DNA from: Halobellus captivus
Lineage (GTDB): Archaea; Halobacteriota; Halobacteria; Halobacteriales; Haloferacaceae
NCBI RefSeq assembly: GCF_003697845.1
Contig: NZ_RDQE01000002.1
Location: forward strand, 248,001 to 312,000
Reading direction: 5' to 3'
DNA: 64,000 bases
A program made the position numbers and the translations under genes. A model generated the notes under the pieces. That model was not told where the DNA came from. It made no database searches and saw nothing but the letters and a program-made list of their open reading frames with translations. Positions within the stretch are counted from its first letter, which is position 1. Every line of letters begins with the position of its first letter. Below, piece by piece: positions 1-64,000 of this stretch.

Positions 1-65
1 TCGTCGAGAACGTCGCGAACAACGCCGGCGTCGTGCGCCGCCGCGAGGTGACCGAGGGGCGATGA
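1..65 (+). CDS. C-terminal end of an unidentified protein (5' truncated)
   Basis: Only the last 20 codons lie in the window, read from base 3 and ending with a TGA at 63-65. The tail reads VENVANNAGVVRRREVTEGR, which is too short to assign to a family. The stop overlaps the ATG of the next gene (ATGA), so the two are probably co-transcribed and translationally coupled. Confidence 0.6.
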   Translation, partial: VENVANNAGVVRRREVTEGR

Positions 66-427
66 CGGCGGAAGGGTCGGGCGACGACGATGCCGAGGAG
101 GCGGCCGACGTCGACGACGAGGAGGCGGCCGACGTCGACGACGAGCCCGCCGACCCGCTGGAGGCCGCCGGCGTCGACCCGGTGGTGCCGGAGTCGGCCT
201 CGGACGCGGCGGCCGCGGAGTTCCCCGACGACGCGGAGGTCCGCGAGTTCCTTCGGGAGGTCGCCGCCGACGTGCGCGGCGACAGCTCCGAGAGCAAACA
301 GCTCTCGGCGGTGTTGTACCGCGTGTCGGACCTGTACGACCCCGCCGAGTCGACGTCGCCCGAGGAGATCTACCTCAACGTCCGCCACATCATGCGGATC
401 AAAGAGCAGGGCGGGATCGAGCGGTAG
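62..427 (+). CDS. Acidic haloarchaeal hypothetical protein
   Basis: 121 aa, function not recognised. The first 45 residues are almost entirely Asp, Glu and Ala and contain an exact 8-residue duplication (EEAADVDD twice), encoded by a 24-bp tandem repeat at 95-142. The remainder looks like a compact helical domain of about 65 residues (EVREFLREVAADV, LSAVLYRVSDLYDP, IYLNVRHIMRIKEQG). The start ATG overlaps the upstream stop, so it is likely the last gene of an operon that ends before tRNA-Thr. The acidic head may be a disordered halophilic tail; no enzymatic motif is visible. Confidence 0.7.
   Translation: MTAEGSGDDDAEEAADVDDEEAADVDDEPADPLEAAGVDPVVPESASDAAAAEFPDDAEVREFLREVAADVRGDSSESKQLSAVLYRVSDLYDPAESTSPEEIYLNVRHIMRIKEQGGIER
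95..142 (+). repeat. 24-bp in-frame tandem duplication
   Basis: Two perfect consecutive copies of a 24-bp unit starting GAGGAGGCGGCC encode EEAADVDD twice in the acidic N-terminus of the overlapping gene. It is probably a replication-slippage product and tolerated because it lies in a disordered segment. Confidence 0.9.
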
Positions 428-448
428 TCAGGGTCGTGGAAGAAGGGA

Positions 449-522
449 AGCCAGGGCAGGGATTTGAACCCCGGAAGTCTCGATTACAAGTCGAGTGCAT
501 GAACCACCCATGCTCCCCTGGC
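449..522 (-). tRNA. tRNA-Thr (anticodon TGT)
   Basis: Read on the minus strand, a complete cloverleaf is visible: acceptor GCCAGGG/CCCTGGC, D stem GCAT/ATGC, anticodon stem CTCGA/TCGAG enclosing loop CTTGTAA (anticodon TGT), and T arm with TTCAAAT. The discriminator base is T, as expected for archaeal tRNA-Thr. There is no intron and no encoded CCA. Confidence 0.95.
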
Positions 523-602
523 GCGGCCGGACGTTCTCGGCGCTCGTATGAGTGCGTGTCGCTTTCGGCGAACCTCCCGGGACGAGCGAGTCCGGGTCCG
601 AC

Positions 603-1166
603 TCATTCCTCGTCAGCGATCTCCTTGCGGAGTTCGACCCGGTGAAGGTCGTATCCGCGGTCCACGTAAAACGATCGCGCCCGCCCGTTGTCCGCGAGCG
701 CCTCCAGCGCGATCGCATCGGCGCCCGCCTCGTCGAGTTCGCGTTCGGCCGCCGCGAGCAGCGCCGACCCGATCCCCTCGCCGCGCCGCTCCGGCGACAC
801 GAAGAGGTTGCTCACGACGCCGCGCGTACAGTCGCGTTCGTAACCGTCGCGCTCGATCGAGAACGCCACGAATCCGACGATCGTTCCCGATCCGTCCTCT
901 TTGTCCTCCTCGGTGACTGCCTCCTCGTCGCCCGTTTCGTCGTCCCCACCCCCCGTTCCGTCCTCCTCCCCGTCCCGCGCCACGAGGAGTTCGCCGGTGA
1001 CGACGCTCCGGGCGACCCACTCCCTGACCGTGGGCCGGTTCTCCGACGCGAGCAGCGTCGATCCGTGCCGGCGTTGGTCGCGGGCGAGGCTCACCCATCG
1101 GTCGGTGATCGCATCGACGTCGTCGACGGACGGCGCGACGATCCGCGGTTCCTCGGGTTTCGACAC
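603..1166 (-). CDS. GNAT-family N-acetyltransferase
   Basis: 187 aa with a GTG start. The C-terminal half carries the acetyl-CoA binding signature of the GNAT fold: beta4 (VVSNLFVSPERRGEGIGSALL), motif A with R/Q-x-x-G-x-G/A as RRGEGIG, then motif B (NGRARSFYVDRGYDLHRVELRKE), which resembles RimI-like protein or small-molecule acetyltransferases. Residues about 75-95 form a low-complexity acidic Gly/Glu/Asp insertion between beta strands. The substrate cannot be told. It is a single gene downstream of the CBS gene on the same strand, 132 nt away. Confidence 0.85.
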   Translation of the reverse strand: MSKPEEPRIVAPSVDDVDAITDRWVSLARDQRRHGSTLLASENRPTVREWVARSVVTGELLVARDGEEDGTGGGDDETGDEEAVTEEDKEDGSGTIVGFVAFSIERDGYERDCTRGVVSNLFVSPERRGEGIGSALLAAAERELDEAGADAIALEALADNGRARSFYVDRGYDLHRVELRKEIADEE

Positions 1167-1298
1167 GGGTCGTGATAGCGCCGCGTGGCGTTTGAGCCTG
1201 CCGCTCGAACGATACGGATCGGACCTCTCCGGAGTGGGTCGGGCCTCGTCGTGGCGGATCGGACCGCCTCGGGGCGGGGCAGGCCTCGTCGGGGCGAG

Positions 1299-1916
1299 TC
1301 ACACCTCCCGGCAGTTCGGACAGACCGCCTGTCCGTTCGCGTCCGCGAGCTCCGGGGCGAGCGCGCCACACACCTCACAGACGCCCTGCGTCGGGACGCC
1401 GGCGGCGTCCGTCGAGGACGCGGTCCGTGCCCTGTCGGATCCGCGCGCCGCGTCGGCGGTCCCCGACCGGGTCGTTTCGAGACGGGTTCCGTTCCGCGCG
1501 TCGGCGTCGATCGCCGGCTCGTCGGCGGCGTCCTCCTCCCGCGTCGCGCCCGCGGCGAGCGAGTCGCGCGCGGTGACGACCCCGACCGCCTCCCCGTCGA
1601 CGGCGACGACGACGCGGTCGACCCCCTCGGCGACCAGCCGCTCCTCGACGGCCCGAAGCCCGTCGTCGGGCGCGACGGTGGGGAGCGGCGGCCGCATCAC
1701 CGATCCCACGGTCGCGTCGTCGACGCCGCCCTCGAGGACGGCCGCGAGCGCGTCCCGGGCGGCGAGCCGGCCGACGGCCTCCCCGCCACGGAGGACGACC
1801 AGACAGTCGGTTCCCTCCTCGACCAACAGCGCGGCCGCGTCAGCGAGCGGGTCCGACTCGCTGACCCCGAGGAACTCCCGGTGCATCACGTCGCGAACCG
1901 TGGTGTCTATGCGCAT
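1299..1916 (-). CDS. CBS-domain pair protein with C-terminal zinc ribbon
   Basis: 205 aa. Residues about 1-120 form two CBS motifs (VRDVMHREFLGVSESDPL... and VGSVMRPPLPTVAPDD...), each ending with the usual G-x-x-T/A-x-R/x-D strand. Bateman modules usually sense adenine nucleotides or SAM. A disordered acidic linker follows (about 125-175), then CEVCG...CPNC, a four-Cys zinc knuckle at the extreme C-terminus. The combination suggests a regulatory protein that binds a nucleotide and a protein or nucleic acid partner, but the target is unknown. It is divergent from udk across a 174-nt intergenic region. Confidence 0.85.
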   Translation of the reverse strand: MRIDTTVRDVMHREFLGVSESDPLADAAALLVEEGTDCLVVLRGGEAVGRLAARDALAAVLEGGVDDATVGSVMRPPLPTVAPDDGLRAVEERLVAEGVDRVVVAVDGEAVGVVTARDSLAAGATREEDAADEPAIDADARNGTRLETTRSGTADAARGSDRARTASSTDAAGVPTQGVCEVCGALAPELADANGQAVCPNCREV

Positions 1917-2090
1917 ACTCGCGGATCATCGGCGAACGGCTAAAAACTGCCCCCGGTACCGTTATCACGCCTCCGGGCGTAGGACCCGGTTCGGTGAACG
2001 ATCCGCGAAACGCGCGATACGGACCGTCGTTCGATACGAAACGCGGAGCCGAAAGGGAGCCTTGAAACGCCCCGGCGTCGGAACGCGGGT

Positions 2091-2789
2091 ATGACCATAC
2101 CCTCGTTCGTGATCGGGATCGCGGGGGGGACCGGCGCGGGGAAGACGACGGTCTCCCGGCTCGTCACGCAGAACCTCGGCGACGACGTCACGCGGATCCC
2201 GCTCGACAACTACTACGAGGACCGCTCGGAGCTCTCCTTCGAGGAACGTCAGGAGGTCAACTACGACCATCCCTCCGCCTTCGAGTGGGACCTCCTCCGT
2301 GATCACCTCGAGACGCTGTTGGAGGGTCGGTCCATCGAGATGCCCCAGTACGACTTCGAGGTACACAACCGGAAGGACGAACGCGTGACCGTCGAGCCGA
2401 CCGACGTCATCGTGCTCGAGGGGATCCTCGCGCTCCACGACGAGAACGTAAACCGGATGATGGACCTCCGGCTGTACGTCGAGACCGACGCCGACGTGCG
2501 GATCCTCCGGCGGATCCGCCGCGACGTGCTCGACCGGGGCCGCGATCTGGAGGGAGTCATCGATCAGTACCTCTCGACGGTGAAACCGATGCACGAGCGG
2601 TTCATCGAGCCGACGAAGGGCCACGCCGACCTGATCATCCCGGAGGGAGCGAACAGCGTGGCGGTCAACCTCATCGAGGAGAAGCTTCACGCCGAGATCG
2701 AGGGGAGCGCCGTGCGCAACTGGGAACGCGGGAGCCTGGAGCGCGAGCTCGCCGAGAAGCGCTCGCCGGACCTCGACGCCGAGAAGTGA
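2091..2789 (+). CDS. udk: Uridine kinase
   Basis: 232 aa. It phosphorylates uridine/cytidine to UMP/CMP in pyrimidine salvage. A canonical P-loop GGTGAGKTT lies at about residues 11-19, followed by the family signatures PLDNYYEDRSELSFEERQ, NYDHPSAFEWDLL and VIVLEGILAL, and the RRIRRDVLDRGR lid. Length matches the usual 210-235 aa. It lies close to carA, another pyrimidine-related gene, though lrp on the other strand separates them. The ATG at 2091 sits directly before the conserved IGIAGGTGAG start of the fold. Confidence 0.93.
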   Translation: MTIPSFVIGIAGGTGAGKTTVSRLVTQNLGDDVTRIPLDNYYEDRSELSFEERQEVNYDHPSAFEWDLLRDHLETLLEGRSIEMPQYDFEVHNRKDERVTVEPTDVIVLEGILALHDENVNRMMDLRLYVETDADVRILRRIRRDVLDRGRDLEGVIDQYLSTVKPMHERFIEPTKGHADLIIPEGANSVAVNLIEEKLHAEIEGSAVRNWERGSLERELAEKRSPDLDAEK

Positions 2790-2833
2790 GAGGCGGGTCG
2801 GGAACCGGTCTCACCCGAACCGCTCGTCCACGG

Positions 2834-3247
2834 TCATCCAAGCCGCTCGTCCAGGATCAGTCGCGTCTTCGTGGACTTGACGTCGTCGAGCTCTCGCGCC
2901 TGCGTGATGAGTTCGTTGACGGCGCGGGTGTCCACCGCGTCGACGACGAGGACGATGTCGTCCTCGCCGGAGACCTGCCAGACGAAGTCGACCTCCTCCC
3001 ACTCCATCATACGCTCGCCGACCGCCGCGGTGTCGACGTTCATCTCCACGGATATCTCGATCATCGCCTTCACGTTGCCGGTCCGGGTGGTCACCGTGAA
3101 CCGCTCGATGACTCCCTCCTCGGTCATTCGGTCGACGCGGTTGCGGACCGTCCCCTCGGAGGTGCCGACCCGGTCCGCGATCTCGGTGTAGGGGGTTCGC
3201 GCGTCCCGTCGCAGGATCGAGAGGATCCGGCGGTCGAGGTCGTCCAT
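2834..3247 (-). CDS. lrp: Lrp/AsnC-family transcriptional regulator
   Basis: 137 aa. An N-terminal winged helix-turn-helix (DLDRRILSILRRDARTPYTE through VGTSEGTVRNRVDRMTEEGVIERF) is followed by a RAM/ACT-type effector domain (residues about 65-135) with the conserved G-x-x-D-hydrophobic segment (VSGEDDIVLVVD). Members are dimeric or octameric feast/famine regulators that bind amino acids. It is divergent from carA, whose promoter and its own share the inverted repeat TTACGA-N3-TCGTAA, so it probably regulates carA and itself. The effector is not deducible; glutamine or arginine would fit the target. Confidence 0.9.
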   Translation of the reverse strand: MDDLDRRILSILRRDARTPYTEIADRVGTSEGTVRNRVDRMTEEGVIERFTVTTRTGNVKAMIEISVEMNVDTAAVGERMMEWEEVDFVWQVSGEDDIVLVVDAVDTRAVNELITQARELDDVKSTKTRLILDERLG

Positions 3248-3278
3248 ACGGCGCGAAGGAGCGGCGACGACTTACGGC

Positions 3279-3293
3279 TTACGAACATCGTAA
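3279..3293. promoter_or_regulatory. Inverted-repeat operator copy 1, upstream of lrp
   Basis: TTACGA-ACA-TCGTAA is a perfect 6+6 dyad with a 3-nt spacer. It lies 32-46 nt upstream of the lrp start codon, where the TATA/BRE region of lrp would be expected, consistent with autoregulation. The same motif recurs at 3448-3464 and in degenerate form at 3500-3514. Confidence 0.7.
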
Positions 3294-3447
3294 CGACACT
3301 TCGAACTCCATAGAGAACAACCGGTGAGAGTGCGATGTTCGTAGCCGGTTCCGTGGCCGTCGGCCCCGGCGTGGACAGACGGATCGAACGGGGATTTCCG
3401 GCGTTGGATCGGCCCGTCCGGACGACGACTCCTCGCCCGGCGCGCTT

Positions 3448-3464
3448 GTTACGAATTTCGTAAC
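3448..3464. promoter_or_regulatory. Inverted-repeat operator copy 2, upstream of the carA TATA box
   Basis: GTTACGA-ATT-TCGTAAC is a perfect 7+7 dyad with a 3-nt spacer. It ends about 19 nt upstream of the TATA-like TTTAATA at 3483-3489. The placement just upstream of TATA suits either an activator or a repressor that blocks TFB. Confidence 0.7.
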
Positions 3465-3482
3465 TCACCTTCGAACGACGCA

Positions 3483-3514
3483 TTTAATACGGTTCATCCG
3501 TACGTATCTCGTAA
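3483..3514 (+). promoter_or_regulatory. carA core promoter with degenerate third operator over the start site
   Basis: TTTAATA at 3483-3489 lies 25-31 nt before the carA ATG (3514), the spacing of a leaderless haloarchaeal transcript. The stretch 3500-3514 (GTACGT-ATC-TCGTAA) keeps the right operator half-site perfectly and 4 of 6 bases of the left, and overlaps the first base of the start codon, where bound protein would block initiation. Confidence 0.6.
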
Positions 3515-4575
3515 TGTCGGACGCCTACATCGCGCTGGCCGACGGACGCGTGCTCGAAGCGCGCACCCGTGCGCCGGGGCGGACACGTGGTGAACTCGTG
3601 TTCACGACCGCGTACACCGGCTACGAGGAATCGCTGACCGATCCCTCCTACGCCGAGCAAGTGCTGACCTTCTCGTACCCCCTGATCGGGAACTACGGCG
3701 TCCGATCCGAGCGGTTCGAGTCCGACTCCGTCCAGCCGCGCGCGGCGATCGCCCGCGAGATGACCGACGACGTCGCCGAGTGGCTCGAAGGCGAGGGCGT
3801 CCCGGCGATCGACCACCTCGACACCCGCGAGATCGTCACCACCGTCCGCGAGGAGGGCGCGATGGCCTGCGGCATCGCCGCCGGCGAGGACGCGACTCCC
3901 GAGGACGCGGTGGCGGAGATGGAGGCCTGCGAGCCGATGAGCGCGCACGTCGACATCGGCGCGCAGGTGTCCGTCACGGAGCCGACCGTCCACGAGGGCG
4001 GCGACGAGGCGACGGTCGCGCTGCTCGACTGCGGCGCGAAGGGATCCATCATCTCCTCGCTCACCGAGCGCGGCGCGGACGTCCACGTCCTCCCGTACGA
4101 TGCGACTCCCGAGGACGTGGCGGCGGTCGAGCCCGACGTGCTGTTCGTCTCGAACGGCCCGGGCGACCCGGAGAACTTCGTCGCGGCCCACGAGGTCGTC
4201 GACGCCTTCGCTGGCGACCTGCCGATGGCCGGGATCTGCCTCGGCCAGCAGGTGATAACCAGCGCGCTCGGCGGTTCGACGGAAAAGATGTCGTTCGGCC
4301 ACCGCGGCGTCAACCAGCCGGTGAAGGACCTCCGGACCGACCGGGTCGTGATGACCACCCAGAACCACGGCTACACCGTCGACGACACCGGCCCGCTCGA
4401 GGTGACGCAGGTGAACGTCAACGACGACACCGTCGAGGGGCTCGACAGCGCGGAACTCGACGTCATCACCCGCCAGTACCATCCCGAGGCGAACCCCGGT
4501 CCGCACGACTCCCTCGGCTTCTTCGACGAGGTGCTCGAGCTGGCGGAGTCGCGCCAGCCGGTCGCCGCCGACTGA
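3514..4575 (+). CDS. carA: Carbamoyl-phosphate synthase small subunit (glutaminase)
   Basis: 353 aa. It hydrolyses glutamine and channels ammonia to the CarB synthase for carbamoyl phosphate used in arginine and pyrimidine synthesis. The N-terminal CPSase small-chain domain (YIALADGRVLEARTRAPG, FTTAYTGYEESLTDPSYAEQ) runs to about residue 130. The class I amidotransferase domain follows with catalytic Cys242 in GICLGQQ and His323/Glu325 in QYHPEANPG. The length is normal for archaeal CarA. carB is not in the window. The start is fixed by the TATA box 25-31 nt upstream and by homology of the first residues. Confidence 0.95.
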   Translation: MSDAYIALADGRVLEARTRAPGRTRGELVFTTAYTGYEESLTDPSYAEQVLTFSYPLIGNYGVRSERFESDSVQPRAAIAREMTDDVAEWLEGEGVPAIDHLDTREIVTTVREEGAMACGIAAGEDATPEDAVAEMEACEPMSAHVDIGAQVSVTEPTVHEGGDEATVALLDCGAKGSIISSLTERGADVHVLPYDATPEDVAAVEPDVLFVSNGPGDPENFVAAHEVVDAFAGDLPMAGICLGQQVITSALGGSTEKMSFGHRGVNQPVKDLRTDRVVMTTQNHGYTVDDTGPLEVTQVNVNDDTVEGLDSAELDVITRQYHPEANPGPHDSLGFFDEVLELAESRQPVAAD

Positions 4576-4776
4576 TCGGCCCGCCGGATCCGTCCTCGAT
4601 TCCGGATCGATTCTCGACGCCGGATCTCTCCCGTTCTACCGCGCGGTTCCCGCGACCGAACCCCACCGTTTGGAGTACCAGTCCTCCACCGACGCTCCCC
4701 TCTCTTTCCGAGCACCGTCCCCCTACCTCCGCCCGCTTCCGGCGGCGTTTTCACCCGTGGCCTCCCAGGGACCTCC

Positions 4777-5736
4777 ATGACACGCGAGGTCCTCCTCACC
4801 AACGACGACGGGATCGACGCGGCCGGGATCCGGGCGCTCTCGGACGCGCTCTCCGCGGAGTACGACGTGACCGTCGTCGCGCCGGCGACGAACCAGTCGG
4901 GCGTCGGCGGGAACCGATCGTGGTGGGAGACCACCGTCGAGTACACCGAGCGCGACCTCGGCTACGCCGTCGAGGGGACCCCCGCCGACTGCGTCGCCGT
5001 CGCGGAAGTCGCCCTCGAGTTGGACCCCGACGTGGTCGTCTCCGGCTGTAACCACGGACCGAACATCGGCGCGCACGTCCTCGGCCAGTCGGGGACGGTC
5101 GGCGCGGCCATGGAGGCGGCGTTCCTCGGGACGCCCGCGATCGCGGTCTCGCTGTACGACCGCGGGAACCTCCCCGTTCCGCCGACGGTGAGCCACGACG
5201 ACTTCGCGCTCGCGGGTCGGGTGGCGACCGACCTCGTCGCTCGCGTCGACGACGACGGGCGGCTCCCCTTCGGCGCGGACGTGCTCAACGTCAACGTCCC
5301 CGCCGCGGACGACGAGGCCGCCGCCGACCCGACCTACCGGGTGACCGAACCCGCTCGCGGCTTCGACGTGATCGAGTTCCACCCCGGAACCGACGCGGCG
5401 GGCGACGGGGGAGAAACCGAAAACGGGGCGGCGGACGGCGACGCCGCGAGCGGGACGGCCGGCTCCGGCGATCCCGGCGGCGACGCCTCGGGGTTCGGCG
5501 AGCGCCGCGGCGAGATGGGAATGGAGCTGCGCGACCGCTTCTGGCGGGAGTTCCTCCGGGGCGACGTGGCCGACGACCCCGGTTCGGACCGGCGCGCGAC
5601 GGTCGAGGGCGAGGTGAGCGTCTCGCCGCTGTCGTCGTCGCGGTCGGTCGCCGGCGACCGGGTCGGCGAGACGTTCGACGTGACGGGCGAGACGCTCGAC
5701 GTCGTCAGGGGGACGGGAGACCTCGCCGGCGAGTAG
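4777..5736 (+). CDS. surE: 5'/3'-nucleotidase SurE
   Basis: 319 aa. It is a metal-dependent survival-protein nucleotidase that dephosphorylates nucleoside monophosphates. The N-terminus REVLLTNDDGIDAAGIRAL contains the invariant metal-binding NDDG at residues 8-11. Further signatures are VVAPATNQSGVGG, GTPADCV and the SGCNHGPNIG loop. The protein is longer than bacterial SurE (about 250 aa) because of a Gly/Asp/Glu-rich insertion at about residues 205-248 before the final strands. The 201-nt gap after carA shows no ORF of note. Confidence 0.93.
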   Translation: MTREVLLTNDDGIDAAGIRALSDALSAEYDVTVVAPATNQSGVGGNRSWWETTVEYTERDLGYAVEGTPADCVAVAEVALELDPDVVVSGCNHGPNIGAHVLGQSGTVGAAMEAAFLGTPAIAVSLYDRGNLPVPPTVSHDDFALAGRVATDLVARVDDDGRLPFGADVLNVNVPAADDEAAADPTYRVTEPARGFDVIEFHPGTDAAGDGGETENGAADGDAASGTAGSGDPGGDASGFGERRGEMGMELRDRFWREFLRGDVADDPGSDRRATVEGEVSVSPLSSSRSVAGDRVGETFDVTGETLDVVRGTGDLAGE

Positions 5737-5754
5737 GACTGAGTAGGACTCGAC

Positions 5755-6024
5755 CTACCGGAGCCGACGGGAGCCGTCGGTGAACTCCGAGGCGAGCCTG
5801 CTCAGGTACCAGACGAGGAGCAGTCCGAGGAGGAACCCGCCGCCGGTCGCGACGGCCAGTTGGGCGGGAGTCGGGTCGCCGAGGAGGGTGATGAGCGGCG
5901 GCGAGACGGTCACCAGCAACAGGAATCCGACCTTCACCTTTCGGTTTCCCGCGTCGCGCTCCTCCCGCGACATCGGCTCTACCATCCCGCACCTCCGGGC
6001 CGTAGGGACCCCGATCCGGACCAT
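5755..6024 (-). CDS. Small two-TM membrane protein
   Basis: Up to 89 aa, function not recognised. Two hydrophobic helices (VKVGFLLLVTVSPPLITLL and LAVATGGGFLLGLLLVWYL) are joined by a short loop, with a basic N-terminal segment and a short polar tail. The most likely start is MSREERD at 5973 or MVEPMSREE at 5985; the upstream MVRIG start at 6024 gives an unlikely Arg/Cys-rich leader. It is transcribed divergently from gltX, and the mirrored promoter at 6124-6190 may serve both directions. Confidence 0.6.
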   Translation of the reverse strand: MVRIGVPTARRCGMVEPMSREERDAGNRKVKVGFLLLVTVSPPLITLLGDPTPAQLAVATGGGFLLGLLLVWYLSRLASEFTDGSRRLR

Positions 6025-6123
6025 CGCGTCTCCATGTCCGGTCCACGGCCCGGGCGGCTATCAACCCCGTGGACCGAGCCGCGTCGATCGCGGACCGATC
6101 TACGCCACACGACGCCGTTGACG

Positions 6124-6190
6124 TATAAACGTCTCGACCGTTCACGCCGTATGCGGTGGTTATCGGCGTGAACGGTCTCGACGGTTTATG
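6124..6190. promoter_or_regulatory. Mirrored divergent promoter / perfect 14-bp inverted repeat
   Basis: Perfect inverted repeat: GACCGTTCACGCCG at 6136-6149 and CGGCGTGAACGGTC at 6164-6177, with a 14-nt loop. The symmetry continues imperfectly outward through CGTC to two TATA-like elements that face away from each other: TTTATA (minus strand, 6124-6129) and TTTATG (plus, 6185-6190). The arrangement looks like an inverted duplication of one promoter with its upstream element. Confidence 0.6.
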
Positions 6191-6347
6191 CCTGCGCGTC
6201 TCCGACGTTCGGGTGCCCCTACCCGCGGCCCCGACGGCGGGACGGGAGCGGACGGATCGCCGGTGTCTCGTCGACGCGATCCGCGTCTCCCGCCGTGACG
6301 CCGACGGTTTCGCGGCGTTTTTGAGTCGACCCCGACAACCCGACGGT

Positions 6348-8120
6348 ATGGACGACGAACTCCGCGAGCGGGTCGAGGCGGCCGGCGAGACGGCCGCGCT
6401 CTTCAACGCGCTCAAACACGACAGCGATCCCGACGTGGGCGCGATCATGGGCCCGCTGATGGGCGAGAATCCCGAGTTCCGCCCGCACGGCGACGAGATA
6501 CCCGGCATGCTCGCCCCGATCGTGAGCGAGGTCGGCCGGATGAACGAGACGGAGCGCCGGGAGCGCCTCGGGGAACTCGCCCCGGAGCGGCTCGCGGAGC
6601 TGGAGGCCGACGACGAGGAGGACGAACGCGTCCTCCCCGACCTCCCGAACGCGGAGGCGGGCGAGGTCGTGATGCGCGCCGCGCCGAACCCCAACGGCCC
6701 CTGGCACATCGGTCACGCCCGCATGCCAGCGGTCATCGGGACGTACAAGGAACGGTACGACGGCGAGTTCATCTGCCGGTTCGACGACACCGACCCCGAG
6801 ACGAAACGACCCGACCTCGACGCCTACGACGCCATCCTCTCCGACATCGAGTACCTCGGCTTCGAGGCGGACCGCGTCCTCCGGGCGTCCGACCGGCTCG
6901 AGACCTACTACGAACACGCTCGCGAGCTGATCGAGCACGGCGGGGCCTACACCTGCTCGTGTTCCGGCGAGGCGTTCTCGGCGTTGAAGAACGACGGCGA
7001 GGCCTGTCCGCACCGCGAGAAGGACGAGGAGATCATCCGAGAGGAGTTCGAGGCGATGGTCGACGGCGAGTACGCCGCCGGCGAGATGGTCCTCCGTGTA
7101 CGGACCGACATCGACCACAAGAACCCGGCGCTGCGCGACTGGGTGGCGTTCCGGATGATCGACACGCCACACCCCCGCGAGGCGGCCGCCGACTACCGCT
7201 GTTGGCCCATGCTCGACTTCCAGTCGGGCGTCGACGACCACCTCACCGGGGTCACCCACATCATCCGCGGCATCGACCTCCAGGACTCCGCGAAGCGCCA
7301 GCGCTTCGTCTACGACTACTTCGGCTGGGAGTACCCAGAGGTGCTCCACTGGGGCCACGTCCAGCTCGACGAGTACGGCGTGAGCCTCTCGACGTCGACG
7401 ATCAAGGAGCTCATCGAGGCGGGAGAGCTGACGGGGTGGGACGACCCGCGCGCGCCGACGATCCGCTCGGTCCGCCGGCGCGGCATCCGGGGCGAGGCGC
7501 TCGTCGAGTCGATGACCGACCTCGGAATGTCGACCTCCGACGTCGATCTGGCGATGTCGTCGGTGTACGCCAACAACCGTGACCTCGTCGACGACGAGGC
7601 GGACCGGTTCTTCCTCGTGCGTGACCGCGCGGACGACCCGGCCGTCGAGCTGTCGGTCGTCGACGGCGACGCGCCCGCGCCGGCCGCCGGACGGCCCGCG
7701 CGACACCCGGAGCATCCGGACCGCGGCGACCGAACGATCCCCGCGGGACGGGTCCGTCTCGAGTCGTCCGACCTCCCGCCGACCGGCGAGCGCGTCTGGC
7801 TGAAGGGGTACGGCTGCGTGCGCCACGCGGACGACGAGCTCGTCTACGTCGACGCCGACATCGACGTGGTCCGTGACGGCGACGTCGACGTGGTTCACTG
7901 GGTCCCCGCGGCGGAGTCGCTCGGGACGCTCCTGCGGACCGTCGAGGGCGACGTCCGTGGCTACGCCGAGCCCGAGATAGCCGACGCCGAGACCGACGCA
8001 GTCGTCCAGTTCGAGCGCATCGGCTTCGCCCGACTCGACTCGTTCGACCCGGCGGGCACCGATGAACCCGACGGGCCGACCGGCGAGGAGGACCTGATCG
8101 CGTACTTCGCACATCCCTGA
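6348..8120 (+). CDS. gltX: Glutamyl-tRNA synthetase, archaeal type
   Basis: 590 aa class I aminoacyl-tRNA synthetase. The ATP site HIGH motif is present as PNGPWHIGHARMP, and the archaeal/eukaryal C-terminal beta-barrel type anticodon-binding region follows the catalytic core. The KMSKS loop is the usual weak form (SLSTSTIKELIEAG). Archaeal GluRS generally charges both tRNA-Glu and tRNA-Gln, the latter amidated afterwards. The start ATG at 6348 (MDDELRERVEAAGETAALFNAL) matches the family; the frame is open upstream but the codons there look non-coding. A T-rich TATA-like GTTTTTG at 6318-6324 would give a leaderless message. Confidence 0.94.
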   Translation: MDDELRERVEAAGETAALFNALKHDSDPDVGAIMGPLMGENPEFRPHGDEIPGMLAPIVSEVGRMNETERRERLGELAPERLAELEADDEEDERVLPDLPNAEAGEVVMRAAPNPNGPWHIGHARMPAVIGTYKERYDGEFICRFDDTDPETKRPDLDAYDAILSDIEYLGFEADRVLRASDRLETYYEHARELIEHGGAYTCSCSGEAFSALKNDGEACPHREKDEEIIREEFEAMVDGEYAAGEMVLRVRTDIDHKNPALRDWVAFRMIDTPHPREAAADYRCWPMLDFQSGVDDHLTGVTHIIRGIDLQDSAKRQRFVYDYFGWEYPEVLHWGHVQLDEYGVSLSTSTIKELIEAGELTGWDDPRAPTIRSVRRRGIRGEALVESMTDLGMSTSDVDLAMSSVYANNRDLVDDEADRFFLVRDRADDPAVELSVVDGDAPAPAAGRPARHPEHPDRGDRTIPAGRVRLESSDLPPTGERVWLKGYGCVRHADDELVYVDADIDVVRDGDVDVVHWVPAAESLGTLLRTVEGDVRGYAEPEIADAETDAVVQFERIGFARLDSFDPAGTDEPDGPTGEEDLIAYFAHP

Positions 8121-8213
8121 CGCCCGCGGTGCCGAGGTGGGCACGGTGTTGACGTTCCTCCCGGGCCGCCGTCGGGACGGCGTTCCCGCGCGGCCCGCCG
8201 TCGCGGAGTTTAA

Positions 8214-8570
<357 letters not shown>

Positions 8571-8661
8571 CGGCCACGTCCCCGGCCGGTCCCTCGTTTC
8601 GTCAACCGCCACGGGTCCCGGTTCCCGGAGGTTACAAGGCTCTCGGCCGGGAGTGACGCGT

Positions 8662-10047
8662 ATGTTCGGAACCAGCGGGATCCGCGGACGTGTCGGGAAG
8701 GAGGTCACGGCCGCCGTCGCGCTCGACGTGGGTCGCGCGGTGGGCACCGAGGCGGATCGGGTGATCGTGGGCCGTGACGCCAGGCGGTCGGGCGAGACGC
8801 TCCGCGACGCGTTGGTCGCGGGGCTCCGCGAGACCGGCGCGGACGTGGTCGACGTGGGACGTGCGGCGACCCCGACGGTCGCGCGGGCGATCGGGGACCG
8901 CTCCGCCGACTCCGGGGTCGTCGTGACCGCCTCGCACAACCCGGCCCCGGACAACGGGCTCAAGCTGTGGACCCCATCGGGACAGGCGTATCCGCCGGCC
9001 CGTCAGGACGTCATCGAGCGGCGTATCCGGGAGGAGACGTTCGACCTCGTCGACTGGGAGGAACAGGGCGGATACGAGCGACGGAACGACGCGACGGACC
9101 GCCACCGCGACGCGCTGGTCGCGGCCGGCGAGCGCGCGGCCGAAACGGGGACGACGGAACTCGACGACTCGGGAGGGCTTCCGGCCGACGATCCCCTCGC
9201 CGACCTCTCGGTCGTCGTCGACGTGGGTAACGGAATGGGTGGGGTGACCGCCGACGCGCTCCACGAACTGGGCGCGGACGTCGAGACGCTCAACGCGACC
9301 CCCGACGGTCGCTTTCCCGCCCGGCCGAGCGAGCCGACCGCGGGGAACTGCGAGACGCTCGTCGCCACGGTCGGGGCCATCGACGCCGACGTCGGGGTCG
9401 CCCACGACGGCGACGCCGACCGCATGATGGCCGTCACCGACGGGGGAACGTTCGTCCCCGGCGATCTGCTCCTCGCCGTCTTCGGCCGGGCGGCGGCCGG
9501 GGAGGGCGACCGCGTCGCCGCGCCGGTCGACACGAGCCTCGCGGCCGCGGACGCGCTCGCGGCGGTCGGTGCCGAACTCGTCTACACGCGCGTCGGTGAC
9601 GTGTACGTGGCCGAGCGCGCCGCGGACGCGGGGGTTGCCTTCGGCGGGGAGCCCTCCGGCGCGTGGATGTTCCCCGAGGAGACGCTGTGTCCCGACGGGC
9701 CGCTGGCGGCGATCCGGCTCGCCATCCTCGCGGCGTCGACGCCGCTCTCGGAGCGAGTCGCCGCGATGGACCGGTACCCGATCCGGCGTCGGTCGGTCGA
9801 GACGGAACACAAGACGGCGGCGATGGAACTGATCGAGGAGCGCGTGACTGAGGAGTTCGACGGGGTCTCCACGCTCGACGGGGTGCGCGTCGACGCGGAC
9901 GACGGCTGGTTCCTCCTCCGGGCATCCGGGACGGAGCCCCTGGTTCGGATCACGGCGGAGGCGCGGGAGGCCGACGCCGCGGACCGTCTGCTCGACTGCG
10001 CGAGCGGGATCGTCGACCGCGCGCTCGCGGACGCGGGCGGTCGGTGA
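8662..10047 (+). CDS. glmM: Phosphoglucosamine/phosphomannomutase family enzyme
   Basis: 461 aa alpha-D-phosphohexomutase. The four-domain family signatures are all there: substrate and phosphoserine loop TASHNP (Ser91), Mg-binding DGDADRM, sugar-binding GGEPSG, and phosphate-binding RASGTEPLVRI near the end. It interconverts hexose or hexosamine 6- and 1-phosphates. The next gene encodes a sugar-1-phosphate nucleotidylyltransferase, so the pair probably supplies UDP-GlcNAc or a related sugar nucleotide. A GTG at 8653 would add three residues, but the ATG at 8662 directly precedes the conserved FGTSGIRG start. Gluco- versus manno-specificity cannot be decided. Confidence 0.88.
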   Translation: MFGTSGIRGRVGKEVTAAVALDVGRAVGTEADRVIVGRDARRSGETLRDALVAGLRETGADVVDVGRAATPTVARAIGDRSADSGVVVTASHNPAPDNGLKLWTPSGQAYPPARQDVIERRIREETFDLVDWEEQGGYERRNDATDRHRDALVAAGERAAETGTTELDDSGGLPADDPLADLSVVVDVGNGMGGVTADALHELGADVETLNATPDGRFPARPSEPTAGNCETLVATVGAIDADVGVAHDGDADRMMAVTDGGTFVPGDLLLAVFGRAAAGEGDRVAAPVDTSLAAADALAAVGAELVYTRVGDVYVAERAADAGVAFGGEPSGAWMFPEETLCPDGPLAAIRLAILAASTPLSERVAAMDRYPIRRRSVETEHKTAAMELIEERVTEEFDGVSTLDGVRVDADDGWFLLRASGTEPLVRITAEAREADAADRLLDCASGIVDRALADAGGR

Positions 10048-10129
10048 GCGGATCGGCAGCCGCCGGTCGGCCGACGGCCGCCGGACGACGCCGCAATACC
10101 TTTCCCGCCGTCGGCTGACGTGCGGGTAT

Positions 10130-11314
10130 ATGCAGACCGTCGTACTCGCGGCCGGCGAGGGAACGCGGATGCGTCCGCTGACCGCGAACACGCCGAAGCC
10201 GATGCTACCGGTCGCCGGAAAGCCGCTCGTCGTCCGGTGTCTGGAGGACGCGATCGCCGCCGGCGCGAGCCGCGTCGTCGTCGTCGTGGGATACGAGGCG
10301 GACGTGGTCCGAACCGCCCTCGACGAGCGCGACTGGCCGGTACCCGTCGTGACCGTCACGCAGGCCGAACAGCGCGGGACCGCGGACGCCGTCCGCACCG
10401 CCCGAAGCGAGCTCGGCGAGGACCCCTTCGTCGTGTTGAACGGGGACGCGCTCTACGACCGCGAGTCGTTGGCGACGCTGTACGAGTCGGACGCCGCGGT
10501 CGGCTCCTATCGGGTGGAGAAGCCCTCGTCGTACGGGGTGTTGCGCGTCGTCGACGGTCGGGTCGAGGGCGTCGTCGAGAAGCCCGCGGACCCGCCCTCG
10601 AACCTCGTGAACACGGGCGGGTACGTCTTCCCCGCCGAGGCGCTCGCGTGGCTCGACGTCGACGAGAGCGAGCGCGGCGAGCTGGAGCTCACGGACGTGC
10701 TCCAGCGAGCCTGTGAGACGGCCGACGTGCGGTCGGTTCCCTTCGATCGCTGGCTCGACGTGGGCCGGCCGTGGGAGTTGCTCGCGGCCAACGAGTGGAA
10801 GCTCGCGGAGCTCGATCGCGAGGTCGCGGGCGACGTCAGCGACGACGCGGAGCTCCGGGGGGACGTCGTCGTCGAGGCGGGCGCGACCGTCGAGCCCGGC
10901 GTCGTGATCGAGGGACCGGCGCTCGTCGGGGCCGGCAGCCACGTCGGCCCGAACGCGTACGTCCGCGGCGCGACGTACCTCGGACCGGACGTGCGAGTCG
11001 GCCACGGCGTCGAGATCAAGAACAGCGTCGTGATGGCCGACTCGGCGGTGCCACACCTCACGTACCTCGGCGACAGCGTGCTCGGCGAGGACGTCAACCT
11101 CGGCGCGGGCACGACCGTCGCGAACCTCAGACACGACGGGGAACCGGTCGAACTCACGGTGAAGGGCGAGCGAGTGAGCACGGGGCGTCGGAAGTTCGGG
11201 ATCGTCTGTGGCGACGGCGTCAGGACCGGGATCAACTGTACGATCAACGTCGGGATCGTCCTCTCCTCGGGCGCGACGGTCGCGCCGGGCGAGACGGTCC
11301 TGCGGGACCGGTGA
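10130..11314 (+). CDS. glmU: Bifunctional sugar-1-phosphate nucleotidylyltransferase/acetyltransferase (GlmU-like)
   Basis: 394 aa. The N-terminal nucleotidyltransferase domain begins with LAAGEGTRMRPLTANTPKPM (signature G-x-G-T-R-M-x-P-L-T with following Lys), with QRGTADAV and LNGDALYD downstream. From about residue 235 the chain becomes a left-handed beta-helix with hexapeptide repeats (GATVEPGVVIEGPALVGAG...), ending with the acyltransferase-type NLRHDGEPVEL segment. It follows the mutase by 82 nt, consistent with consecutive steps in sugar-nucleotide synthesis for glycolipids or S-layer glycans. It could alternatively make dTDP- or UDP-glucose. Confidence 0.88.
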   Translation: MQTVVLAAGEGTRMRPLTANTPKPMLPVAGKPLVVRCLEDAIAAGASRVVVVVGYEADVVRTALDERDWPVPVVTVTQAEQRGTADAVRTARSELGEDPFVVLNGDALYDRESLATLYESDAAVGSYRVEKPSSYGVLRVVDGRVEGVVEKPADPPSNLVNTGGYVFPAEALAWLDVDESERGELELTDVLQRACETADVRSVPFDRWLDVGRPWELLAANEWKLAELDREVAGDVSDDAELRGDVVVEAGATVEPGVVIEGPALVGAGSHVGPNAYVRGATYLGPDVRVGHGVEIKNSVVMADSAVPHLTYLGDSVLGEDVNLGAGTTVANLRHDGEPVELTVKGERVSTGRRKFGIVCGDGVRTGINCTINVGIVLSSGATVAPGETVLRDR

Positions 11315-11336
11315 GGAGACGGGAAGGAACGCCGCC

Positions 11337-11831
11337 ATGTACCGGAACGGCCACGTCGGGGCCGCGCTCGCCGCGTACTCGCCGGTCGGGTTCACGCTCG
11401 CCGCGCTCTCCGGGATCGAACTCGCGGCGGGCGCGGGCGCGGTCGTCGTCTCGACGGCGATGCTCCCCGACCTCGACACCCGCGTCCCGTTCGTGACACA
11501 CCGCGGGATCACCCACACCGTCTGGTTCGCGCTCGCGGTCGGGCTCGTCTTCGCGCTCGTCGGCGGGGTGCTCGGGATCGAGGGCGGCCCCGTCGCGACG
11601 CTCACGCTCGCCGGGCTCGGGTTCGTCGTGGGCGCGGGAACGGTCGTCTCACACCTCCTCGCCGACGTCATCACGCCGATGGGGATCCGGCCGTACGCGC
11701 CCGTCAGGGGCGACCACTACACCCTCGACGTCGTGCGGGCGGCGAACCCGGTGGCGAACTACGTCCTGCTCGTGCTCGGCGTGACGGTCGCCGGTGCCGC
11801 GGTACTCGCCGGGACGGTCGTCGGCGGGTGA
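11337..11831 (+). CDS. Metal-dependent membrane hydrolase, YdjM/DUF457 family
   Basis: 164 aa. Alternating hydrophobic helices with the family histidines and aspartates: GHVGAALAAYSP near the N-terminus, MLPDLDTR, THRGITHTVWF and SHLLADVITPMGIRPY. In this family these residues bind a metal at the membrane interface. Some members are known as LexA-regulated inner-membrane proteins, but the substrate is unknown. It starts 22 nt after the preceding gene and is probably the third member of the same transcript. Confidence 0.8.
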   Translation: MYRNGHVGAALAAYSPVGFTLAALSGIELAAGAGAVVVSTAMLPDLDTRVPFVTHRGITHTVWFALAVGLVFALVGGVLGIEGGPVATLTLAGLGFVVGAGTVVSHLLADVITPMGIRPYAPVRGDHYTLDVVRAANPVANYVLLVLGVTVAGAAVLAGTVVGG

Positions 11832-12258
11832 GGACGTGGGTGATCGGTGAGGAGCGTGTTTTGCGCATCTATTTAGAATATAAGAACGGACCTTCTCAAA
11901 CTAATTACCCCCTATTATTGAGAATACATCATGAATCCCTGACCGGCATATCACTTATCAGTAACCTCTCGTATCTGGCTACATGACCAAAGAAGATCTA
12001 CTTCGGAACCGACTGAACGATCCAAACGTCACCATCGAAAACATCCGGGAGGATGAAATCGGTTACTGGGCCAATATCGTTTTTTCCGGGACTGAACAGC
12101 AGTACCACGAGTTTGTCGAGAAAACGGAGGACATCATCCACGGTGGGCCACTTGCGCTTGGGAGAGATGGTGTTCACGCGGAGGTTAGGCTACGATAACC
12201 TCTTATCAACCACAGATAGTATCCACTCGCCATCGCGCGGTTTTCGTTTATAAGGGAG
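11832..12258. other. AT-rich islet flanking tRNA-Val
   Basis: The base composition drops sharply compared with both sides (runs such as ATTTAGAATATAAG and CTAATTACCCCCTATTATT). It contains one orphan small gene (11983-12198) and a 7-bp inverted repeat TTCTCAA/TTGAGAA at about 11893-11925. It ends against the 3' end of tRNA-Val, a typical site for integrase-driven insertion. No integrase or att duplication is visible, so it is at most a remnant. Confidence 0.6.
11983..12198 (+). CDS. Orphan small protein in AT-rich islet
   Basis: 71 aa, not recognised. Codon use is unlike the neighbours, with many A/T third positions, and the protein is less acidic than typical haloarchaeal ones. Predicted strands and a helix (NVTIENIREDEIGYWANIVF, QQYHEFVEKTEDIIH) suggest a small alpha/beta fold. 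An AT-rich region upstream (CTTATCAG at about 11955) could supply a promoter. It is probably horizontally acquired and may be part of a decayed integrated element. Confidence 0.55.
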   Translation: MTKEDLLRNRLNDPNVTIENIREDEIGYWANIVFSGTEQQYHEFVEKTEDIIHGGPLALGRDGVHAEVRLR

Positions 12259-12333
12259 TGGGTTGGGGCAGATTTGAACTGCCGGCCTCCTCCATGTCAA
12301 GGAGGTGTCATAACCGGACTAGACTACCAACCC
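12259..12333 (-). tRNA. tRNA-Val (anticodon GAC)
   Basis: The minus-strand cloverleaf has acceptor GGGTTGG/CCAACCC, anticodon stem CCTCC/GGAGG with loop TTGACAT (anticodon GAC), T arm GGCAG-TTCAAAT-CTGCC and discriminator A. No intron. Its 3' end borders the AT-rich islet. Confidence 0.95.
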
Positions 12334-12494
12334 GCCGGGGCTTACTGACGCATCTCGTCGTATCCGGGGGACGTAATTGAACCTTTCGTTTCGGGGGCCC
12401 GCGGGACGATCACGGATCCGAGTCGACCCCGCCGTGATGGCGCGCCGTCGACGGTTTTCGACCGGTTTTACTGCGTCGGCACGAGCCGTTTCGT

Positions 12495-13616
12495 ATGGTC
12501 GATCTCTCCGCTCGTGCGGACCGGTTGGACGAGTACCTCGACGCCCGCGCGCTCGAGGCCGTCTGGTTCGCCGAGCCCAACGGCTTCGCGTGGCTCACCG
12601 GCGGCGACAACGTCGTCGACGCGGACGCGCCGCTCGGGATCGCCGCCGCCGGCTACGACGGCGAGTTCCGCGCCGTCACGGACAGCATCGAGGCCCGCCG
12701 GCTCGCCGACGAGCAACTGCCGGAGGCGTTCGCGGTCGAGTCCTTTCCGTGGTACGCGAACTCGCTCGCGGAGGCGGTCGCCGACCGCTCCCCGCTGCCC
12801 GCCGCCGCCGACTTCGACGCGCCGGAGTTCGAGCCGGTCGAGGCGAGCCGACTCCGACAGCCGCTCACCGACGAGGACGTCGAACGCTACCGCGAGTTGG
12901 GCCGTGAGGCGGCCGCCGCCCTCGAAACCGTCTGTCGAAACCTCGAGCCGGAGGATCCCGAGTACGAGGTGGCAGCCGGGATCGACATCTCGCTCGCCTC
13001 GCGGGACGTGAACACGCCGGTGGTCCTCGTCGGCGGCGCGGAACGCGCGAGGTCCTACCGCCACTTCGTCCCCACCGACGCGACCCTCGGCGAGTACGCG
13101 CTCGTCTCGATCACCGCCGAACGTGGGGGACTGTACGCCTCGCTCACGCGGACGGTCGCGTTCGACGCGCCGGACTGGCTCGAGCGACGCCACCGTGCGG
13201 CCGCCCGCGTCGAGGCCACGGCACTCGCCGCGACCCGAGCGGCCGCCGCCGGCGACCTCGGGGAGGGCGAGGGTCCGGGGACCGCCGGCGACGTCTTCGA
13301 GGCGATCCGCGAGGCGTACGACGCGGTGGGGTTCGAGGACGAGTGGAAACACCACCACCAGGGCGGGGCCGCGGGCTACGCGGGACGGGAGTGGATCGCG
13401 CGCCCCGACGGCGACGAGCCCGTGGTCGAGCCGATGGGGTACGCCTGGAATCCGACCGTGGCCGGCGCAAAGAGCGAGGACACGTACCTCGTCGACGGCG
13501 ACCGCCACGAGCTGCTCACGAAGACCGGCCAGTGGCCTACACACGAGGTCGACTCCGTCGCCGTCGACGGCGTTCCGACGGAGACGTTCGAGCGGCACTC
13601 GCCGACGGTCCGCTGA
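12495..13616 (+). CDS. M24 (pita-bread fold) protein lacking canonical metal ligands
   Basis: 373 aa with an N-terminal creatinase-like domain (about 1-125) and a C-terminal M24 domain, the layout of Xaa-Pro aminopeptidases. Usual metal-binding Asp residues are missing: the place of VDxG reads VSITAERGG and SDxTRT reads SLTRTVAF. The His site is HHHQGGAAGYAGREW, and only the final Glu of KSEDTYLV is kept, while the EPG segment reads YAWNPT. The HHQGG/WNP/KSEDT pattern is, from memory, shared by a subgroup of M24 relatives, so this is probably a family trait and not damage. Peptidase activity is doubtful; it may use another chemistry. Confidence 0.75.
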   Translation: MVDLSARADRLDEYLDARALEAVWFAEPNGFAWLTGGDNVVDADAPLGIAAAGYDGEFRAVTDSIEARRLADEQLPEAFAVESFPWYANSLAEAVADRSPLPAAADFDAPEFEPVEASRLRQPLTDEDVERYRELGREAAAALETVCRNLEPEDPEYEVAAGIDISLASRDVNTPVVLVGGAERARSYRHFVPTDATLGEYALVSITAERGGLYASLTRTVAFDAPDWLERRHRAAARVEATALAATRAAAAGDLGEGEGPGTAGDVFEAIREAYDAVGFEDEWKHHHQGGAAGYAGREWIARPDGDEPVVEPMGYAWNPTVAGAKSEDTYLVDGDRHELLTKTGQWPTHEVDSVAVDGVPTETFERHSPTVR

Positions 13617-13733
13617 ACTCCGGCCTCGACGATCGTTCCACCTCACGTCACCGCACGCCCCGCTTCGTGTGCGGGCGACGCCGCGACCCGCGTGGGGGGA
13701 AGTTTCATGCCGGTGGAACCCGACTCGTCTTCC

Positions 13734-14612
13734 ATGTCGGACGACCCGTATCGCGGACCTCGATCGGCGCTCGAGGCTGCGGCCGAAAGACGGGGTATCG
13801 ACGACCCGAGCCCGGATTCGGGGCCGCGGGTCGCGCGAGTTCCGGACCCACACGTCCACGACACCTTCGAGGTGGGGGGACTCGAGACGAAACGCGAGGA
13901 GTCGCTGTTACAGGCGGTCCTCGCGGACCGTGACGGGATCAGCGCCGCCTCGGCGACCCAGCGAAACGGGACGGTCGGCGTCCATCACGACCCGTCCGTC
14001 TCGCGGGACGACCTCCGGGAGGAGCTGGAGTCGTACGGCCTCGCGGTCGCACCGGGGGACGAGGCGTTCGCGAGCCGGCGGGCCTCGCAGTTCGCCTCCG
14101 CCCGCGTCGCCGTCGCGGTGCTGTTCGGGCTCATGGTCGCGACGCCGTACGTCGCGGTGTTGTACCCCACGCGCGTCGAGTGGCTGTTCTACGACCCCGT
14201 CACCGTCGAGTACCTCCGGTCGATCCTCGACTCGCGGGTAGCGACGCACTTCTTCGTCAACCTCGCCACGCTGTCGGGCGTCGCGTTCCTCGTCGCCTGC
14301 GGACCGACGATCCGCCGGGCGGTCGCCGCGGCGACCGAGGGTCGGCTCACCCGAGAGCTCGCGTTCGTCGGCGGCGTCTGTGCCGTCTTCGGGTACAGCA
14401 CCCTCGCGGCGTTCACCGGCTTCGGCGGCGCGGTCCACTACGACCTCGTCGCCTACGCGGTCGCCGGCGTCACCGTCTGGACCCACTTCGCGACGGAGGA
14501 GGCGTCCGTCGAGCGGCGCGCGACCGAATCGGACGCCGTCGTGAGCGGCCGGGAGTCCGAGGCGGACGCCGACGTCGACGACCGCGTCGCGCTGACCGAC
14601 GGCGGGCGGTAG
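13734..14612 (+). CDS. Membrane protein with degenerate HMA-like domain
   Basis: 292 aa from MSDDPYRG, preferred over the upstream in-frame ATG at 13692 that yields an unlikely leader. Residues about 40-105 (HDTFEVGGLETKREESLLQ through LREELESYGLAV) resemble the N-terminal heavy-metal-associated domain of P-type ATPases in spacing and in the NGTVGVHHDP strand, but have no CxxC. Four hydrophobic helices follow (VAVAVLFGLMVATPYVAVL, FFVNLATLSGVAFLVACG, FVGGVCAVFGYSTLAAF, VAYAVAGVTVWTHF) and an acidic tail. No ATPase motor domains exist, so it resembles a cut-down ATPase front end. The function is unknown. Confidence 0.65.
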   Translation: MSDDPYRGPRSALEAAAERRGIDDPSPDSGPRVARVPDPHVHDTFEVGGLETKREESLLQAVLADRDGISAASATQRNGTVGVHHDPSVSRDDLREELESYGLAVAPGDEAFASRRASQFASARVAVAVLFGLMVATPYVAVLYPTRVEWLFYDPVTVEYLRSILDSRVATHFFVNLATLSGVAFLVACGPTIRRAVAAATEGRLTRELAFVGGVCAVFGYSTLAAFTGFGGAVHYDLVAYAVAGVTVWTHFATEEASVERRATESDAVVSGRESEADADVDDRVALTDGGR

Positions 14613-14722
14613 GCCGGAACGGCTCCGTTCCGCCGCCCTGCCGCACGGTCGCGCCTTTCCGCACGGTCGCGACCCTTCCGCGCAATCGTCACGCGTTTAT
14701 CACTGGAATCGAACGATCGGAC

Positions 14723-15121
14723 ATGAAGGAGACTCTGGAGTCGGACCTCTACCGACGGACGAAGGCGCTCCTGGAACCCGGCGACATCGAACTCTCCGGC
14801 TGTATCGTGCACACGGAGCTGACCGGCCAGGAGGACCTCGAGATGCACGAACTCACCGTCGACGCCAACGAGGTCATCGCCGACCACGCCGGGAAGGGTG
14901 AGACGTACATCGAGGCGGGCAACGACGACACCGACTTCTCGTCGAACCAGTTCCAGGGACGCACTCTCGAGGACGAGGCGTTCGTCTGGGAGTGTCAACA
15001 GCTCCTGCGCGACGGGACCTTCGACGTGGTGTTCTACTACGAGGCTGACGTCGACCAGACGGGGCTCGCGGCCGACCTCGCCGACCTCGACGGCGTCGAC
15101 CGCGTGACGCAGGTCCCGTGA
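14723..15121 (+). CDS. Haloarchaeal conserved protein (DUF5778-like)
   Basis: 132 aa, soluble, acidic, no signal peptide. The sequence (MKETLESDLYRRTKALLEPGDIEL, GCIVHTELTGQEDLEMHELT, FYYEADVDQTGLAADL) matches, from memory, a conserved single-copy haloarchaeal family called DUF5778; that name is moderately certain. Nothing catalytic stands out. It is followed after 13 nt by a hydrolase gene and is probably co-transcribed with it. Confidence 0.75.
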   Translation: MKETLESDLYRRTKALLEPGDIELSGCIVHTELTGQEDLEMHELTVDANEVIADHAGKGETYIEAGNDDTDFSSNQFQGRTLEDEAFVWECQQLLRDGTFDVVFYYEADVDQTGLAADLADLDGVDRVTQVP

Positions 15122-15134
15122 GGACGCGAACGCC

Positions 15135-15773
15135 GTGAGCGACACGGTCCTGATTCCCGGCGGCCGCGACGTGCGCGCGACGCTCGATACCGCCGGCAGC
15201 GACGGGTCCGTCGGGGCGGACGCGACCGCGGACGCCGTCGTGGTCGCGTGTCCGCCACACCCCCGCCACGGCGGCCACCGCGGGGACGGGCGGCTGATCG
15301 CGGTCTCCGACGCTCTGACCGCCCGCGGGATCGACTGCCTCCGGTTCGACTACGGCGAGTACGACGAGGGGTACGGTGAGTGTACCGACGCCGACAACGC
15401 CGTCGGCTGGGCGCTCGATCGGTACGAGCGGGTCGGGCTGTTCGGCTACTCGTTCGGCGGCACCGTCGCGCTCGTCACGGCCGGTTCTCGGCCGGAGCTC
15501 GCCGGCGTCTGCGCGCTCGCTCCCACCGATCGGCTCGCGAGCGACATCGACGCGGTCGCCGCCCTCGACGACCTCGCGACGCGCGGGACGCCCGTCCGCG
15601 TCGTGTACGCGACTCGCGACTCGACCGCCGACTGGGAGCCCGTCGTCGACCGGACGCGAGAGTTGGGCCTGGACGTCGTCGATATCGACTCGGACCACTT
15701 CTTCGTCGGCCGTACCGACGACGTCGCCGGCGCGGTCGCCGACTTCCTCGCGCCGCGGCTCGGCGCGAAGTGA
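15135..15773 (+). CDS. Alpha/beta hydrolase (dienelactone hydrolase-like)
   Basis: 212 aa with a GTG start. It has the alpha/beta hydrolase fold with nucleophile elbow GYSFGG (Ser about residue 105), an acid candidate in the YATRDSTADW region and catalytic His in DSDHFFVG near the C-terminus. The N-terminal CPPHPRHGGHRGDGR segment is typical of short dienelactone-hydrolase/KANL2-like archaeal members with an oxyanion loop. Probably an esterase; the substrate is unknown. Confidence 0.82.
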   Translation: MSDTVLIPGGRDVRATLDTAGSDGSVGADATADAVVVACPPHPRHGGHRGDGRLIAVSDALTARGIDCLRFDYGEYDEGYGECTDADNAVGWALDRYERVGLFGYSFGGTVALVTAGSRPELAGVCALAPTDRLASDIDAVAALDDLATRGTPVRVVYATRDSTADWEPVVDRTRELGLDVVDIDSDHFFVGRTDDVAGAVADFLAPRLGAK

Positions 15774-15824
15774 CCGCCGACGCCGCGAGCGCCGGAGCGA
15801 GAACCCGTCGCGGGCCGGCCGCGG

Positions 15825-16340
15825 TCAGCACAGCCCGTCGATCAACTCCGCGGCCATCCGCTCGCCGCGAGCGGGGTCGTACCCCTCCATCCGGAGGTGT
15901 GCGAGCGGGGCCACGTACGGGTTCCGCTCCCAGTGGGCCCACACCTCCGTCGAGCCGTCGGCGGTCGGGAACAGCCGGACGTGGACCTGCCAGTCGCCGG
16001 TGAGCCCCTCCGGGCGGTGGACGAAGCTGCCGACCTCGTGGACCGTTTCCCCGTCCCGGTCGTACGCGTGGAAGTACGCGCGGACCAGCTCCGAGAAGCC
16101 GCACTCGGGAAGCCGCTCGCGGGTCTCCGCCGGGGTCGTCGGCAGGGTACCGGCGTACTCGTCGGCCGGCGGCGGCAGCACCCGCACGTGATCGGGTACG
16201 TCCTCGTCGGGCAACAGCGCGAGCAGTCTCCCGACCGCGAGCCGGACCCGCCAGAACCCGATGAGACGCCCGAGAAGGAACCCGATCGGGAGGATCGCGA
16301 GAAGCAGTCGACGTCGCGAGCGGGTCAGGATCCGGCGCAT
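15825..16340 (-). CDS. Membrane-anchored haloarchaeal hypothetical protein
   Basis: 171 aa from MRRILTRSRR. A basic N-terminus followed by one hydrophobic segment (LLLAILPIGFLLGRLIGFW) suggests a membrane anchor with a cytoplasmic tail. The remainder (HVRVLPPPADEYAGTLP, CGFSELVRAYFHAYDRDGET, WQVHVRLFPTADGSTEVWAHWE) is a conserved soluble domain I cannot name. It begins 5 nt after the TFS stop codon, so the two form an operon. Confidence 0.7.
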   Translation of the reverse strand: MRRILTRSRRRLLLAILPIGFLLGRLIGFWRVRLAVGRLLALLPDEDVPDHVRVLPPPADEYAGTLPTTPAETRERLPECGFSELVRAYFHAYDRDGETVHEVGSFVHRPEGLTGDWQVHVRLFPTADGSTEVWAHWERNPYVAPLAHLRMEGYDPARGERMAAELIDGLC

Positions 16341-16345
16341 CGAGT

Positions 16346-16675
16346 TCAGTTGTACCCGCGCCAGCGTCGGCCACACTCCTTGCACTTGAAGAATCGGGTG
16401 GGGGGCTCGTCGGCCGCGCCGGTCTGTTTGATCGTGTACCACGCCTCGCCGTGACCGCACTCCTCACAGACGACGTCGGTGGCGGTCGGCTTCCCCTCGA
16501 AGTTCGCGCCCTCCTCCGTCTCGATCACCTCCTCGCCGGTCTGTTCGGTGGTCGACTCGAACCGCTCGGCGAGCTCCTCGTCGCGCTCGGTGGTCGCCCC
16601 GCAGTCGTCGTTCTGACACACCATCACGCCGTCCCGCGAGACCATCATCGAGCCGCAGTCGTCACAGAACTGCAT
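16346..16675 (-). CDS. tfs: Transcription factor S (TFIIS/RPB9-like RNA cleavage factor)
   Basis: 109 aa. It rescues backtracked RNA polymerase by stimulating transcript cleavage. The N-terminal zinc ribbon is CDDCG...CQNDDC, a linker of about 40 acidic residues follows, and the C-terminal TFIIS-type ribbon is CEECG...CKECG. The catalytic acidic pair of the inserted hairpin is kept as GAADEPPTRFFKC, so this is an active-type TFS and not an inhibitory paralogue. Confidence 0.94.
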   Translation of the reverse strand: MQFCDDCGSMMVSRDGVMVCQNDDCGATTERDEELAERFESTTEQTGEEVIETEEGANFEGKPTATDVVCEECGHGEAWYTIKQTGAADEPPTRFFKCKECGRRWRGYN

Positions 16676-16734
16676 CTCCCGACGCTACGGCTCGGACACG
16701 TTTATCTCCCCCGTTGATCACGCTCGTCCCCGAG

Positions 16735-17181
16735 TCACTCGTCGATCCGGCCGTGCCGATCGAATCGAGGGCCCTCGTCCGTCACCATCGGACAGTCGCG
16801 GAGGCGGAACTCCTCGAACCCGATCGCCTCGAGTATCGACGCGTCCTCGTGAGTACAGGCGGTCTCCGGCGGCTTCGCGAAGTGCGGACACCGGTGACAG
16901 TACGTCCGCTTGTCGACGACGTGGTCGATCGCCTCGCGCGGATCCGCCTCCGGGACCTCCACGCTTTCGTCGAGGTCGTCGGGACCCGCCTCCAGCGCGT
17001 CCCAGACGCCGTCGACGTCGACCTCGTCGACCTCCATCCGCTCGAACGGGTCGTCTCCAACTCCCACGGGCTCCGTCTCGTCTCCGAGTTCCGCGAACGG
17101 GTCGGCGTCGTCAAGCACGTCGACCTCGTCGTCCGATCGATCGGTCGGATCCTCGGATCGCTCGCTCGGGTCGTCACTCAT
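16735..17181 (-). CDS. Haloarchaeal hypothetical protein with Cys/His cluster
   Basis: 148 aa. The first 90 residues are acidic and disordered. The last 60 hold a probable metal site: YCHRCPHFAKPPETACTHEDAS and FRLRDCPMVTDE, i.e. C-x2-C...C-x-H...C, reminiscent of a small iron-sulfur or zinc domain. Its ATG overlaps the stop of the upstream gene (ATGA at 17178-17181), so the two are translationally coupled. No function can be assigned. Confidence 0.7.
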   Translation of the reverse strand: MSDDPSERSEDPTDRSDDEVDVLDDADPFAELGDETEPVGVGDDPFERMEVDEVDVDGVWDALEAGPDDLDESVEVPEADPREAIDHVVDKRTYCHRCPHFAKPPETACTHEDASILEAIGFEEFRLRDCPMVTDEGPRFDRHGRIDE

Positions 17182-18176
17182 CGTCCGCCCCGATCGCTCT
17201 CGCCGCTCGGGTCGTCGGCGCGACGGATCCCCTCGCCGCTCGCTTCCCCGCCGCTCGCTTCCTCGCCGCCCGTGCTCGATCCCGGTGGCGTCCCGTCTCC
17301 GGGGCTCGACGGGGAACGGGCCGGTTCGTCCGGGGCCACGTCACCCTCGAGTGCGGGCCTGTCGTCGACGGTCAGCGTCGAGCGCCGGTAGAACCGGTCC
17401 GCGGGGTCGAGATCGTCGAACCGGGACTCGCAGTAGGGACACTCGGGAGTCGAGAGCAGCGAGAGGCGGACCGTGTTGCCACAGCCGCCACAGTCGGCCT
17501 TTCGAACCCCGTGCCGGTTCGCCGCCCGGAGGAGCGTATCGAGCCGCTCCCGGTCGGCACGGTCCCGTCGAACCACGCGGAGCTCGCGCTGTGCCCGCAC
17601 GACCGCGCTCGCGACCCGCGAGAGCTTCTCCGAACGGTCCTCATCCGCCGCCGTCAACTCCTCGAGACGGTCCTCGGCGGTCGAGAGGCGTTCCGCCGCG
17701 TTCGCGACGCGATCGTCGACCGCGCCGACGTCGGTCTCGACGGCCGTCACCGTCGCGTCGAGCCGGTCGAGCGCCTCCTCGACCGAGTCGGCTCGAGTCT
17801 CCACGTCGTCGAGCCGCTCTGCGACGGTCTCCGCGTCGGCCGCGACCGTCTCGAGTCGGTCGACCGTCTCGGGGTGTTCGTGGTCGGCCTCGGCTTTCCC
17901 CTCCAGGTCGCGATAGAGCCGGACGAACCGCTCGCGGAGGTCCTCGACGTCCTCGTCTACCGACGAGTCGAGCGACTCGAGTTCCGAACGCACAGAGTCG
18001 ATCGATCCCTCCAGGCGATCGGTCGTCTCGCGCAGGTCCGCGAGCGCGGCGCGGATATCGGGAGACGACACGCGGTGGCCGTCGCTCCCAGGATCCGCGG
18101 CCTCCACGCCGTCTCCCCCGTCGGTGACGCTCTCGACCGGTTCCTCGACGGTCCCCTCGCCGTCGGGATCACTCAT
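17178..18176 (-). CDS. Long coiled-coil protein with C-terminal zinc finger
   Basis: 332 aa. Residues about 30-210 are heptad-rich and predicted coiled coil (LRETTDRLEGSIDSVRSE, RLDDVETRADSVEEAL and similar). A C-terminal domain with a four-Cys zinc site follows (CGGCGNTV...CPYC, about 225-260), and then a disordered Ser/Gly/Asp tail. The architecture suggests a structural or scaffolding protein that may bind nucleic acid or partner proteins through the zinc ribbon. It is coupled to the downstream Cys/His protein by a 4-nt overlap. Confidence 0.75.
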   Translation of the reverse strand: MSDPDGEGTVEEPVESVTDGGDGVEAADPGSDGHRVSSPDIRAALADLRETTDRLEGSIDSVRSELESLDSSVDEDVEDLRERFVRLYRDLEGKAEADHEHPETVDRLETVAADAETVAERLDDVETRADSVEEALDRLDATVTAVETDVGAVDDRVANAAERLSTAEDRLEELTAADEDRSEKLSRVASAVVRAQRELRVVRRDRADRERLDTLLRAANRHGVRKADCGGCGNTVRLSLLSTPECPYCESRFDDLDPADRFYRRSTLTVDDRPALEGDVAPDEPARSPSSPGDGTPPGSSTGGEEASGGEASGEGIRRADDPSGESDRGGR

Positions 18177-18339
18177 CGCGATGTCCCCGCATCTACGTCA
18201 CCTTCGGCGGCGAGACTTAAGTAACCTGTCGCGCAGTTCTCCGGATCGATACTTCCGCCCCCGTGGTACTCGGCATCGGCGACCGGCCCGGGACCGTCGT
18301 TCGCCGGTTCGCTCGAGGCTCACCGGACGTCTCGACCGG

Positions 18340-19176
18340 TCACCGGATCTTTCGGACGTCGCTGATGTCGAAGCCGCCGTCGTGGACCTCCGTCTCGAAC
18401 CGGACGATGTTCTCCGCCTCGAGCCGCGAGAGGACGCCGCGGAACTCCCGGACGAACATGGTCCGAGCGCGCTTCGACCCGCCGCTCTCCCACGTGAACT
18501 GGAGCGTGCCGCCGGCGGCGTCCATCAGCGTGCCGAACTCCCGGTCCGAGAGCGCGTCCGCGTTGACCAACACCAGGATCAACCCCTGCCACCGGGTGGC
18601 GGCCTTCTTCAATCCCTTCATCACCATCGCGATGTCGCTCCACTCCATGTCGTCGGAGGCGGCGGAGACGAGGTCGGTCACGGAGTCGATACAGACGACG
18701 TTGCCGGCGGCGTGGTCGGTCAGATAGTCGCCGAAGGCGGTGAGCACGTCGTCGTAGCGACCGTGTTCGCCGAGGTCCTCGATCGTCGTCGTCTCCCCCT
18801 CGTACCACTCCCGCGGGACCGGACTGAGCTGGAAGAACTCCGGCGAGAGGTCGCGGAACTCGATCCCCTCGACCGCGGCGTCGACGACCTCCTCCGCCAG
18901 CGTGTACTCCATCTCCCTCGTCAGCGCCTCCTCGCCGGCGGTGAACGAGAGGTAGTGGACCTCCGGCGGGATCTCCCCGTCGCCGGGGAGATCGCCGTAG
19001 TAGAGGTCGAACAGCTCCTCGTCGGTCCGGCCGAGGCCGTTCATCGCTGCGCTCGTGTAGAGGAACTCCCGCGCGCCGGCCCCCGACTCGCCGGCGAGCA
19101 GGACCACGCTTCCGGGGGGCGCGCCGCCGTCCAGGATCGAATCCAGTCGGGCGACGCCGAACGGGACACTCGACAT
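18340..19176 (-). CDS. KaiC/RecA-like ATPase-fold protein (HTR-like) with degenerate Walker A
   Basis: 278 aa starting MSSVPFGVARLDSILDGGAPPGSVVLL, the typical opening of KaiC/GvpD-type RecA-superfamily domains. The P-loop reads AGESGAGAREFL, where the expected GK(S/T) is replaced by GAR, so ordinary ATP hydrolysis is questionable. The Walker B-like strand is present (NVVCIDSVTDLV). Haloarchaea carry relatives annotated as HTR-like proteins. It may be a signalling or scaffold member of the family. Single gene, 163 nt before the coiled-coil gene. Confidence 0.75.
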   Translation of the reverse strand: MSSVPFGVARLDSILDGGAPPGSVVLLAGESGAGAREFLYTSAAMNGLGRTDEELFDLYYGDLPGDGEIPPEVHYLSFTAGEEALTREMEYTLAEEVVDAAVEGIEFRDLSPEFFQLSPVPREWYEGETTTIEDLGEHGRYDDVLTAFGDYLTDHAAGNVVCIDSVTDLVSAASDDMEWSDIAMVMKGLKKAATRWQGLILVLVNADALSDREFGTLMDAAGGTLQFTWESGGSKRARTMFVREFRGVLSRLEAENIVRFETEVHDGGFDISDVRKIR

Positions 19177-19259
19177 ACCTCGGTACGGGTCGCGGGCCCG
19201 CTTAGTGTTGTCCCTCGTCGTCCAGCCGGGCCGGCCGCGATCCTCGTCGTGATCCCCGT

Positions 19260-20288
19260 TCAGCCCTCGATCCGCGCGCCCTCGTTCGTGGCCCGGACGA
19301 CGGCGACGTTCCCGGCGACGCCCGCCGTGTCGAGCGCTCGGTCGCCGGCTTCCCTCGCCGCGTCGGCGTGGTCCGCGTCGGTGACTCCGTAGACGACGGG
19401 GCCCCAGGAGGACTGCCCGGCCCCGAAGATCGCCGGCGACGCCGACAGCGCCGCCACCACGTCGCCGACGGGCGGGCGGTAGACGCCGCCCTGCTCGTCG
19501 GCGTACCACGCGCCGTTGAGCCGTCCCACCGACGCGACCGCCGATCCGAACGTCTCCCCCCGGCCCGCGGCGATGGCGGGCAGTATCCGGCGGGTGACGA
19601 TCCCGGCGATGCGGTCGGCGAGCCCCGGCTCCGCCCGCTCGACGGCCGCCCGCATCGAGGCGTCCTCGCTCTCCCCGTTTCGTCCCGGTTCCGCGTCCGG
19701 TCGGACGAGCAGGAACCGCCAGTCGTCCGGGACCCGGTGGCGTGCGGCGACCGGGGGCACCCGCCACTCCCCGTCGTCCGGGCGGTCGGTGGTGAACCGC
19801 GCGGTCGGGTGGCCGGCGTCGAGGACGAACCCGCCCGCCTCGAAGGTCGCGACGCCGACCCCGGAGCGACCCCCCCGACCCAGCGCGGGAGCCCGTTCCC
19901 GGACCGCGGGATCCATCCCGTACGCCCGGGCGATCGCTGCCAGCGTCGTCGCGGCCAGCTGGGTCCCGCTCCCCAACCCCGCGTGTCGGGGGAGCGAGGC
20001 GTGAACCGTGACGGTCGCGCCCGGAACGCCGAGGAGGCCGGCGGCGGTCGCGGCGTACTCGCGGACGTCGTCGTGGAGCGCGCTCGCGACGGCGGACGCG
20101 GAGCGACTCCCGACGGCCTCCGCGGCTTCGTCCCGGACCCTCACCGCGACCGACTCGGCCGGCGTCGCCTCGATCTCCACGTGCGGCTCCGCGAGCGCCA
20201 GCCCGACCGCGCCGTACAGCCGCTCGTGTGAGAGGCTGAGGTTACAGAAGCCGAAGTGAAGCCGTGCGCCGGCGCTCGCGAGTGCCAT
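19260..20288 (-). CDS. mptG: Beta-ribofuranosylaminobenzene 5'-phosphate synthase-like GHMP protein
   Basis: 342 aa. The GHMP-kinase-type ATP loop is modified to HAGLGSGTQLA, as in RFAP synthase, which condenses PRPP with an aminobenzoate with release of CO2 and PPi at the start of methanopterin-type cofactor synthesis. Other family features are the N-terminal ARLHFGFCNLS, GRGGRSGVGVATFEAGGFVLDAGH and GAGQSSWGPVVYG. Length matches (about 320-340 aa). It is recognised by family; its real product in a haloarchaeon that does not make methane is uncertain. Confidence 0.85.
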   Translation of the reverse strand: MALASAGARLHFGFCNLSLSHERLYGAVGLALAEPHVEIEATPAESVAVRVRDEAAEAVGSRSASAVASALHDDVREYAATAAGLLGVPGATVTVHASLPRHAGLGSGTQLAATTLAAIARAYGMDPAVRERAPALGRGGRSGVGVATFEAGGFVLDAGHPTARFTTDRPDDGEWRVPPVAARHRVPDDWRFLLVRPDAEPGRNGESEDASMRAAVERAEPGLADRIAGIVTRRILPAIAAGRGETFGSAVASVGRLNGAWYADEQGGVYRPPVGDVVAALSASPAIFGAGQSSWGPVVYGVTDADHADAAREAGDRALDTAGVAGNVAVVRATNEGARIEG

Positions 20289-20432
20289 CGTCGTCTCCGC
20301 GTTCGGTCCGGATACCTAAAAGGAACCGAGACGGTGGCGAAAACCGCCGTCGTGGACGGGACGGGCTTCGATCGTCGGCGCTTCGGGTCGCGGAAGCGGC
20401 CGTCGATACGCCCCCGTGCGCGTCCAACGAGG

Positions 20433-20472
20433 CCGCGATCGGCGACGGTTCGCCGCGATCGGCGACGGTTCG
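20433..20472. repeat. 20-bp perfect tandem duplication
   Basis: CCGCGATCGGCGACGGTTCG occurs twice back to back in the 256-nt gap between mptG and the aldo/keto reductase gene. The rest of that gap holds no gene. Likely simple slippage, though its place 72-112 nt before a start codon leaves a regulatory role possible. Confidence 0.9.
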
Positions 20473-20544
20473 ATCGGGGGATGCCGCGGCCGATCTCGAG
20501 CCCGTTTCCGAACCCATTAGTCGCTCGAGCGGCCATCCCGGGAC

Positions 20545-21384
20545 ATGTCTTCTCCGGAGCAGTCGTCCGATAGCGTGGCTCGAGCGAACGGGATGCCGGT
20601 CCTCGGGCTCGGTACCTGGGAGAACGAGAACCCGGAACAGTGCGCCGAGAGCGTCAGAACCGCCCTCGAGACGGGGTACCGTCACGTCGACACCGCACAG
20701 GCGTACGGCAACGAGTCGGCGGTCGGTCGGGGGATCGCCGCTGCCGACGTCGACCGCGAGGACGTCTTCCTCGCCACCAAGGTGTGGATATCGAACCTCG
20801 CGTACGAGGACGTCATCGAGACGACCGAGGAGAGCCTCGAGAAGCTCGGCGTCGACGCGGTCGACCTGCTGTACGTCCACTGGCCGGCGGGCGCGTACGA
20901 CCCCGAGGAGACGCTTCCGGCGTTCGACGAACTCCGCGACCGCGGACTGATAGAGCGCGTGGGCGTCTCGAACTTCGAGCCCGACCACGTCGAGCGGGCC
21001 ATGGACGTCCTCGACGCCCCGGTCTTCGCGAACCAGGTCGAGACGCACCCGTTCTGTAAGCAGACGGAGCTGCGCGCTCACGCCGAGGAGCACGGCTACG
21101 AGATCGTCGGGTACTCGCCGCTCGCGCGCGGCGCGGTGTTCGACAATGACGTGATCGGCGAGATCGCCGCAGACCGCGACGCCAGCGCGGCACGGGTCAG
21201 TCTGGCGTGGCTCCGCGAGAAGGGCGTGACGGCGATCCCGAAGGCCACGAGCGAGGGTCACATCGCCGACAACTGGTCGAGCCGGGAGCTCGAGCTGACC
21301 GACGAGGAGATCGGCCGGATCGACGGGATCGAACGGTACTCCCGGGAGGTCCACCCGGACTTCGGCCCCGACGCCTGGGAGTAG
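20545..21384 (+). CDS. Aldo/keto reductase
   Basis: 279 aa (beta/alpha)8 NADPH-dependent oxidoreductase. The catalytic tetrad is visible: Asp and Tyr in DTAQAYGNESAVGRG, Lys in FLATKVWI and His in LLYVHWP. The C-terminal cofactor-binding segment is AIPKATSEGHIADN. It reduces aldehydes or ketones; the subgroup resembles 2,5-diketo-gluconate reductases. The ATG at 20545 lies next to the conserved GMPVLGLGTW opening strand. Confidence 0.9.
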   Translation: MSSPEQSSDSVARANGMPVLGLGTWENENPEQCAESVRTALETGYRHVDTAQAYGNESAVGRGIAAADVDREDVFLATKVWISNLAYEDVIETTEESLEKLGVDAVDLLYVHWPAGAYDPEETLPAFDELRDRGLIERVGVSNFEPDHVERAMDVLDAPVFANQVETHPFCKQTELRAHAEEHGYEIVGYSPLARGAVFDNDVIGEIAADRDASAARVSLAWLREKGVTAIPKATSEGHIADNWSSRELELTDEEIGRIDGIERYSREVHPDFGPDAWE

Positions 21385-21418
21385 GCGCCGGCCGCGACGC
21401 TCCGGAGCGTCCGAGCGA

Positions 21419-21652
21419 CTACCGCGTCTCGTCCGGCGAGACCGAGCAGGTGTCGACGCCGAGAAGTGAATACAGTCCGCAAGTCCCGGTAGCCGCGGTA
21501 CCGAGCATGACGAGCGCGACGACGCCGAGGATCGGCGACGCGATCGCGGGGAGCGGAGCGGCACCGACGAGCGTCGCGAGCGAAACCGTTCCCATCACCG
21601 CACCGATCGCGGTCCTGACGCGCTTGTCCATGGCTCCTACGTTCTTGTCCAT
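21419..21652 (-). CDS. DUF2892-type inner-membrane protein
   Basis: 77 aa from MDKNVGAMDKRVRTAIGAVM. It has the family pattern: an N-terminal NVG...D-x-x-x-R motif, two membrane helices (GAVMGTVSLATLVGAAPLP and SPILGVVALVMLGTAATGTCGLYSLLG) and a conserved C-x-L-Y-S-L-L-G-x-x-T-C. The family occurs alone or fused to rhodanese domains; a link to sulfur metabolism is only suggested. Confidence 0.82.
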   Translation of the reverse strand: MDKNVGAMDKRVRTAIGAVMGTVSLATLVGAAPLPAIASPILGVVALVMLGTAATGTCGLYSLLGVDTCSVSPDETR

Positions 21653-21802
21653 ACTACACACTACTGCTGGCACAAACTAAAGCCTGTCGACGGTCGGTCC
21701 GATGAGGTGACATCGATGGTGGGGGCGTGGACGACGACCGCGTGGCGGCGGACGCCGGCGAACGACGACCGCGGACGGCTGCCACGGAACGGCCGTGATC
21801 GA

Positions 21803-21858
21803 ATGACCGTCATCGAGTCGCCGTCACCGAATGGCCGTCACCGGATGACCGTCACCGG
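21803..21858. repeat. Four 14-bp degenerate tandem repeats at the 3' end of a usp gene
   Basis: Consecutive units ATGACCGTCATCGA, GTCGCCGTCACCGA, ATGGCCGTCACCGG and ATGACCGTCACCGG. The last one and a half units encode the VTVIR C-terminus and stop of the UspA gene (stop at 21838-21840); the others lie beyond the stop. They look like serial duplications of the gene end. Confidence 0.85.
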
Positions 21859-22269
21859 AACCACCGCCTTGTCGACGACGCTCTTCGCGACGCTGCCGAC
21901 GACCTGTTCGCGCTCCTCGGAAAGTCCGCGGTGTCCGACGAAGATCGCGTCGGCGTCGCTCTCGCCCGCGAACTCGGTGATCGCGTCCGCGGGTCGTCCG
22001 GTGAGCAACTGCGTTTCGACGTCTATCTCGGTGGCCGCCTCGTCGGCGACGTCGTTCGCGACCGACCGTGCGTTCTCGAGGACGCGTTCGCCCTCCTCGA
22101 CGGCCGCCTCCTCGCCGGGGAGGACGAGCGTGCCGTCGATCAGTTCGGAGTCCGGCGTCAACACGTGCGCGACCACGAGCGTGGCGTCGAACGCGGCCGC
22201 CTGGCGCGCGGCGTATCGGACCGCTTCGTCACCCAGCGTGGACCCGTCGGTGGCTACGAGGTAACGCAT
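21838..22269 (-). CDS. Universal stress protein (UspA family)
   Basis: 143 aa. Single USP domain, with N-terminal MRYLVATDGSTLGDEAVRYA and the ATP-binding loop G-x2-G-x9-G-S/T as GHRGLSEEREQVVGSVAKSV. It probably binds ATP and forms dimers. Single gene, with its 3' end in a tandem repeat. Confidence 0.92.
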   Translation of the reverse strand: MRYLVATDGSTLGDEAVRYAARQAAAFDATLVVAHVLTPDSELIDGTLVLPGEEAAVEEGERVLENARSVANDVADEAATEIDVETQLLTGRPADAITEFAGESDADAIFVGHRGLSEEREQVVGSVAKSVVDKAVVPVTVIR

Positions 22270-22352
22270 ACCTGGTGGTTCCGCCGCGACCTACATAACT
22301 CCTGTCGGGGTTCCCGCGTCCTGACGCTCCGAACGTCGCGGACGGCCGCTCG

Positions 22353-22871
22353 CTACTCTCCATCCCAGTAGCCGACGGTGTCCTCGGCGTCGTAGTAGCC
22401 CTCCAGCGAGCGCTCCTCCCGGCCGCCGGGCGGGGATCCGACGTACACGCCGAACGTCCCCGAGTCGGGGTACACCGTGACGTCCGGTTCCACCATCGTC
22501 GAGATCGCGAGGTAACGGAGAGAACCGTCCGAGTCGTTGATCACCCGGTGGCTCCCGGATTCGTCGGCCGGGAGCGCGACGTACGTGCCCGCCACGAGCT
22601 CGTGGGCTTCGTCCGTCCCGGTGTCGTCCGCTCCGGGTTCGTCCGCCACCGTCGCCAGCCGTATCGTACCGGTCCCCTCGAGGACGTATATCGCCTCCTC
22701 GTTCGCCGTGTGGTAGTGGAACGGCCACGACTTGCCCCCCGGCGGCAGCTCGTAGAGGCTACACCCGATCGCGTCGCCACCGGCCGCCTCGGCCAGCTGC
22801 TTCCGCTTGAACCGCGTCTCTCCGCGATCGGTCTCGGTCCACTCCAACTCGGCCTCGTTGACGCGTCCCAT
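22353..22871 (-). CDS. Cupin-domain protein
   Basis: 172 aa. One conserved cupin barrel. Motif 1 is PFHYHTANEEAIYVLEGTGTIRL (H-x-H-x4-E...G) and motif 2 is LPADESGSHRVINDSD. The two His, Glu and second-motif His would bind a metal. The C-terminal YYDAEDTVGYWDGE tail is typical of a conserved uncharacterised cupin group. The substrate is unknown; a sugar- or lactone-related isomerase or dioxygenase role is possible. Confidence 0.85.
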   Translation of the reverse strand: MGRVNEAELEWTETDRGETRFKRKQLAEAAGGDAIGCSLYELPPGGKSWPFHYHTANEEAIYVLEGTGTIRLATVADEPGADDTGTDEAHELVAGTYVALPADESGSHRVINDSDGSLRYLAISTMVEPDVTVYPDSGTFGVYVGSPPGGREERSLEGYYDAEDTVGYWDGE

Positions 22872-23051
22872 GGGTCGCCAACGGAACCGGACCTCATAGT
22901 TCCGGGGGCGGAGCCCACCAGCGTCGTGGACCTTTATGCCCTACCCGCCCGAACCGGGCGACGTGACACCCTCCACGACGGCTCCTGCGAGTTCATCCGC
23001 GGTCTCGTCACGGTCGCGCGCCAGCCCTTCGCGGTCGTCCGCCACTCGTCG

Positions 23052-23840
23052 ATGTATCTGACCCTGTTCGGCGGCCTCTTCGTCGGACTCGGTCTCGCGA
23101 TGGCGTGGTACGGAGCGCGTCCGCTCGTCGTCCTCCCGCGGCTGCTCCGGACGGAGGTCCGCCGACCCGACGCGGTGACCGACGCCGGAGACGGCGAGTT
23201 CGTCGCGGTCCTCGGGACCGCGCGTGCGTCGGCGGAAACGCTCAGGAGCCCGTTCACCGGAACCGAGTGTCTCGGGTTCGAGTTCGAGGTCACCGAACGC
23301 CAGCCGTTCGGGATCGGGGTCCCGTGGTTCCACGCGCACCTCGACGACGGGATCGCCACCGCTCCGTTCTCGCTGGACGATCCGAACCACCCGAGCGTCC
23401 CCGATGACCCGGGCGTCCTCGACGACGCGGCCGGCGGCCTCGCCGTCCGCCCGTCGTCGCGGCGGTTCTCGCTCGACACGGTCCCGACGGTCGTCCGCGT
23501 CGGCGCGAGAGAGACGCCCCCCGACCGGGTGCGCCGGTTCGTCGACGTCCGCGAGGGACTCGATCCGGTCGCCGGACGGATCGCGGCGATCCCCTTCCTC
23601 GGCGCTCGCCGCTACGTCGAGCGCCGGATCGACCCGGGCGAGGAGTATCTCGTCGCCGGCCGGATCGAACGCGACGGGCGCGGGGAGAACGGGACGACCG
23701 GGATCGCGCTCTCCGGCGACCTCGTGATCACGGAGCGATCGATCCGTGGGTTCGTGCTCTCGAGACTCCGTCGAGCCGCGTTTCCCCTCCTCGTCGCGGC
23801 CGTGTTCGTAGTCGCGGGGCTATGGGGGATCGTGGGCTGA
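23052..23840 (+). CDS. Membrane protein with GIDE/E3-like core domain
   Basis: 262 aa from MYLTLFGGLF. One N-terminal helix (YLTLFGGLFVGLGLAMAWYGARPLVVLP) and one C-terminal helix (FPLLVAAVFVVAGLWGI) bracket a soluble domain with GTARASAETLRSPFTGTECLGFEFEV, which resembles the BAM/GIDE-type domain of mitochondrial MULAN-like proteins but without a RING finger. The chain ends right after the second helix. The same frame is open well upstream, but that part codes in a shadow fashion and no better start is seen. Function unknown. Confidence 0.7.
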   Translation: MYLTLFGGLFVGLGLAMAWYGARPLVVLPRLLRTEVRRPDAVTDAGDGEFVAVLGTARASAETLRSPFTGTECLGFEFEVTERQPFGIGVPWFHAHLDDGIATAPFSLDDPNHPSVPDDPGVLDDAAGGLAVRPSSRRFSLDTVPTVVRVGARETPPDRVRRFVDVREGLDPVAGRIAAIPFLGARRYVERRIDPGEEYLVAGRIERDGRGENGTTGIALSGDLVITERSIRGFVLSRLRRAAFPLLVAAVFVVAGLWGIVG

Positions 23841-24017
23841 CCGTGACGGCTTGACGGCCGCCGAGCACCCACGTGGACCGTGACGGAAGCCGAAGAACGT
23901 ACGTCGACGGGTTCGGGGGCCGATCCATCGTCACGTGTTCTTTCGAATTCCCGAAGACCGAGAAACATAACTATCTATTATGAAGTTTGCTCCATAGGTT
24001 CAGACGGGTGACCCCGA

Positions 24018-24437
24018 ATGCCGATCCAAGACCTCGCTCGAAGCGACGTCGTCACGGCCGCTCCTGAAACCCCCGTCGCCGAACTCGCAGCGACCATGGA
24101 CGAGGAGCAGGTCGGAAGCGTCCTGATCACGAACGACGAGACGCTCGCGGGAATCGTCACGGATCGGGATCTGACCGTTCGCGTCCTCGGAGAGGAGCGT
24201 GACCCGACGGGTCAGACCGCCGAAGACGTGATGACCGACGATCTCCGTACGGCCGGCCCCGATGCCGGCTTCCACGAGGCGGCCAGCCTGATGGCCGCCT
24301 ACGGGATCCGACGGCTTCCCGTCTGTGAGGGCGATACGCTCGTCGGGATCGTTACCGCCGACGACGTAACCGAGTTGCTCGCCGACGAACAACAACTGCT
24401 CGGAGACGTCATCCGAGCCCAGCGGCCCGAGTACTGA
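24018..24437 (+). CDS. Two-CBS-domain protein
   Basis: 139 aa, essentially only a Bateman module. The first CBS runs from ARSDVVTAAPETPV to GIVTDRDL; the second runs from EDVMTDDLRTAGPD to GIVTADDV. It is probably an adenine-nucleotide or ion sensor acting on another protein. It is followed 6 nt later by an amphi-Trp gene. The upstream region is AT-rich (AAACATAACTATCTATTATG at 23964-23983) and likely holds the promoter. Confidence 0.88.
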   Translation: MPIQDLARSDVVTAAPETPVAELAATMDEEQVGSVLITNDETLAGIVTDRDLTVRVLGEERDPTGQTAEDVMTDDLRTAGPDAGFHEAASLMAAYGIRRLPVCEGDTLVGIVTADDVTELLADEQQLLGDVIRAQRPEY

Positions 24438-24443
24438 TCAACC

Positions 24444-24686
24444 ATGCCCGAAGAAGTCCTCTTCAAAACCGAAGAACAGGCCACGAGAACGGAGATCGCC
24501 GACGCGTTACGTGACGCCGCCGACCAGGTGGAATCCGGAGACGTCCGGCTAACCACGGATACGGAGGAGCGGACCACCTCCGTTCCGGAACGACCCCGGT
24601 TCGAGGTCGAGCTCGAACGACTCACGGATTCGGAAACCGGAGAACAACGGTACGAACTCGAATACGAGATCAGATGGACGAAGTAG
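24444..24686 (+). CDS. Amphi-Trp domain protein
   Basis: 80 aa. It matches the small haloarchaeal amphi-Trp family, with the start MPEEVLFKTEEQATRTEIADALRDAADQVESG and an amphipathic beta C-terminus ending in EYEIRWTK with the characteristic Trp. The family is common in haloarchaea, often linked to CBS or stress genes; its biochemical role is not known. Co-transcribed with the CBS gene. Confidence 0.85.
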   Translation: MPEEVLFKTEEQATRTEIADALRDAADQVESGDVRLTTDTEERTTSVPERPRFEVELERLTDSETGEQRYELEYEIRWTK

Positions 24687-24780
24687 GCGTTTCACCGTGC
24701 CGATCGGCTCCTCCGTATCCACCAAGCGTTCTCGATGCTCCAACGGGCCGTCGTTCGGTCGGTTCCCTGTGGAGGTCGAT

Positions 24781-25794
24781 TCAACTGACTCGGACGACCT
24801 GCTTCCCGACGTTGTCCCCCGAGAAGAGCCCGAGGAAGGCGTCCGGGGCGTTCTCCAACCCCTCGACGACGGTCTCTCGATGCTCGATCTCGCCGTCGGC
24901 GACCCACTTCGAGAGCCGGTCCGCCGCCTCGTCGAACCGGGTCGCGTAGTCACTCACCAGCAGTCCCTGAACCCTCGCACGCGCGGCGATGAGAAGCGGG
25001 AGCTTCCGCGGCCCGGTGGGCGTCTCCTCGTCGTTGTAGTGGGCGATCTGTCCGCAGACGGCGACCCGTGCGTCGAGGTTCAGGTCTCGGAACACCGCGT
25101 CCGTGATCGGGCCGCCGACGTTGTCGAAGTAGACGTCGATCCCTTCCGGGGCGGCCTCGGCGAGCGCCGCACCGTAGTCGTCCGCGGTCCGGTAGTTGAT
25201 CGCGGCGTCGAAGCCGAGGTCCGCCGTGAGCCACTCGGTCTTCTCGTCGGTGCCCGCGAAGCCGACGACGCGACAGCCGTTCAGCTTCGCGATCTGGCCC
25301 ACGACGGACCCGACCGCGCCGGCCGCCCCGGAGACGACGACCGTGTCGCCCGGCTTCGGCTCGCCGACCTCGAGCAGGCCGAAGTACGCCGTCCGACCGG
25401 GCATCCCCAGGACGCCGAGGTACGCGGGCGGGTCGGCCACGGCCGGGTCGACGGGTGCGACGTCGTCCGCGTCGAGGAGCGCGTGGTCGGCCCACGTCCC
25501 GTTTCCGACCACGAGGTCGCCGGGTTCGTACCGGTCGTCGGCGCTCTCGACCACCTCGCCGACGACGCCACCCTGCAGCGCGTCGCCGACCGCCCACGGC
25601 TCCGCGTACGACTCGGCGTCCCGCATCCGCCCGCGCATGTACGGGTCGACGGAGAGGTAGCGGACGCGGACGAGCAGTTCGTCGGGGTCGGGACTCGGGC
25701 GGTCTCGCTCCCGGAGGTCGAAACAGTCGAGGTCCGGTTCGCCGCGGGGCCGCTCGGCCAGGATCCACTCGCGCGTGGTGTCGGTGTCGGTCAC
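24781..25794 (-). CDS. NADP-dependent MDR oxidoreductase (YfmJ/CurA-like)
   Basis: 337 aa with a GTG start (MTDTDTTREWILAERP). It is a zinc-free medium-chain dehydrogenase with quinone/alkene-reductase features: N-terminal GroES-like domain (VRYLSVDPYMRGRM), dinucleotide-binding VVSGAAGAVGSVVGQIAKLNG, YFDNVGGPITDAVF, and the C-terminal GLFSGDNVGKQVV. Such enzymes reduce alpha,beta-unsaturated ketones or leukotriene/prostaglandin-type double bonds. The exact substrate is unknown. Confidence 0.88.
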   Translation of the reverse strand: MTDTDTTREWILAERPRGEPDLDCFDLRERDRPSPDPDELLVRVRYLSVDPYMRGRMRDAESYAEPWAVGDALQGGVVGEVVESADDRYEPGDLVVGNGTWADHALLDADDVAPVDPAVADPPAYLGVLGMPGRTAYFGLLEVGEPKPGDTVVVSGAAGAVGSVVGQIAKLNGCRVVGFAGTDEKTEWLTADLGFDAAINYRTADDYGAALAEAAPEGIDVYFDNVGGPITDAVFRDLNLDARVAVCGQIAHYNDEETPTGPRKLPLLIAARARVQGLLVSDYATRFDEAADRLSKWVADGEIEHRETVVEGLENAPDAFLGLFSGDNVGKQVVRVS

Positions 25795-25885
25795 GTCCTC
25801 CCTTCTCGCCTGCGAGTCAATAGCCTTCTGACGGCGGCGGTCGGAGGGCGGCGGTCGGCCGCCGTCCCCTCGGTCGCCCCTCCCC

Positions 25886-26446
25886 TCAGTCGTCGCCGAC
25901 GTCCCCGACGGGCCGGGCGACCATCTCGCCCCAGGACTCGAAGCCGTGCCGGTCGTAGAAGCCCCGTGCGCGCTCGTTCTTCGGGTCGACGTCGAGCACG
26001 ATCCGGTCGAGCGGGAGGTCCTGGTCGGCGGCGAGGTCGAGCGCGGCATCCATGAGGTCGTCGGCGACGCCGGTGCCACGGTAGTCGGGCGCGAGGTAGA
26101 GCTCGTTGATCACGGCGGCGTCCCAGACGAACGCCAGCCGCTCGGGCAGACAGAAGACGTAGCCGACGAGGTCGGAGTCGTTCCCGTCGGCGTCCGCGGA
26201 TCCCCCGTCAGCGTTCGTAGTTCCCCCGTCCACCGCGACGGTCACACAGCGCGGCTCGTCGGCGACGCAGCGGTCGACCCACGCCAACCACTTCTCGCGG
26301 TAGTCGTCGGTGAGCTTGCCGGCGTATGTCGTCGCCTTCGCTTCGCCGCCGGTGTTCTCGCCGAGTCCGCGCTCGAAGGCCGTCTTCAGCCCGTAGAGTG
26401 CCTCGGCGTCGGTCGAGGCGTCGTAGGGACGGAGCTCGACGCTCAC
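25886..26446 (-). CDS. GNAT-family N-acetyltransferase
   Basis: 186 aa with a GTG start that overlaps the stop of the upstream gene (GTGA), so translation is coupled. Acetyl-CoA-binding motif A: VINELYLAPDYRGTGVADDLMDAAL, and motif B: NERARGFYDRHGFESWGEMVARP. An acidic insertion lies at about residues 74-92. Its coupling to the TIGR00300-family gene suggests a common pathway around ornithine/arginine, but this is inference. Confidence 0.85.
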   Translation of the reverse strand: MSVELRPYDASTDAEALYGLKTAFERGLGENTGGEAKATTYAGKLTDDYREKWLAWVDRCVADEPRCVTVAVDGGTTNADGGSADADGNDSDLVGYVFCLPERLAFVWDAAVINELYLAPDYRGTGVADDLMDAALDLAADQDLPLDRIVLDVDPKNERARGFYDRHGFESWGEMVARPVGDVGDD

Positions 26447-27714
26447 GCGTTCTCACCCGCCTCCGCGATCGCCTCGGCGTCCTCGTCGAGCACGAACTCC
26501 GCGAGCGTGGGCACGAACGTGCCGATGTCGGTGACCATGCCGACCGCCTGCGCGGAGCCGCGGTCGAGCAGCTGCGTGACGGTGGCGGGGTTGATGTCGA
26601 CACAGACCGTCTTCGTCGTCGAGGGGAGACAGTTCCCGACCGCGACCGAGTGGAGCAGGGTCGCGAGCATGAGCACGATGTCGGCGTCGTGGGCCTGGTC
26701 GCGGATCGCGTCCTGCGCCTCGACCGCGTCCGTGACCGTGTCGGGGAGCGGTCCGTCGTCGCGGATGGACCCCGCGAGCACGGTGTCGACGTCGTTTTCG
26801 ACGCACTGGTACATCACGCCCTCGGTGACGATCCCCGCCTCGACGGCGGCCTCGATCCCGCCGGCACGGATGACCTCCGAGATGGTCCAGATGTGGTGTT
26901 TGTGTCCCTTCCGCGGGTGCTCGAGCGTCTCGACGTCCATCCCGAGCGAGGTGCCGTACAGCGAGCGTTCCAGGTCGTGGGTGGCGAAGCCGTTGCCCGC
27001 CGACAGCGAGTCGACGTAGCCGGCCTCGACGAGGTCCGCGAGCGCGTCGCCCGCGCCGGAGTGGATCACCGCGGGGCCGGCGACGACCATCACGTTGCCG
27101 CCCGCCTCCTTCACCTCGCGCAGCTCCGCGGCCACCTCGCGGATCGTCGACTCGGAGGGACGCTCGGAGGAGACGCCGCCCTGCATGAACCCGAACGCGC
27201 CGCCGGAGCCACGGGGTCGCTCCGGCGGGTTCACGCGGATCCCCGACTCGTCGGTCGCGACGAGGTCCCCCTCCTCGACGGCGTTGAGGACCTTCGTGTA
27301 CGCCCGCGGCTCACCGTCCGGACCGTCCGGATCGACGATCAGCGCACAGTCCATCTCGATCCGGTCGACGTCGATCCACTCGCCGTCGTATCGAACCTCC
27401 GTCGGATGGTTCGTCGTCGAGTAGAAGTCCGGCGGGACGACCTTGTCGTCGGGGGCGGCGACGAGCGCCACGTCGGAGGGGTCCTCCAACACCGCGCCGT
27501 TCTGGTGCAGTTCGTGGAGGATCGCCCGGAGCGTCTCCTCGTCGTCGGCGGAGACGCGCATTCGGCAGTACGACTCGGCCTCCTCGTGGGTCCCCACGTC
27601 GAACTGCTCGACGTCGAAGGAGCCGCCCAGGTCCATCACCGCACCGAAACAGCGCTGCATCGTCCCGCTGTCGATGATGTGGCCCTCGATCTCGACGGTT
27701 CGCGAGTGGCTCAT
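26443..27714 (-). CDS. TIGR00300 (LOR/SDH-like) archaeal ornithine cyclodeaminase candidate
   Basis: 423 aa. It matches the LOR/SDH bifunctional-enzyme conserved-domain family (TIGR00300): N-terminal MSHSRTVEIEGHIIDSGTMQRCF, FGFMQGGVSSERPSE, VVAGPAVIHSGAG and a Rossmann-like ALSAGNGFATHDLERSLYGTSLG segment. Some archaeal members and the related part of cyanobacterial AgrE are reported to convert ornithine to proline. It is not homologous to the classical OCD/mu-crystallin. It is followed by an overlapping GNAT gene. The function here is family-based only. Confidence 0.75.
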   Translation of the reverse strand: MSHSRTVEIEGHIIDSGTMQRCFGAVMDLGGSFDVEQFDVGTHEEAESYCRMRVSADDEETLRAILHELHQNGAVLEDPSDVALVAAPDDKVVPPDFYSTTNHPTEVRYDGEWIDVDRIEMDCALIVDPDGPDGEPRAYTKVLNAVEEGDLVATDESGIRVNPPERPRGSGGAFGFMQGGVSSERPSESTIREVAAELREVKEAGGNVMVVAGPAVIHSGAGDALADLVEAGYVDSLSAGNGFATHDLERSLYGTSLGMDVETLEHPRKGHKHHIWTISEVIRAGGIEAAVEAGIVTEGVMYQCVENDVDTVLAGSIRDDGPLPDTVTDAVEAQDAIRDQAHDADIVLMLATLLHSVAVGNCLPSTTKTVCVDINPATVTQLLDRGSAQAVGMVTDIGTFVPTLAEFVLDEDAEAIAEAGENA

Positions 27715-27817
27715 ACCTGCCCGTGTCCCCCCGCGGAGAAACCCGTTTCCCCTGCGGCCGGCGTTGCTGTCGGCGGGACGTTGCCGTCGGCGGAGCGGTG
27801 GGTCGGTGGACCGTCGG

Positions 27818-29650
27818 TCAGATCAGCCCGAGCGCCGAGAGGATCTGGTTGCCGAACACCATCGACACCAGCCCGAAGAGCATGACCAGCCCGGAGGAGA
27901 CCGTGATGGTCCGGACGGCCGCGTGCCGGTCGCCGATCGGGAGCCGGCTCACGACCGCCTCGGCGACCATCCGGAGGATCCGGCCGCCGTCGAGCGGGAA
28001 CGCCGGGAGGCAGTTGAACAGCGCGAGCTGGATGTTGATCCAGCCGGTCCAGAAGAGCAGGTTCGCGAGCAGGAACGCGCCGCCGCCGAGGAACGCGAGT
28101 CCGCCCTCGAGGACGTAGAAGTTGGTGATACCGCCGGCGAACCCGGCGAAGTTGAACGGCAGCCCGAACAGGCTGCCGAGCGGGAGGATCAGCGTCACGA
28201 AGACGAGTCCGAGCGCGGAGTCCGCGAGCCCGCCGAGTGCGACTCCGTCGAGCGCGCCCTCGCCGCCGTCGCCCCCGAGCAGTTCGAGGTACGCGCCGGC
28301 GGGGTACTCGGAGACGCCGACGTCGTCGAGCGCGAGCCCGCTCGTGCCCGGGAAGACGCTCACGCCGATGAACCCGCCCTCGCGGTTCGGATGGGGATCG
28401 AGCTCCACGTCGTAGCTGACGCGCTCGTCGGCGGCGGTGTACGCGACCACCTCGACGGTCGTTCCGGGCTCGCGCTCCTGGAGCGTGGCCGCCAACGCCT
28501 CGTCGTCACGGATCCGGTCGCCGTCGATCTCCACGACCGTGAGCGGCTCGCCGACCGCCGCGCCCGCGTCGTGGATCGGGCCGCCCTCCTGGACGCCGAC
28601 GATGTACGCGCCGACCGGCACCTCGCGTTCGGTGGCGTTCGCGCCGTCGGCCCCTTCGAGCGCCACGGTCGCCCGCTCGTCGTCGCCGACCGCGGCGAGG
28701 AAATCGCCCTCGGTCCGCACCGGCTCGCCGTTCACCGCGGTGACGACGAACGGCTCCTCCGTCACGGTGACGCCGAAGGGGTTGCCGCCGGCCGACCCGA
28801 CCGCCTGGAGCTCCCGTTCGACGGTGACTGTGCGTTCCTCGTCGCCGTCGTCGACGACCATCGGGACGTCCGCGCCGGCCTCGGCGACCGCGGCCTCGAA
28901 CGCCGCGGCGTCCGCGACCGGCTCGCCGGCGACCTCGACGATCCGGTCGCCCTGCGCGAGGTCCGCGGCGGCCGCGGGCGACCCAGGATTCACCTCGCCG
29001 ACCGCGTAGCCGGGCGCGACGCCCATCGCGCCCACGACGGGGCCGAAGAGCAGCGCGAAGACGACGACCGTGAGGACCACGTTCGCCGTGACGCCGGCGG
29101 CGAACATCCGGGCCCGGGCCCCGCGGGACGCCTCCCGGGTCGCCTCCTCGTCCGGCTCGACGAACGCGCCGACCGGCAGGACCGCGAGGAAGACCAGCCC
29201 CATCGAGTCGATGTCGATGTCCTCGACGCGGCAGAGCAGGCCGTGTGCGCCCTCGTGGACCACCATCGCGATCGCGAGCCCGCCGACGATCTCGGGCGCG
29301 ACCGAGAGCGGGAGGAACTCGTTGACGCCGGGGATGATGAGGAAGTTCTGCGGCTGCTGGATCGCGGAGGGTTGCGTGGCCGAGAGCGCGGAGAGTCCCG
29401 AGGAGACGATGAGGACGAACGAGCCGACCATCGCGACGAGCGCGCCGCCGAGCCCGAGGTTCGCGACCGCGCGCCAGAACCGCCGCGGTCCGGCGAGTCG
29501 TTCGAGGAACGCCCGCCCGCGACGGGTATGGAGGGTCGTGAGCGGACCGGAGATCCGCACGGAGTCCGGGAGGATCCCCCGGTTCCGGAGCCACGTCATG
29601 GCCGCCGTGTACGCGAGGATCCCCGTCAGAACCCACAGCACCGTGTTCAT
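27818..29650 (-). CDS. Site-2-protease-like M50 intramembrane metalloprotease with PDZ insertions
   Basis: 610 aa. The zinc motif HEGAH lies in a membrane helix (AIAMVVHEGAHGLLCRVEDI, about residue 130) and the second conserved site NCLPAFPLDGGRIL lies near the C-terminus (about residue 560); together they form the S2P active site. Between them a large loop carries PDZ-like segments (PGYAVGEVNPGSPAAAADLAQGDRIVEVAGEPV and VVEIDGDRIRDDEALAATLQ). It probably cleaves membrane-anchored regulators. About six membrane helices are visible. Single gene. Confidence 0.9.
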   Translation of the reverse strand: MNTVLWVLTGILAYTAAMTWLRNRGILPDSVRISGPLTTLHTRRGRAFLERLAGPRRFWRAVANLGLGGALVAMVGSFVLIVSSGLSALSATQPSAIQQPQNFLIIPGVNEFLPLSVAPEIVGGLAIAMVVHEGAHGLLCRVEDIDIDSMGLVFLAVLPVGAFVEPDEEATREASRGARARMFAAGVTANVVLTVVVFALLFGPVVGAMGVAPGYAVGEVNPGSPAAAADLAQGDRIVEVAGEPVADAAAFEAAVAEAGADVPMVVDDGDEERTVTVERELQAVGSAGGNPFGVTVTEEPFVVTAVNGEPVRTEGDFLAAVGDDERATVALEGADGANATEREVPVGAYIVGVQEGGPIHDAGAAVGEPLTVVEIDGDRIRDDEALAATLQEREPGTTVEVVAYTAADERVSYDVELDPHPNREGGFIGVSVFPGTSGLALDDVGVSEYPAGAYLELLGGDGGEGALDGVALGGLADSALGLVFVTLILPLGSLFGLPFNFAGFAGGITNFYVLEGGLAFLGGGAFLLANLLFWTGWINIQLALFNCLPAFPLDGGRILRMVAEAVVSRLPIGDRHAAVRTITVSSGLVMLFGLVSMVFGNQILSALGLI

Positions 29651-29768
29651 GTCGAAGCCGTCAGGGTCGCCCGGGTGTAAGGCGTTCGGTTCGGGGAACC
29701 GGGCCCGGTCCGGGGCGGCCCGTCCCGCGAACTAAAACCCCAAGTACCCCCCCGTTCAACGTCCGGTC

Positions 29769-30008
29769 ATGATCGCGCTCATCGGCTTCGTCTCTCGGCT
29801 GGTCGGCGACGTCGGCCGGTTCGTCGACGTCTTCGCGAACGACCTGATCCTCGGCGCGGGCGACCCGCTCTCCGCGGTGCTCGTCCTCGTCGGACAGCTG
29901 TTGATCGTCGCCTCCGTGGCCGTCCTCGGCTACGCGGCGGTCGGCGCGCTCCTCGGCGAGATCGGCGTGAAGCTCCCGTCGCTCGGCGGCCGCGGCCCGA
30001 GCGAGTAG
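29769..30008 (+). CDS. Small haloarchaeal membrane protein
   Basis: 79 aa. An N-terminal amphipathic segment (MIALIGFVSRLVGDVGRFVDVFANDLIL) and one strong membrane helix (SAVLVLVGQLLIVASVAVLGYAAVGALL) precede a short Ser/Gly-rich tail. No family is recognised. The ATG is preceded by an A-rich ACTAAAACCCC at about 29730-29740 that could be a TATA box (28-38 nt upstream). Confidence 0.65.
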   Translation: MIALIGFVSRLVGDVGRFVDVFANDLILGAGDPLSAVLVLVGQLLIVASVAVLGYAAVGALLGEIGVKLPSLGGRGPSE

Positions 30009-30036
30009 CGCCCGTCACTCCGCGAAGCAGCGTTCG

Positions 30037-30957
30037 TCACCCCGCGAGGTCCAACTCGATCGGGTCGATCGAGACCGTCCCGTCGGGTTCGACGGTCACC
30101 CGGTGGTTCCGCGGGACCGCCCGCCAGACCCGGTCGTTCTCGAACAGCGCTTCGCTGGCCACGATCGTCGCGGCGGTTCCCTCGGGGTCCGGCGTCGAGC
30201 AGAACTCGCCGCCGGACTCGAACGAGCCCGCCTCGCCGACGTAGAGGCTCTGCGCCGCGGTCCCGGGGGTGGCGTATCGGGTCGCCACGATCGATTCCCC
30301 GTCGGTGAGACAGAAGTTCGCCTGCGTCCCCGCCTCCTCGTCGACCTCGGCTCTGAACGTCTCCAGCCGTTCGAGCGCCGCATGAACCGCCGCCGCGAGG
30401 TCGTCGAGGGACGGGTCAACCACGTCCCGGCCGAGTTCGTCCTGTATCACCGCGAACGCGTGCTCGCTGTCGGTCGAGCCGTGGATCCCGAAGTAGAACT
30501 CGTCGTCGAGCGACTCGCGGACGCGACGGATCACCTCGCGGTGGGCACCGAGCGTCCCGTTGTGCATGAACAGCAGCCGTCGTCGACCACGCTCGACCGG
30601 GTCGAGGTCGGCGTCGCGCTCGTGAAGCCCGGTGCCGCCGGTGAAGGGGTGACAGTTCAGCTGTTGGACCGAGAGGCCGGGGCTGGCCGCCCGGACGTGC
30701 GCGAAGTACAGCGACGTCTCGATCAGCGGGCTCACGTGCCGCATGTTGTCGTCGTTCCAGGCGGGACGCACCCGCTTGTGGAGTGCCGGCTCCGGGGAGC
30801 GCTCGCGGTCGTACCAGCCGACGCCCCAGCCGTCGCCGTTGAGCGGCTCGCGACGCTCCTCGGCGTGCATCGACTGGTCGATGATCGAGTGATCCGGCCT
30901 GTACAGCAGTTCGTCGAGCTCCATCGGCGGCCCGTGGTACGCCACGAAGCGGCACAT
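30037..30957 (-). CDS. Class II glutamine amidotransferase (YafJ/GATase_4-like)
   Basis: 306 aa. The N-terminal nucleophile Cys2 is intact (MCRFVAYHGPP), and the Ntn-type glutaminase fold continues with NGDGWGVGWY, YFAHVRAASPG, NCHPFTGG, FMHNGTLG and a GSTDSEHAF motif. No synthase domain is fused, so it may supply ammonia to a partner or be a stand-alone hydrolase. Its promoter region contains three copies of TCACGACA/TGTCGTGA around a TATA-like TTTAAC. Confidence 0.88.
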   Translation of the reverse strand: MCRFVAYHGPPMELDELLYRPDHSIIDQSMHAEERREPLNGDGWGVGWYDRERSPEPALHKRVRPAWNDDNMRHVSPLIETSLYFAHVRAASPGLSVQQLNCHPFTGGTGLHERDADLDPVERGRRRLLFMHNGTLGAHREVIRRVRESLDDEFYFGIHGSTDSEHAFAVIQDELGRDVVDPSLDDLAAAVHAALERLETFRAEVDEEAGTQANFCLTDGESIVATRYATPGTAAQSLYVGEAGSFESGGEFCSTPDPEGTAATIVASEALFENDRVWRAVPRNHRVTVEPDGTVSIDPIELDLAG

Positions 30958-30960
30958 ACG

Positions 30961-31014
30961 TCACGACAAAAGTTCAACCGAGTTAAATTTGTGTCACGAC
31001 AGCAGGTGTCGTGA
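30961..31014. promoter_or_regulatory. Promoter of the amidotransferase gene with TCACGACA repeats
   Basis: TCACGACA occurs at 30961-30968 and 30994-31001, and its inverse TGTCGTGA at 31007-31014; the last two form a perfect 8+8 dyad with a 5-nt loop. On the minus strand a TATA-like AATTTAAC lies at about 30983-30990, 26-33 nt before the ATG (30957). The motif therefore sits at the start site and directly upstream of TATA, like an operator. Confidence 0.55.
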
Positions 31015-31112
31015 TGTTCGATCGCACGGGGATCCGCAGTGATCCGCACCGAGCGACCTCGAACCGTCTTCGCCGGCAGCCGGGAACGGGGGATCGGGGA
31101 CCGGACGTCGAC

Positions 31113-32096
31113 TCAGAAGAGCCCGCGGACCGCCTCGGCCGCGAGGTCGACGCCGGCCTCGAGGTCGGGCCCGAGCGGCGAGCCGACGACGAGCCCGTCG
31201 GCGTGCTCCGCGACGGCGGCCGCGCGTTCGCGGACCGTTTCCGTCGTTCCCGCCATACAGAAGGCGTCGATCATCGCGGGCGTCACCAGGTCGAAGGCGG
31301 CGGAGAACTCCCCCGCGGAGACGCGCTCGCCGATGGCGTCGGCGACGTCGGCGTCGATCCCGTGTCGGTCGAGCACCGGCGGGGCCGCGCCGCCGGCGAT
31401 GAACGCGACCGGCGGGCGGGCCGCCTCCCGGGCGGCGGTCTCGTCCTCCGCGACCGACACCGCGGCGTAGGCGACGAGGTCGAAGTCGCCGCGACGGTCG
31501 GGGCGGTCGTCGACCCCGTCGTCGACCTGGTCGCGGGCCCACGCGAGGTCCTTCGGGTGCGAGCCGTTGAACAGCAGTCCGTCGGCGTGCTTCGCCGCCA
31601 TCCGGCACATGTGGGGCCCCTCGCCGCCGACGTGGACGGGGATCGACGCGCCCTGCGGGGGCTCGTAGTTGAGCCCCGCCCCGCTGGCGTCGAAGCTCCC
31701 GTCGTGGTCGACGCGCTCGCCGGCCCACAGCTTCCGGGCGGTCTTGAACGCCTCCAGCACGGGCCGGAGCCCGCGCTGGTCCGCGAGCCCGAGGTTTCGC
31801 AGCGTCGAGGGGTCGCCCGGGCCGATACCGAGGACGGCGCGTCCCTCCGACAGCTCGTCGAGGGTGGCGACCCGCGAGGCGAGGGTGACGGGGTGGGTCT
31901 CGTAGGGGTTGGCGACGCCGGGACCGAGCCGAACCGACTCGGTCACGGTCGCGAGCTGTGAGAGCACCGCCCACGGGTCGCGGTTGTTGTAGTGACACGT
32001 CGAGTAGACGGCGTCGTAGCCGGCGGCCTCGGCGCGGACGCCGAGGTCGACGACGCGGTGCGGGTCGTGTTCGGGGGTGAGTTCGATTCCGAGCAT
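31113..32096 (-). CDS. mer: F420-dependent luciferase-like oxidoreductase, Mer-like
   Basis: 327 aa from MLGIELTPEHDP; an alternative ATG at 32111 adds five residues and overlaps cofE. It is a TIM-barrel bacterial-luciferase-family enzyme with the F420 signature features (YNNRDPWAVLSQLATVTESVRLGPGVANPYETHP, VLGIGPGDPSTLRNLG, PVHVGGEGPHMCRMAAKHADG). It resembles 5,10-methylenetetrahydromethanopterin reductase, but in haloarchaea the pterin could be tetrahydrofolate. The adjacency of cofE, which makes poly-glutamyl F420, supports F420 dependence. Confidence 0.82.
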   Translation of the reverse strand: MLGIELTPEHDPHRVVDLGVRAEAAGYDAVYSTCHYNNRDPWAVLSQLATVTESVRLGPGVANPYETHPVTLASRVATLDELSEGRAVLGIGPGDPSTLRNLGLADQRGLRPVLEAFKTARKLWAGERVDHDGSFDASGAGLNYEPPQGASIPVHVGGEGPHMCRMAAKHADGLLFNGSHPKDLAWARDQVDDGVDDRPDRRGDFDLVAYAAVSVAEDETAAREAARPPVAFIAGGAAPPVLDRHGIDADVADAIGERVSAGEFSAAFDLVTPAMIDAFCMAGTTETVRERAAAVAEHADGLVVGSPLGPDLEAGVDLAAEAVRGLF

Positions 32097-32097
32097 G

Positions 32098-32874
32098 TCA
32101 GTGGTCCTCATGTCGTCCGTTGTCCTCGTAGCGCCAGTCGCGTAACGCCTGCCGGACGAAGTCTCCCTCGACCGCGCGGAAGTGCTCGTCCGAACCGGCG
32201 TGGTCGCCGAACGCCCAGTCGCGGACGACGACGACGGGCGTGCCGCCGTCGCCCTCGCCGGCGACGAGGTTGGCGGCGCCGGCCAGTTCGTCGATCACGT
32301 TCTGGACGGTGACGCCCATCTCGCGGCCGTCACGGTCGCGTTCGCCGCGCCAGTCGCGGCTCGCGGGCGTCCCCGACCAGCCGATCGCGACCCCGCGTTG
32401 GCCGTGTCTGAACGGCCGGCCGCAGGTGTCGCTGACGACGACGCGGTCGGCCGCGAGTCCCTCGCGGATCCGCGCCGCGCTCTCGGAGGGGCGTTCCGGG
32501 AGCAACAGCAGGTCGCCGTCGGGGACGTTCGACCGATCGATCCCCGCGTTGACGCCGATGTGGCCGAACCGGGTCGCCGTCAGGAGGAACGGCGCCTCCA
32601 TGATCAGCTCCGTCGACTCCTCGAGGACGGCCTGGGCGAACCGGGGGTCCTTCTCCTCGCCGGCGATCGCCGCGAGCCGGTCCGCGATCTCGTTCGCGCG
32701 TGGGCCCGCCGGGAAGTCCGCGAGGTCGAACGTGCGCCCCTCGGCCTTGGAGACGACGGTGCTGGCGACGACGACGACGTCGTCCTCGCGGAGGTCGACG
32801 CGCTCGTCGATCATCGCCGCGAGGTCGTCTCCTTCCCGGATCTCCGGGAGGTCCGGGACGGCGAACAGCTCCAT
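32098..32874 (-). CDS. cofE: Coenzyme F420:L-glutamate ligase
   Basis: 258 aa. It adds gamma-linked glutamates to F420-0 with GTP. Family features: [64 protein letters not shown] and [20 protein letters not shown] (start of the conserved substrate loop). Length agrees with the archaeal enzyme. The start ATG is at 32874. It is followed by the Mer-like F420-dependent enzyme with 1 nt between its stop codon and the preferred start, so both are on one message. Confidence 0.92.
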
Positions 32875-32984
32875 ACTCGATCCTGCGTGTCGGCGAGGAA
32901 AAACCCCGCCGGTACCGGGCCGGCTTGACGGTATCCGGCGACGCTCGAACCGGGATGGGGCGATGAAGTCCGGCGTCTCGGACG

Positions 32985-33130
32985 CCGCGGTGGCGCGTGC
33001 CCGTGAGCGCCCGACAGGGCGCGAACCGGCCCGCGCGAGGGACGCGGCGAGCGCTCGAAGAGCGCGAGCCGCGAGGCTGGGGAGGCGTGAGGTGCGGTGC
33101 TGTGCGGGGCGGCTGGGGCTTCGGCAGTCA
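32985..33130 (+). repeat. Dispersed GC-rich repeat, short copy A
   Basis: Non-coding stretch with GAGCGCCCGACAGGGCGCGA, GCGCGAGGGA, GGCTGGGGAGGCGTGAGG, GTGCTGTGCGG and GGCTGGGGCTTCGGC. The same ordered blocks occur, diverged, in the complement of 50795-51160 (GAGCGCCCGACGGGCGCGAG, GTTGGGGAGGCCTGAGG, GGTTGTGCGG, GACTGGGGCTTTGGC). Copy A lacks the roughly 200-nt middle part of the long copy. No protein is supported. Confidence 0.7.
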
Positions 33131-33221
33131 TGTCCAAGTCGGGAACCGCGTATCATCGAGCGGCTGGGGCCTCACCGACGTTGGCCGTCGGTTCGGCGTT
33201 CCGATCCTCGCACCCCGATCC

Positions 33222-33256
33222 TTGACATCCTCCCACGGCTGAAGCCGTGGGCTCTC
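33222..33256 (-). mobile_element. Solitary IS200/IS605-type right-end hairpin
   Basis: TTGACATCCTCCCACGGCTG followed by AAGCCGTGGG. The arms CCCACGGCT (33232-33240) and AGCCGTGGG (33243-33251) pair perfectly with a GA loop, and TTGAC at the edge matches the end type of haloarchaeal tnpB elements. No transposase is attached; the following gene is tsr3. It is an orphan end or a miniature element. Confidence 0.6.
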
Positions 33257-33316
33257 TCCTTGATTCTCTGTCGACCGCTCCGTACGCCTTATCAACGACA
33301 CCGCCCATCTGGTATC

Positions 33317-33820
33317 GTGGACCTCCACGTCCGGTACGAGGGCGACGACGACCCCGACAAGTGTACGGCCCGGAAGCTCGCCCGGTTCGACCTCGCGGAG
33401 CTCCATCGATCGGACCGGGCCACCCCGTACGGGGTCGTCCTCAATCCCCACGCCGAGCGCGCGCTCTCGCCCGCGGACGCCGACATCGCCCGCGGGAACG
33501 CGCTCGTCGCGCTCGACTGCTCGTGGGAGTCGGCCGGCGAGAAGCGGTTCTCCCTCCCCGGCGAGCACCGCGCGCTCCCGTATCTCGTCGCCGCCAACCC
33601 CGTGAACTTCGGCCGGCCGATGAAGCTCACGACCGTCGAGGCGTTCGCGGCCGCACTCGCGATCCTCGGCGAACCGGACCACGCGGAGCGGGTCATGGCG
33701 AAGTTCACCTGGGGCGAGACGTTCCTCGAGCTCAACGAGGAACCGCTTCGACGGTACGCCGACTGCGAGGACTCGAGCGAGGTCGTCTCGGTCCAGCAGG
33801 AGTACCTCGACCGGGAGTGA
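33317..33820 (+). CDS. tsr3: 18S/16S rRNA aminocarboxypropyltransferase Tsr3-like (DUF367)
   Basis: 167 aa from a GTG ([28 protein letters not shown]). It transfers the aminocarboxypropyl group of SAM to a small-subunit rRNA pseudouridine in ribosome maturation. Family hallmarks: [59 protein letters not shown] and the C-terminal [18 protein letters not shown]. Length matches. The orphan IS hairpin lies just 61-95 nt before the start. Confidence 0.92.
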
Positions 33821-33867
33821 GCCGGAGGTCCCGATCCGACCCGTTCCCGCTCGATCCGGTGCGGTCC

Positions 33868-34773
33868 CTACTCCCCGTCGGCTCGTCGTTTCACCTCGTG
33901 GCGACCGAATCCGTAGCGCAGCCGGTTGGCGAGCCGCCGCGAGAACCGGCCCTCGTTGCGGGAGTCGAACCGCTCGGCGAGCGCGCCGTAGATGAGCGGG
34001 ACGGGGACCTCCTGTTCGAGCGCCTCCTCGACGGTCCACGTTCCGGTCGATCCGCCGGCGACGTGGTCGGCCACGTCGCCCAGGTCGTTCCCCTCCTCGC
34101 GGAACGCCTCCTCGCAGAGTTCGAGCAGCCACGACCGGATCACCGCGCCGTTGTTCCAGGTGCGCGCGATCGACTCCATCTCGAGGTCGTACCGGCCCTC
34201 CGCGAGCAGCTCGAACCCCTCGCCGTACGCCTGCATCAGCGCGTACTCCACGCCGTTGTGGACCATCTTCACGTAGTGGCCCGCGCCCGACTCGCCCATG
34301 CGGTCGTGGCCGGCGGGGCCGGTCGCGACCGCGTCGAGGACGGGCACCAGTTCCTCGTAGGCCCACTCGGGGCCGCCGACCATCAGGGAGAACCCCTCCT
34401 CCGCGCTCGCGGGCCCGCCGGACGTCCCGCAGTCGAGGTAGGCGGCGTCGGTCCCCTCGGCGCGACGGACCGACGCCTCGAAGTGGGAGTTGCCGCCGTC
34501 GACGACCACGTCCTCGCGTTCGAGGTGTGGCTCGAGGTCCGCGAGCGTGGCGTCGACCGCGTCGCCCGCGGGCACCATGAGCCAGATTCGCTTTTTTGTA
34601 CCCAACCGCTCGCAGAGGTCCTCGACCGAATCCGCGGGATCCGCGCCCGCCTCCGCGGCAGCCGCCGTCGCCTCCGCCGAGAGGTCGAACGCGACCACGT
34701 CGTGGCCAGCGTCGAGGGTCCGGTCGACGACGATCCGCCCCATCCGTCCGAGTCCGATGACGCCGAGTTGCAT
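33868..34773 (-). CDS. gnd: 6-phosphogluconate dehydrogenase, decarboxylating (archaeal short type)
   Basis: 301 aa. It oxidises 6-phosphogluconate to ribulose 5-phosphate in the haloarchaeal oxidative pentose phosphate route. N-terminal Rossmann start MQLGVIGLGRMGRIV, DGGNSHFEASVRRAEG, the LDCGTSGGPASAEEGFSLMVGG substrate loop and the catalytic Lys in GAGHYVKMVHNGVEYALMQ. It lacks the long C-terminal part of the bacterial dimeric enzyme, as in other short GndA-type members. Confidence 0.92.
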   Translation of the reverse strand: MQLGVIGLGRMGRIVVDRTLDAGHDVVAFDLSAEATAAAAEAGADPADSVEDLCERLGTKKRIWLMVPAGDAVDATLADLEPHLEREDVVVDGGNSHFEASVRRAEGTDAAYLDCGTSGGPASAEEGFSLMVGGPEWAYEELVPVLDAVATGPAGHDRMGESGAGHYVKMVHNGVEYALMQAYGEGFELLAEGRYDLEMESIARTWNNGAVIRSWLLELCEEAFREEGNDLGDVADHVAGGSTGTWTVEEALEQEVPVPLIYGALAERFDSRNEGRFSRRLANRLRYGFGRHEVKRRADGE

Positions 34774-34847
34774 GTGGGGGCGGTCGCCGGCGCGGGCCCT
34801 AGTGGTTCCGGTTCGCGACCCGATTCGCGTCTCCGTGGCCTCCCGAT

Positions 34848-36062
34848 TCAGGCCTCCGTCTCGCCGACGTGCGCCCGCAGGGTGTCGACGTCCTTGTTGC
34901 CCGCGCCGGTGTTCAGGAGGACGACCGTGTCGTCGGGGCCGAACTCGCCCGACTCCGCGAGCGCGAATGCCCCCGAGGCCGCGGCCGCACACGTCGCGCC
35001 GATCTCGAGACCCTCCTCGCGGGCGACGGTGATCGCGGCGTCGAGGATCTCCCGGTCGGTCGTCGCCACCGCGCCCCCGTCCGACTCACGGATCGCCTCC
35101 AGGATCAGCGGGCTCGCGCCGGGGTCGGGGATCGCGATCCCGTTACAGGCGGTGTCGACCTCGTCGTCCGCGAGCGGCTCGTGTCGGTCCGCGCCCGCCT
35201 CGTAGGCGTCCACGACCGGCGCGCAGCCGGCGGCCTGCGCCGCGTACATCGGAACGAGCTCGTCGCTCCACCCGAGCTCGCGGGCCTCGCGGGCCGCCTT
35301 GTGCATCCCGACGAGTCCGACCCCGCCGCCGGTCGGGTAGACGACCGCGTCCGGGGCCTCCCAGTCGAGCTGCTCCAGGAGCTCCAGCGCCATCGTCTTC
35401 TTCCCCTCGTGGCGGTACGGCGTGACGAACGTCTTCGTCGAGTACCACTCGGGGTGCTCCTCCATCGCCGCGGCGTACGCCTTCCCGGCGTCGCCGATCT
35501 GCGAGTTCCCGCCGACGGGGTCGGTCACGGTCAGGTCCGCGCCGTGGACCTCCGTCATCGCCTTCTGGGTGAACCCCGCCCGCGACGGGAGGTAGACGTG
35601 CGCGTCGAGGTCGGCGCGGGCCGCGTACGCCGCTGCCGCCTGTCCCGCGTTGCCGGCGCTGTTCAACGCGACCTCGCTCGCGCCGTGCTCGCGCGCCGCC
35701 GTGGTCGCGAGCGACTGGCCGCGGTCCTTGAACGTGCCCGTGGGGTTCGCGCCCTCGTCCTTCAACAGCACCCGGCCGACGCCCATCGCATCCGCGAGCG
35801 CGGGGCACTCGACGAGCGGGGTTCCGCCCTCACCCAGCGTCACGGCGGCCTCACGGGCGAACGGCAGCAGCTCCTCGTAGCGCCACATCGACTCGCCGGG
35901 ACGGGTTTCGAGGTCCGCCGGCGTCAGGTCGACTCGGTCGAGGTCGTAGCTCGGATCGAGGATCCCGTCGCAGTCCGGACAGCGGTGCGTGGCCGTCTCC
36001 GCGTCGAACGTCTCCCCGCAGTCGACACACGTGAGCCCCTCGAAGGCAACGGTCGTTTCCAT
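34848..36062 (-). CDS. thrC: Threonine synthase
   Basis: 404 aa, from METTVAFEGLTCVDCGE. A PLP fold type II enzyme that converts O-phosphohomoserine to threonine. N-terminal four-Cys knuckle CVDCGETF...CPDCDG, then PLP Lys in PTGTFKDRGQSLATT, and the phosphate-binding GGGVGLVGMHKA. The C-terminal loop ends with VVLLNTGAGNKDVDTL. The zinc-ribbon N-terminus is characteristic of archaeal ThrC. An ATG at 36077 would add five residues. Confidence 0.92.
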   Translation of the reverse strand: METTVAFEGLTCVDCGETFDAETATHRCPDCDGILDPSYDLDRVDLTPADLETRPGESMWRYEELLPFAREAAVTLGEGGTPLVECPALADAMGVGRVLLKDEGANPTGTFKDRGQSLATTAAREHGASEVALNSAGNAGQAAAAYAARADLDAHVYLPSRAGFTQKAMTEVHGADLTVTDPVGGNSQIGDAGKAYAAAMEEHPEWYSTKTFVTPYRHEGKKTMALELLEQLDWEAPDAVVYPTGGGVGLVGMHKAAREARELGWSDELVPMYAAQAAGCAPVVDAYEAGADRHEPLADDEVDTACNGIAIPDPGASPLILEAIRESDGGAVATTDREILDAAITVAREEGLEIGATCAAAASGAFALAESGEFGPDDTVVLLNTGAGNKDVDTLRAHVGETEA

Positions 36063-36198
36063 GCGCGGGGATCGCACACCGGGGGACTTCCCTCCATCGG
36101 TCGGGGACGTTCGTCGCCCTCGCCCGGTCCCCGATCCCGTTCAGCCCTCGACCCGCTCGACCTTCGACCCCTTCATTCCCCGATCGGGTCCGGGACCT

Positions 36199-37449
36199 TC
36201 ACTCCTCGACCGGAGCCGGGATCACGTCCGCCTCCGCCAAGCGGGCGAGGTCGGCGTCGGCGTAGCCGTACTCGTGGAGGACCTCCTCGGTGTGTTCGCC
36301 GAGCATGGGCGGGTGCCGGCGGACCGTCGTGGGCGTCCGCGAGAACTTCATCGGCGACCCCGGAACCTCGACCTCGCCGACTCCGGGATGGTCGATCCGC
36401 TGGCGCATGTCGCGCGCCTCGAGCTGCGGGTCGTCGAACAGCTCGGCCATGTCGCGGACGTGGCTCGCGGGCACGTCGTGTTCGGTGAGCGTCCGAACCG
36501 CCTCCTCCGTCGACATCCCCGCGAACTCCGCCTCGAGGTCCGCGTCGAGCGCCTCACGGTTCTTCACCCGCTTCTCGTTGGTCTCGAACCGCTCGTCCTC
36601 GAGGAGGTCGGGCCGGTCGAGCGCGTCACACAGTCCCGGCCAGAAGGAGTCCGCCGAACAGCCGACGACGACGTAGTCGTCCGCGGTCTCGAACGCCCGA
36701 TAGGGCGCGATGTTCGGGTGTTTGCTCCCCATCCGCCCCGGCACCTCCCCGCTCGCGAAGTAGTTCGTCGCCATGTAGCTCATCCAGGCGGCCTGTCCGT
36801 CGAGCAGGCTCACGTCGATCTTCTGGCCCGTTCCGTCGCCGAGCTCGCGTTCGAGCAGCGCGGCCAGGATGGCCTGCGTCGCGTACATCCCCGCGCCGAT
36901 GTCCGCGAGCGCGACGCCGACCCGGACCGGCGCCCCGCCGTCGACGCCCGTGATCGACATCAGCCCGCCGCGCGCCTGCATCACGATGTCGTAGGCCGGC
37001 TCGTCGCGGTCGGGTCCCCACTCGCCGTACCCGGAGATCCCGCAGTATATCAGCTCGGGGTTCTCCTCGACGAGGTCGGGGTAATCGAGCCCCCAGTCCG
37101 CGGTCTTGCCCACACGGAAGTTCTCGACGACGACGTCCGCCTCGCGGGCGAGGTCGCGGAAGACGTCCCGGCCCTCCTCGCTCGCGAGGTTCAACACGAC
37201 GGAGCGCTTGTTCCGGTTGACGCTCGTGTAGTAGGCGCTCTGGGCGTCCTCGCCCTCGCCGAACGACGGCGGCCCCCAGCCTCGGGTCTGATCGCCGATG
37301 CCCGGTCGTTCGATCTTGATCACGTCGGCTCCGAGGTCGCCGAGCTGCATCGTACAGAACGGCCCCACGAGCACGCGGGAGGCGTCGAGCACCGTGACGC
37401 CGTCCAGCGGTCCGGTATCGCCCGACGGATGGCGCGCCTCACCGACCAT
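36199..37449 (-). CDS. CaiB/BaiF family III CoA-transferase
   Basis: 416 aa. Moves CoA between acids. Family features: LDGVTVLDASRVLVGPFCTMQLGDLGADVIKIERPG, NRNKRSVVLNL, VVVENFRVG, and the catalytic-type Asp in EPAYDIVMQARGGLMSITG. The C-terminal interlocked-dimer region is complete. The acyl substrate is not readable from the sequence; formyl, carnitine, succinyl or mesaconyl are all possible. It is divergent from the SDR gene. Confidence 0.9.
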   Translation of the reverse strand: MVGEARHPSGDTGPLDGVTVLDASRVLVGPFCTMQLGDLGADVIKIERPGIGDQTRGWGPPSFGEGEDAQSAYYTSVNRNKRSVVLNLASEEGRDVFRDLAREADVVVENFRVGKTADWGLDYPDLVEENPELIYCGISGYGEWGPDRDEPAYDIVMQARGGLMSITGVDGGAPVRVGVALADIGAGMYATQAILAALLERELGDGTGQKIDVSLLDGQAAWMSYMATNYFASGEVPGRMGSKHPNIAPYRAFETADDYVVVGCSADSFWPGLCDALDRPDLLEDERFETNEKRVKNREALDADLEAEFAGMSTEEAVRTLTEHDVPASHVRDMAELFDDPQLEARDMRQRIDHPGVGEVEVPGSPMKFSRTPTTVRRHPPMLGEHTEEVLHEYGYADADLARLAEADVIPAPVEE

Positions 37450-37558
37450 GGTTCCCTCGCATACGCGCACCTCCGAGCCGACCATGATAAAGGCCCCGTC
37501 CCCGGCCCCGAATGCCGAGTCGATAACGATTAACCCCTCGGGTGAGAGGGAGTCACGT

Positions 37559-38356
37559 ATGGATCTCGATATCGACGGGAACGTAGCACTGACGACGGCA
37601 TCGAGCGACGGCCTCGGAAACGCGGCCGCGACCGCGCTCGCCCGCGAGGGCGCCAACGTCGTGATCAACGGCCGCGACGAGGACCGACTCGAAGCGGCCG
37701 CCGAGGAACTGCGCGAGGAGGCGGCGGGCGACGCGCGCGTCCACCCCGTCCAGGGCGATCTGACGGACGAGGACGACGTGGTCGGGCTCGTCGACGAGAC
37801 GCTCGAGGAGTTCGGCCGGCTCGACCACCTCGTCACCTCCGCCGGCGGTCCGCCGTCGGGTCCGTTCCTGGAGACCGACGAGGAGGACTGGTATCACGCG
37901 TACGACCTGCTCGTGATGAGCGTCGTCCGGCTCTGCCGCGAGGCGGCCGATCCGCTCCAGGAGGGCGACGGCGGCACCATCGTCAACGTCACCTCCCGGT
38001 CGGTCAAGGAGGCTATCGACGGGCTCGTGCTCTCGAACTCGGTCCGCATGAGCGTGATCGGACTGGAGAAGACGCTCTCGAAGGAGCTCGCTCCCGACGT
38101 GCGCGCGAACGCCGTCCTTCCCGGTCCGCACGAGACGAGCCGGATCGAGGACCTCGTGACCCAGGCCGTCGAGCGCGGCGAGTACGACACCTACGAGGAG
38201 GGCCTCGCCGCCTGGGGCGAGGGGATCCCGGTCGAGCGCATCGGCGACCCGATGGAGCTCGGTAACACCGTCGCGTTCCTCTCCTCGCCGAAGGCCGGCT
38301 ACATCAACGGCCAGTCGGTCGTCCTCGACGGCGGCGCGGGCAACGCGAACCTGTAG
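37559..38356 (+). CDS. Short-chain dehydrogenase/reductase
   Basis: 265 aa. Rossmann SDR with the NAD(P)-binding glycine region changed to TTASSDGLGNAAATALA (T-x3-G-x-G as ASSDGLGNA). The NAG-type strand reads LVTSAGGPPSG. The catalytic triad position is unusual: the segment SNSVRMSVIGLEKTL places Ser-Val-Arg where YxxxK is expected, so no classical Tyr-x3-Lys is seen. The C-terminal substrate loop is INGQSVVLDGG, like 3-oxoacyl-ACP reductases. A Tyr-less SDR relative is likely. Confidence 0.82.
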   Translation: MDLDIDGNVALTTASSDGLGNAAATALAREGANVVINGRDEDRLEAAAEELREEAAGDARVHPVQGDLTDEDDVVGLVDETLEEFGRLDHLVTSAGGPPSGPFLETDEEDWYHAYDLLVMSVVRLCREAADPLQEGDGGTIVNVTSRSVKEAIDGLVLSNSVRMSVIGLEKTLSKELAPDVRANAVLPGPHETSRIEDLVTQAVERGEYDTYEEGLAAWGEGIPVERIGDPMELGNTVAFLSSPKAGYINGQSVVLDGGAGNANL

Positions 38357-38429
38357 GGACCGGTCGAAGCCGTCCCCCATCGCGGTCGTCGACCCGAACG
38401 GTGAACACCCCCGGACGCCTCCGGGGTCC

Positions 38430-39335
38430 ATGGACGTTCTTTTGCGGCTCCTCGGGATGCTCGCGGTGCTGCTCGTCGGCACGGGCCTCCGGAGCGTCGG
38501 CGTCCTCGATTCGTCCCGGACCGGCCGGCTCAACGCCGCCACCTACTACGTCGCGTTACCCTCCCTCGTCTTCGTCGCGACGTACGACCGATCGATCGCG
38601 GCCCTCCTCTCGGGCGCGCTCGTCGTCGCGGTCCTCGCCGCCCTGCTGGCCACGGCGGGGATCGCGTGGGTCCTCCACCGGAACCGCCCGGCCGCGCGTC
38701 GAAGCGTCGCGGTCGTCCAGTCGTACCACTCGAACCTCGGCTACCTCGGCCTGCCGCTCGTCGCCGCGACGTTCGATCCCGACGTGACCGCGCTCGCGAG
38801 CGTGGTCCTCGGCGTGGCGCTCCTGGTTCAGGTGCCGCTCACCGTCGCCGTGTTGAGCGTCGTCAACGGCGCCGACACGAGCGTCGTCCGGGAGGCGAGC
38901 ACCCTCGCGCGGAACCCCGTCCTGATCGCGTTGGTCGCCGGGATCCTGATCGGTGCCGTCGGGGCTCCCGTACCCGTCGCGGTCGCGTCCGGACTCGACC
39001 GCCTCGGGTCGCTCGTGCTCCCGTTGGCGCTGCTCTGTGTCGGGGCGTCGCTCCGCGTCGACAGAGCGGTGGCCGACCCCGGCGCGACCGGGTGGGTCCT
39101 CGCGCTCAAACTCGGCTGTGCCCCGGCCATCGCGTGGGCGACGCTCGTCGGGTTCGGCGTCGACGCCGCGACGCTCACGGCCGGAGTCGTCATGCTCGGG
39201 ACGCCGACGGCGGTCTCGACGTACGTGTTCGCGACCGAACTCGGCGGCGACGAGGCGTTCGCCTCCCGGAACGTGTTCGTGACGACCGTCGCGTCGGTCG
39301 CGTCGCTGTACGTACTCATCGGACTGGTCGGGTGA
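38430..39335 (+). CDS. AEC (auxin efflux carrier) family transporter
   Basis: 301 aa, about ten membrane helices split into two halves around a central hydrophilic region. Opening LLRLLGMLAVLLVGTGLRSVGVLD and conserved NAATYYVALPSLVFVATYD, QSYHSNLGYLGLPLVAATFD, and PLALLCVGASLR match bacterial AEC permeases for malate or related organic anions. Substrate unknown. Confidence 0.85.
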   Translation: MDVLLRLLGMLAVLLVGTGLRSVGVLDSSRTGRLNAATYYVALPSLVFVATYDRSIAALLSGALVVAVLAALLATAGIAWVLHRNRPAARRSVAVVQSYHSNLGYLGLPLVAATFDPDVTALASVVLGVALLVQVPLTVAVLSVVNGADTSVVREASTLARNPVLIALVAGILIGAVGAPVPVAVASGLDRLGSLVLPLALLCVGASLRVDRAVADPGATGWVLALKLGCAPAIAWATLVGFGVDAATLTAGVVMLGTPTAVSTYVFATELGGDEAFASRNVFVTTVASVASLYVLIGLVG

Positions 39336-39364
39336 GAAGCGGGAACGGGACGGGGACCGACGGT

Positions 39365-39529
39365 TCAGGCCGGAAGCGTGTTGATGCCGTTTATCTCCAC
39401 GTAGCCGAAGCCGCACTCCGGACACCGCCACTTCGTCTTCTCCCCGAGGTGGAGGGTCGTCGCCGCCGTCCGGTAGAACGCGTGCGTCTCGCCGCAGGCC
39501 GGACAGTCCACGTCCTTTTCGAGCGCCAT
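39365..39529 (-). CDS. Small haloarchaeal zinc-ribbon protein
   Basis: 54 aa from MALEKDVDCPACGETHAFYR. Two CxxC knuckles, CPACG and CPECG, 28 residues apart, make a single zinc ribbon. Ends FGYVEINGINTLPA. A small family of such proteins is common in haloarchaea. Some bind nucleic acids or modify metabolism, but this one is unassigned. Confidence 0.8.
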   Translation of the reverse strand: MALEKDVDCPACGETHAFYRTAATTLHLGEKTKWRCPECGFGYVEINGINTLPA

Positions 39530-39617
39530 GCGTACCGATGCGGGTACGTCGGGTTTCAAGCTATTGATCCGCAGAACGGCGAGAGGAGGCGAGGGAACCG
39601 ACAGGCAGGGAGACGGG

Positions 39618-40016
39618 CTAGACGGCGGTGACCCACGCCTTGTACGTCGGGTCGAGCCCGTACACCTCCCGGAAGGCGCGCTCGATGAAGCCCGCGACGC
39701 GGTTCGCGTCCGACCGGGCAGTGACGACCGCGTTCGTTCCCTCGGCCTCCTCCGGAGTCACGAGCTCGTCGATCCGGAACTCGGGGAACTCCCCGAGCAG
39801 CTCCTTCAGCCGGTCGAGCTCCTCGTCGGTACAGTCCATCACGACCTCGGTGCCGGCGAGCTGGATCCACGGCGGGACCTCCCCGCCGTCCGTGACGTCG
39901 CTGTCGGGGTCGACGTCGACGGTCATCACGTCGCTCGAGCGGGCGCGGTGGGCCGCGGCCGCGTCCGCGTAAAGCGCCAGCCGCTCGGACTCCGTCGCGG
40001 CGTCGAATCGGGTCAT
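39618..40016 (-). CDS. Haloarchaeal conserved hypothetical protein
   Basis: 132 aa, soluble. Conserved-looking alpha/beta segment (MTVDVDPDSDVTDGGEVPPWIQLAGTEVVM, then DEELDRLKELLGEFPEFRIDELV, and AVVTARSDANRVAGFIERAFREVYGLDPTYKAWVTAV). No known motif. It is downstream of the large helical gene on the same strand, separated by 80 nt. Confidence 0.7.
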   Translation of the reverse strand: MTRFDAATESERLALYADAAAAHRARSSDVMTVDVDPDSDVTDGGEVPPWIQLAGTEVVMDCTDEELDRLKELLGEFPEFRIDELVTPEEAEGTNAVVTARSDANRVAGFIERAFREVYGLDPTYKAWVTAV

Positions 40017-40096
40017 GCCGTCGTCTCGTCGCCCTCGAGACTTAAACTACGGCGGTCGCCGAGGCCGTCGCGGTGCCGGACCGCTGCGGAGCGACG

Positions 40097-41284
40097 CTAC
40101 CCGCGTTCCGTCTCCGCGAGCACGTCGTCGACGATCGCGAGCGTCCGCTCCGCCTCGGCGACCCGGTCGTCGATCTCGCCGCGTTCGAGCAGGGACAGTT
40201 CGGCGTCGCCGAGGGCGTCCCGGACGACCGCGGCGCGTCGGAGCCGCTCGTACTCCGACGAACGGGCGAGGTCCCGGATCGACCGGAGGTCCGCGACCGT
40301 CCCGTCGTCGGCGATCCGCGAGGCGAGCGGGATCAGCTCGTCGATCTCGTAGGCCAGCTCGTCGCCGGGGGCGGGCGGCCACGCGAGCGTCAGCGGCTCC
40401 GCGTCGATCCGGTCGAGGAACGTCCGGTGGACGGCCACCGCCGTCCGGAGCGCCCCCACGTCCTCGACGTAGTGTTCGAGCTTCGAGTTGGAGTAGTCGG
40501 CGTACTCGAGCAGGGTCGGGATCGACTCCTCGCCGGCGGGGTGGTCGTCGACGTACTCGCGGAGGTCCGCCGGCGGGAGGTCGGCGTCGACGAAGGGGGT
40601 CGCGTCCGCGCGCTCGAGGAAGTCCAGGACGTCCCGGGCCGACGCCGACCGGTAGAACTCGCGGAACGCCTCGCGGACCGCGTCGTCGTAGCCCTCGATC
40701 GGCTCGCGGAGCCGGGAGACGTCGGCGTCGAGGTCGGCGTCCGCCATGTCGGCGACCGCTCGGAGTTCCTCCAACCGGTCCGCGAGCGCGCCGCGGGCGT
40801 CGGTGGCGGCCTTCCGTGCGCGCCGGTACGCGTCGACGGCGTCGTCGCGGTCGGACAGCAGGTCGACGTAGTCGCCGGCGGGCTCGAGCGCCTCGCGGGC
40901 CGCGGCGAAGTCCGACTCGGAGAGCCGGCGCTTGTCGACGGCCTCGTCGGCGGCGGCGAACGCGTCCGCCGCGGGGGTGTCGTCGTCGACGTCGACCGCG
41001 TTCGCGAACGCCCCCTCGAACTGGACGTAGGAGCCGAAGTCCCCGGTGCCGACCGCGTCCTCCTCGTACTGGTCGAGCACGCGGTGCGCCCGGCGATAGG
41101 CGTCGGCGGCGGCCTCGACCCGCTCCTCCCCGAGGTCCGCGATCCGCGATTCGAGCCGGTCGAGCTCGTCGTACCGCTCGCGAAGCTCAGCGGCCGCCTC
41201 GCCGGCGGATCGGACCGGATCGTCGGGAGCACCGGGGTCGTCGCCGACGGCGTCGCTCGAATCGCCGCCGTCCAGTCCCGCCAT
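40097..41284 (-). CDS. Large helical haloarchaeal protein (DUF7118-like)
   Basis: 395 aa, largely helical and coiled-coil-like, extremely Ala/Asp/Glu rich. Segments such as AAAELRERYDELDRLESRIADLGEERVEAA and FAAADEAVDKRRLSESDFAAAREALE resemble chromosome-associated or SMC-like rods, but no ATPase is present. The family name DUF7118 is uncertain recall. Its ATG overlaps the last base of the hisI stop (TGATG), so it is coupled to hisI. Confidence 0.65.
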   Translation of the reverse strand: MAGLDGGDSSDAVGDDPGAPDDPVRSAGEAAAELRERYDELDRLESRIADLGEERVEAAADAYRRAHRVLDQYEEDAVGTGDFGSYVQFEGAFANAVDVDDDTPAADAFAAADEAVDKRRLSESDFAAAREALEPAGDYVDLLSDRDDAVDAYRRARKAATDARGALADRLEELRAVADMADADLDADVSRLREPIEGYDDAVREAFREFYRSASARDVLDFLERADATPFVDADLPPADLREYVDDHPAGEESIPTLLEYADYSNSKLEHYVEDVGALRTAVAVHRTFLDRIDAEPLTLAWPPAPGDELAYEIDELIPLASRIADDGTVADLRSIRDLARSSEYERLRRAAVVRDALGDAELSLLERGEIDDRVAEAERTLAIVDDVLAETERG

Positions 41285-41664
41285 CAGTACACCTCGTCGG
41301 GGTCGAAGACCTCCTCGCCGACGTGCTCGCCGTCGATCGTGCGGTGGAAACACGACCGATGGCCGGTGTGACACGCGCCGACCGACTGGTCGACGAGGTA
41401 CAACAGGGTGTCGGCGTCGCAGTCGACGCGGATCTCCTCGACGGTCTGGGTGTGTCCCGAGGAGCCGCCCTTGTGCCACAGCTCCTCGCGCGACCTGGAG
41501 TAGTAGTGCGCCTCGCCCGTCTCGCGGGTCCGCTCGAGCGCCTCCGGCGAGACGTACGCGAGCATCAACACCTCGCCGTCCTCGGCGTCCTGTGCGATCG
41601 CGGGGACCAGTCCGTCCTCGCCGAAATCCACCGTCACGTCGGCGTCCGCGTCGACCTCACTCAT
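41284..41664 (-). CDS. hisI: Phosphoribosyl-AMP cyclohydrolase
   Basis: 126 aa. Third step of histidine biosynthesis. The signatures are [40 protein letters not shown] (catalytic His and substrate loop), and the zinc/Mg sites [29 protein letters not shown] with Cys-x-His. Stand-alone HisI without HisE. Start is at 41664; an upstream frame extension is not translated. The following gene overlaps the stop codon. Confidence 0.93.
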
Positions 41665-41741
41665 ACCTCGCCGGAGGCGGGCCCCTCGAATAGGCCTTTT
41701 GTCTGTTCTCGCGTCCATCCGCTCCGGCCGCGACGCCGGAC

Positions 41742-42257
41742 CTACTCCCGGCGCAACACGAGCGCGTCGCCGTCGGCGTACGCGTCCGGCCGCCGGTCGA
41801 CGAGGTCGAACCCGCACGCCTCGTAGAGCGCGAGCGCGGCGTCGTTGTCGGGGTGTGCCTGGAGGGTCACGGGCCCGGCCGCGGCGTCGACGACCGCCGC
41901 GAGGAGCCCGCGGGCACGGCCCTGCCGGCGGAAGTCGGGGGCGACGACGAGCTCGGCGAGGTGACAGCCGGAGCGGGTCGGCGCGTCGACCGGGAGCGCG
42001 TAGCCGACGACGCGGTCCGCGTCGGAGGGGACGCGTCCGTCGCCGGAGCCGATCGCGTTGGAGCCGCTCTCGTCGAGGGTACTCCCGTCGGAGCCGCCCC
42101 CGGCGACGCTCACGAACCCCGCCCCGACCGCGACCCCGTACTCGAGAAGGTCCGGGCTCGGCCGTCGAAGGTGCGTCTGGAGGGTCCGAACCCGGTCGGC
42201 GTCGGCGGGGCCGATCGGGCGGACGCGCGGGTCGGAGACGGCCTCGAGGTCGGCCAT
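41742..42257 (-). CDS. GNAT-family N-acetyltransferase
   Basis: 171 aa. C-terminal motif [25 protein letters not shown] and motif [37 protein letters not shown]. Similar to RimI-like acetyltransferases; substrate unknown. An acidic, Ser/Gly-rich loop interrupts the middle. It starts 5 nt after the stop of the DUF92 gene and is co-transcribed with it. Confidence 0.85.
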
Positions 42258-42262
42258 CGAGA

Positions 42263-43693
42263 TCACCCGATCACGACGCCGACGCCGACCGCGAGGGCCG
42301 CGCCGGAGAGGGTCGCGAGGAAGTTCACCGTCTGGTTGCCGATCCGGCCCCCCTCGATCAGCGCGCCGAGAACGCTGTCGACGGTCATCCCGACGGCGCC
42401 GGCGGCGACGACGACCCCGCCGCCGAGGAGGGTGCCGCCGACGACCGGGTCGACGACCGGCAGCGGGGCCGCGGCGAGGAACGCGATCAGCGCGGCTCCG
42501 GCGAGCCCGGCGACCTCGCCCTGCCAGGTGACGGCCCCGTCGGTTCCGGGCTCGACCGGTCGGAGCGTCGTGATGAGTCGGGGGGCGTCGAAGAGCCCGC
42601 CGATCTCCGAGGAGAGCGTGTCCGCCATCGCGGTGGAGACCGCGCCGGCGAACGCGAGCCGAAAGACGGACTCGGGCACGCCGACGTGGGGGGCCGCGGC
42701 GTACCCGAGGAGCGCGACGAGCGCGACCGCGGAGTTGGCGAGGACGTTCCCCGTCCCGCGTGCGCCCTGGTTCTCCTGGGCGACGCCGCGGTCGGCCTTC
42801 TCGTCGAATCGGTACTTCGAGGCGAGACCGCCGACCGCGTAGAACGCCATCAGCGTGAGGAACCAGGCCACGCCGCCGAGCACGACGGTGAGAAGCGAGA
42901 GCAACACTCCCGTGAGCATCCCCGGGACCGAGGCGGCCCCGAGCGCGTACGAGGCGTACCCGAGCCCGGCCGTCACGGCGAGCGCCGCGACGACGCCGAC
43001 GGCGGTCACGGTCGGATCGAGCGCCGTGAACCCCCACGCGACCAGCGCGACGATGACGACCGTGATGTGCGCGTCCCGCGCGTACACGAGCGATCGGACG
43101 AGCGCCGCGGTCAGGACCGCGACGGCTCCGAGGAACGCGAACGCGGGAAGCGAGCCGACGAGCGCGTCGAACCCGCCGGCGGGGAGGAAGCCGGCGGGCG
43201 CCGCGGCGGCGGCAGTGGCGCTCGCGTCGGGCGAAGCGGCCGAACCGCCTCCGAGGAGGATCGCGATCGCGCCGGAGACGACCTGACCGGCGACCGCGGC
43301 GACGCCGCCGGCGACGAGGTAGGCGGCGACGAGCCGGAACTCGTCCTCGGAGCGGATACGGACGAGCTCGCGCCCGAACCGTCCGCCGCCGACGGCGAGC
43401 GCGGCCGCCGCGAACGCGCCGGCGGGCAGCGGAACGGGGGGGACGGTGGCGACCGCCGCGAGTCCCGCGAGCGCGAGCGCGAACGCACCGACGCCGTAGA
43501 GGCGCTCCTCCTCCCTGTCGCCCGGGAGCGCGAGGACTTCGAACCACTCCCCGTCGCGGATTCCGAGGAGGAACACCCCGGCGACGACCAGGAAGGGAAC
43601 GGGGGCAGCGTAGCCGAGCGCCGGCGTGAGCGCCGCGAGCGCGGCCACCGCGGCGAACACGCTCGCGCGTCTGACCCTCCGATACACGTCCAC
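42263..43693 (-). CDS. DUF92 (TIGR00297) membrane protein with extended N-terminal half
   Basis: 476 aa with a GTG start. The C-terminal half has the DUF92/VTE6-type pattern: [59 protein letters not shown] and [15 protein letters not shown]. In plants and cyanobacteria such enzymes are phytyl-phosphate kinases; archaeal members may phosphorylate an isoprenoid alcohol. The N-terminal half adds another set of about five helices not seen in bacterial members. Total about 12 membrane helices. Confidence 0.8.
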
Positions 43694-43812
43694 GAGTATC
43701 CCCGACGACCACTTAACCCTCCCGACAACGGGGCGGTGACCCGACCGATGGAGCGAGGAAAGGTGGAGACGCCAAACGGACGAACGCGGCGGTACCGCGA
43801 GGAAAAGGGGGT

Positions 43813-43954
43813 GGACGGGAGAAGGGGAGGAAACGGACGACGGACGGGAGAAGGGGAGGAAACGGACGACGGACGGGAGAAGGGGAGGAAACGGACGACG
43901 GACGGGAGAAGGGGAGGAAACGGACGACTGACGGGAGAAGGGGAGGAAACGGAC
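43813..43954. repeat. 29-bp minisatellite, about five copies
   Basis: Units at 43813-43841, 43842-43870, 43871-43899 and 43900-43928 are identical; a fifth (43929-43954) is truncated and starts with TG instead of GG. Each unit is purine-rich on the plus strand (GGACGGGAGAAGGGGAGGAA and then ACGGACGAC). No spacers separate the units, so it is not a CRISPR array. It lies in the non-coding space between the DUF92 gene and a small ORF. Confidence 0.95.
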
Positions 43955-43963
43955 CCGTCCGGC

Positions 43964-44080
43964 TCAGTACCGGTACTCGTTGAACTGGACCGCGTGACCC
44001 TCGATGACCGGAATCGTGCTCTCCGGCTCGGGCTCCGGGTCGTCGTCCGCGGCCGTGTCGTGTGAGTCAACCGCTGTCAT
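43964..44080 (-). CDS. Very small acidic protein
   Basis: 38 aa: MTAVDSHDTAADDDPEPEPE followed by STIPVIEGHAVQFNEYRY. The middle is Glu/Pro/Asp repeats; the C-terminal VIEGHAVQFNEYRY looks conserved-type. Too short for a family call. The insertion of the tnpB element ends only 26 nt before its ATG (element edge about 44107), so its own promoter has been displaced or replaced. Its reality should be treated as probable. Confidence 0.5.
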   Translation of the reverse strand: MTAVDSHDTAADDDPEPEPESTIPVIEGHAVQFNEYRY

Positions 44081-44116
44081 ACTCCGGTAGTTACCGTACT
44101 CCTACTTGAACGTTAC

Positions 44117-44138
44117 CCCGCGCACGGTGGCGCGGGGA
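44117..44138 (-). ncRNA. Right-end hairpin, predicted omega (guide) RNA 3' scaffold
   Basis: An 8-bp GC stem with a 6-nt ACGGTG loop lies just beyond the tnpB stop. In TnpB systems the reRNA/omegaRNA covers the end of tnpB and the right end, and its guide is the flanking DNA. Here the guide would be the minus-strand complement of bases at and below 44106. This is inference from family knowledge; no transcription evidence. Confidence 0.45.
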
Positions 44139-44147
44139 ATCCTGCTC

Positions 44148-45389
44148 TCACGAGGGCAGACTTCCTGTTTCGATGACGTGACTTGCAGACACAGACTCAA
44201 ACTGAGTTGTGTCCGTAGCCGTCACAGTCTCTACAGGCGTTGATTCGGGCCATCCCAGCCCTACTTCAGCAAAGCCTCGCTGCAACACGTTCATCGCCGC
44301 ATTCGCATCCCTATCCGTCTCGAACCCACACGCCGGACACGAATGTTCCCTGACCCAGATTGGCTTCGCTGTCTCCACACCACACGACGCGCACTCCTTC
44401 GTCGTCCCTCTTGCCTCGACCTGAACGACGTGAGCACCGTAGAGGTCGGCTTTGTATTCGAGGAGCGTGATGAACTGTCTCCACGCCGCATCCTGCTTGT
44501 TTCGGGCGTTCCCGTCGCCCTGAAGCATACTCTGGATGTGTAGGTCTTCCACGAACACCGCGTCGTACTCCTTGACGAGCCACGTCGTGATCTTGTGCTG
44601 GTAGTCCAGCACTTTTCGACGAATGTGGCGTTTGATCGTGGCGACCCTCTGGCGTTGTCGCTCGTAGTTGTTCGATCCGTGTTGCTTCCGCGAGAGTTTG
44701 CGTTGCTCGCGGCGAAGACGCTCGTAGTCGTCCTCGAGATCAATCCAATCCACGGTCTTGCCATCCGATGTGTGGATGTAGTTCTGGATGCCGAGGTCGA
44801 TCCCAACGCTGTTGCTCGCGTCCAGCGAGTCTACGTCGGGTTTCTCGGGCAAGTGGGCATCGTCGGTTTCCAGACCGAAGGAGACGAACCACTCGCCAGT
44901 CGTCTCTTTTTTGATCGTGACCTCTTTGATCGTGGCGTGGTCAGGAATCGGACGAGAATACCGGATTTTCACCCACCCGATTTTGCTGAAGTGCACGTAT
45001 GCGTACTTGTCGTAGCCCCTCTTTTCATCGAGGTCAAAACCAGACTGATTGTACGTCACGCTTCGGTACTCGGTCGGTGATTGTCGTTTGAGCCGACCAA
45101 CGTTGTACCCTTTCTGTTTCTTTTTACGAAGGTTCGAGAGGTTACGGTGGAAACGAGCGACGGTAGCTTGTGCGGCTTTCGAGTACAACTCACCGAACAC
45201 CGGCCACTTGCGTTTCCACGCGGGGAGTTTGTTGTTCTGGTCGTACTCGCTGGGTTTGTCGTCCTCGGGGCTGTTCGTGTAGTCCCAGCGGACGTGGTTG
45301 TAGAGTTGGCGATGAACGTCTAGATGGAATTCCAGATCAGCCGCTACCTCTTGTGTCGGATAGGCGTGGTAGCGGTGACTGTATTCCAT
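44148..45389 (-). CDS. tnpB: TnpB, RNA-guided nuclease of an IS1341-type element
   Basis: 413 aa. Complete RuvC-like active site: Asp198 in GIDLGIQNY, Glu281 in VFVEDLHIQSML and Asp361 in FETDRDANAAMNVL. A C-terminal zinc finger with Cys333/336 and Cys351/354 lies between the last two. The N-terminal HTH_OrfB-like region (YHAYPTQEVAADLEFHLDVH) is kept. GC content and codon use are lower than neighbouring genes, as expected for a transferred element. TnpB proteins cut DNA next to a TAM with an omegaRNA. Confidence 0.95.
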   Translation of the reverse strand: MEYSHRYHAYPTQEVAADLEFHLDVHRQLYNHVRWDYTNSPEDDKPSEYDQNNKLPAWKRKWPVFGELYSKAAQATVARFHRNLSNLRKKKQKGYNVGRLKRQSPTEYRSVTYNQSGFDLDEKRGYDKYAYVHFSKIGWVKIRYSRPIPDHATIKEVTIKKETTGEWFVSFGLETDDAHLPEKPDVDSLDASNSVGIDLGIQNYIHTSDGKTVDWIDLEDDYERLRREQRKLSRKQHGSNNYERQRQRVATIKRHIRRKVLDYQHKITTWLVKEYDAVFVEDLHIQSMLQGDGNARNKQDAAWRQFITLLEYKADLYGAHVVQVEARGTTKECASCGVETAKPIWVREHSCPACGFETDRDANAAMNVLQRGFAEVGLGWPESTPVETVTATDTTQFESVSASHVIETGSLPS

Positions 45390-45587
45390 CGCTGTCTGCT
45401 GATTATCGATGTGTTCATTTGATGGTTTGTATCACGAGTTGTCGGCTTCATCCCCGACCACGGTGGGTCGAGGTATTCGCCTCGCTGACCAGTATAAATG
45501 ATCCGGTAAGAACGTCCGGATCCGGGCGCGGGGTCGACCCGGATCCGTCCGGGTCCGGCCGGAGAGGCGACGTCCGGTACCGTTCGG

Positions 45588-46367
45588 TCAGTCAAGCACG
45601 CGGTCGATCTCGCCGAGGTGGTCGATGACGTGGTCGGGGTCGTGGTCGCTCCCCGCGAGGTCGGCCTCGTCGGTGACGCCCGACAGCACGAGAACGGTGG
45701 TCATTCCGGCGCGCGCACCGAGCGCGACGTCGGTGTCGAGCCGGTCGCCGACGACGAGGCACTCCTCCGGCGGGTAGGGGAGTCGCCCGCGAACCATCGC
45801 GATGGCGGGATCCGAGGGTTTTCCGAGGACGACGTCGGGGTCGCGCTCGGCGACGGCCGCGACCGCTCGGATCACCGCGCCGGACCCGGGAACGTCCCGC
45901 TCGGCGGCGGGGATGACGACGTCGGGGTCCGTTCCGATGAACGGTATCCCGCGATCGAGCGCCCACAGCGCCGTACACAGGTCGTCGTAGTCGAACGATC
46001 GATCGATCGAGGCGACGAGCGCCTCCGCGGCGTCGACGTCCTCGGTCGTCGAGAGCCCCGCGTCGGCGAACTGCTCGAGGAGGCCGGGCGCGCCCAGACA
46101 GAGCAGGTCGTCGTCGGAGTGGTGTTCCCGGAGGTAGGCCGTGGTCACGCTCCCGGCGGTGATCACGTCCGCGGCGGTGACGTCGTATCCCGCCGCACCC
46201 AGGCGGTCGACGTACGCCGGCGGCGCCTTCGTCGGGTTGTTCGAGACGAACAGCGTCTCCACGCCGGCCTCGCGAAGCCGGCGGTAGCCCGACGGCGCGC
46301 CGGGGATCGGGTCGTCGCCGCGCACGACCGTCCCGTCGACGTCGAGGACGGCACCGGAGAAGTCCAT
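45588..46367 (-). CDS. HAD-superfamily NagD-like phosphatase
   Basis: 259 aa. HAD motif I DVDGTVVRGDDPIPG, motif II FVSNNPTK, motif III Lys in VVLGKPSDPAI and motif IV VGDRLDTDVALGA. A C2 cap insert between motifs II and III makes it NagD/p-nitrophenyl-phosphatase type. The physiological substrate may be a phosphosugar, nucleotide or glycerol phosphate. Confidence 0.9.
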   Translation of the reverse strand: MDFSGAVLDVDGTVVRGDDPIPGAPSGYRRLREAGVETLFVSNNPTKAPPAYVDRLGAAGYDVTAADVITAGSVTTAYLREHHSDDDLLCLGAPGLLEQFADAGLSTTEDVDAAEALVASIDRSFDYDDLCTALWALDRGIPFIGTDPDVVIPAAERDVPGSGAVIRAVAAVAERDPDVVLGKPSDPAIAMVRGRLPYPPEECLVVGDRLDTDVALGARAGMTTVLVLSGVTDEADLAGSDHDPDHVIDHLGEIDRVLD

Positions 46368-46543
46368 GCCCTCCCTCGGGCCGCCGTCGCCGTATGGGTT
46401 GCGCTCGACCGCTCGACGCGCCCGCTCGATGACGCGTTCCGTTCTCCGAGGACCGCCGCCGCCGCACGTTCCAACATCGGGATGGGTCGCAGCTTCGGGA
46501 TAACGGAAGGGTAAAGCGGCGCCGGTCCGAATCGACGGGTACT

Positions 46544-47317
46544 GTGACGACGACCCAGGTGACCCTCGTCCAGATCGATAACTACGGGCCGTGGACGGTG
46601 ACGCCGGAGCCCCGTCGGGAGATGGACCTCCAGAGCCTCCAGTCCCGACTCTTCGCCGACATCGCCGAGTTCCTCGGCCACCGCGACGGGTACGCCTTCT
46701 TCACCCGGTTCGACAACATGATCGCGGTGACGAACGGCGTCGACGGCGACGCGCTCGCCACGCTCCAGGAATCGATCGGCAACCGCTACCCGGTGACCGT
46801 CAGCCTCGGGACCGCCGTGAGCGATCGGCCGATCGACGCCCTCGAGGCGGCCAACGAGCGACTGCAGACGGAGGGGAGCGCGCAGGACGAGGGCCGGACC
46901 GAGGTGCTCGCCGGCGAGTACCTGACCGAGACGAGCCCCGGAGACGTCCGGATCGCCCACTTCGACGTGGTGAACGTGACCGGCAAGTACACCGACCGGC
47001 TCAACGAGTTCGACACGTTCATCGACATCGAGCGGGCCTACGCGTCCCTGATGCGACACCTCCGGCGGGAGCACGGCGCGCTCTCCTTCTTCGTGGGCGG
47101 CGACAACGTGATCGCCGTCTGCCCGGACATGCCCGAGTCCGCGTTCTCGGACGCGGTCGACCACGTCGTCGCCGACGTCGACGTGGAGCTTCAGGTCGGG
47201 GTCGGACACGGAGCCTCCGCCCACGAGGCGGGGTTCGCCGCCAAACACGCCCTGGAGGACTGCCGCCACGCCGGGACTGCGGTCGAACTGTTCGGCGCGC
47301 CCGCCGCGAGCGACTGA
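46544..47317 (+). CDS. arfA: GTP cyclohydrolase III (IIa)
   Basis: 257 aa with a GTG start. Turns GTP into a formamidopyrimidine intermediate for archaeal riboflavin and the deazaflavin Fo. Family features: TLVQIDNYGPWTVTPEPRREMDLQ, two tandem cyclase/palm-like halves each with R-F-D-N or GGDN metal sites (FFTRFDNMIAVTNG and FFVGGDNVIAVCP) and VGVGHGASAHEA. Immediately followed (1 nt) by a glycosyltransferase gene. The length matches the archaeal family. Confidence 0.93.
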   Translation: MTTTQVTLVQIDNYGPWTVTPEPRREMDLQSLQSRLFADIAEFLGHRDGYAFFTRFDNMIAVTNGVDGDALATLQESIGNRYPVTVSLGTAVSDRPIDALEAANERLQTEGSAQDEGRTEVLAGEYLTETSPGDVRIAHFDVVNVTGKYTDRLNEFDTFIDIERAYASLMRHLRREHGALSFFVGGDNVIAVCPDMPESAFSDAVDHVVADVDVELQVGVGHGASAHEAGFAAKHALEDCRHAGTAVELFGAPAASD

Positions 47318-47318
47318 G

Positions 47319-48539
47319 ATGGTCGGTCGGGGCGGCGACCCCGCTTTCGACGGATCCGGCGAGGGCGACAACGGAACCGAGCCCCACGTCGGGATCGTCG
47401 TCTACGGGGATCTCGATGCTCGCTCCGGCGGGTTCCTCTACGACAGACGGCTCGCCGATCACCTCGCGGACCACGGCTGGACGGTCGAGGTCGTCTCGCT
47501 TCCGGAGCGGTCGTATCGCCGGTCGCTTCTCACGAACCTCGCTCCCGGGCTCGTCGACCGGCTCGAGCGGTTCGACGTCGTCGTTGAGGACGCCTACTGC
47601 GGCCCGTCGCTGTTCCTCGCGAACCGCCGGCTCGAGACGCCCGTGGTCGCGTTGGTCCACTACCTCCGGTCGGCGGTCGTCGGCGACGGCGTCGGCGACC
47701 GGGCGGTTCGAGCGATCGAGCGCGACTACCTCCGAACCGCGGACGCGTACGTGTTCAACAGCCGCCCGACGCGGGACGCGGTCGCCGAGCTGTGCGGGGT
47801 CGATGGCGGTGACGGGCGAACGGGGCGAGCGGACCGGACCGGACGGGTCGGACCCCTCCCGGGGGTCGTCGCGCCCCCCGCCGGCGACCGGCTCGGAATG
47901 GCTCCGGCGCTCTCGGGCGATCGGCTGACCCAGAACCCGTTCCGGGTGGTCGCCGTCGGCAACGTCACCCCGCGGAAGGGGATTCCGACCCTGATCCGGG
48001 GACTGTCGCTCCTCGAGGAGGGGATCGACTGGCGGCTCCGCGTCGTGGGCGACACCAGCGTCGCGCCCGATCACGTCGCGTCGCTACGGGCGCTCGCCGA
48101 TCGCCTCGGGATCGCCGACCGGGTCGCGTTCGCCGGCCGCGTCGACGACGACGCCCTCCGGGAGGAGTTGCGCTCGGCGCACGTCCTCGCGGTGCCGTCC
48201 CGATACGAGCCGTTCGGGATCGTCTACCTCGAGGGAATGGCGTTCGGGCTGCCGGCGATCGCCTCGGCGAACGGCGGGGCGAGCGACTTCGTGGGCGAGC
48301 ACAACGGCGCGCTCGTGTCGCCGGGCGACGCCGAGGCCGTCGCCGAGGCGATCGGGCCGCTGGCGCGCGACCGTGACCGTCTCCGTCGGCTGAGCGAGGG
48401 GGCACGCGAGACCTTCCGGAAGCATCCCACCTGGGGGGAGACCTGTGATCGGGTCCGGCGGTTCCTCCGGCGGATCGTGGCGGACGGGACGGACCCCGTG
48501 TCGGCCGCGACGACCCGATCGTGGCGGTCTCACGAGTGA
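47319..48539 (+). CDS. Glycosyltransferase family 4
   Basis: 406 aa GT-B fold. N-terminal acceptor domain with GGFLYDRRLADHLADHGWTVEV; C-terminal donor domain with VGNVTPRKGIPTLIRGL, VVGDTS, FAGRVDDDALREELRSAHVLAVPSRYEPFGIVYLEGMAFGLPAIAS, the E-x7-E motif typical of retaining GT4 enzymes. A Gly/Arg-rich linker with acidic tracts appears at about residues 165-195. Coupled to the arfA gene by 1 nt, though no obvious common pathway. Confidence 0.88.
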   Translation: MVGRGGDPAFDGSGEGDNGTEPHVGIVVYGDLDARSGGFLYDRRLADHLADHGWTVEVVSLPERSYRRSLLTNLAPGLVDRLERFDVVVEDAYCGPSLFLANRRLETPVVALVHYLRSAVVGDGVGDRAVRAIERDYLRTADAYVFNSRPTRDAVAELCGVDGGDGRTGRADRTGRVGPLPGVVAPPAGDRLGMAPALSGDRLTQNPFRVVAVGNVTPRKGIPTLIRGLSLLEEGIDWRLRVVGDTSVAPDHVASLRALADRLGIADRVAFAGRVDDDALREELRSAHVLAVPSRYEPFGIVYLEGMAFGLPAIASANGGASDFVGEHNGALVSPGDAEAVAEAIGPLARDRDRLRRLSEGARETFRKHPTWGETCDRVRRFLRRIVADGTDPVSAATTRSWRSHE

Positions 48540-48588
48540 TAATTCGCGTGTGACCTTTTTATGTACATGCGGGGAACGGCCGGATAGC

Positions 48589-48819
48589 ATGTCGGAAGAG
48601 ATAGTCTTCATCTGTACGGCGGAGGGCTGTGATGCCGGACCGTGGGAGGGAGCGCACGACGCGATGGCCCACTGCGAGGAGACTCCCGACCACGGGTACA
48701 CCGGTCGGCCGCGGTCGGAGGTCGAGGACGTGATCCCCGCGACGAGGGTCGAGAAGCGTGACAACCGGAACCTCCAGCACAAGGGCCACCCGGAGGGCGC
48801 GCTGGCGAACGACGACTGA
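48589..48819 (+). CDS. Small haloarchaeal protein with Cys/His pair
   Basis: 76 aa. Starts MSEEIVFICTAEGCDAGPWEGAHDAMAHCEETPDHGY, giving C-x4-C and H-x-C...H, a possible zinc site. The T-rich CTTTTTATG lies at 48555-48563, about 26-34 nt before the ATG: a leaderless promoter. From memory it resembles a widespread haloarchaeal DUF family, but the name is not certain. Confidence 0.7.
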   Translation: MSEEIVFICTAEGCDAGPWEGAHDAMAHCEETPDHGYTGRPRSEVEDVIPATRVEKRDNRNLQHKGHPEGALANDD

Positions 48820-48841
48820 GAGGCGGACGTCCCCGCGCCCC

Positions 48842-49045
48842 CTACTCCTCGAACAGATCGAGGTCGTCGGCGACGAGGTCGGCCAGGCGGTCCTTGAGGC
48901 CCGGATCGACCTCGGCCACCTCCTCGCCGCCGTGTTTCCCCTCGTTGTGCCGGGAGAGCGCGTCCGCCACGTCCGAGAGCGGGACCCGCGTCTCCGTCTC
49001 GCAGTCGGTACACACGATCGGGACGGTCGGATCCTCGGAAGACAT
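48842..49045 (-). CDS. Small zinc-finger-like protein
   Basis: 67 aa from MSSEDPTVPIVCTDCETETRV. One CxxC pair and one H-x4-H (SRHNEGKHGG) give a C2H2-type metal site. The C-terminal half is acidic helical (LKDRLADLVADDLDLFEE). It is convergent to the preceding small gene and divergent from pitA. Function unknown. Confidence 0.65.
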   Translation of the reverse strand: MSSEDPTVPIVCTDCETETRVPLSDVADALSRHNEGKHGGEEVAEVDPGLKDRLADLVADDLDLFEE

Positions 49046-49140
49046 CGCTCTGACAGTGGCGGGTAACCGGTATAGGCCTTCGGGGACGCGCCGCGCCGTC
49101 GACTCGAAAGCCCCTAAGTCACGGCGACCCAAGGCCGCGT

Positions 49141-50712
49141 ATGGTCGAGGCACCAGCGACGGAGGAAGGGTGGTTCGCGCTGCACGAGTTCCGGTCGATC
49201 GACTGGGACGCGTGGCGGAACGCGCCCGACCGGAGGCGGGAGCGGGCCGTCGAGGAGGGCCGATCGTACCTGCAACATCGCGAGGCGCTCGCGACCGCCG
49301 ACGCCGGCGACTCCGCGCTCTTCTCCGTGCTCGGACACAAGGCGGACCTGTTGACGATCCACTTCCGGCCGACGCTGGACGAGCTGTCGACGATCGAGCG
49401 CGGCTTCGAGAACACCGCGCTCGCCGAGTTCACGACCACGGAGTCGTCGTACGTCTCCGTGACGGAGGTGTCGGGATACGTCTCGGACGCCTACTTCGAG
49501 GACGGCGAGGACGCCGATATCGACGAGGGGCTCCGTCGGTACATCGAGGGGAAGCTGAAGCCGGAGATCCCCGACGACGAGTACGTCTCCTTCTACCCGA
49601 TGAGCAAGCGCCGCGGCGAGGAGTACAACTGGTACGACCTCTCCTTCGAGGAGCGCGCCGACCTGATGTCCGGCCACGGCGACGTCGGTCGCGAGTACGC
49701 CGGGAAGATCAAGCAGGTGATCGCCTCCTCCGTCGGCTTCGACGACCACGAGTGGGGCGTGACCCTGTTCGGGTCGGACCCGACCGACATCAAGGACATC
49801 GTCTACGAGATGCGCTTCGACGAGGCCTCCTCGCGGTACGGCGAGTTCGGGCAGTTCTACGTCGGCCGCCGGTTCCCGCCGAGCGATCTGGGCGCGTACC
49901 TCGCCGGCGAGGCGGTCCCGACCGGGGATGACGGGCACGCCGCCCACGGCCACCACGGCGAGGGTGACACGCACGGTCACCACGGGGAGAGCGGTTCGGC
50001 ACACGGCGACCACCCCCACGGTGGCGAGGGTTCGGGCGGCGAGGGCGACCATCCTCACGGGGTGGACGACGTCGGAACCGCGGCCGACGACGATGGGGGA
50101 CCTGCCGACGACGATGGAGGGTCCCCCGACGACGGGATCCGCGGCGAGCTCGCCGACCTCGACATCTACGCCGGCAAGCCCCACGGCGAGGACGTGTTCG
50201 CGACGGTGCTGTACAGCGAGGCCGACGTCGACGAGCTGTTCGGGGAGGTCGAGGGGCTCCGCGCCAACTTCGACCACTACGGCACCCACGTGAAGACCGC
50301 GGTCTACGGGGGACGGACGACCGACCGGGCCGCGGTCGTCTCCCTCTGGGAGACCGCCTCGGCGGCCGAGACCGCCGCGGGGTTCCTCTCGGAGCTGCCG
50401 GGGGTCGTGGGTCGCGCCGGCGAGGAGTCCGGCTTCGGGACGATGGGGATGTTCTACACGATCAAACCCGAACACCGCGAGGACTTCACCGACACCTTCG
50501 ACGAGGTCGGCGAGGCGCTCGCCGGGATGGACGGCCACCTCGAGACGGATCTGATGGTGAACGTCGAGGACGAAAACGACATGTTCATCGCCAGCCAGTG
50601 GCGCGCGAAGGACGACGCGATGGAGTTCTTCGGCTCCGAGGAGTTCCGCGAGATCGTTCAGTGGGGCCGAGAGGTCCTCGCGGACCGGCCACGGCACGTC
50701 TTCCTGGCCTGA
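49141..50712 (+). CDS. pitA: PitA-like fusion: chlorite-dismutase fold plus ABM domain with His-rich linker
   Basis: 523 aa. N-terminal chlorite-dismutase-type heme-binding domain (FALHEFRSIDWDAWRNAPDRRRERA through FGQFYVGRRFPPSDLGAYL). A His-rich linker starts at about residue 266 (HAAHGHHGEGDTHGHHGE, HGDHPHGGEGSGG). It is followed by an acidic Asp/Gly tract and a C-terminal antibiotic-biosynthesis-monooxygenase domain (about 345-520). Haloarchaeal PitA has this exact fusion. Heme storage, transport or decyclisation has been proposed for the family, but its natural role is unsettled. Confidence 0.9.
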   Translation: MVEAPATEEGWFALHEFRSIDWDAWRNAPDRRRERAVEEGRSYLQHREALATADAGDSALFSVLGHKADLLTIHFRPTLDELSTIERGFENTALAEFTTTESSYVSVTEVSGYVSDAYFEDGEDADIDEGLRRYIEGKLKPEIPDDEYVSFYPMSKRRGEEYNWYDLSFEERADLMSGHGDVGREYAGKIKQVIASSVGFDDHEWGVTLFGSDPTDIKDIVYEMRFDEASSRYGEFGQFYVGRRFPPSDLGAYLAGEAVPTGDDGHAAHGHHGEGDTHGHHGESGSAHGDHPHGGEGSGGEGDHPHGVDDVGTAADDDGGPADDDGGSPDDGIRGELADLDIYAGKPHGEDVFATVLYSEADVDELFGEVEGLRANFDHYGTHVKTAVYGGRTTDRAAVVSLWETASAAETAAGFLSELPGVVGRAGEESGFGTMGMFYTIKPEHREDFTDTFDEVGEALAGMDGHLETDLMVNVEDENDMFIASQWRAKDDAMEFFGSEEFREIVQWGREVLADRPRHVFLA

Positions 50713-50794
50713 TCGCGTTCCGATCGCGTCCCGATCGTCGTTCGATCGAACGAGCGTTTTCTCGGGAAGTCGTCTCCGAGGAGGTGGTCACGGG

Positions 50795-51160
50795 GAACAC
50801 CTCCAAAGCCCCAGTCGCTCGGTACGACGGTGTCGTCAGCGTGACTAGAGAGAACACCGCCAAAGCCCCAGTCGCGAGGGCTCACGGCTTTGCCGTTCGC
50901 CAGTCGAGGGCTCCCTTCGGTCGCCCTCGCACGACTCGCGCGGCTCGCTGCGCTCCTCGTCACTCGCTCTACTCGTTCCTGCGGTGCTTACTTCGCCGGG
51001 CTTCGTCCTCGCGACTGCCCCTTTGAATCCCACCCGAACCGCACAACCCCGCGCCTCAGGCCTCCCCAACCTCGTCGACCGTCCTCCGCTCCGCTCCGGA
51101 CGGCCGACTCCCTCGCGCGTGCTGACTCGCGCCCGTCGGGCGCTCGCAGGCGCGCGCCGA
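50795..51160 (-). repeat. Dispersed GC-rich repeat, long copy B
   Basis: Long non-coding block. On the minus strand it reads in order: GAGCGCCCGACGGGCGCGAG, GTTGGGGAGGCCTGAGG, GGTGGGATTCAAAGGGGCAG, GCGAGGACGAAGCCCGGCGA, a stretch of short G-A-G-C-G-rich words, and twice a GCGACTGGGGCTTTGG(C/A)GGTGTTC end (complement of 50795-50818 and 50852-50875). The first and last blocks match copy A at 32985-33130. It fills most of the 511-nt gap between pitA and the Usp gene. Confidence 0.75.
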
Positions 51161-51223
51161 CCGCGTCCGTCCCCGATCCGCCGACCGCCCCCTTTTAACT
51201 TCCGCGTCGACGAACGCTCGCGC

Positions 51224-51688
51224 ATGTTCGACAGGATCGTGGTCGCGACGGACGGCTCCGACAGCGTGGGTCGGGCGGTCGACGTCGCGGTCGATCTGGC
51301 CGCCCGGTTCGACGCGACGGTCCACGCGCTGTACGTCCTCGACACCGGCGAGGTCGAGTCGTCGCCCGACGAGGTGCGCGAGGACCTCCGCGACGCGCTC
51401 GACGACCACGGCGAGAACGCGCTCGCGGCGGTCGTCGAGACCGGCGAGGCGCGCGACGACGACCTCGAGGTGGCGACGGACGTTCGCGAGGGCCGGCCGG
51501 CCAGGGAGGTCGTCTCGTACGCCGACGAGATCGACGCCGACCTCGTCGTCACCGGGACGCGCGGGCGACACGGGGAGAACCGCTTCCTCATCGGGTCGGT
51601 CGCCGAGACCGTCGTCAGGACGTGTAAGGTACCCGTGTTGACGGTCCGCCGGCTCACGGACGAGGACCCGCGGCGCGTCACGTTCTGA
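51224..51688 (+). CDS. Universal stress protein (UspA family)
   Basis: 154 aa. MFDRIVVATDGSDSVGRAVDVAV start, then ATP loop GTRGRHGENRFLIGSVAETVVRTCKVPVLTVR. Single domain. CCTTTTAAC at 51191-51199, 25-33 nt before the ATG, would be the TATA box of a leaderless message; the dispersed repeat ends just upstream. Confidence 0.92.
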   Translation: MFDRIVVATDGSDSVGRAVDVAVDLAARFDATVHALYVLDTGEVESSPDEVREDLRDALDDHGENALAAVVETGEARDDDLEVATDVREGRPAREVVSYADEIDADLVVTGTRGRHGENRFLIGSVAETVVRTCKVPVLTVRRLTDEDPRRVTF

Positions 51689-51711
51689 CGGTCACGCCCC
51701 CGTCGTCGGAG

Positions 51712-53076
51712 TCACCGATACGCCTCGAACTCCTCGCCGAAGACGAGGAAGTACCCCGTTCCGACGACGCCGATGACCGCCGCGATCGTGAACGCGACCT
51801 CCGGGCTGACGAAGTCCCAGAGGTATCCGCCGATCGCCGCGCTGGGAATGACGACCGTGTTCCGGAGGAGGTAGTACGTCCCCGTGACGCGGCCGCCCGC
51901 GTCCCGCTCGGCGGGCCCGACGATGAGCGCCTTGTGGGAGGGGAGGCCCGCGAACCGGAGCCCCGAGAAGGCGAAGACGAGCACCATCGCCCACTGGAGC
52001 GAGAGGACCGGTTCGAGCGCTTCGGGACCCGCGATGAGGACGACGGGGAAGGTCCCGTACACGAGGAAGCCGAGCGCGACGATGGGCTTGAGCCCGACGC
52101 GCTCGGCGAGCTTCGCGGCCGGTGCCATCGTCGCCAGCGCGACCAGCATCTCGACGCCGAGCAGGTAGCCGAAGAACGCCTCCGGGGAGAGGTCGACGGC
52201 GTAGGAGAACCCGCCGAGCGCCAGCGTCGCGTCGAAGCCGACGTCGTAGAACTGGGTGATCACCAGCACGAAGAACACGTACACCATCCCATTGGCGAAC
52301 CGGACGAGCGTGTCCCCGATCAGGAGCGGCCGCAGCGTGTCGGGCATCTCCCGGAGGTCCGTGCGGATCCGGTCGAGCCCCTCGAAGCTACCGCCGAAAC
52401 TGTCCTCGCTCGCGTCGTAGAGGACGTGCTGAACGAGCGTGCCGACGGCCCCGAAGACGACCGCCACGGCGAGCACGTACCGGAAGCTCACCGTGAACGC
52501 GGGATGGAACCCGATGAGGACGGCGGCGAGGACGGGACCGACGAGGAACGCCGTCCGACGGAACGTCTCGGTGCTGGCGAACCCGGCAGCCAGCTTCGAG
52601 GGGTCGGTCGCCTGCTTGACGACCGCGAACGTCGCGCCGAGGCCGAACGACTTCCACGCCTGCGCGAGGACTAGCCCGACGAAGATCCACGCCCACGGCG
52701 GGACGGTGACGCCGCCGACCGAGAGCGCGCCGACGGACGGGGCGACGAGCCAGACGACGAACCCGAGCGTCGAGAGCAGGCCGAACAGCGTGAGCGCGTA
52801 TCGGGAGCCGATGCGATCGGAGACGGCACCGCCCGGGTACGGGTACACCGCGCCGATGACGTTGCCGGCGGTCCCGTACAGGCCGACGACGAACCCGGAC
52901 GCGCCGAGGGCGGCCATGTACTCGGGGAGGTACCGGCTCGTCATCTGGAACCCGAGGCTGAACGTGAACATCGCCAACGACAACACCAGCACGTCGCGCT
53001 CCAACGCGAAGAACCGCCGAAAAGTGTCCAGCGCCCCCGACTCGTCCGTGTCGTCCGCGGATGGGTCCTGACTCAT
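51712..53076 (-). CDS. MFS transporter
   Basis: 454 aa with about 12 membrane helices. Cytoplasmic loop 2-3 contains GAVSDRIGSRYALTLFG, the MFS D-R/K-x-G-R/x motif. Central long hydrophilic loop (YDASEDSFGGSFEGLDRIRTDLREMPDTLR) separates the two halves. The last helix ends VGTGYFLVFGEEFEAYR. Substrate not deducible. Adjacent to a hydroxyacid dehydrogenase on the same strand, separated by 120 nt. Confidence 0.87.
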   Translation of the reverse strand: MSQDPSADDTDESGALDTFRRFFALERDVLVLSLAMFTFSLGFQMTSRYLPEYMAALGASGFVVGLYGTAGNVIGAVYPYPGGAVSDRIGSRYALTLFGLLSTLGFVVWLVAPSVGALSVGGVTVPPWAWIFVGLVLAQAWKSFGLGATFAVVKQATDPSKLAAGFASTETFRRTAFLVGPVLAAVLIGFHPAFTVSFRYVLAVAVVFGAVGTLVQHVLYDASEDSFGGSFEGLDRIRTDLREMPDTLRPLLIGDTLVRFANGMVYVFFVLVITQFYDVGFDATLALGGFSYAVDLSPEAFFGYLLGVEMLVALATMAPAAKLAERVGLKPIVALGFLVYGTFPVVLIAGPEALEPVLSLQWAMVLVFAFSGLRFAGLPSHKALIVGPAERDAGGRVTGTYYLLRNTVVIPSAAIGGYLWDFVSPEVAFTIAAVIGVVGTGYFLVFGEEFEAYR

Positions 53077-53196
53077 GGTCGATCGGATCCTCCTCGCCCG
53101 TGTGGAGAACCGTCGTCCCGCGAGATAGTTCCTCCGGGGCGATACCCTCCGGGCCGACTCCCGTCGACGGTTCCGAGACCCCGACCCGCTCGGTTC

Positions 53197-54144
53197 TCAG
53201 ACCGTTCGGTTCCGGAGTTCCTCGTCCGCCGCCAGCCGTTCCAGGTTCGCCGCGAGGATGTCGGCGACGCGGTCGAAGTACTCGGGGGTGTGCCCGGCGT
53301 TGTGCGGCGTGATCGTGACGTCCGAGAGCCCCCACAGCGGGTGGTTCTCGGGGAGCGGCTCGGGGTCGGTCACGTCGAGGGCCGCCCCGCGGATCCGGTT
53401 GTTGCGGAGCGCGGAGACGAGCGCGTCGGTGTCGACGACTCGCCCGCGGGCGACGTTGACGAGCACGGCGTCCGAGCGCATCGTCCGGAACACGTCGGCG
53501 TCGATCAGCCCCTCCGTCTCCTCCGAGAGCGGACAGGCGAGCACGACGTACTCGGCGTCGGTGACCGCCTCGTGGATCCGGTCGAATCCGACCACCTCGT
53601 CGGTCGGGCCGCCCTTTTCGGGGGTGTACCGGACGCCGACCGTCTCGACGTCGAACGCGGAGAGGCGGTCGACGACCGTCTCGCCGATGGCCCCGAGGCC
53701 GACGACGGCGACGCGGGAGCCGTACACCTCGGTCGTAGGATACGAGCACCACTCGCGGCGTTCCTGCTGGCGCTGGGCGCGGGGGAACTCGCGCGCGTGT
53801 CCGATCATCGAACCGACGACGTACTCGGCGATGTTCGGCCCGTGGACGCCGGAGGCGTTCGTCACCGCGACGCCGTGCTCCTCGAACGCCTCGCGAGGGA
53901 GGTGACCCGTTCCCGCGTACACGCAGGCGAAGAGCTCCAGGTGCTCCGCGACCTCGAGGTCGGCCTCGTCGAGCGAGAAGCCGGTGGCGACGCGGGCGGT
54001 TCGCAGGTACTCTCGCTCCTCGGCGGGCGTCCGTGCGAGCGCGACCTCGCGGTTCGGAAGTCGTCGGCGGAGCGCCTCGGCGTACTCGCTTCCCTCGATT
54101 CCGTGGATCTTCTGTCGCAGGACGACGACGTCGGGATCGCTCAT
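53197..54144 (-). CDS. D-2-hydroxyacid dehydrogenase
   Basis: 315 aa from MSDPDVVVLRQKI. NAD-binding VAVVGLGAIGETVVDRL. Catalytic Arg in VLVNVARGRVVDTDALV, Glu in ALDVTDPEPLPENHPLWG and His in VTITPHNAGHTPEYF. The family catalyses NAD(P)-linked interconversion of 2-keto and D-2-hydroxyacids. An MGDVVENG start at 54171 gives a weaker N-terminus. Confidence 0.9.
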   Translation of the reverse strand: MSDPDVVVLRQKIHGIEGSEYAEALRRRLPNREVALARTPAEEREYLRTARVATGFSLDEADLEVAEHLELFACVYAGTGHLPREAFEEHGVAVTNASGVHGPNIAEYVVGSMIGHAREFPRAQRQQERREWCSYPTTEVYGSRVAVVGLGAIGETVVDRLSAFDVETVGVRYTPEKGGPTDEVVGFDRIHEAVTDAEYVVLACPLSEETEGLIDADVFRTMRSDAVLVNVARGRVVDTDALVSALRNNRIRGAALDVTDPEPLPENHPLWGLSDVTITPHNAGHTPEYFDRVADILAANLERLAADEELRNRTV

Positions 54145-54387
54145 GGAGCCGTTTTCGACGACGTCCCCCAAAAGCCTGCGTACTGCGGCCGCGGGCGGGT
54201 CGGCAACCGCGAGCCCTCGAGGACGCCCGGACCGTGCCGTCGGGGTGGTATCGTTCCGTCGGTGACGTCCGGCGTATCGAGTCGAACCGGGGCTGTGAGG
54301 CGTTATTCCACTTCACCTATCGATGATTTTCCACGTGATTCGCCGAAAAAACTTAGTGTCTTGATACGAATGTGGCAACCGTTAGCT
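54145..54387. promoter_or_regulatory. Intergenic region with promoter of the DUF2589-like operon
   Basis: Most of the 243 nt is featureless GC-rich sequence, but the last 80 nt are AT-rich, with GAAAAAACTTAGTG at 54345-54358, a TATA-like stretch about 30-43 nt before the ATG at 54388. No other gene is seen. Confidence 0.5.
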
Positions 54388-55008
54388 ATGCCCAATCCAG
54401 ACTTCGCGGCCGAACTGGGGAACATCCCGTACGAGGAGGTGATCGGAACGCCGTTGCGAGCCGCCGTGGAGGCGAACGCGAAGGCCTCGATGACGGCGGC
54501 GGAGTTCATCAAGTCGGTCGGGTTCACCGATCCGACGGTCGGCGATCCGGAGCCGGTGACGGTCGACTTCGGATACCAGAAGCGAACCGTCGACGAGAAC
54601 GGCAACGAGATCACCGAAAATCGCTCGCTTTCGGTCCCGTTGCTGCTGCTCCTGAACATCCCGTACTTCGAGGTCAGCAACGTGACCATCGACTTCAACG
54701 TCAAGCTGAACTCGGTGGAGTCGTTCGAGCAGTCGAGCGAGTTCGAGTTCGGCTACCAACGGGAGACGGAGGCGAGCGCGAACCTCGGGTTCCTCCAGGG
54801 AAAGACCAAGTCCGAGGTCAACGTGAGCTACAAGCGCTCGACGTCCCGCGGACAGGAGGTCGAGCGGACCTACGACCAGACCGTTCACGTGGAGGCGGAG
54901 TCGGTCGAGCCGCCGGAAGGGGTCAACCGGCTGATGGGCGCGCTCGAACAGACCATCGCGGACGACTCCTCGAACGGGAACGGCAACGGCAACGGAAACG
55001 GGAACTGA
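54388..55008 (+). CDS. DUF2589-like protein A
   Basis: 206 aa, no signal or TM. The N-terminus is helical (YEEVIGTPLRAAVEANAKASMTAAEFIKSVGF); a beta-rich body follows with PVTVDFGYQKR, NRSLSVPLLLLLNIPYFEVSNVTIDFNVKL and SEFEFGYQRE, TKSEVNVSYKRS. It ends in an (NG)5-N tail. The body has the same order of segments as protein B. Family name DUF2589 from memory; the biochemical role of that family is unknown. It is the first gene of a four-gene operon. Confidence 0.75.
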   Translation: MPNPDFAAELGNIPYEEVIGTPLRAAVEANAKASMTAAEFIKSVGFTDPTVGDPEPVTVDFGYQKRTVDENGNEITENRSLSVPLLLLLNIPYFEVSNVTIDFNVKLNSVESFEQSSEFEFGYQRETEASANLGFLQGKTKSEVNVSYKRSTSRGQEVERTYDQTVHVEAESVEPPEGVNRLMGALEQTIADDSSNGNGNGNGNGN

Positions 55009-55017
55009 CGAGGAACA

Positions 55018-55662
55018 GTGAACGGAACCGATACCCTCGCGGACCTCCCGCTGTCGTCGCTGTTCTCCGGGCCGCTCGTCGCGGCCGTCGAGGCCAGCAT
55101 CCAGGCGCAGTCCGAGTCGCTCTCGCTGATCCGGGAGGTCGCGTTCGACGACGGCGAGCTGGTGACGGTCTCCTTCGAGTACCGGAAGGCCGAGGTCGAC
55201 CCCGACACGGGCGAGGAGCGGCAGGTCACCAGACATCTCACGGTGCCGATCCTGTTGTTTCTCTCCGTGCCCGAACTCGTCGTCCACGAGATCGAACAGG
55301 AGTTCTCCGCGAAGATCGTCGACACCGAGACGGAGGAGGGCGAGGAGGACTCGGAGTCGACGGGCGGATCGGGACTGTCGACGCTCGCGCCGAGCCGCCT
55401 CCGGGTGTCGCCGGCGTCGGAGGAGACCACCTTCTCCCGGAAGACCAAGGCGAAGTTCGACCTCGACGTTCGGATGGTCGCCGAGATCGAGAGCCGGTCG
55501 ACCGGGATGGAGATGCTCGAGCGGACGGCGAACGGCGCGATCCGCGAGGCGCGTGGCCCGGCGAACCGGCGCGAGGCCGTGAAGGGTCGTGAGGCCGTGT
55601 CGCGTGAAGACGTGTCAACCCTCGACGAGACGGCACGCGTCGACGAGAGCTCACGAGAATGA
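55018..55662 (+). CDS. DUF2589-like protein B
   Basis: 214 aa with a GTG start 9 nt after gene A. Paralogue of A: LSSLFSGPLVAAVEASIQAQ corresponds to A's IGTPLRAAVEANAKAS, and LVTVSFEYRKAEVD...RHLTVPILLFLSVPELVVHEIEQEFSAKI corresponds to A's strand-turn-strand body. It then has an acidic Glu-rich insert, and a second beta segment (KTKAKFDLDVRMVAEIES) and a helical tail. Its TGA overlaps the ATG of gene C (ATGA), so the two are translationally coupled. Confidence 0.75.
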   Translation: MNGTDTLADLPLSSLFSGPLVAAVEASIQAQSESLSLIREVAFDDGELVTVSFEYRKAEVDPDTGEERQVTRHLTVPILLFLSVPELVVHEIEQEFSAKIVDTETEEGEEDSESTGGSGLSTLAPSRLRVSPASEETTFSRKTKAKFDLDVRMVAEIESRSTGMEMLERTANGAIREARGPANRREAVKGREAVSREDVSTLDETARVDESSRE

Positions 55663-56531
55663 CGACGCTCGACAGCTACCTCGCGGCGGTGTACGACGCG
55701 GCCGCGGAGGCCGAGACGCTCGCGTTGATCAACGGCCAGCGGCGACTCCTCCGGATGATCCGTGCGGGGCGGCTCCCCGAGGACGCCAGTGTCCCGGTCT
55801 ACCACGCGGCCGACCTCTCCGTGACGCTCGATCTCGGACTCGAGGCACGCGAGACCGAGGACGGAACGGAGCTCGTGGTCACCGAATCCGAACCGGGCGA
55901 CGACACCGTGATCGACGTCGACCTCGAGGTGTACGACATGCTGGAGGCCGGCGACCTTCCCGAGTCGGACTCGAAGCGCCGAGGAAGGGAGGCGATCGAC
56001 GTCCACTTCCCGATCCAGAAGCCCTCGTCCCCCGAGGACGACGAGCCGGACGACGATCCCGAATCGTCGTCACCTCCCACACGCGGTGACGAACCGCCCG
56101 AACGGGAGGGGGGTCGACGGAGTGAGGAGGAAGCGGAGCGGGAGGAGAGGCGGAAGAGGAAACGGGAGAAGGAACGACAGGAGAAACGGGAGAAGGAACG
56201 ACAGGAGAAACGGGAGGAGGAGCGGAAGAGGAAACGACGAGAATCGAGGGATGAGACCGGATCTCGAGCGGAGGACGAGACTCCGGGCTCCGAAGCCGAC
56301 GACCCGGACGGTCGGGACGACGCCCGTGCGGCCGACGACGGCCCGTCCTCGACCCGCCCCCCGGCGAAGGAGGAGGGTTTCCTGCCGTTCGACCCCGACG
56401 TGTTCTCGGGGTTGGACCTCCTCCGATCGACCGGGGTGGGAACGGGTCCCGACCACGGTGACGAGGGCGATCCCGAACCGGGCGACGATCACGAGAACGA
56501 CGACACCGAGACCCACGGAAACGATGACTGA
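55659..56531 (+). CDS. DUF2589-related protein C with highly charged linker
   Basis: 290 aa. The N-terminal 110 residues resemble A/B in shape (AAVYDAAAEAETLALINGQRRLLRMIRAG, VYHAADLSVTLDLGLEARE). Then comes an acidic region and a very long basic/acidic alternating helix (about 150-195) with KREKERQE twice, encoded by an exact 24-bp tandem repeat at 56160-56207. An acidic linker and a hydrophobic C-terminal patch (EEGFLPFDPDVFSGLDLLRS) follow. Possibly a linker between a membrane or surface and the A/B assembly. Confidence 0.7.
   Translation: MTTLDSYLAAVYDAAAEAETLALINGQRRLLRMIRAGRLPEDASVPVYHAADLSVTLDLGLEARETEDGTELVVTESEPGDDTVIDVDLEVYDMLEAGDLPESDSKRRGREAIDVHFPIQKPSSPEDDEPDDDPESSSPPTRGDEPPEREGGRRSEEEAEREERRKRKREKERQEKREKERQEKREEERKRKRRESRDETGSRAEDETPGSEADDPDGRDDARAADDGPSSTRPPAKEEGFLPFDPDVFSGLDLLRSTGVGTGPDHGDEGDPEPGDDHENDDTETHGNDD
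56160..56207 (+). repeat. 24-bp tandem repeat inside gene C
   Basis: Two perfect copies of a 24-bp unit (AAACGGGAGAAGG...ACAGGAG) encode KREKERQE twice in the charged helix. Slippage-generated and in frame. Confidence 0.92.
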
Positions 56532-56856
56532 GAACGACCCACCGCTCGACGAGTACTTCGATCCGCTACGCACCGACCACCGAACGTCGCTCCGGAAGCG
56601 CATGGAGCGCTACCGGGACCAGCTCGAGGAACAGGGCTACGAGGTAACGGTCGCCGAGGGAACGGAGGGGTTGTTCGCCGGCGTGCTCGTCATCGACGAG
56701 GCGAACGGCCGTTTCGGGTTCCTCGAGGAGGACGGCAGCGTCTCGTGGATCGACGGCAGCGGCGCCATCGGCGCGATCGGCTCCGCCGTCGCCCAGAACC
56801 ACAGCGACACGCTCGAACGACGGACCGAGGGGCTCGAGAACGTCGACGTCGAGTGA
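56524..56856 (+). CDS. Small protein D of the DUF2589-like operon
   Basis: 110 aa. The ATG overlaps gene C's end by 8 nt (ATGACTGA). N-terminal helix (LRKRMERYRDQLEEQGYEV) precedes beta strands (VTVAEGTEGLFAGVLVIDEANGRFGFLEEDGSVSWIDGSGAIGAIGSAV). The hydrophobic Gly-rich C-terminal piece could sit against a membrane or in an assembly. No family recognised. Confidence 0.6.
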   Translation: MTENDPPLDEYFDPLRTDHRTSLRKRMERYRDQLEEQGYEVTVAEGTEGLFAGVLVIDEANGRFGFLEEDGSVSWIDGSGAIGAIGSAVAQNHSDTLERRTEGLENVDVE

Positions 56857-56926
56857 CCGCCGGAGGCGGACCGACGGATCCGCCGGTCCCCGGAAGCGGC
56901 GGCGACAGCGGGGATACCGGCGACGC

Positions 56927-58123
56927 CTACTCGAGCGCGCGGTCGAACGCGCGCTGGAGGTCCGCCTTCATGTCGTCGACGTGCTCGATGCCGACCGAGA
57001 CCCGGATCAGACCGTCGCTGAGTCCGGCTGCGAGCCGCTCCTCGCGGGGGATGGCGGCGTGGGTCATCGCGGCCGGCTGCTCGATGAGGCTCTCGACGCC
57101 GCCGAGCGACTCCGCGAGCGTGAACACCTCGGTCTCCTCGACGACGGTCGAGGCCTGCTCGAGGGTGCCGTCGAACTCGAAGGAGAGCATCCCGCCGAAG
57201 TCGTCCATCTGTTCTGCGGCGAGGTCGTGGTGCGGGTGTGACTCCAAACCGGGGTAGTACACGCGGCTCACGTCGTCGTGTGCGTCCAGCCATTCCGCGA
57301 GTTCGGCGGCGTTCTCGCAGTGGCGGTCCATCCGCACCGGGAGCGTCTTGGTTCCCCGAAGCACGAGGAACGCGTCGAACGGGCCGGGGGTCGCGCCCAC
57401 CGAGTTCTGGTAGAAGCCGATCCGCTCGTCGAGGTCGGCGTCGTCGACGATCAGCGCCCCGCCGATGGTGTCGGAGTGGCCGCCGAGGTACTTCGTGAGC
57501 GACTGACAGACCACGTCGGCGCCGTGTTCGAGCGGGCGCTGGAGGTACGGCGTCGCGAACGTGTTATCGACCGCACACAGCGCGTCGCCCTCGTGGGCGA
57601 CCTCGGCGAGCGCGCCGATGTCGTTCACGTTCATCAGCGGGTTCGTGGGCGTCTCGACCCAGACCAGCTCCGTGTTCGGCTCCATCGCCTCGCGGACCGC
57701 ATCGAGGTCGGTGGTGTCGACGAAGGTGGTGTCGACGTCGTACTCGTCGTACACCTGCGTGAGGATCCGGTGGGTGCCGCCGTAGACGTCGTCGCCGGCG
57801 ACGACGTGGTCGCCCGCGGACAGGAGGTTGAGGACGGTGTTTATCGCGCCCATTCCGGAGGAGAAACAGCGGGCGTGGCTTCCCGACTCCAGCGCCGCGA
57901 GGTTCTCCTCGAGGTCGGTTCGGGTCGGATTCCCGGTCCGGGAGTACTCGTACCCGCGGTGGTCGCCCGGGGCGTCCTGTTCGTACGTCGAGTTGGCGTG
58001 GATCGGCGTCATCAGCGCGCCCGTCTCCGGATCCGGCTCCTGGCCGGCGTGGATCGCTCGGGTCTCGATCCGGAAGTCGTCGGCGTCGGCATCGCCGTCC
58101 GCCGCTGGGTCGTCGTCGCTCAT
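56927..58123 (-). CDS. PLP-dependent trans-sulfuration enzyme (cystathionine gamma-synthase/lyase)
   Basis: 398 aa from MSDDDPAADG. Fold type I, Cys/Met metabolism PLP family: YEYSRTGNPTRTDLEENLAALE, CFSSGMGAINTVLNLL, the WVETPTNPLMNV segment, and the PLP Lys in CQSLTKYLGGHSDTIGGAL. The C-terminal ESLGGVESLIEQPAAMTHAAIP segment is typical. Synthase versus lyase cannot be told from sequence alone. Confidence 0.9.
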   Translation of the reverse strand: MSDDDPAADGDADADDFRIETRAIHAGQEPDPETGALMTPIHANSTYEQDAPGDHRGYEYSRTGNPTRTDLEENLAALESGSHARCFSSGMGAINTVLNLLSAGDHVVAGDDVYGGTHRILTQVYDEYDVDTTFVDTTDLDAVREAMEPNTELVWVETPTNPLMNVNDIGALAEVAHEGDALCAVDNTFATPYLQRPLEHGADVVCQSLTKYLGGHSDTIGGALIVDDADLDERIGFYQNSVGATPGPFDAFLVLRGTKTLPVRMDRHCENAAELAEWLDAHDDVSRVYYPGLESHPHHDLAAEQMDDFGGMLSFEFDGTLEQASTVVEETEVFTLAESLGGVESLIEQPAAMTHAAIPREERLAAGLSDGLIRVSVGIEHVDDMKADLQRAFDRALE

Positions 58124-58311
58124 GCGTGCACCCTCGGCGGCCGGGGTCCTCACTCTTGTCCTTCCGGTCCGTGACGGGACCGAAGCCGGCGGCTTCGAGG
58201 TCGATCCCGACAGAACGCTCGGTCAGGAATGGACCACAGTCGGAGCGGAGCTCCTCCCCGGTTCAGATCCCCGACGCTGCGCGTCCGCTCGTCACGTCGT
58301 TCCCCAGGAAA

Positions 58312-58422
58312 TGCTCGGTCAGGGATTTGAACCCTGGTCGTCGGCTGTCTTCCGAACCGGCACGGCAAGGTACCGCGTTCGTCGAAAGGCCAACATGATT
58401 GGCCGGACTACACCAACCGAGC
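58312..58422 (-). tRNA. tRNA-Glu (anticodon TTC) with a 36-nt intron
   Basis: The minus-strand gene has acceptor GCTCGGT/ACCGAGC, anticodon stem TTGGC/GCCGA, T arm CAGGG-TTCAAAT-CCCTG and discriminator A; mature length 75 nt. The anticodon loop CTTTCGA is interrupted after position 37 (CTTTCG then A) by the intron at 58347-58382. Confidence 0.92.
58347..58382 (-). other. BHB-type intron of tRNA-Glu
   Basis: 36 nt. The splice sites form a canonical bulge-helix-bulge: 4-bp helix CTTT/GAAG, 5' bulge CG^A and 3' bulge AC^A, with an inner helix CGAAC/GTTCG in the intron. It should be cut by the archaeal splicing endonuclease. Confidence 0.85.
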
Positions 58423-58761
58423 GCGTTCTCCCGTTACGACGGGGTCGATTTAACTCTTCTCAACTCCCCTCGCCAGGACACTCCTTCACACGGAGCCGAG
58501 TCACGGAGGGCGACTCGAAACGATGGATCGAGGAGACGATGGATCGATGAACGGATCGATCGATGAACGGATCGATCGCCCACGAACCGCGAACGACCAT
58601 ATATATCCCGTCTCGAACTATGTATTCGATCGAAAACGATCCCCAACGTCCGGATACGGTACCAATATCGACGTAAGGAGGCCCATGGATCGGTTCGGCG
58701 TACTGCGCCCGTCTATATATTTTAGCACAGCCTTAAGTCGGGTCGGCCACGATCCGATCGC
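58423..58761. promoter_or_regulatory. Long upstream region of the PhoU-like gene
   Basis: 339 nt without a supported gene. It holds a 16-bp direct repeat ATCGATGAACGGATCG (58543-58558 and 58559-58574), an AT-rich CATATATATCCC at about 58602-58613 and CTATATATTTTAG at about 58713-58725, 37-49 nt before the ATG at 58762, the likely TATA box. CTTAAG at 58732-58737 is a nearer alternative. Confidence 0.55.
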
Positions 58762-59760
58762 ATGGAAACGCGGAAGGTGCAAGTCACCGGCGGCTCGACG
58801 TACACGGTCTCGATCCCGAAGTCCTGGGCGACCGAGAACGACGTCGGTGCCGGAAGCGAGGTGGAGTTCTACCCGGACGGCGACTCGCTCTTTCTCACGC
58901 CCCGCTCGGAGGAGGAACGCACCCGAGGTACCCTCGAGATCACCGGCCTGACCGGCCAGGACCTCACCCGTGCGGTGACGACGATGTACGTCAGCGGGTT
59001 CGACGTGATCGAGCTGACCGGCGGGGACATCACCACCGAACAGCGCTCGACGGTCCGGGAGGCGGTCCAGAGCCTCGTCGGCCTCGAGGTGTTGGAGGAG
59101 ACGCGGGACCGCGTCGTGATCCGGGACCTGCTCGACTCCTCGGAGCTGTCGATCCACAACGCCGTCACCCGGATGCGACTGATCTCGTTGTCGATGCTCG
59201 AGGACGCGATCACGGCGCTCTCGGAGCTCGATCACGACCTCGCGCGCGACGTGATCGGCCGCGACGACGACCTCGACCGGCTGTGGCTCGTCGTCTCCCG
59301 GATCTTCCGCGCCACGCTCCGGACGCCGAAGGCCGCGGAGGAGCTCGGGCTCCCCCGCGAGGAGTGTTTCGACTACCACTCGAGCGCCCGCCAGCTGGAG
59401 CGGATCGGCGACCACGCGACCAAGATCGCCCACCTGACGCTGAACATCGAGGAGCCGCTTCCCGAGGACGTGATCGACGCCATCGACGACCTCCACGGCG
59501 ACGCCGTCGAGGTGGTCGACACGGCGATGGACGCGCTGTTCGCCGAGGACAACGACGAGGCCACCCGGCTGGCGAACGAGGCGCGCACCGGCGTGCGGGC
59601 CATCGACGAGCGCGTGCGGGCCATCGACGAGCTGCTCCGCGGGCTCGACCCGACGCGCGCGCAACTCCTGGGACTCGTCGTCGATTCCGTCCTCCGGTCG
59701 GCCGATTACGGCGGGAACGTCGCCGAGACCGCCCTTCAGAAGGCCGCGCCGACGCCCTGA
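58762..59760 (+). CDS. phoU: PhoU-like regulator with N-terminal SpoVT/AbrB domain
   Basis: 332 aa. N-terminal AbrB-type DNA-binding domain (METRKVQVTGGSTYTVSIPKSWATENDVGAGSEVEFYP), then a duplicated PhoU helical bundle with the family motifs RQLERIGDHATKIAHLTLNIE. Haloarchaeal members of this type regulate phosphate uptake genes. No pst transport genes are in the window. Its leader is long and AT-rich, unlike the neighbours. Confidence 0.9.
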   Translation: METRKVQVTGGSTYTVSIPKSWATENDVGAGSEVEFYPDGDSLFLTPRSEEERTRGTLEITGLTGQDLTRAVTTMYVSGFDVIELTGGDITTEQRSTVREAVQSLVGLEVLEETRDRVVIRDLLDSSELSIHNAVTRMRLISLSMLEDAITALSELDHDLARDVIGRDDDLDRLWLVVSRIFRATLRTPKAAEELGLPREECFDYHSSARQLERIGDHATKIAHLTLNIEEPLPEDVIDAIDDLHGDAVEVVDTAMDALFAEDNDEATRLANEARTGVRAIDERVRAIDELLRGLDPTRAQLLGLVVDSVLRSADYGGNVAETALQKAAPTP

Positions 59761-59825
59761 GTTTCGAACGCCGCGAACCCGACGAGTGACGTGTCTTTTT
59801 GTCCGTTCACCCCTGAGTCGGTCGC

Positions 59826-60209
59826 ATGCCCGAGATCGAGTTAGGCGTCCCGCGAGGGGTCATCGAGTCGTTGCCGGAGGGCGAGGAGACCGCGGAGCGG
59901 GACATGCGGCGGGCGATCGCCGGGATCCAGTCCCGGTTGAACGGGGAGATCGACGGGAGCGACCCAGCGGAGGCGGCGGCGGTCGTCGTCGACGCGATCG
60001 AGCGCATGGAGGAGCAGGCGAGCACCTACCACGAGTTCGTGCCCGAACTCCGCGCGTGGGGGCAGTCGCCGATCTACGCGATCGCCTGGCGGAACCTCTA
60101 CGTCGAGCTGATCGGCCAGCTGTACGAACACGAGTGGCTCGCCGGCGAGCTCGACCGCGAGCGCAACTTCCGGCTCGTCGACGACGGGATCCGGCTCTCG
60201 GACCTGTAG
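59826..60209 (+). CDS. Haloarchaeal conserved hypothetical protein
   Basis: 127 aa, mostly helical (VPRGVIESLPEGEETAERDMRRAIAGIQSRLNG, AAAVVVDAIERMEEQASTYHEF, SPIYAIAWRNLYVELIGQLYEHEWLAGELDRERNF). No metal or catalytic motif is evident. A T-rich box GTCTTTTTGTCC at 59792-59803, about 23-34 nt before the ATG, makes it leaderless. Confidence 0.7.
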   Translation: MPEIELGVPRGVIESLPEGEETAERDMRRAIAGIQSRLNGEIDGSDPAEAAAVVVDAIERMEEQASTYHEFVPELRAWGQSPIYAIAWRNLYVELIGQLYEHEWLAGELDRERNFRLVDDGIRLSDL

Positions 60210-60240
60210 CGACGGTCCCGACCGGGAGCCGCCGTCACGC

Positions 60241-61437
60241 TCACTCCGAGGTCTCCCCGTCCCCGCCGAGCCGATACAGCCAGAGGTGACCGTCGCCCCC
60301 CGGAAGGTCGACCGGCCGGTAGGTCCGCCGAAGCGTCCGCCCGTCGTCGAGCGCCAGCCGCTCGTCGTAGACCGGCTCCCCGGTCTCGACGACCGCGTTC
60401 AGTCGGGTCACGAACCCCTCCGGATCGACGAAGCGGTCGCTCACCTCGACCGCGAACCGCTCGCAGTCGGCTCCCACCGCCTCCTCGGGGTTCCCGTCGA
60501 TCTCGAACAGGTCGTACAGTCGGTGGTTAACGGCGAGGACGCGACGGTCGGCGTCCTCGACGAGCACGCCGTGCGGGAGCGTGTCGAACACCGTCGAGAG
60601 GACCGAATTGGTGCGCTCGAGTTCGCGTTTCCGTTCCTCGCGTTCGGTGATGTCCTCGAACTGTGAGAAGACGCGGATGACCTCGCCGTCGTCGTCGGTC
60701 ACCACCTGGTTGTGCCACGCACAGCGGATCCGCTCGCCGTCGCGGGTGACGTTGTCGTTGACGCTCCGATAGCCGCCACGGTCGGCGAGCAGGCCGCGCT
60801 CGATCTCCGCCACGCGCCGTCGCTCCGCTTCGGGGACGATCGGCATCCACGTCCCGCCGACGAGCTCCTCGGCCGTGTAGCCGGTTATCTCCTCGGCGAC
60901 CGGGTTCACCCGGACGATCTCGAACGTCTCGTCGTACTCGATGATGCCGAGCGGCGACTGCTCGATGAACCGCGAGAGCCGGTCCTGGCTCGCCGCCAGC
61001 GCCCGTTTGGACCGGTGCTGATCGACCGCGTTTCGGACGCGGTTCGCGAGCACGGTGTACTGGTCCGTGCCGCCCTCCTTCTGGAGGTAGTCGGTGACGC
61101 CCGCGGAGATGGCCTCGCTCGCGATCTCCTCGGACCCCTTTCCCGTGAACAACACGAACGGGACGTCGACGTCGCGGTCGCGGACCGTCTCGAGCAGCTC
61201 CAGTCCGTCGGCCCCCGGCATGTCGTAGTCGCTGACGATACAGTCGATCCGCTCGTCTTCCGTCTCGAGCGCCTCCAACGCGTCGGCGGCGGCGGTCTCC
61301 GACCGGACCGAGAACGCGTCGTCGACGCGCTCGAGGAACGTGGCGACGAGTTCGGTGAACTCCCGATCGTCGTCGACGTGGAGGACGCGGATCCGCTCGT
61401 TCCGGTCCGCCTCCGGCCGATGGAGGGGCTCGGTCAT
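60241..61437 (-). CDS. Response-regulator receiver with two PAS domains, no kinase
   Basis: 398 aa from MTEPLHRPEAD. Receiver domain: acidic DDD, phospho-acceptor Asp in CIVSDYDMPGADGL and Lys in FVLFTGKGSEE. A first PAS (FIEQSPLGIIEYDETFEIVRVNP...DITEREE) and a second (TVFDTLPHGVLVEDADRRVLAVN) follow. There is no H-box or ATPase domain. It has a close paralogue at 63416-64000. The output is probably protein-protein interaction or modulation of another kinase. Confidence 0.9.
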   Translation of the reverse strand: MTEPLHRPEADRNERIRVLHVDDDREFTELVATFLERVDDAFSVRSETAAADALEALETEDERIDCIVSDYDMPGADGLELLETVRDRDVDVPFVLFTGKGSEEIASEAISAGVTDYLQKEGGTDQYTVLANRVRNAVDQHRSKRALAASQDRLSRFIEQSPLGIIEYDETFEIVRVNPVAEEITGYTAEELVGGTWMPIVPEAERRRVAEIERGLLADRGGYRSVNDNVTRDGERIRCAWHNQVVTDDDGEVIRVFSQFEDITEREERKRELERTNSVLSTVFDTLPHGVLVEDADRRVLAVNHRLYDLFEIDGNPEEAVGADCERFAVEVSDRFVDPEGFVTRLNAVVETGEPVYDERLALDDGRTLRRTYRPVDLPGGDGHLWLYRLGGDGETSE

Positions 61438-61586
61438 GATAGTACGGAAGACAGTCACGTGAAATATATCTTCGGGTCGGGGGGATCGAAGCGTGCCGAC
61501 CCGCGACGACGCGCCGCGAAAACGGCAGTTGAACGGCTCGCTTCGGGCGATCGACGGGGATCACCGAGACGTGATCCCGAGGCGGT

Positions 61587-61850
61587 TCACTCGGATCGAG
61601 ACTCGATCGACGGGTCGTCACGTCGGTCCGGTTCCGAACTGCCGGTTCGGGCGAGCCGGAAGAGCCCGACGAGCGCGCCGGCGACGATGACGGCACCCTC
61701 GATTTGGGCGGCCGTGAGGACCCACGGCTTCGGCTCCGCGTCCTCGGCGTTCCGGTAGGCGACGCGGGTGAGCACGCGAACGAGCGGACCGGGGGCGACC
61801 GCCTCGATCAGCCCGAGGATTCCGGCGGCGAGGAGCAAGTGGGCTCGCAT
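61587..61850 (-). CDS. Small two-TM membrane protein
   Basis: 87 aa from MRAHLLLAAGILGLIEAVAPGP. Two hydrophobic helices (LLLAAGILGLIEAVAPGPLV and IEGAVIVAGALVGLFRLA) with a charged loop between them and a polar tail. Upstream frame extension is not credible. Common but uncharacterised type in haloarchaea. It is divergent from fumC. Confidence 0.7.
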   Translation of the reverse strand: MRAHLLLAAGILGLIEAVAPGPLVRVLTRVAYRNAEDAEPKPWVLTAAQIEGAVIVAGALVGLFRLARTGSSEPDRRDDPSIESRSE

Positions 61851-61936
61851 GTTCGTCCTTCCACGGGAGACGACAAAAGCGATGCGGCCCCACCGAGAAG
61901 GGTAGTTTTTACTCCGTCTCCGGGGAAGGTCGGGAC

Positions 61937-63343
61937 ATGGGTGAGGACTACCGCACGGAGGAGGACAGCCTCGGGGAGATGCAGGTGCCGGCCGACGCCT
62001 ACTGGGGCGCACAGACCCAGCGAGCCGTCGAGAACTTCCCGATCTCGGGGATCGGGTTCGGGCGGCGGTTCGTCCGCGCGCTCGGCGTCGTGAAGAAGGC
62101 GGCGGCGCAGGCGAACCGGGACCTGGACCTGATAGCGGACGACACCGCGGAGGCGATCGTCGCCGCAGCCGACGAGGTTATCGCGGGCGACCACGACGAC
62201 CAGTTCCCCGTCGACGTCTTCCAGACGGGCTCGGGCACCTCCTCGAACATGAACGCCAACGAGGTGATCGCCAACCGCGCCGCCGAGATCGCGGGCGCGG
62301 AGATCGGCGACCGCGTCGTCCACCCCAACGACCACGTCAACTACGGCCAGTCGTCGAACGACGTGATCCCCACGGCGATGCACGTGGCCGCCCTGGAGGC
62401 CGTCGAGAAGGACCTCGTTCCCGCGCTGGAGACGCTCCACGCGGAGCTGGAGGCGAAGGAGGCCGAGTTCGACGGCGTCGTCAAGACGGGCCGAACCCAC
62501 CTCCAGGACGCCACGCCGGTCCGGCTCGGCCAGGAGTTCGGCGGCTACCGCACCCAGATCGCGAAGGGGATCGAGCGCGTCGAGGCCGTCCAGTCGAACC
62601 TGCGCGAGCTCGCGCTCGGCGGGACGGCGGTCGGGACCGGACTCAACACCCACCCGGAGTTCCCCGGGCTCGCGGCCGAGTACGTCTCGGAGGCGACGGG
62701 CACGGAGTTCCGCGAGGCGGACGATCACTTCGAGGCGCAGGCCGCCCACGACGCGATGGCGGAGGCACACGGCACGCTCCGGACCGTCGCCGGCAGCATG
62801 AACAAGATCGCGAACGACCTGCGGCTGCTCGCCTCCGGCCCGCGAAACGGCCTGGGCGAGATCGAACAGCCGGAGAACCAGCCGGGGTCGTCGATCATGC
62901 CCGGCAAGATCAACCCGGTCGTCGCCGAGTCGGTCAACCAGGTCCACAAACAGGTCGTCGGCAACGACGCCGCCGTCTCCGCGGGCGCGGCCCGCGGCGA
63001 GATCGACTTGAACCTCTACAAGCCCGTGGTCGCGCACAACTTCCTCCAGTCGGCCGAACTGCTCTCGAACGCGGCCGAGACGTTCGGCGAGCGCTTCGTC
63101 GCGAAGCTCGAGGCCAACGAGGAGTACTGCGAGACGCGCGTCGAGCAGTCGATGGCGCTCGCGACCGCGCTGAACCCCGCGATCGGCTACGACAAGGCGA
63201 GCAAGGTGGCGAAGAAGGCGCTCTCCGAGGACAAGAGCGTCCGCGAGGTCGCCGTCGACGAGGGGTACCTCACCGAGGCGGAGGCCGACGAGGTGCTCGA
63301 CCCCGAGGCGATGACCCACCGCGTCATCCTCGGCGACGACTGA
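61937..63343 (+). CDS. fumC: Class II fumarate hydratase
   Basis: 468 aa. Reversible hydration of fumarate to malate in the citric acid cycle; homotetramer. Signatures: YWGAQTQRAVENFPISG, TGSGTSSNMNANEVIANRA, NDHVNYGQSSNDVIPT, TGRTHLQDATPVRLGQE, and GSSIMPGKINPVVAES. The length is typical. A T-rich GTAGTTTTTAC at 61902-61912 sits 25-35 nt before the ATG. Confidence 0.95.
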   Translation: MGEDYRTEEDSLGEMQVPADAYWGAQTQRAVENFPISGIGFGRRFVRALGVVKKAAAQANRDLDLIADDTAEAIVAAADEVIAGDHDDQFPVDVFQTGSGTSSNMNANEVIANRAAEIAGAEIGDRVVHPNDHVNYGQSSNDVIPTAMHVAALEAVEKDLVPALETLHAELEAKEAEFDGVVKTGRTHLQDATPVRLGQEFGGYRTQIAKGIERVEAVQSNLRELALGGTAVGTGLNTHPEFPGLAAEYVSEATGTEFREADDHFEAQAAHDAMAEAHGTLRTVAGSMNKIANDLRLLASGPRNGLGEIEQPENQPGSSIMPGKINPVVAESVNQVHKQVVGNDAAVSAGAARGEIDLNLYKPVVAHNFLQSAELLSNAAETFGERFVAKLEANEEYCETRVEQSMALATALNPAIGYDKASKVAKKALSEDKSVREVAVDEGYLTEAEADEVLDPEAMTHRVILGDD

Positions 63344-63415
63344 GTCGGCCGACTAGCCGAGGGCCGGCCGTTCGGTCGCGTCTCCCCGGCCGGTATGCGT
63401 CCGAACGGCCGGGAC

Positions 63416-64000
63416 TCACCGTTCGGGATCCTCGATCTCTTCCCGTTCGGTGATATCTGAGTAGATCGCGAACCCGCCCGAACCGTCGTCATAGACGGCG
63501 TTCTGAAGGAGAAATCGACGGAGGCCGTCCGCGGTTCGACGTGTAACCGCCTCCGAGTGAAGCCGTCCGCCGTCCTGGACGTGCCGGTTGATCCGTTTCG
63601 CTCCCTGCGTTCTGTCCTCGGGGACGATGTACGCGTCGAGCGAATCGCCGACGATCTCGTCGACGTCGTAGCCGAAGGTCTCCTCGAAAGCCGGGTTGAC
63701 TCGTTCCACGATCGGCTCGCCGGCTTCGTACTCGACCTCGACGGTCGGCTGTGAGAGGCGATCGAAGAGCGTCCGAAACCGCCGGCGTTCCTCCTCCACC
63801 TGCCGTTCGGCCCGGAGCTTGCTCACGGCGTTGGTGACGCGGTTGGCCAGGATTTCGTACTGATCCGTACCCGACCCCTTCTGGAGGTAGTCGGTGACGC
63901 CGGCGGAGATCGCCTCGCTCGCGATCTCCTCGTTGCCCTTGCCGGTGAACAGGATGACCGGGAGGTCGACCCACCGCTCGCGTATGCGACACAGGAACTC
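63416..64000 (-). CDS. Receiver-PAS protein, 5' truncated by the window edge
   Basis: The visible 194 residues cover the end of a receiver domain (VDLPVILFTGKGNEEIASEAISAGVTDYLQKGSGTDQYEILANRVTNAVSKLRAERQ) and one PAS domain (FRTLFDRLSQPTVEVEYEAGEPIVERVNPAFEETFGY...AIYSDITEREEIEDPER). The receiver part is nearly identical to that of 60241-61437. The reading frame is open to the edge of the window, so the start lies beyond 64000. No kinase domain follows. Confidence 0.88.
   Translation of the reverse strand, partial: EFLCRIRERWVDLPVILFTGKGNEEIASEAISAGVTDYLQKGSGTDQYEILANRVTNAVSKLRAERQVEEERRRFRTLFDRLSQPTVEVEYEAGEPIVERVNPAFEETFGYDVDEIVGDSLDAYIVPEDRTQGAKRINRHVQDGGRLHSEAVTRRTADGLRRFLLQNAVYDDGSGGFAIYSDITEREEIEDPER

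Follow-up and report, generated by a model that had tools for sequence, protein, structure and literature searches.

The stretch of DNA analysed here (the window, 64,000 nucleotides of the Halobellus captivus genome) carries a run of four genes, A to D, that are all read in the same direction (Table 1). A gap of 9 nt separates A from B, B and C share an ATGA, and the overlap of C with D measures 8 nt. These coordinates and joins reproduce the preliminary description of the locus, and the Asn-Gly repeat at the end of A, the Gly-rich end of D as well as the Lys/Arg/Glu run and the hydrophobic C-terminal patch of C that it had listed were likewise found. A TATA-like element precedes gene A, and an A/T-rich element occurs at a similar distance before A in the 13 upstream regions listed; we infer that it may act as the promoter.

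Table 1. Features of the four-gene cassette (positions in the window)
Feature	Positions	Strand	Description
Whole insertion	54145..56926	.	between 2-hydroxyacid dehydrogenase and cystathionine gamma-synthase-like genes
TATA-like element AAAAAACTTAGTG	54346..54358	+	about 30-42 nt upstream of the start codon of A; putative promoter element
Gene A	54388..55008	+	ATG start, 206 aa, DUF2589 protein, PF11655 match
Gene B	55018..55662	+	GTG start, 214 aa, second DUF2589 paralogue, PF11655 match
Gene C	55659..56531	+	290 aa, cryptic DUF2589-like N-domain (by profile comparison), then variable tail
C N-domain, residues 1-108	55659..55982	+	helix, then short beta region; kept in 13/13 haloarchaeal carriers
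C Lys/Arg/Glu-rich stretch	56121..56255	+	probable single alpha-helix; 39/40 residues K/R/E/Q
C C-terminal hydrophobic patch GFLPFDPDVFSGLDLLRSTGVG	56376..56441	+	short-motif candidate
Gene D	56524..56856	+	110 aa, small beta region, Gly-rich end at 56755-56799

Membership of the DUF2589 family (PF11655) was defined by a score above the curated gathering cut-off of 23 bits. In the Pfam search both A (E 1.7e-26, 93.8 bits) and B (E 2.8e-14, 54.2 bits) exceeded this value and are therefore paralogues, as had been supposed from similar motifs in the two proteins. The genome contains exactly two DUF2589 genes, namely this pair. The family is catalogued without an assigned function. In a phylogenetic tree B formed a clade apart from A, within which the haloarchaeal B sequences were monophyletic (support 100/100), while A sequences of bacteria and archaea were intermixed. 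For haloarchaea the groupings in the A and B portions of the tree were largely the same, as one would expect from co-inheritance.

Conservation in the A family is highest at positions occupied mostly by Gly, Pro, Ala or aliphatic residues, and the cassette proteins contain no cysteines and few histidines, which argues against an enzyme. Hydrophobic stretches resembling that of a membrane control were absent from A, C and D of the window; in B such a stretch reached a value of 1.72 compared with 2.19 for the control. Any assembly of these proteins would probably be located in the cytoplasm.

Conservation at occupied and empty sites

DUF2589 genes were found in 8 of the 148 genomes of the family to which the window belongs and in 25 of 393 genomes of the phylum. 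All haloarchaeal carriers from this family and from family f4 possess the tandem pair. Over the 13 haloarchaeal cassettes that we collected, the order A-B-C-D and the start codons ATG/GTG/ATG/ATG were invariant (13/13 each, including the GTG of B), with spacings of 4-22, -8 to +1 and -8 to +4 nt. A gene-neighbourhood comparison of this kind had been set beforehand as the refuting test for a functional unit; it returned homologues in the same order in other genomes with both C and D conserved (13/13). Pairwise omega values were 0.09-0.22 for A, 0.28-0.37 for B, 0.12-0.25 for the N-domain of C, 0.22-0.51 for its tail and 0.09-0.36 for D. Judged by these ratios, purifying selection acts on each of the four genes.

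Within the genus, A is carried by 9 of 52 genomes. Eight of these carriers have the cassette inserted between two housekeeping genes, one for a 2-hydroxyacid dehydrogenase and one for a cystathionine gamma-synthase-like protein, and the ninth (L202) has it at another place. The distance between the two flanking genes amounts to about 2.8 kb in the window. Of the 24 loci examined in non-carriers, 22 have the same two genes side by side, with 91-291 bp between the tblastn ends; at the other two (L181, L184) the dehydrogenase was not matched in the stretch searched. From the comparison of occupied and empty sites it follows that the four genes were gained or lost as one block. One genus member (G100, locus L183) has an in-frame TGA in its cystathionine gamma-synthase-like gene.

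Related cassettes in bacteria and other archaea

A scan of genome contigs using A alone as query returned zero relatives. An alignment-based scan provided 80 named loci, which were mostly bacterial and otherwise came from methanogens, ANME archaea, Bathyarchaeia and Archaeoglobus. When these were combined with the loci taken from whole genomes, four architectures could be distinguished: A-C-E (74 loci), A-B-C (12), A-C-B (5) and the haloarchaeal A-B-C-D (13). A-C-E loci occur in bacteria, methanogens and Bathyarchaeia (e.g. L083, L101, L114), and the 12 A-B-C loci are those of Archaeoglobaceae, including one with a split B (L060). The second gene of the A-C-E cassettes, which we refer to as C-type, encodes mostly 225-270 aa and is absent from Pfam. 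The third gene, E, encodes about 190 aa that look all-helical as judged from the sequence.

The succession of a DUF2589 gene and a co-directional C-type gene was also found at the 13 haloarchaeal loci, there with B in between; E as third gene was not found in haloarchaea. An E profile gave no match in the whole genomes of four haloarchaea and two Archaeoglobaceae, and three further genomes of the phylum, all with the A-C pair, did contain E. Since E was absent where B was present (six genomes tested), B and E look like alternative third subunits. A and the C-type protein look like a core to which a swappable third subunit is added: E in bacteria and methanogens, B in Archaeoglobaceae and some bacteria, and B together with D in haloarchaea. 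Clustering of the neighbouring genes at about 90 loci yielded no consistent fourth partner. Clusters of ABC-transporter and P-type ATPase neighbours were considered as partners and rejected, as they represented large families or close relatives.

Several loci showed individual peculiarities. In four bacterial loci (L145, L136, L142, L149) the A genes encode 279-311 aa and carry an insertion that separates the N-terminal helix region from the conserved VPxL strand; some of these insertions contain GxGYTSxPxVxIxG-type repeats that resemble a decorated surface loop. The Vibrio plasmids L073 and L075 carry an unannotated DUF2589 frame directly after the annotated DUF2589 gene and each have a nearby gene annotated with TcdA/TcdB-type domains. 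The E protein of Bacteroides pyogenes (L101:9449-10072) gave a sub-threshold match to an Sf6 terminase small subunit-like family (2.2e-5, 24.9 of the 27 bits required).

Genes C and D

Neither C nor D matched a family in the Pfam and NCBIfam searches. As C lacks a PF11655 match, we term it DUF2589-like rather than a member of the family. Its N-domain, previously described as shape-like, instead appears to be a divergent domain of the DUF2589-like superfamily: Compared by hhalign with the C-type profile of the A-C-E cassettes it gave 88-90% at E values of 1.6e-6 to 3.2e-6, with residue 1 aligned on residue 1, while 30 reversed or column-shuffled controls reached at most 2.4% and E values no better than 0.019. 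The C-type profile in turn aligned with A-type DUF2589 (83%, 9e-6), and an iterated HMM search started from the C-type second gene recruited A-type DUF2589 proteins. When haloarchaeal C was compared directly by hhalign, neither A nor the Archaeoglobaceae C profile gave a signal, such that the kinship of C is deduced through the second gene of bacteria and methanogens as an intermediate. The profile comparison supports homology of the C N-domain to this second gene. At least three subunits would then descend from one family, A and B firmly and C by profile comparison.

The remainder of C is variable. Patches similar to GFLPFDPDVFSGLDLLRSTGVG occur at the same place in L045, L047-L049 and L200. 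In L050-L053 two helix-hairpin-helix-like segments replace the Lys/Arg/Glu stretch; the segment in L052 matches HHH_5 at 3.8e-11, and L050, L051 and L053 contain similar ones. No helix-hairpin-helix domain was found in C of the window. A conserved head combined with a fast-evolving tail fits a tether. The earlier view of C as a charged tether needs to be modified, as the charged tail is one of several interchangeable ones. In one genus member (L046:6404-7267, minus strand) an ambiguous base in the C tail is followed by an Arg-rich frame unlike that of its relatives, which suggests a sequencing or assembly error or a frameshift in the repeat-rich tail.

Strong matches to D were confined to the eight genomes (of 148 in the family) that carry DUF2589, and hhalign gave no signal between D and A, B, C or E. 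D likewise has no PF11655 match and is probably an accessory protein of haloarchaea only. Other haloarchaea gave weaker D-like hits (E 1.6e-4 to 8e-4), which were rejected as transcription regulators, three of them IclR-like and one of another helix-turn-helix type. Only the last of these, a haloarchaeal regulator at L165:3167-4028, is similar to D: its terminal hairpin (GLVVAEDETTATAGLMVMDEANGARAFIETDAGPAVSWV) and the core of D share 48% identity across some 44 residues (E 8e-4). Such a regulator hairpin is a possible origin of D; as the resemblance is confined to a hairpin of about 44 residues in a helix-turn-helix protein, we do not claim homology.

Structure models and interpretation

We obtained AlphaFold2 models for A of the window (from 51 sequences, excluding the haloarchaeal relatives taken from whole genomes) and for the C-type protein of L083. 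The model of A (mean pLDDT 75) comprises a 31-residue N-terminal helix (residues 15-45), two shorter strands (58-68 and 74-84), a very long hairpin (94-125 and 142-172), a C-terminal helix (177-187) and the Asn-Gly tail. Residues 113-154 had pLDDT values below 50, and the distal hairpin may either lack a fixed structure or require a partner. The model of the C-type protein (pLDDT 92.7) begins with an N-terminal helix of 32 residues, followed by a strand, a helical bundle and a small beta region. A fold search of both models against the PDB gave no match at E <= 0.001, and a sequence search of the PDB found no relative.

The long hairpin raises the question of whether A, and also B, act on membranes, with hairpins from several subunits forming a beta-barrel or a membrane-attacking ring under the control of C, D or E. 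Hydrophobic and polar residues alternate strictly over residues 101-107, 119-129, 140-148 and 162-170 of A, the hairpin tip carries a conserved aromatic residue in the wider family (W at position 135 in 41 of 49), and the A model has weak PDB matches, none of them significant, that include beta-barrel pore formers and ring proteins. We nevertheless consider a membrane ring unlikely. The best PDB match of any kind had an E value of 0.13, with TM-scores below 0.2 by query length, and the tip lies in the region below pLDDT 50. Furthermore, the tip is partly polar in A of the window (R125, Q137 and S142; the residues in most others are L, W or P, and L), and an ordinary beta-sandwich would fit the alternation as well.

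A patchily inherited module directed against viruses or other mobile elements would be consistent with the sparse distribution in the genus (9/52), with the gain and loss as a block and with the intermixing of bacterial and archaeal A sequences. Matches to PADLOC models were, however, at chance level only (best E 0.0018 for a short stretch of the L083 E protein; A, B and D gave none), the roughly 90 loci showed no consistent association with defence or mobile genes, and nuclease, NTPase and sensor domains were not found. In addition, eight of the nine genus carriers hold the cassette at one chromosomal site rather than in a variable island, and the Archaeoglobus genes are induced by a carbon source (PMC3949148), such that we regard a role in conflict or defence as quite doubtful.

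Domestication of virus or phage structural genes is highly improbable and largely refuted: The A hairpin is weakly similar to phage collar proteins and a few contigs of viral collections encode relatives (L076, L077), but no PHROG family was matched, the only relative from the viral-contig scans adjoins an integrase in what looks like a host flank, and no virion gene recurs beside the 74 A-C-E cassettes in genome contigs. Phage records yielded one unverified faecal fragment of 4 kb. An accidental cluster of unrelated small genes, for which the missing functional partner gene and the lack of detectable D relatives outside haloarchaea might be quoted, is refuted with practical certainty by the clean insertion seen between occupied and empty sites, the conserved order (13/13) and the purifying selection on all four genes.

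With no consistent fourth gene and no PADLOC or PHROG match, a self-contained structural assembly is the most economical reading. We tentatively favour the view that ABCD is an operon complete in itself and encodes a hetero-oligomeric scaffold that is cytoplasmic and non-enzymatic; the argument for a scaffold is drawn partly from absent catalytic signatures. With similar reserve, DUF2589 cassettes in general might represent an unrecognised class of hetero-oligomeric intracellular machines in bacteria and archaea, having A and the C-type protein as invariant core together with an exchangeable third subunit and C tether; the haloarchaeal ABCD would be its four-subunit version.

A hetero-oligomer of A and B would be plausible. 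In the scaffold that we propose, A, B and C would assemble via their conserved N-terminal helices and beta edges, and the A hairpin could be the main contact or a display arm. C would serve as the tether, with its head held in the assembly and its exchangeable tail (a Lys/Arg/Glu helix here, tandem helix-hairpin-helix elsewhere) and C-terminal motif reaching for cargo or the nucleoid. D might act as a haloarchaeal accessory or cap. Around the core pair of A and C-type, B, E or B plus D would be the alternative third subunits.

The cassette spans Proteobacteria, Bacteroidota, Chloroflexi, Spirochaetes, methanogens, ANME archaea, Bathyarchaeia, Archaeoglobi and haloarchaea. Related subunits, the A/C-type core and the clean gain and loss turn genes of "unknown function" into one defined and testable system, and the natural empty-site relatives of the haloarchaeal carriers allow a direct knockout or knock-in design. 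In the open-access literature searched, DUF2589 was found in one passing mention alone (PMC3949148), and searches by sequence, fold and literature placed the cassette in no known kind of system.

Among known proteins, beta-barrel pore-forming ring proteins offer a lead for the mode of action only. They share the long amphipathic beta-hairpin; the cassette differs in that it has neither a significant fold match nor an evident secretion signal and that the tip is partly polar in haloarchaea. Another related case is a locus that we take to be that of Archaeoglobus fulgidus (L060) and that presumably corresponds to AF0414-AF0417. Its genes are A, a B that is broken into two frames, and a C-type gene, in total four reading frames, and it differs from the haloarchaeal cassette by the lack of D and by a short C-type protein (about 145 aa) without long tail. 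The two short frames of B (L060:7588-7979, minus strand) are unlike the other Archaeoglobaceae loci seen and reflect either real decay or an old sequencing error. AF0414-AF0417 have been described as a DUF2589-related run that is up-regulated specifically during growth on lactate (PMC3949148).

The A-C-E cassettes resemble the haloarchaeal one in being stand-alone and co-directional and in having A placed before a C-type gene, the product of which can be aligned at its N-terminus to haloarchaeal C. They differ in their third gene, E, which has no match to D, and in the bacterial C-type proteins, where a helical bundle and a C-terminal beta sheet take the place of the Lys/Arg/Glu or helix-hairpin-helix tail. 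With the DUF2589 family as catalogued (PF11655), A and B share the helix and the VP..LLxxxPIPxxxVxxxxIDF pattern, while the haloarchaeal cassette combines two members with a cryptic third, C, that is missed by Pfam. What is new is thus the system: C as a cryptic relative, the core of A and C-type, the alternative third subunits and the gain and loss as a block.
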